13,074 bases of DNA, taken from NCBI GenBank assembly GCA_021850345.1, contig JAJZMN010000265.1, positions 1 to 13,074 of the forward strand, given 5' to 3'. The notes beneath the pieces were generated by a model. That model did not search any database, had not been told where the DNA came from, and saw nothing but the letters and a program-made list of their open reading frames with translations. The position numbers and the translations under genes were made by a program. Source of the DNA: Actinomycetes bacterium. GTDB taxonomy: Bacteria > Actinomycetota > Acidimicrobiia > Acidimicrobiales > RAAP-2. Of this stretch, positions 1 to 13,074 are shown piece by piece (position 1 is the stretch's first letter; every line of letters begins with the position of its first letter).

Positions 1-1614
1 CTCGACCCGCTCGCCGCCGACGAGGGCGGGCACGGGGTCAGGGGCGCTGGCGGCGAGAGCCTCCATTGCGTCGGCAAGGACCCTCCGGTTGGCCGCCAGG
101 GAGAAGTCGGTGTCCGGGGCGTTGGCAAAGCGCGCTGGGCCCGCCTCCTCGCTGCGCGCCGGGTCTAGCGCCTCGGCCGCCCCGAGCGGGGGACCGCCGG
201 GGCGCGTCTCGTGGATCCGTCCCAACGTGGCGCGTCGCCGTGGCGGCCCCGGAGGTTCGTGGCGGTCCGCGACCGCGCGCCTGAAGCGCAACCGCTGGTC
301 CTCCCACGCCGGGGAGCCTGGCTCCAGTTCAGCCACGTGGGCGAGGAAGTTCTCCGGCTCGGTGTTCTCGTCGAAGCGCCGCACGAGATACGCGACGGCC
401 GACTCGAAGTCGTCCCGGCGGACCACGGGCGCATAGAGAAGGACGCCACCTGCCACGCGGCTGACGGCCTCGGCCTCGGCAACTGCCATGCCCTCGAGCA
501 TCTCGATCTCCACGCGACCGCCGCCCGCCTCGCGGTCGAGCGTCAACGCCCACGCGACGTCGAAGAGGTTGTGGCTCGCCACCCCGACACGGACCGCCCC
601 CGCGTTCTCGGGGTCGAGGGCCAGGTCGAGCATGCGTTTGTAGTTGGCGTCGACGTCAGCCTTCGTCGGGTATGGGGCCTGCTCCCAGCCGCGCAATTCG
701 GCCTCCACCCGCTCCATCGCGAGGTTTGCGCCCTTCACCAGGCGTACCCGGATCGACGCACCCGTGCGGGCATGGCGCTCGCGGGCGAACTCGCAGAGCC
801 GCTCGAGCACCTTCGTCGCATCGGGGAGGTAGGCCTGGAGCGCGATGCCTGCGTAGAGATCGGAGAACGGCGTCTCTTCTAGGAGCGACGTGAAGGCGTC
901 GACGGTCACCTGGAGGTCGCGGTACTCCTCCATGTCGAGGTTCACCAGCTTCGGGGGATCGTGGCGCGCCGCGACCTCGAGGATCGGTCGGAGACGCTCG
1001 CGGACCTCTCGGAGGCTCTGCTCGTACGCCAGCACGTCGAGCTGGGAGTAGAGCGCCGAGAGCTTCACCGAGACGCAGTCCACGTCGGGGCGCTCGAGGA
1101 GGCTCGTGACGAGGCGGGCACGTTCCCGGGCCTGGCGCTCGCCGAGCACGGCCTCGCCCAGCAGGTTCACGTTGAGCCGCATGCCCTGGGCCCGCCGACG
1201 GAGGAGGTGCCGTCGGAGGGGCCCCGCTTCGGCGGGGAGCACGAGGCCGGCGAGCTCATGGCGCAGCCGCGCCGTCGCGAGCGCGACGACCGTCGCGGGG
1301 ACCACGGGCGCGAGCAGGCTCGCCAGACGTAGCGCCAGGCGGTCCGTGGAACCCGCCATCGCCGGAGACGGGTACGTGCGGACCAGGTCGCCGAGCCGGG
1401 CGGCCGCACGCCGGGGTGTGCGGATCCGCAGCACCTGATCGGTGAGCTCGAGGAGGAAGTCGCGGCTCGCCTGGTCGGTGACGACGGCCGCGATCCGCTG
1501 TCGCCGTCGCCGCTCGCCTGGCGACATGTGCGCGCGCGCCTCGCGGAGCAGCGCAGCGGCCAGCGCTTCGGCGTCGTCGCAGCGCGCCTCGTCTTCGCAA
1601 GAGAGCTCTCGCAC
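1..1614 (-). CDS. putA: Bifunctional proline dehydrogenase / P5C dehydrogenase (PutA), C-terminal part cut by window edge
   Basis: PutA oxidises proline to P5C with FAD, then P5C to glutamate with NAD+. I translated the minus strand directly; the frame is open to the left edge, giving 538 residues. The proline dehydrogenase barrel spans about residues 140-455. It contains GMRLNVNLLGEAVLG (about 143), IALQAYLPDATKV, RLVKGANLAMER, VGVASHNLFDVAW and the substrate-binding arginine pair in YLVRRFDENTEPENF (R412, R413). After it, FANAPDTDFSLAANRR (about 495) is the usual lead-in to the aldehyde dehydrogenase half, so the gene continues beyond position 1. An in-frame stop (TGA, 1633-1635) limits the start. 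GTG 1614 is the first usable codon; ATG 1527 (MSPGERRR) is an alternative, and neither has a clear Shine-Dalgarno. The start lies 18 bp behind the transporter gene, suggesting coupled expression. Family call is firm; the exact start is not. Confidence 0.93.
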   Translation of the reverse strand, partial: MRELSCEDEARCDDAEALAAALLREARAHMSPGERRRRQRIAAVVTDQASRDFLLELTDQVLRIRTPRRAAARLGDLVRTYPSPAMAGSTDRLALRLASLLAPVVPATVVALATARLRHELAGLVLPAEAGPLRRHLLRRRAQGMRLNVNLLGEAVLGERQARERARLVTSLLERPDVDCVSVKLSALYSQLDVLAYEQSLREVRERLRPILEVAARHDPPKLVNLDMEEYRDLQVTVDAFTSLLEETPFSDLYAGIALQAYLPDATKVLERLCEFARERHARTGASIRVRLVKGANLAMERVEAELRGWEQAPYPTKADVDANYKRMLDLALDPENAGAVRVGVASHNLFDVAWALTLDREAGGGRVEIEMLEGMAVAEAEAVSRVAGGVLLYAPVVRRDDFESAVAYLVRRFDENTEPENFLAHVAELEPGSPAWEDQRLRFRRAVADRHEPPGPPRRRATLGRIHETRPGGPPLGAAEALDPARSEEAGPARFANAPDTDFSLAANRRVLADAMEALAASAPDPVPALVGGERVE

Positions 1615-1632
1615 CGCATGAACCGTACTGGC

Positions 1633-2682
1633 TCAGGGCGCGGGCACGGCGCCCGGTCCGCCGTCACCGCGGCCGGAAGCGGGTTCGGCGGTTCCGCTCC
1701 CGGCCGCACGCGCGTCCGCACCAGCAGGCACGTCTGCACCAGGTGGTGTTGCCGTGCGCGCCCTGCCTGCCGCGCGTGCGGGAAGCGCGCGAAGTGCGGG
1801 ACGCGCGGGACGCGCCGGACGTCCGGAGGGACGCCGTGGAGGGCGGGAGGCGAGGTAGCAGCCGCCGAGGATGAGGACGAAGCCGATCGCCGTCGCCGGC
1901 CCGAAGGGCTCGCCGAGGACCGTCACCCCGAGGACGACGGCAACTGCCGGGTTCACGTAGGTCACGAGCGTTGCCCGCATGGCGCCGACCTCATTGATGA
2001 GCGCGAAGAAGAGGAGGAAGGCGATGATCGTGCACACCACGGTGAGGGCGATCGCGGATTCGACGACGGACCCCGAGAGCGGCTTCGACGGCAGGTCGAG
2101 CATGGCCCAGGGTGCGTACCCGATCGCACACAGCAGCACCGACCACGCGATGACACCGATCGGCGGCACGCCACGCAACCGGTGGTCGACCACCCAGGGG
2201 CCGAGGGCGTAGCCGATGACGACCGCGAGCATCGAAAGAAGCGAGAGCAGCTGGGAGCCCGCGACGGAGAAACCGACGAGCACGCCGACGCCTGCGATGC
2301 CGACCACGATCCCGGCCATCCGCCGCAGGTCCACACTGTCCGAGCCGGTGAGGGCGGCAACGACCGCGGCGACGAGCGGGACCGCCGCGACCAGCAGCCC
2401 ACTGAGCGAGCTGGGGAGGTGCCGCTCGGCGTTGAAGAGGAACACCCAAGGCACGGCGAGCTCCGCGAGCGTGTAAAGGAGGACGGCCCGCCAGCGGCGG
2501 ATCGCGGGAACGAGCGCTCCTCGAGCAGCCGCAAGCGGCACGAGCACGAGCGACGCACCGCCCGTGCGGATGAACACGAGCAACGGCGGGCTGATCTCGC
2601 GGACCGAGACCCTGATGAGCAGGTATGGCAGACCCCAGACGACGCCGACGGCGACGAAGTAGGCCCACCCGCGGCGAGTCAT
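1633..2682 (-). CDS. DMT-superfamily (EamA) transporter with long Ala/Pro-rich C-terminal tail
   Basis: 349 residues. The first ~280 form about ten hydrophobic segments in two halves, typical of EamA/DMT permeases. The N-terminal WGLPYLLIRVSV and the second-half signature VNPAVAVVLGVTVLGEPFG are both visible. Substrate cannot be read from sequence; members move amino acids, metabolites or drugs. A role with proline or a related amine is possible because the next gene is putA, but that is inference from position. The last ~65 residues are a low-complexity Pro/Ala/Arg/Gly tail (RRPSGRPARPARPALRALP and onward) that ordinary EamA proteins lack. It may be a cytoplasmic extension or read-out of GC-rich sequence past the ancestral stop. 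ATG 2682 has no obvious ribosome site and follows the upstream stop by 22 bp, again suggesting coupling. Confidence 0.88.
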   Translation of the reverse strand: MTRRGWAYFVAVGVVWGLPYLLIRVSVREISPPLLVFIRTGGASLVLVPLAAARGALVPAIRRWRAVLLYTLAELAVPWVFLFNAERHLPSSLSGLLVAAVPLVAAVVAALTGSDSVDLRRMAGIVVGIAGVGVLVGFSVAGSQLLSLLSMLAVVIGYALGPWVVDHRLRGVPPIGVIAWSVLLCAIGYAPWAMLDLPSKPLSGSVVESAIALTVVCTIIAFLLFFALINEVGAMRATLVTYVNPAVAVVLGVTVLGEPFGPATAIGFVLILGGCYLASRPPRRPSGRPARPARPALRALPARAAGRARTATPPGADVPAGADARAAGSGTAEPASGRGDGGPGAVPAP

Positions 2683-2704
2683 CGCACGGGTGCGCGCGGA
2701 GCGT

Positions 2705-3175
2705 TCAGCTGCGCGCGCGCGGCGCTTGGAACCGGGCGACGGAGAAGCCGAACAGCACCGGGATGTCCACCGCGAACACGAGAAGCGACAGCGTGAGCAG
2801 CACCAGCATCGTTCCGCGGGTCCCGTCGTAGACGAAGACGTACTCGAGTATCCCGGCGATCACGGCGTATGCGAGCAGGGCCCACTTCACGACGAGGAAG
2901 AACGTGTCCCAGGCGAAGCGCCTCAGGCCTGCCACCAGGACGACCGCAACGAGCAGCGTGGCACCCGCCGCGGCGACGAGGCCGACCGCAGGTGCGAGTG
3001 GCGCCCGTCGCGGCAGGTACGACGCGAGGTAGATCCCGCTCACGAGCACGAGCGCCATCGAGGTCACGCACACGAGCGGGATCGGCGGCCTGCTCGCGGA
3101 CTCCACTTCAGCCGCAGACCTCGCCCCGCCGGCAAGGGTGCCGTCCGCGGCCGGCGGAAGTTGGTCGACGTCCAT
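2705..3175 (-). CDS. Small four-helix membrane protein, function unknown
   Basis: 156 residues. After a polar N-terminus of about 35 residues (MDVDQLPPAADGTLAGG...) there are four clear hydrophobic segments: around IPLVCVTSMALVLVSGIYL, GLVAAAGATLLVAVVLVAGL, FLVVKWALLAYAVIAGILEY and MLVLLTLSLLVFAVDIPVLF. I do not recognise the family. The frame is open far upstream, but the start at ATG 3175 is well supported: GGAGAG lies 6 nt ahead and directly follows the TGA of the preceding gene (3187-3189). The gap to that gene is 11 bp, so the two membrane proteins are almost certainly co-translated and may form a complex. No catalytic or metal-binding motif stands out. Confidence 0.75.
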   Translation of the reverse strand: MDVDQLPPAADGTLAGGARSAAEVESASRPPIPLVCVTSMALVLVSGIYLASYLPRRAPLAPAVGLVAAAGATLLVAVVLVAGLRRFAWDTFFLVVKWALLAYAVIAGILEYVFVYDGTRGTMLVLLTLSLLVFAVDIPVLFGFSVARFQAPRARS

Positions 3176-3186
3176 GTCCGCTCTCC

Positions 3187-3828
3187 TCACCCCGTCGCGA
3201 GACGGGTCATGATGACGAGGGTCGCCACCTGCATCGCGCCGGTGACGCCGGCCGCGTAGATGAACCGCCGCATGAGCCTTCCGATCAGCTCGCCGTCGGG
3301 TCGGGGCTTGCGGAGCTCGAAGAGCACCGCCAGGTTGGCGGGCTCGAGCACCCCGATGGCGACGATGGTCATGACGGCCACGACCACGAAGGAGGCAACC
3401 ACCCATCCGTGGTCCGGGTAGGCGGCTGAAAGATTCCCGAGATGGCGGGCGAGCTGCCAGCCTGATCCCATCGTGCAGATCACCAGGGTCGGCATCAGCA
3501 CGACCATCTTCGGCATGAGGCGCTTGGAGAACTCCACGCGGGCGGGGATCGGCATCTTGGCCATGATCGGACCGATGAGGAACCCCAGGAACAGGTCGAT
3601 CGCCGTCCACAACGCCCCGGCGGCGACGTGGAAGAAGTCGAGCGCCCACAGCCAGTTGCCGGCGATCGCGATCACGAGGGCCACGAGCACCGCCGCCACG
3701 ACCGGCAGCGCGCGCAAAGGCACGACCGGCGGCAGGGTCTCCGGCCCGGCGGTCGCAGGCGTCTGCGTCGCGGCGGTGGGTGCCGCGGTCACCCCACTTG
3801 GCGCAGTGTCTGGCGTGGTGAGCGCCAC
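3187..3828 (-). CDS. Integral membrane protein with conserved-looking His in a membrane helix, function unknown
   Basis: About 213 residues: a Thr/Ala/Pro-rich N-terminus (~40), then about five hydrophobic segments. One contains FFHVAAGALWTAIDLFLGF, a His-x3-Gly-x2-Trp arrangement loosely like heme- or copper-linked CopD-type membrane helices; that resemblance is suggestive only. Others are MVVLMPTLVICTMGSGWQLA, WVVASFVVVAVMTIVAIGVL and IYAAGVTGAMQVATLVIMT. The frame can begin at GTG 3834, but the ribosome site GGGAGG (3835-3840) would then touch the start codon. GTG 3828, 6 nt downstream of it, is the better choice. This is the first gene of the leftward run, followed 11 bp later by the four-helix protein. 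I cannot assign a function. Confidence 0.75.
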   Translation of the reverse strand: MALTTPDTAPSGVTAAPTAATQTPATAGPETLPPVVPLRALPVVAAVLVALVIAIAGNWLWALDFFHVAAGALWTAIDLFLGFLIGPIMAKMPIPARVEFSKRLMPKMVVLMPTLVICTMGSGWQLARHLGNLSAAYPDHGWVVASFVVVAVMTIVAIGVLEPANLAVLFELRKPRPDGELIGRLMRRFIYAAGVTGAMQVATLVIMTRLATG

Positions 3829-3834
3829 CTTCAC

Positions 3835-3840
3835 CCTCCC
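3835..3840 (-). promoter_or_regulatory. Ribosome binding site that decides the start of the 3187-3828 gene
   Basis: On the minus strand the sequence GGGAGG is followed by GTGAAGGTG. The first GTG (3834) directly abuts the site, leaving no spacer. The second GTG (3828) sits 6 nt away, a normal distance, so it is preferred. Confidence 0.55.
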
Positions 3841-3939
3841 TCTGCAGGCGCTCCTTCTCGCCGACGCCCATCAGGCATGGCGGAGCGTGGGACCGGATGC
3901 AACGATACACAGCGAGAACGCAGGCCGTGAGGAGGGCGG

Positions 3940-4752
3940 ATGACAGGAGCTTCCCCGGATCTCGACGGCTGCCGCGTCGTCGTGACCGGCGCGACCAGCG
4001 GGCTCGGTGCCGCGATGGCGGCGGCGCTGGTCGGCGCGGGAGCTTCGGTCGGCGTCGCAGCCCGCCCCGGGCCGCGGCTGGAAGAGGCGGTGGAGCGCCT
4101 CGGCGGGTCCACAGCCGCGGTGGCGTTGCCGATGGACGTGCGCGACGCGGGTGCCGTGACGCTTGCCCTGCGAGAGGCGATCCTCCGCCTCGGCGGGGTG
4201 GACATGGTCGTGAACAACGCCGGGATCGGGATGCGGACCGTGAACCCCCGCTTCTTCGAGCTTGCCCAGCCGTTCTTCGAGGTCGAGCCTCCCGCCTTCG
4301 ACGACGTGGTCGCGACGAACCTCCGAGGGTACTTCCTTGTGGCCCGTGCCTTCTCGTTGCACTTCCTCGAGCAGGGGAGGGGCCGCTTCGTGAACGTGTC
4401 CGTCAACCGGGAGACGATGACCCGACGCGGCTTCGTGCCCTACGGCCCCTCGCGGGCCGCGTCGGAGTCGCTCAGCGCCATCATGACCGAGGACCTCCGT
4501 CCGTTCGGGATCGCGGTGAACGTGCTTCTCCCGGGGGGCGCGACGCAGAGTGGGATGATCCCCGAGGACCTGCCTCCCGAACGGCGGGACGCCCTCTTGC
4601 CGGCAGCCGTCATGGGACCGCCGGCGGTCTTCCTCGCGTCGTCGGAGGCGGAGGGGCTCACGGGGGCGAGGATCGTCGCGACGGAGTTCGAGCGCTGGCT
4701 CGCGCAGTACCGTGCGGGGCGCTCGGAGGGCCCGCCACGCGAGCCCTTCTAG
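3940..4752 (+). CDS. Short-chain dehydrogenase/reductase with YxxxR in place of YxxxK
   Basis: 270 residues, a usual length for a classical SDR oxidoreductase using NAD(P)(H). The Rossmann motif TGATSGLG is at residues 16-23, an acidic D66 follows the third strand (PMDV), NNAG is at 92-95 and the structural Asn at 127. The catalytic Ser is S154 (VNVS) and Tyr is Y168 (PYGPSR). The residue expected to be the catalytic Lys (172) is Arg, so activity may be altered or lost. The basic residue after the first strand pair (AARPG, R42) hints at NADP preference, which is weak evidence. ATG 3940 has a strong ribosome site, GAGGAGGG at 3929-3936. The gene diverges from the membrane-protein operon and is followed after 57 bp by the phosphatase gene. 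Substrate unknown. Confidence 0.92.
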   Translation: MTGASPDLDGCRVVVTGATSGLGAAMAAALVGAGASVGVAARPGPRLEEAVERLGGSTAAVALPMDVRDAGAVTLALREAILRLGGVDMVVNNAGIGMRTVNPRFFELAQPFFEVEPPAFDDVVATNLRGYFLVARAFSLHFLEQGRGRFVNVSVNRETMTRRGFVPYGPSRAASESLSAIMTEDLRPFGIAVNVLLPGGATQSGMIPEDLPPERRDALLPAAVMGPPAVFLASSEAEGLTGARIVATEFERWLAQYRAGRSEGPPREPF

Positions 4753-4797
4753 CGGCGGTGCGCCGGCACGGGCATCCTGACGCCTCGACGCGTCGCC

Positions 4798-4803
4798 TAA
4801 CGT
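4798..4803 (+). promoter_or_regulatory. Candidate -10 box of a leaderless promoter for the histidine phosphatase
   Basis: TAACGT fits the actinobacterial TANNNT -10 pattern. It ends exactly 6 nt before GTG 4810, and that start has no Shine-Dalgarno. A weak -35-like CTGACG lies at 4777-4782 with a 15-nt spacer. The same -10-to-GTG distance occurs at 7551-7563. Confidence 0.45.
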
Positions 4804-4809
4804 CTCTCC

Positions 4810-5316
4810 GTGGACCTGCTGCTGGTGCGGCACGCGCACGCCGGGACCAAGGACCGCTGGGAAGGCGACGACCGGCTCCGTCCCCTGAGCCAACGCGGAC
4901 GTGCAGAGGCACTCGCCCTCGTCGACCTGATCCTCTCCTACGGGCCGAAGCAGGTCGTCACCAGTCCACTTCTCCGCTGCGTCCAGACGGTCGAGCCGCT
5001 CGCGCGGCGACTCGGTCTGCCGATCGAGCAGTCCGAGTCCCTCGGCCCCCAAGGGGATGCCGACGCTGCGCGGCTGCTGCGGACGTTGGCCCTGGCGCCG
5101 CACGCGGTCGTGGTCTGCACGCACGGTGAGACGATCGAAGCGCTCCAACGTCGGCTCGGACGACCGGGAAAGGGCTTCGGACCCGGGAGCGCCCACGAGA
5201 AGGGCTCGGTCTGGCTCCTTCGCTCGAGCGGTGGACGCTTCAGCTCGGCGATCTACCTCCCTCCGGGAAACGGCCATCGAGCAGCCGAAAGCCTCGAGGA
5301 CCCCTCGAGAGTCTGA
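4810..5316 (+). CDS. SixA-like histidine phosphatase (phosphoglycerate mutase superfamily)
   Basis: 168 residues, close to the size of SixA-type enzymes, which remove phosphate from phosphohistidine or small phosphate esters through a histidine intermediate. The signature LLLVRHAHAG gives R7 and the nucleophile H8. The second arginine is R56 in TSPLLRCVQT, and the second histidine H105 is in VVVCTHGET. An acidic candidate, E76, sits in SESLG. The protein is soluble, with no signal peptide. GTG 4810 is the first codon before the RHA motif and is probably read from a leaderless transcript. The last ~20 residues (NGHRAAESLEDPSRV) are polar and not part of the fold. Nothing in the context identifies a histidine-kinase partner, so the substrate is unknown. 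Confidence 0.88.
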   Translation: MDLLLVRHAHAGTKDRWEGDDRLRPLSQRGRAEALALVDLILSYGPKQVVTSPLLRCVQTVEPLARRLGLPIEQSESLGPQGDADAARLLRTLALAPHAVVVCTHGETIEALQRRLGRPGKGFGPGSAHEKGSVWLLRSSGGRFSSAIYLPPGNGHRAAESLEDPSRV

Positions 5317-5341
5317 CGGCCAGACGGTCGAGCCGAGCCTA

Positions 5342-5454
5342 TGGTGTCCCTGGCGCCATGGTGTCCTGGCGCCATGGCGCCATGGTGTCCTGGCGGGCCT
5401 TGGTGTCCTTGTGGGCCCTGGTGTCCTTGTGGGCCCTAATGTCCTTGTGGGCCC
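5342..5454. repeat. Tandem 16-18 bp repeats between convergent genes
   Basis: Three 18-bp copies of TGGTGTCCTTGTGGGCCC lie at 5401-5418, 5419-5436 and 5437-5454; the third begins TAA instead of TGG. They are preceded by shorter relatives at 5342-5358, 5359-5374, 5375-5382 (half unit) and 5383-5400. The array sits at the junction of the phosphatase (ends 5316) and the PASTA gene (ends 5436). The variant base pair in the third copy creates the PASTA stop codon (TAG on the minus strand, 5436-5438). There are no spacers, so it is not a CRISPR array. Confidence 0.9.
5367..5382. terminator. 16-bp perfect palindrome in the convergent junction, possible bidirectional terminator
   Basis: TGGCGCCATGGCGCCA is its own reverse complement and is flanked on both sides by TGGTGTCC-type repeat copies. 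It lies between two genes that end towards each other. No T-run follows, so intrinsic termination is uncertain. Confidence 0.35.
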
Positions 5455-6056
5455 TCCGCCCACGGAGGTCCCTTTCCCTGGGGAGTCGCGCGTGCGCGCC
5501 CGCGACCGGGAGGTGAGGACGAGACGACGACGGCGTCCACGCTCGCCGGGGAGGCAAACGGCCGCATCCACCCGGCCGAGGCGCCCGAGTGGTGAAGAGC
5601 GGTGCGGCGGGCGACCGCGAGCGCGACGACGGTCCCTTCCTTCAGGCGGCCCGCCGGGGTGAACATGACGACGCGGCCCGCGTCCCCTGCCGGAAGGGCC
5701 AGGGCCAATTGCGCCGCGCGCAGGCTGTCTCTCCTCAGCGCCGATATGGCTGCCGCATAGGAAAGCCCGTCGAGGCTCCCCGGCGGTAGGACGACGTAGC
5801 CGGAGGCGACCGTGAGCTGGACGCGGGTGCCCGGCTTGACCCGCGTGCCCGCTCGCGGGTGCTGGCCGACGACGAGGTTCGCGCCGGCCCCGGCGACGTC
5901 GACGACACGATCCGTCGTCTTCAGGTGCGCGTCGGAAAGCGCAGAGCGGGCGCCGCGCTGGAGGCGGTCCCGCACGTTGGGGACCCGCACGGTCGCCGGC
6001 GCCGCCCCCGCCGTGAGCCCGAGACCCGTCACCGCCACGACGACGGCGGCGATCAT
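5436..6056 (-). CDS. Membrane-anchored PASTA-domain protein, probably the extracellular half of a PknB-type kinase
   Basis: About 206 residues from ATG 6056; TTG 6083 (LPHGRAATAM) is an alternative and neither has a ribosome site. A hydrophobic segment (MIAAVVVAVTGLGLTAGAA) is followed by one clear PASTA domain, from VRVPNVRDRLQRGARSAL to GTRVKPGTRVQLTVASG. A weaker second repeat runs from YVVLPPGSLDGLSYAAAISA to GTVVALAVA. PASTA domains bind peptidoglycan fragments outside the cell and normally form the sensor of PknB/PrkC kinases. The frame stays open upstream through a basic stretch (STRDRRRRRLPHGR), just as in the juxtamembrane part of such kinases. It lines up with the kinase gene if one G is removed at 6139-6145. 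The C-terminus runs into the 18-bp repeats and stops at a repeat variant. An independent lipoprotein-like gene is less likely. Confidence 0.75.
   Translation of the reverse strand: MIAAVVVAVTGLGLTAGAAPATVRVPNVRDRLQRGARSALSDAHLKTTDRVVDVAGAGANLVVGQHPRAGTRVKPGTRVQLTVASGYVVLPPGSLDGLSYAAAISALRRDSLRAAQLALALPAGDAGRVVMFTPAGRLKEGTVVALAVARRTALHHSGASAGWMRPFASPASVDAVVVSSSPPGRGRARATPQGKGPPWAEGPQGH
5453..5468 (-). terminator. Small GC hairpin inside the 3' end of the PASTA frame
   Basis: CCTCCG and CGGAGG form a perfect 6-bp stem around a 4-nt loop (CCCA). It lies just inside the end of the PASTA coding region on the minus strand and abuts the repeat array. No U-tract is present; the role is uncertain. 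Confidence 0.25.
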
Positions 6057-6099
6057 CGCCGTCGCCGCGCGGCCATGCGGCAAGCGCCGCCGACGCCGA

Positions 6100-6999
6100 T
6101 CACGCGTGCTGACAGAGGTGGTCTGCCGGCTCTTCCTGCCCCCCCACCGGCACCCATACCGGCTCGGGCGGCGCGCTTGCACCGTCGTCGCGCGGAAGCT
6201 CTTCCGGTGCGGAGCGAGCGAGTCGTGGCGGCGCCGGCGGACGCGCCTCGTCTTCGAGCACTCCCGCCAGACGCTCGGCGGCTTCGGCGACCTCCCGCGC
6301 ACAACTGGGCCGGCGGTCGGGATCCCTCTCGAGCATGTCCGAGACGAGTTGTCGCACCTCCGCCGGCACGCCCCTCGGGAGGCTTGGTGCCGTCCGCCGG
6401 AGGTGCCCGAGCGCGGCCGTGACCCGCTCCTGCCCAGCGAAAGGTTGCTGGCCCGTGAGGCACTGGTAGGCGATCACACCGAGGCTGTACACGTCCGACG
6501 CGTCGGACACCGCCCCTTGGCCGGGCGTGACGCCGAAGTCGGCGATCTTCACGCGGCCGTCGGGCAACAGCACGAGGTTGGCCGGCTTGACGTCTCTGTG
6601 GACGATGCCGAGCGCGTGCGCCGCGGCGAGCACTCCGGCGGCTTGCGCGACGATGCTCATCGTCTGTGCGGGATCGAGCGGTCCCCGGCGCGCGAGCACC
6701 GAGCTGACGGGCTCTCCTTTGACGAGCTCCATCACGAGGAACAGCGTTGTGTCGTGTTCCCCGTAGTCGTAGACGCCGACGACCCCGGGGTGGGTCAGCC
6801 GGGCAGCGGCTCGCGCCTCCGCGCGGAAGTGCTCGCGATATTCGTCGTCCGGGGCGAGATCGGACCGGAGGAGCTTCAGGGCGACCCGCCGCCCGAGTAC
6901 CCGGTCGGCGGCCTCCCACACCTCGCCCATGCCCGCGCCGGCGATCCGACGGTCCAACAGGTAGCGGGAGCCGACGAGCGTGCCTGCGTCCGTGCCCAC
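6100..6999 (-). CDS. Serine/threonine protein kinase, PknB-like, with shortened activation segment
   Basis: 299 residues from GTG 6999, which follows a purine-rich ribosome site (GGGGGGAAGGG, on the minus strand). Hanks-type motifs are in order: glycine loop GAGMGEVWEA (21-30), VALK with K42, helix C Glu E61, HRDVKPAN (D136, N141), DFG (D154), DVYSLG (D169) and the R230 region. Between DFG and DVYSLG only 12 residues remain (VTPGQGAVSDAS). About 45 are usual, so the phosphorylated loop and the APE/SPE motif are missing. The kinase might therefore be inactive, constitutive, or defined by an in-frame deletion. It ends in a Pro-rich linker and a short tail (QEEPADHLCQHA) that looks like an out-of-frame ending. 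The PASTA protein starts 43 bp later. Confidence 0.9.
   Translation of the reverse strand: MGTDAGTLVGSRYLLDRRIAGAGMGEVWEAADRVLGRRVALKLLRSDLAPDDEYREHFRAEARAAARLTHPGVVGVYDYGEHDTTLFLVMELVKGEPVSSVLARRGPLDPAQTMSIVAQAAGVLAAAHALGIVHRDVKPANLVLLPDGRVKIADFGVTPGQGAVSDASDVYSLGVIAYQCLTGQQPFAGQERVTAALGHLRRTAPSLPRGVPAEVRQLVSDMLERDPDRRPSCAREVAEAAERLAGVLEDEARPPAPPRLARSAPEELPRDDGASAPPEPVWVPVGGQEEPADHLCQHA
6139..6145 (-). other. G7 run at the kinase/PASTA frame change
   Basis: On the minus strand a run of seven G interrupts VPVGG of the kinase. With six G the kinase frame would continue as RKSRQTTSVSTRDRRRRR into the transmembrane segment and PASTA domains, giving one receptor kinase of about 520 residues. This is either a sequencing indel or a real frameshift. 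Confidence 0.6.
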
Positions 7000-7139
7000 G
7001 GCCTGCCCTTCCCCCCTTGGCTGCGGCGGCAAACGGAGTGCACGTTCGGCGGCTCGAGGTGGGCAGTTGCTCGGTGCACCTGGAGTCCACCAGTCGCTCG
7101 TCGACCGTTCCCGGTTGCCCGCCCTCGGGTAGGCCGAAC

Positions 7140-7178
7140 GGGGTGGGCGACCGGGGTGGACGACCGGGGTGGACGACC
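7140..7178 (+). repeat. Three 13-bp tandem repeats at the start of the DUF6098-like gene
   Basis: Units at 7140-7152, 7153-7165 and 7166-7178; the second and third are identical (GGGGTGGACGACC) and the first has G in place of the A at position 8. Each contains a GTG, and since 13 is not a multiple of three each lies in a different frame. Only the last GTG (7169) opens the gene. Confidence 0.85.
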
Positions 7179-7519
7179 GGGCCGAAGAGGGGGAGTGGTC
7201 GGACCTCTTTGTCCCGGGGGGCCTCGAAGAGCTCGCGTCCTTCGTGCGCGCGTCGCGGCTGTACGTCCGCTCCTTCGACTGCCCCGAGCGGCACCGTGGC
7301 AAGGCCAGCACGGATTACGAGCGCGGGCTCGAGCTTCCGGGGGTCTCGGTGAACTCCCTGGCGCCCGGGCCGGGCAACGAGCCGCTTCTCGGCACATGGC
7401 GGCCCGTGGCGTTTCTCGACCCTTCGGTGCTCGCCGAGGCGAACCGCTGCTACGAGGAGCGCTTGAAGGCCGAGCGATCCTCCAAGGGTGAGGGCCGCGC
7501 GATGGGCCTCCAAGGGTGA
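7169..7519 (+). CDS. Small hypothetical protein resembling DUF6098
   Basis: 116 residues. The middle (LYVRSFDCPERHRG, DYERGLELPGVSVNSL, LGTWRPVAFLDPS) recalls actinobacterial DUF6098 proteins, in which a 'YVR...DYESGLELPGLSVNPL' pattern is typical. I make this match from memory, and the biochemical function of that family is not known. There is no signal peptide or membrane segment; the protein looks soluble. GTG 7169 is the first start after an in-frame TAG at 7130 and lies in the third 13-bp repeat. It has no clear ribosome site. The C-terminal SSKGEGRAMGLQG comes from the first copy of a 28-bp duplication, and the second copy supplies the stop in another frame. It lies 43 bp upstream of the AlkB-like gene, so joint expression is possible, although the SOS box belongs to the second gene. 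Confidence 0.7.
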   Translation: MDDRAEEGEWSDLFVPGGLEELASFVRASRLYVRSFDCPERHRGKASTDYERGLELPGVSVNSLAPGPGNEPLLGTWRPVAFLDPSVLAEANRCYEERLKAERSSKGEGRAMGLQG

Positions 7520-7534
7520 GGGCCGTGCGATGGG
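7479..7534 (+). repeat. 28-bp tandem duplication at the end of the DUF6098-like gene
   Basis: Copy 1 (7479-7506) and copy 2 (7507-7534) differ at a single base (C versus T, in GCCGCGC/GCCGTGC). Since 28 is not a multiple of three, the frame changes and the gene ends at TGA 7517-7519 inside copy 2. The SOS box starts 2 bp after the duplication. Confidence 0.9.
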
Positions 7535-7535
7535 G

Positions 7536-7549
7536 CGAACAGGTGTTCG
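7536..7549 (+). promoter_or_regulatory. LexA (SOS) box upstream of the AlkB-like gene
   Basis: CGAAC-AGGT-GTTCG is a perfect match to the actinobacterial/Gram-positive LexA core CGAAC-N4-GTTCG. Compared with the longer mycobacterial form TCGAAC-N4-GTTCGA only the first base differs (G for T). It ends 1 bp before the -10 box, where bound LexA would block RNA polymerase. Confidence 0.85.
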
Positions 7550-7550
7550 A

Positions 7551-7556
7551 TAGACT
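7551..7556 (+). promoter_or_regulatory. -10 box of a leaderless promoter for the AlkB-like gene
   Basis: TAGACT (TANNNT type) is separated by GGGCCG (6 nt) from GTG 7563. There is no Shine-Dalgarno before that codon, so transcription probably starts at or next to the start codon. The box adjoins the LexA site at 7536-7549. Confidence 0.6.
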
Positions 7557-7562
7557 GGGCCG

Positions 7563-8183
7563 GTGCTCCAGGACACGCTCTTCTCGGCCGGGGAGGAGGT
7601 GGTCATCAGGCGCGTCGACGAGGGGATGGTCCGGACGACACTCGGGAACGGAGCCTGGCTCGACTTCCGCCCGGGATGGCTGGGAGGGGCCGGGTCCCTC
7701 TTCGAGAAGCTCGAGCGTGAGGTCCCCTGGAAGGCCGAGCGGCGCCCCATGTACGAGCGGATGGTCGACGTGCCGAGGCTGCTCTGCTTCTACGACGACG
7801 GTGACCCCCTTCCTGACGTTGCGGTGGGCGAGATGCGCCGAGCGCTGAGCGATCACTACGCGCCGGTGCTCGGCGAGCGGCTCAAGACGGTCGGGATGTG
7901 CCTCTACCGCGACGGCCACGACAGCGTCGCCTGGCACGGAGACCGGATCGGCCGCGCCTCCCGGGAGGACACGGTGGTTGCCATCGTGTCCCTGGGCGCC
8001 CAGCGGCGCTTTCTTCTACGGCCGAGAGAGGGTGGCCCCGGGATGCGACTGGAGGTCGCGGCGGGCGACCTGCTCGTGATGGGCGGGACGTGCCAGCGGA
8101 CCTGGGAGCACGCCGTGCCGAAGAGCCGGCGTGCGACGGGTCCTCGTATCAGCCTGCAGTTCCGGCCGTTTGGGGTGAGGTGA
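7563..8183 (+). CDS. alkB: AlkB-like 2-oxoglutarate/Fe(II) dioxygenase, putative alkylation repair enzyme
   Basis: 206 residues. AlkB enzymes oxidatively remove methyl and other alkyl groups from DNA or RNA bases using Fe(II), O2 and 2-oxoglutarate. The iron ligands are visible as H125 and D127 (VAWHGDRIGR) and H183 (WEHAVPK). The 2-oxoglutarate-binding arginines are R195 and R201 (RISLQFRP). The double-stranded beta-helix core includes VVAIVSLGAQRRFLLRPR and the LEVAAGDLLVMGG strand. It is soluble and close to the family's usual length. GTG 7563 appears leaderless. A perfect LexA box immediately upstream of the -10 implies induction by DNA damage. Function as a base demethylase is expected from the intact active site but the actual lesion preference is unknown. 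Confidence 0.93.
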   Translation: MLQDTLFSAGEEVVIRRVDEGMVRTTLGNGAWLDFRPGWLGGAGSLFEKLEREVPWKAERRPMYERMVDVPRLLCFYDDGDPLPDVAVGEMRRALSDHYAPVLGERLKTVGMCLYRDGHDSVAWHGDRIGRASREDTVVAIVSLGAQRRFLLRPREGGPGMRLEVAAGDLLVMGGTCQRTWEHAVPKSRRATGPRISLQFRPFGVR

Positions 8184-8305
8184 GCGCCCGCCCGTGGCCG
8201 ACCGGAGCGCCATGGACCTTAAATTCCTGCGCAGCCAGGTTTGAGGTCGGGGGCACGTCGGTAGAATTCCTGAGCCTGGCCCGATGGTCAGGTGCCAGCC
8301 AAAGA

Positions 8306-8344
8306 CGAGGCCCCTGGTAACCCCCCTCCGCCCCAGGGGCTTCG
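8306..8344. terminator. Long GC hairpin downstream of the AlkB-like gene, possible bidirectional terminator
   Basis: Arms 8306-8317 (CGAGGCCCCTGG) and 8333-8344 (CCAGGGGCTTCG) pair over 12 bp with one G-T wobble around a 15-nt loop. It sits between the convergent AlkB-like gene and the CBS/synthetase genes. No T-run follows on either strand. Confidence 0.5.
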
Positions 8345-8400
8345 TCGCGCTGGCGCCCCTTCTTGTGCGGGCGTCCCAGCCTGCCCCCACGTTGCCGTGC

Positions 8401-8475
8401 CGCCGCGCCGGCTCCCGCCGCACCGGCTCCCTCCGCACCGGCTCCCGCCGCACCGGCTCCCGCCGCACAGGGCCC
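8401..8475. repeat. Five 15-bp tandem repeats
   Basis: Units of CGCCGCACCGGCTCC at 8401-8415 (one G change), 8416-8430, 8431-8445 (CT start) and 8446-8460, with a degenerate fifth at 8461-8475. On the minus strand they encode GAGAA/GAGAE pentapeptides in the tail of the CBS remnant. Confidence 0.88.
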
Positions 8476-8603
8476 CTCCCTCGCCGCTACCGGCTGGCGC
8501 GGCGCAGCCCTGATCTCGGCGAGCGCCGATTGTTCGTCGCGCTCCATCGCCAGGTCTCCCAACGAGAGGATCCCGACCGCCCGTTCTCCCTCCTCGACCG
8601 GAC

Positions 8604-10322
8604 TCAGGACTTCAGCTCGGGAAAGTCCTCCTCGCGCCACTCCGAAGCTCGCGAAGGATGCGCCTGCTCGCGTGCGCGCAGCTCGACGCGGCGGATCTTG
8701 CCCGAGATGGTCTTCGGAAGATCGAAGAACTCGATCCGTCGCACTCGTTGATAGGGCGCAAGGCGTGCGCGCGCGAAGCGGAGCACGTCGAGCGCGGTCT
8801 CGCGCGAGGGCTCCGTTCCCGGCACGAGCGAGAGGTACGCCTTGGGCACGCTGAGTCGGAGCTCGTCGGGTGAGGGGACGACCGCCGCCTCGGCGACGGC
8901 GGGGTGCTCGATGAGGACGCTCTCCACCTCGAACGGGCTCACCTTGTAGTCGGAGGACTTGAAGACGTCGTCGGTGCGGCCGACGAACGTGATGTAGCCG
9001 TCGTCGTCGCGCGCGGCGACGTCTCCGCTGTGGTAGTAGCCGCCGGACATGGCCTCGTCACCATCGCCTCGGTATCCGGCCATGAGGCTGACGGGTCGTT
9101 GCGCGAGGTCGAGGCAGAGCTCGCCCTCTCCCGGCCCGTCCACCGGAGCGCCGGTCGTGACGTCGACGAGCACGACGGGCACACCCGGCAATGGTCGCCC
9201 CATGGAGCCCGGCTTCACCTGCGTGCCCGGCGGGTTGGCGACCGATGCAGTGGTCTCCGTCTGGCCGTATCCGTCACGGATGGTGAGCCCCCACTGCTCG
9301 CGGACTTGCGCGACGACCTCGGGGTTGAGGGGTTCCCCCGCCGCGACGAGCTCGCGCAGTGTGCCGGGACCGCCGGAGAGGTCCGCCTTGATGAGCATGC
9401 GCCAGACCGTGGGTGGAGCGCAGAAGGTCGTGACCCGTTCTTCCCGGAGTCGCTCGAGCAACGTCGCAGGGGCAAAGCGCGCGTAGTTGAGCACGAGCGT
9501 GGTGGCCTCGGCGGCCCAGGGTGCGAACAGCGACGACCAGGCGTGCTTCGCCCATCCGGGCGAAGAGATGTTGCAGTGCACGTCCCCGGGCCTGGTGCCC
9601 AACCAGTACATCGTGGAGAGGTGGCCGACCGGGTACGAGACCTGCGTGTGCTCGACCAGCTTCGGCCTGCTGGTCGTGCCTGAGGTGAAGTACAGGAGGA
9701 GAGGATCGTGTGCCGCGGTCTGTGGGTGCTCGGCGGGCGCGGCGTCGAGCCGGTAGGCCTCCTCGAGATCCTCCCAGCCGTCCGCCTGACCGACCGCAAC
9801 CCGGCCGTAGTCGCCGGGCACGTCGTCGAACTTCGATACGTCGGCGGGGTTGCAGACGACGAAACGAGCGCCGGAGCGTGCCACACGATCGGCGAGGTCG
9901 GCCGGCCCCAGCGCCGTCGTGGTCGGCACCATCACCGCGCCGAGCTTCATCGCTCCGAGCATCGTCTCCCACAGCGCGACCTGGTTGCCGAGCATGACGA
10001 TGAGCGGGTCGCCGGTGCGCACGCCAACGCCGCGGAGCCACGAGGCGACCTGATCGGAGCGGGACGCGAGCTCGTCGAAGGTCTCCGCCCGGCGAGTCCC
10101 GTCCTCTTCTACGACGATGAGCGCAGGTCGCGGGTTGCCCCGGGCGATCGGGTCGAACCAATCGTGGGCCCAGTTGAACACGGGTCCCACGTCGGGGAAG
10201 GTGAACTCCGCTCGTGCACGCCGGTCGTCGCCACGCGATGCGAGCAACTGGTCGCGTGCCGCCCGATACGCCGCGGTAGCCGGGCGGTCCGCCGCGAGCG
10301 AGGGCGTTACCGGAGCGGTCAC
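8604..10322 (-). CDS. AMP-forming acyl-CoA synthetase (acetyl/medium-chain acyl-CoA synthetase-like)
   Basis: 572 residues. The enzyme activates a carboxylic acid with ATP to an acyl-AMP and then transfers it to CoA. The ANL-superfamily motifs are complete: phosphate loop YFTSGTTSRPK (211-221), WAKHAW (257-262), YGQTET (352-357), YYHSGD (429-434), the GRTDDVFKSSDYKVSPFEVE hinge (about 448-467) and the catalytic Lys K542 in TISGKIRR. The WFDP motif (55-58) and overall length fit the medium-chain/benzoate-CoA ligase branch rather than long-chain fatty acid ligases; the exact substrate cannot be read. GTG 10322 is preceded by AGGAGGAGG, 9 nt away, so the start is secure. It is cytoplasmic. A CBS-gene remnant follows its stop directly, and a 526-bp gap separates it from the recombinase cassette. 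Confidence 0.93.
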   Translation of the reverse strand: MTAPVTPSLAADRPATAAYRAARDQLLASRGDDRRARAEFTFPDVGPVFNWAHDWFDPIARGNPRPALIVVEEDGTRRAETFDELASRSDQVASWLRGVGVRTGDPLIVMLGNQVALWETMLGAMKLGAVMVPTTTALGPADLADRVARSGARFVVCNPADVSKFDDVPGDYGRVAVGQADGWEDLEEAYRLDAAPAEHPQTAAHDPLLLYFTSGTTSRPKLVEHTQVSYPVGHLSTMYWLGTRPGDVHCNISSPGWAKHAWSSLFAPWAAEATTLVLNYARFAPATLLERLREERVTTFCAPPTVWRMLIKADLSGGPGTLRELVAAGEPLNPEVVAQVREQWGLTIRDGYGQTETTASVANPPGTQVKPGSMGRPLPGVPVVLVDVTTGAPVDGPGEGELCLDLAQRPVSLMAGYRGDGDEAMSGGYYHSGDVAARDDDGYITFVGRTDDVFKSSDYKVSPFEVESVLIEHPAVAEAAVVPSPDELRLSVPKAYLSLVPGTEPSRETALDVLRFARARLAPYQRVRRIEFFDLPKTISGKIRRVELRAREQAHPSRASEWREEDFPELKS

Positions 10323-10848
10323 GTCGTTGCGCCTCCTCCTGGCGGCGCTGCCGCGTCGCCGGCTCGTCGGTGCCGGACTCCTCGGCCGACGCTACCAAGT
10401 CGACCGGTGTTGCGGCAGCCCCTCTGCGACCGTCACGGGCAGGCACGTGGAACGCGTCGTCGGATCGGGGGTCCGCCACGCCCTTGGCGAGCTCGTGAGC
10501 TGCCCGTCTGCTTGGACCAGTGGGTTGCGACCGGTCTCGTCGCGGGCTGGGTGGCTGCACCGAACCTCGCGACTGCGGCGCTCAGCGCGCTGGCGACGGC
10601 ACAGCTGAGCGACTACCTCCAAAATGAGCGATGTTGCGTAAAGTGCATCACTCGACACAATCGCGATGACGCCCTACCAGGAGTTGGTCATTTCGACCGG
10701 TGATTGAGCGATGCCGCTGCGAGGTCGGACTCCCTGGTGAGGCCGGTATCCACCGCTCGCGTGAAGATGAATGCAACGCTGTGGTGTCTGGTTTTGTGGC
10801 GTCTACTGCATCCTGGTTGCGGCCGATGCCTCAGGTGGGGAGTGCACC
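10323..10848. other. 526-bp stretch with no recognised gene, upstream of the recombinase cassette
   Basis: I see no gene with a recognisable product here. It must hold the start region of the synthetase (minus strand) and the promoter of the recombinase (plus strand). The part from about 10615 is more AT-rich than its surroundings. It contains a possible plus-strand -10 (TAAAGT, 10639-10644) and short direct repeats (TGAGCGATG at 10625 and 10705; TCGACCGGTG at 10400 and 10693). An 88-codon minus-strand frame from GTG 10658 resembles nothing I know and is probably chance. Confidence 0.5.
10400..10713. repeat. Short direct repeats upstream of the recombinase, possible recombination site
   Basis: TCGACCGGTG occurs at 10400-10409 and 10693-10702. 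TGAGCGATG occurs at 10625-10633 and 10705-10713, so two of the copies lie next to each other. Their position just outside the recombinase cassette is compatible with arm or core sites of an attachment region, but 9-10 bp matches can also arise by chance. Confidence 0.25.
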
Positions 10849-11935
10849 ATGGGGAGGCGGGCGGCGGGATCGGCGGGGCTGGTACTCGTTCGAGAAGCGA
10901 TCCCACTTCGCGCTGAGCCGGCCTTGTTCGACGCGATGCTCGAGGGGTGGAGTCGACAGCACGCGGCCCGGCGGCTCTCGCCGGCGTTCAGCCGGGGGCC
11001 AGGAACGAACGGTGCGTCGCTTTCAAGAGTTCTGCGACACCTGGCCGTGGGCGTGGGCACCCGAGCAACTCGACGCCTGGGTGGCCGAGAACCGCTGGGC
11101 ACACTCGACCGTGCGCGCCTATCAGGACGCAGTGGCCATGTTCTTGGACTTCGTGTGCGATCCTCGCTACGGCTGGGCCGAGGTGTGCCAGGAACGGGTG
11201 GGAGCGGTCCCGATCCAGATCTGCCACGAGGACAACCGCGCCGTCCACGTCGCAGAGTACGAGGGACGCCCCGGGCGCCGCCCGCTCACGCGCGCCGAGC
11301 TCCAGCAGTTGTTCGACGTGGCAGACGACAAGGTCACCGAGATCGCCCAGAACGGCCGCAAGGGATGGCTGGCGGCGTTCCGAGACGCCACGCTGATCAA
11401 GGTGGCCTACGCCTGGGGGCTGCGACGCCGGGAGGTGGCGATGCTCGACCTCTCGGACCTCTCCGCCAATTCCGCCGCGCCCGAGTTCGGTCGCTACGGG
11501 ATGCTGACCGTGCGCTACGGCAAGGCCATGCGAGGCAGCCCCCCTCGCCGGCGCCAGGTGGCGTCGATCATGGACTGGGCCGTCGACGTCCTGCACCAGT
11601 ACCTGGAAGACGTTCGTCCCCGCGCTGCTGGTGCGCTCGGTCCGGCGCTGTGGCTTTCCGAACGCGGGACACGCATCTCGCTTCGGCGCATCGACGAGTG
11701 CTTCACCGCCTATCGCCAAGTCGCGGGGCTCCCGAGCGAGCTGTCCTTGCATTGCCTTCGTCACAGCTACATTTCGCACTTGATCGAAGACGGGGTAGAC
11801 CCGTTGTTCGTCCAGCACCAGGCGGGTCACTCGTGGGCGTCGACCACCGCCATTTACACGACCGTCGGCCAGGACCATAAGAACCGCATGCTGCATGCCG
11901 CCCTCGGGCTGATCTCGGGAGGAGAGGACCGATGA
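10849..11935 (+). CDS. Tyrosine recombinase/integrase, one apparent frameshift near residue 50
   Basis: About 361 residues if the frame is repaired. The N-terminal part from ATG 10849 (ribosome site GGGGAG 6 nt upstream) reads LFDAMLEGWSRQHAARRLSP. It then leaves frame at the G5 run 10994-10998. The other frame resumes as GQERTVRRFQEFCDTWPWAW, the usual SAM-like DNA-binding domain. With four G the two join smoothly as LSPAFSRGQERTVRRF. The catalytic domain is complete: Arg in GLRRREVAMLDL, Lys in RYGKAMRG, HCLRHSYISHL (HxxR), the late His in HQAGHSW and the Tyr nucleophile in TAIYTTV. It joins or exchanges DNA at specific sites. The stop overlaps the next start (ATGA). If the frameshift is real, the enzyme would lack its N-terminal domain and may be dead. 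Confidence 0.85.
10994..10998 (+). other. G5 run at the recombinase frame change
   Basis: One G too many here separates the N-terminal frame (ending LSPAFSRG) from the frame carrying the rest of the protein (GQERTVRRF...). The sign of the change is the same as at 6139-6145. Confidence 0.55.
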
Positions 11936-12282
11936 GCCCCAAGCCCAAGACCTCGCACACCACGGTCTCGTTTCGCTGGCACCTGCGTCAGCTCATGGCC
12001 GAACGAGGGATGTTCGCCACCTCCGACCTGCTCCCGCTTTTGGCCGAGAAGGGAGTCGTGCTCTCCCGAGAGCAGGTCTACCGCCTGGTGGCCCGCACCC
12101 CGCAACGCTTGAGCCTCACGACGCTGGCTGCCCTGTGCGACATCTTCGACGTCGGCCCGGGCGAGCTGATCGAGACGGTGCATGAGAAGCGAAGCACGTC
12201 ACGTGGTGACCACGTGACGCCGAGAAAGCCGGTGAGCGAGCTGCGGCCCCGCCGGGCGCGGATCCTGCCCGAGACGCGGTGA
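11932..12282 (+). CDS. Small XRE-type helix-turn-helix DNA-binding protein
   Basis: 116 residues. Residues ~14-82 (from FRWHLRQLMAERGMF through LAALCDIFDVGPGELIE) have the pattern of a Cro/C1-type HTH domain: a first helix with RQLMAERG, a recognition region around SREQVYRLVARTP, and the closing LAALCDIFDV-P-ELIE motif. The last ~30 residues are basic and look disordered (RKPVSELRPRRARILPETR). ATG 11932 overlaps the recombinase stop and has a very strong ribosome site, GGGAGGAGAGG at 11917-11927. It ends inside the start of the zinc-ribbon gene. It probably controls the cassette or acts as a recombination accessory factor; which of these is inference. A 23-bp palindrome lies in its own 3' end. 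Confidence 0.85.
   Translation: MSPKPKTSHTTVSFRWHLRQLMAERGMFATSDLLPLLAEKGVVLSREQVYRLVARTPQRLSLTTLAALCDIFDVGPGELIETVHEKRSTSRGDHVTPRKPVSELRPRRARILPETR
12197..12219. promoter_or_regulatory. 23-bp near-perfect palindrome, candidate operator
   Basis: Arms CGTCACGTGGT (12197-12207) and ACCACGTGACG (12209-12219) are exact reverse complements around a single central G. It lies in the part of the HTH gene coding for its basic tail, about 60 bp before the next gene's start. Size and symmetry fit a dimeric HTH regulator site. Confidence 0.5.
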
Positions 12283-13074
12283 TGGCCGGGGTCCGCCGCT
12301 GTTCGCTCGGACACGACGTCGGTGCTCGAAAGGTGTCGAGGTCCTGTCCGCGCTGTCGGGTGGAGGCGGTCGTGGGCGTGGCGATGGCCGCGTGCCCGGG
12401 GCTGTCCTTCGATGCGGTCGCCGCTGCGGTGGCAGCGGTGATCACGAGTCCGGCGGCTGGCCGTGATCTCGCAGCGGCGATGGAGAACGGTCCAGACGTA
12501 CTGCTGGGCGGCGCACCGCCGGTCGTGGCCCGTCTCGTCACCGAGCTGCGCGAAAGAGGGGCGGCGCTTCCGGTGCCCGCCTGCAGCGTTTGTGGGCGCA
12601 GTGGCCTCCGGCTGACCCGGGTGGGCGCGGCCGGGCTCTGCAACCGCTGTCGCGCTCACCAGCTCGCCGAGGCGTGCAGTGGCTGTGGTCGGGTGCGCGT
12701 CGTCGTCGCAAGGGACAAAGGTGGTGGTGCCCTGTGTTTTGCCTGCTCACCGCGTCCGCGGCGGATCTGCGGGCGATGCGGACGGGTGGGCCTGATCGCC
12801 CGCCGAGCCCGTGATGGGGAACCAGACATCTGTAACGCGTGCTTTCGCACACCAATGGCCGTCTGCGGCGTGTGCGGGCGATCCCGGCGGTGTCGCTTCG
12901 TCGCCGCCGGCCAGCCGATCTGCGCGGCGTGTTCGCCCCAGCACGAACTCGACTGTGTTCACTGCGGCGAGTGTCGTCGCGTGGCGGCGCACTGGCCCGA
13001 AGGCCCGGTGTGCGAACCGTGTTACCGGGCGGCACTCCGACGGCGGGGCACCTGTGCCAGCTGTGGTCAAGAGC
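12282..13074 (+). CDS. Multi-zinc-ribbon Cys-rich protein, 3' end beyond window
   Basis: 264 residues are visible and the frame is open at the right edge. The N-terminus has a C7...C22-PRC-C25 cluster, followed by a helical Ala-rich part. From C101 onward come CxxC pairs spaced ~16-20 residues apart: CSVCGRSG/CNRC, CSGCGRVR/CFAC, CGRCGRVG/CNAC, CGVCGRSR/CAAC, CVHCGECR/CEPC and CASCGQ. That makes at least five complete zinc ribbons and the beginning of a sixth. ATG 12282 overlaps the HTH stop by one base, so it is translationally coupled. I recall actinobacterial proteins of this layout carrying a C-terminal recombinase-like domain, but that part is outside the window and cannot be confirmed. 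It probably binds nucleic acid and works with the recombinase and HTH protein. Confidence 0.8.
   Translation, partial: MAGVRRCSLGHDVGARKVSRSCPRCRVEAVVGVAMAACPGLSFDAVAAAVAAVITSPAAGRDLAAAMENGPDVLLGGAPPVVARLVTELRERGAALPVPACSVCGRSGLRLTRVGAAGLCNRCRAHQLAEACSGCGRVRVVVARDKGGGALCFACSPRPRRICGRCGRVGLIARRARDGEPDICNACFRTPMAVCGVCGRSRRCRFVAAGQPICAACSPQHELDCVHCGECRRVAAHWPEGPVCEPCYRAALRRRGTCASCGQE

Follow-up and report, generated by a model that had tools for sequence, protein, structure and literature searches.

At the right end of a 13,074-nt stretch of actinobacterial DNA (the whole stretch is hereafter "the window"), three overlapping genes encode a tyrosine recombinase (TR), a small helix-turn-helix (HTH) protein and a protein with an array of zinc ribbons. 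This trio defines a family of widespread, mainly actinobacterial transposons, and comparison of loci and replicons indicates that the element is one that moves as a unit, without target duplication and into clade-specific sites. We hold with good confidence that it is a tyrosine-recombinase transposon in which the TR would do the cutting, the zinc-ribbon protein would act as a non-cutting subunit and the HTH protein would bind close to the left end. The annotations examined do not group the genes, calling the first "integrase", the second a "helix-turn-helix" or "XRE" regulator and the third "hypothetical protein", and we found no description of the trio in the open-licence papers searched. 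The family ferries metal-transport, efflux and other cargo between replicons, and its pairing of a recombinase that is active with a zinc-ribbon protein that is apparently dead provides a testable model for site choice by tyrosine recombinases.

Three overlapping genes in the window

A preliminary description of this DNA had reported three genes joined stop to start, and both junctions are present: the TR stop (11935) and the HTH start codon ATG (11932) overlap by 4 nt, and the HTH stop (12282) overlaps the GTG start of the zinc-ribbon protein (12279). The complete catalytic set attributed to the TR could be located residue by residue, with the R, K, H, R, H and Y codons starting at 11423, 11522, 11750, 11759, 11828 and 11855, and it is kept in 91/91 aligned TRs (the window's among them). 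The R-K-H-R-H/W-Y residues and the Phage_integrase domain place the protein in the tyrosine recombinase superfamily. As for the gene itself, proposed to run from 10849, the catalytic set is complete but there is no single open frame: homology to the relatives L007, L008 and L009 follows frame 1 until ~10995 and frame 2 from ~11000, which means that the window copy is frame-shifted, either really or by sequencing error. We read the window TR as two separate pieces, one per frame. Because of the broken TR frame, the window copy may be inactive.

The small protein, described earlier as XRE-type, does match Pfam HTH_26, and it shares 62% identity with the HTH protein of L007 over 108 aligned columns. 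The tandem CxxC array of the third protein also withstands a control: the 265-aa fragment has 13 CxxC pairs, whereas 2000 shuffles of its own residues average 2.8 and never exceed 8. This fragment is 45% identical to the L009 homologue (698 aa) over 243 residues and 55% identical to the L008 homologue (684 aa) over 225 residues.

Absent from the preliminary description was an element left end, which we place at ~10622. Its motif score is low (13.0), and it was also compared with the left ends of L009 (9589), L007 and L008; from 10732 on, the window aligns with L007 (74.8% over 10732-12181). The window holds the left ~2.45 kb of an element and stops within it, short of the right end and of more than half of the zinc-ribbon protein. 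The total size, taken from relatives, is probably about 3.8 kb, and it is by analogy with them that the window's own copy is regarded as mobile. The upstream genes, of the proline dehydrogenase, EamA transporter, short-chain dehydrogenase, histidine phosphatase, protein kinase, 2OG-Fe(II) oxygenase and acyl-CoA ligase types, look like ordinary chromosome. No recognised gene was found in 10323-10621, between the acyl-CoA ligase start and the element left end, and a search for an interrupted target found no Pfam domain in two window frames left of the element.

Table 1. Features of the element in the window
Feature	Coordinates	Strand	Remarks
Element left end	10622..10652	+	10 nt and imperfect-palindrome core; TTGC...GCATCA in the window's clade
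Leader without coding between left end and TR gene	10653..10848	+	
Tyrosine recombinase (TR) gene	10849..11935	+	Phage_integrase 5.3e-18; frame change ~10996-11000
HTH_26 protein, Cro/C1-type helix-turn-helix, 116 aa	11932..12282	+	Pfam HTH_26 1.9e-15
Zinc-ribbon/degenerate-recombinase protein, N-terminal 265 aa	12279..13074	+	cut by window end

Gene linkage and distribution

The trio recurs in other actinobacterial genomes. One pattern scan of an 84,980-species genome set yielded 334 TR relatives, and among the best 80 of these an HTH match follows the TR in 80/80 and a zinc-ribbon match in 75/80, the zinc match being missing at two contig ends (L007, L033) and in L052, L063 and L080. The titles of these best 80 name Actinomycetota groups, except for single metagenome-assembled genomes called Acidobacteria (L020) and Dormiibacterota (L058). 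Profiles built from the same set recovered an HTH protein for 81/82 TRs and a zinc-ribbon protein for 79/82; with a stricter ORF script, the calls were 72/82 and 70/82, with the overlaps present in 65/72 and 59/70. Pairwise distances across 57 loci, uncorrected for host kinship, correlate at r = 0.87 (TR-HTH), 0.89 (TR-zinc) and 0.79 (HTH-zinc). On the strength of this co-occurrence and correlation, we reject the possibility that the trio consists of unrelated island genes.

In tblastn searches, the TR matched 189 plasmid records (E 1e-40) and the zinc fragment 60. Two TR loci were present in IMG/VR. A phage origin is opposed by the absence of the TR from 50,697 phage records at 1e-20.

Element ends, size and cargo

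Alignments from locus to locus end sharply at both sides. An EM motif search of 91 upstream regions, the weakest of which score near or below zero, found a left core near AATTGCATCTGATGCAACATT at some 300-395 bp ahead of the TR reference point, and often a second copy ~200-230 bp before that point. The boundary is set 10 nt before the core hexamer, a rule derived from joined flanks and from comparing the copies on different replicons. At the right end, the sequence is similar to GGAATTC-GACAATTCGAATATCCGAC--TACCAGTA and finishes 11-5757 nt past the zinc stop. Scored on the same loci that trained the motifs (as holds for the left end too), it exceeds 14 in 45/73 loci, against a shuffle maximum of 7.4, with the lowest (L013) being doubtful; no clear right end was found within the stretch searched in 28/73.

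As read from these comparisons, the element is composed of a left end, the TR, HTH and zinc/pseudo-recombinase genes, optional cargo and a right end unlike the left. Where both ends were located, the length is about 3.2-9.9 kb (3.83 kb in L009), and for the 120 zinc homologues listed of 230, the longest contig measured 3.70-4.07 kb in 38, 2.90-3.30 kb in 14 and 4.10-4.50 kb in 6. Some draft contigs begin at the left end (L016, L036, L038, L081) or finish at the right end (L026, L029, L036, L038, L050, L081, and L016 one base later), as collapsed repeats do.

Cargo of 0 to about 5.8 kb sits between the zinc gene and the right end. Eight cargo proteins were tested, of which two had no family; the others included an SBF-family transporter, presumably of the arsenite type, a cadmium transporter, and NUDIX, GtrA and nucleotidyltransferase proteins. 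Elsewhere the cargo comprises an MFS gene with MerR or an SMR pair with TetR, and its annotated part held no phage or conjugation genes. In L191, PLSDB predicts a bleomycin resistance gene at 3036-4160, over a transposon ATP-binding protein; this is probably a mis-call. One Arthrobacter-family genome carries a ~550-bp remnant in which little besides the two end regions is left (L208; G210:C1:1881400-1883000), an internally deleted derivative that is either MITE-like or a decay product.

Mobility and empty sites

Near-identical copies are found on different replicons. Two Mycolicibacterium aubagnense plasmids share a 6337-bp block with 0 mismatches, two Curtobacterium plasmids a 4603-bp block with 3 mismatches, and two Paenarthrobacter plasmids a block that extends >10.2 kb, up to the limit of the compared sequence, with 1 mismatch. 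In the M. aubagnense pair, the element occupies the same site of two diverged recombinase genes that are Tn554-like by our reading of the annotation. An unoccupied allele of this site aligns through the junction without a break in M. dioxanotrophicus (query 1-483, 79.7%) and in M. paragordonae (query 1-577, 72.1%), which provides the comparison of occupied and empty sites that the preliminary description had proposed. That description also suggested one conserved mobile machine, and this idea is supported: the genes co-occur, the edges are sharp, copies recur across replicons and an unoccupied allele exists. Neither outcome that it had named as a refutation, a lack of co-occurrence or a locus that never varies, was seen.

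When flanks were joined with zero duplication, a continuous frame resulted in 13 of 21 loci, hand-picked from the 73 places with values for both ends, or in 12 of 21 without L019, the frames in those 12 having been chosen after viewing the joins. L019 was withdrawn as a restored gene since its flanks belong to two different recombinase-like genes. Together with it, eight further joins fail to support a simple empty site, either for want of a recognised gene (L003, L008, L011, L024, L030, L061) or because a flank is missing (L026, L031). Of six loci searched for a Pfam domain spanning the junction, L009 and L028 have one clearly and L020 and L023 by three residues, while none was found in L012 and L019. 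In a comparison of L019 with L172-L180, L182 and L183, both L019 flanks are cut 3 nt after a Tyr codon, in differing genes; two other Streptomyces genomes (G621, G664) have the right-flank gene of L019 beside a right end, and the matching left flank is absent there.

Other searches for empty sites were negative in their respective scopes. The Arthrobacter-family search, run with the L064 flank in 15 genomes of its genus, matched a repeated gene family with no synteny on the right and gave no syntenic empty site. The window itself yielded no empty site in a search of 395 genomes from the class of G011, the genome whose locus L013 bears the title Acidimicrobiaceae: the best flank matches run over the acyl-CoA ligase at 67-70% and end some 90 bp or more before its start.

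Proposed mechanism

In the mechanism we favor, the tyrosine of the TR would make all strand cleavages, with the TR cutting and joining both ends and the target. The zinc-ribbon protein, in which 6-18 CxxC knuckles precede a recombinase fold without the catalytic Tyr and His, would enter the synaptic complex and bind the element ends, the target or both, thereby contributing to synapsis or target choice; we infer for it a targeting or bridging role, which the preliminary description had offered as one possibility. The HTH protein is predicted to set directionality or expression from its site near the left end.

An alternative is that the zinc-ribbon and HTH proteins form a transcription-only regulator pair and that the TR transposes alone. 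We consider this unlikely. HTH_26 is indeed a Cro/C1-type domain, and the second core-like motif ahead of the TR in many loci would suit a regulator, but the near-universal retention of a large recombinase-fold protein seems to exceed what a regulator would need. Three loci have an additional HTH and zinc pair without an intact TR behind a complete trio (L001 8117-11009, L021 14853-16700, L061 4770-7369), in L001 and L021 because one element landed in another's TR; these extra pairs are compatible with either a regulator or a recombination subunit.

The zinc-ribbon protein

In relatives, the zinc-ribbon proteins are mostly 390-860 aa long. Those of the long class that have a stop (n = 44) measure about 610-860 aa with 12-18 CxxC, and those of the short class (n = 24) mostly about 390-520 aa with 6-7 CxxC, L077 (155 aa) and L060 (187 aa) being shorter. 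Two short-class elements lie near each other in opposite orientation in L068 (5143-7930 and 10001-12746), and in L060 (11298-14517) the zinc gene is broken by an insertion whose protein resembles by eye an ISL3-type transposase. Searched against NCBIfam, three full-length proteins had no family match with an E value of 1 or less.

The suggestion that the fragment might be the front of a second recombinase proved half right. A structure model and structure search assign a tyrosine-recombinase fold to the C-terminus of the full-length homologue, the structure look-up favoring this fold among the families that it listed; a profile-profile alignment with the TR is co-linear and weak (E 0.11). In 51 zinc sequences, however, the HxxR and GH histidines are absent at the aligned positions, and no Tyr occurs at the aligned nucleophile positions 675-676 (L009 numbering). 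Arg-I has no R at its aligned position and an R one residue on in 36/51, and its loss is not certain. Judged by alignment and model, the protein looks like one that ends in a dead recombinase.

It could instead be an active recombinase with a displaced nucleophile, Y687 of L009, which we regard as very improbable. Y687 is a Tyr and R646 (Arg-II) an Arg in 50/51 homologues each, and these residues, along with the Arg near Arg-I, favor activity; against it stand the missing histidines and nucleophile, and the location of Y687 on the next helix of the model.

Comparison with known elements

Tn554 lacks terminal repeats and target duplication and has non-identical ends, the latter two features being found in trio elements as well. 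Tn554 and Tn554-like elements (TnpA, TnpB, TnpC) also resemble the trio in linking a short and a long recombinase-fold protein with a small protein and in having a site preference. On one view, the trio would be nothing more than a Tn554 family element (TnpA-TnpB-TnpC) of actinobacteria whose TnpB and TnpC have diverged, and this is the reading to which we give least credence. The shared plan favors it, as do the actinobacterial Tn554-like pairs with a partner of 611-828 aa that are described in the relevant passages of Van Houdt 2012 (PMC3414803), where mobility is inferred from identical copies on different replicons and pBD2, pRHL3, pRHL2 and pREL1 are listed as holding such pairs. However, over the complete sequences of these four plasmids the trio TR model never exceeds 44 bits, versus at least 374 bits for its 27 best matches, in 19 trio genomes. 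The zinc and HTH profiles found no match among Tn554-like recombinases and a single DUF6262 protein (best E 0.24 and 0.32, the latter for the HTH profile against that one DUF6262 (TnpC) protein, from L190). Moreover, trio elements are found inside Tn554-like recombinase genes.

The two also differ in that Tyr and His are kept by one of the two recombinase-fold proteins of the trio, whereas Tn554-like elements have two tyrosine recombinases that each keep a catalytic motif, and in that the trio has a zinc-ribbon array, a middle HTH_26 protein and many target sites; by sequence scores alone, its TR falls outside the Tn554-like TnpA/TnpB clade. The Gamma-Mobile-Trio (GmtX, GmtY, GmtZ) is likewise a mobile module of three genes that includes a tyrosine recombinase and a second, long protein; the window TR scores 14.5 and 15.6 bits with its families, whose NCBIfam cut-offs are 340 (GmtY) and 600 (GmtZ). 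RIT elements, like the trio, have three overlapping co-directional genes that move together, but these are three tyrosine recombinases (according to the part of PMC3414803 that deals with them), in contrast to one TR, one HTH protein and one degenerate recombinase fold. On scores and catalytic sets, we reject membership in Tn554, Gamma-Mobile-Trio or RIT as named. Smyshlyaev 2021 (PMC8138268) covers TnpA and Rit groups, and the word "zinc" does not appear in it. Tn916/Tn1549-type integrases differ from the trio, whose TR is accompanied by two partner genes and whose examined cargo has no conjugation genes.

Target sites

Insertion sites are specific to clades. In 8 of 73 cases, the left end begins 3 nt beyond a codon for Tyr that occupies, in another recombinase-like gene, the place of a recombinase's catalytic tyrosine, compared with 0, 0, 1, 0, 0 and 0 in six shifted controls, and L023 fits the same rule except for one motif residue. 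The elements of L008 and L009, both closely related to the window's, cut recombinase-like genes at one equivalent position after DLRHFxA. The left ends of L013, L022 and L033 directly follow the stop codon after SGCS, which we take to be the end of ribonucleotide reductase NrdJ, and L017, L025 and L032 have a flank in common, presumably an HNH gene.

A further reading is one that we put forward tentatively and would not yet bet on: the zinc array on the dead recombinase may read the target, and changes in its ribbons may have re-aimed clades at highly conserved motifs in coding sequence. Foremost among these would be the active-site codons of rival recombinases, genes that the element would inactivate on entry. 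Inteins, too, use conserved active sites. If true, a tyrosine-recombinase transposon would have in the zinc-ribbon array a target selector that is both protein-guided and evolvable. Insertion at the active-site codons of other recombinases, for its part, points to a direct conflict among mobile elements.

The sequence CACACCTCTTGCAY is found some 9 bp to the left of the cut in the Serinicoccus-type clade. It occurs six times in three genomes (its reversed control pattern occurs once): three copies flank known elements (L202, L204, L207), one adjoins a core-like left end (L205) and two have no trio-type end behind them (L203, L206). From this pattern we assign it to the target and not to the element. 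L203 and L206, both in genome G002, share a left context and CACACCTCTTGCAT, and this context may be used by some other repeated sequence or element.
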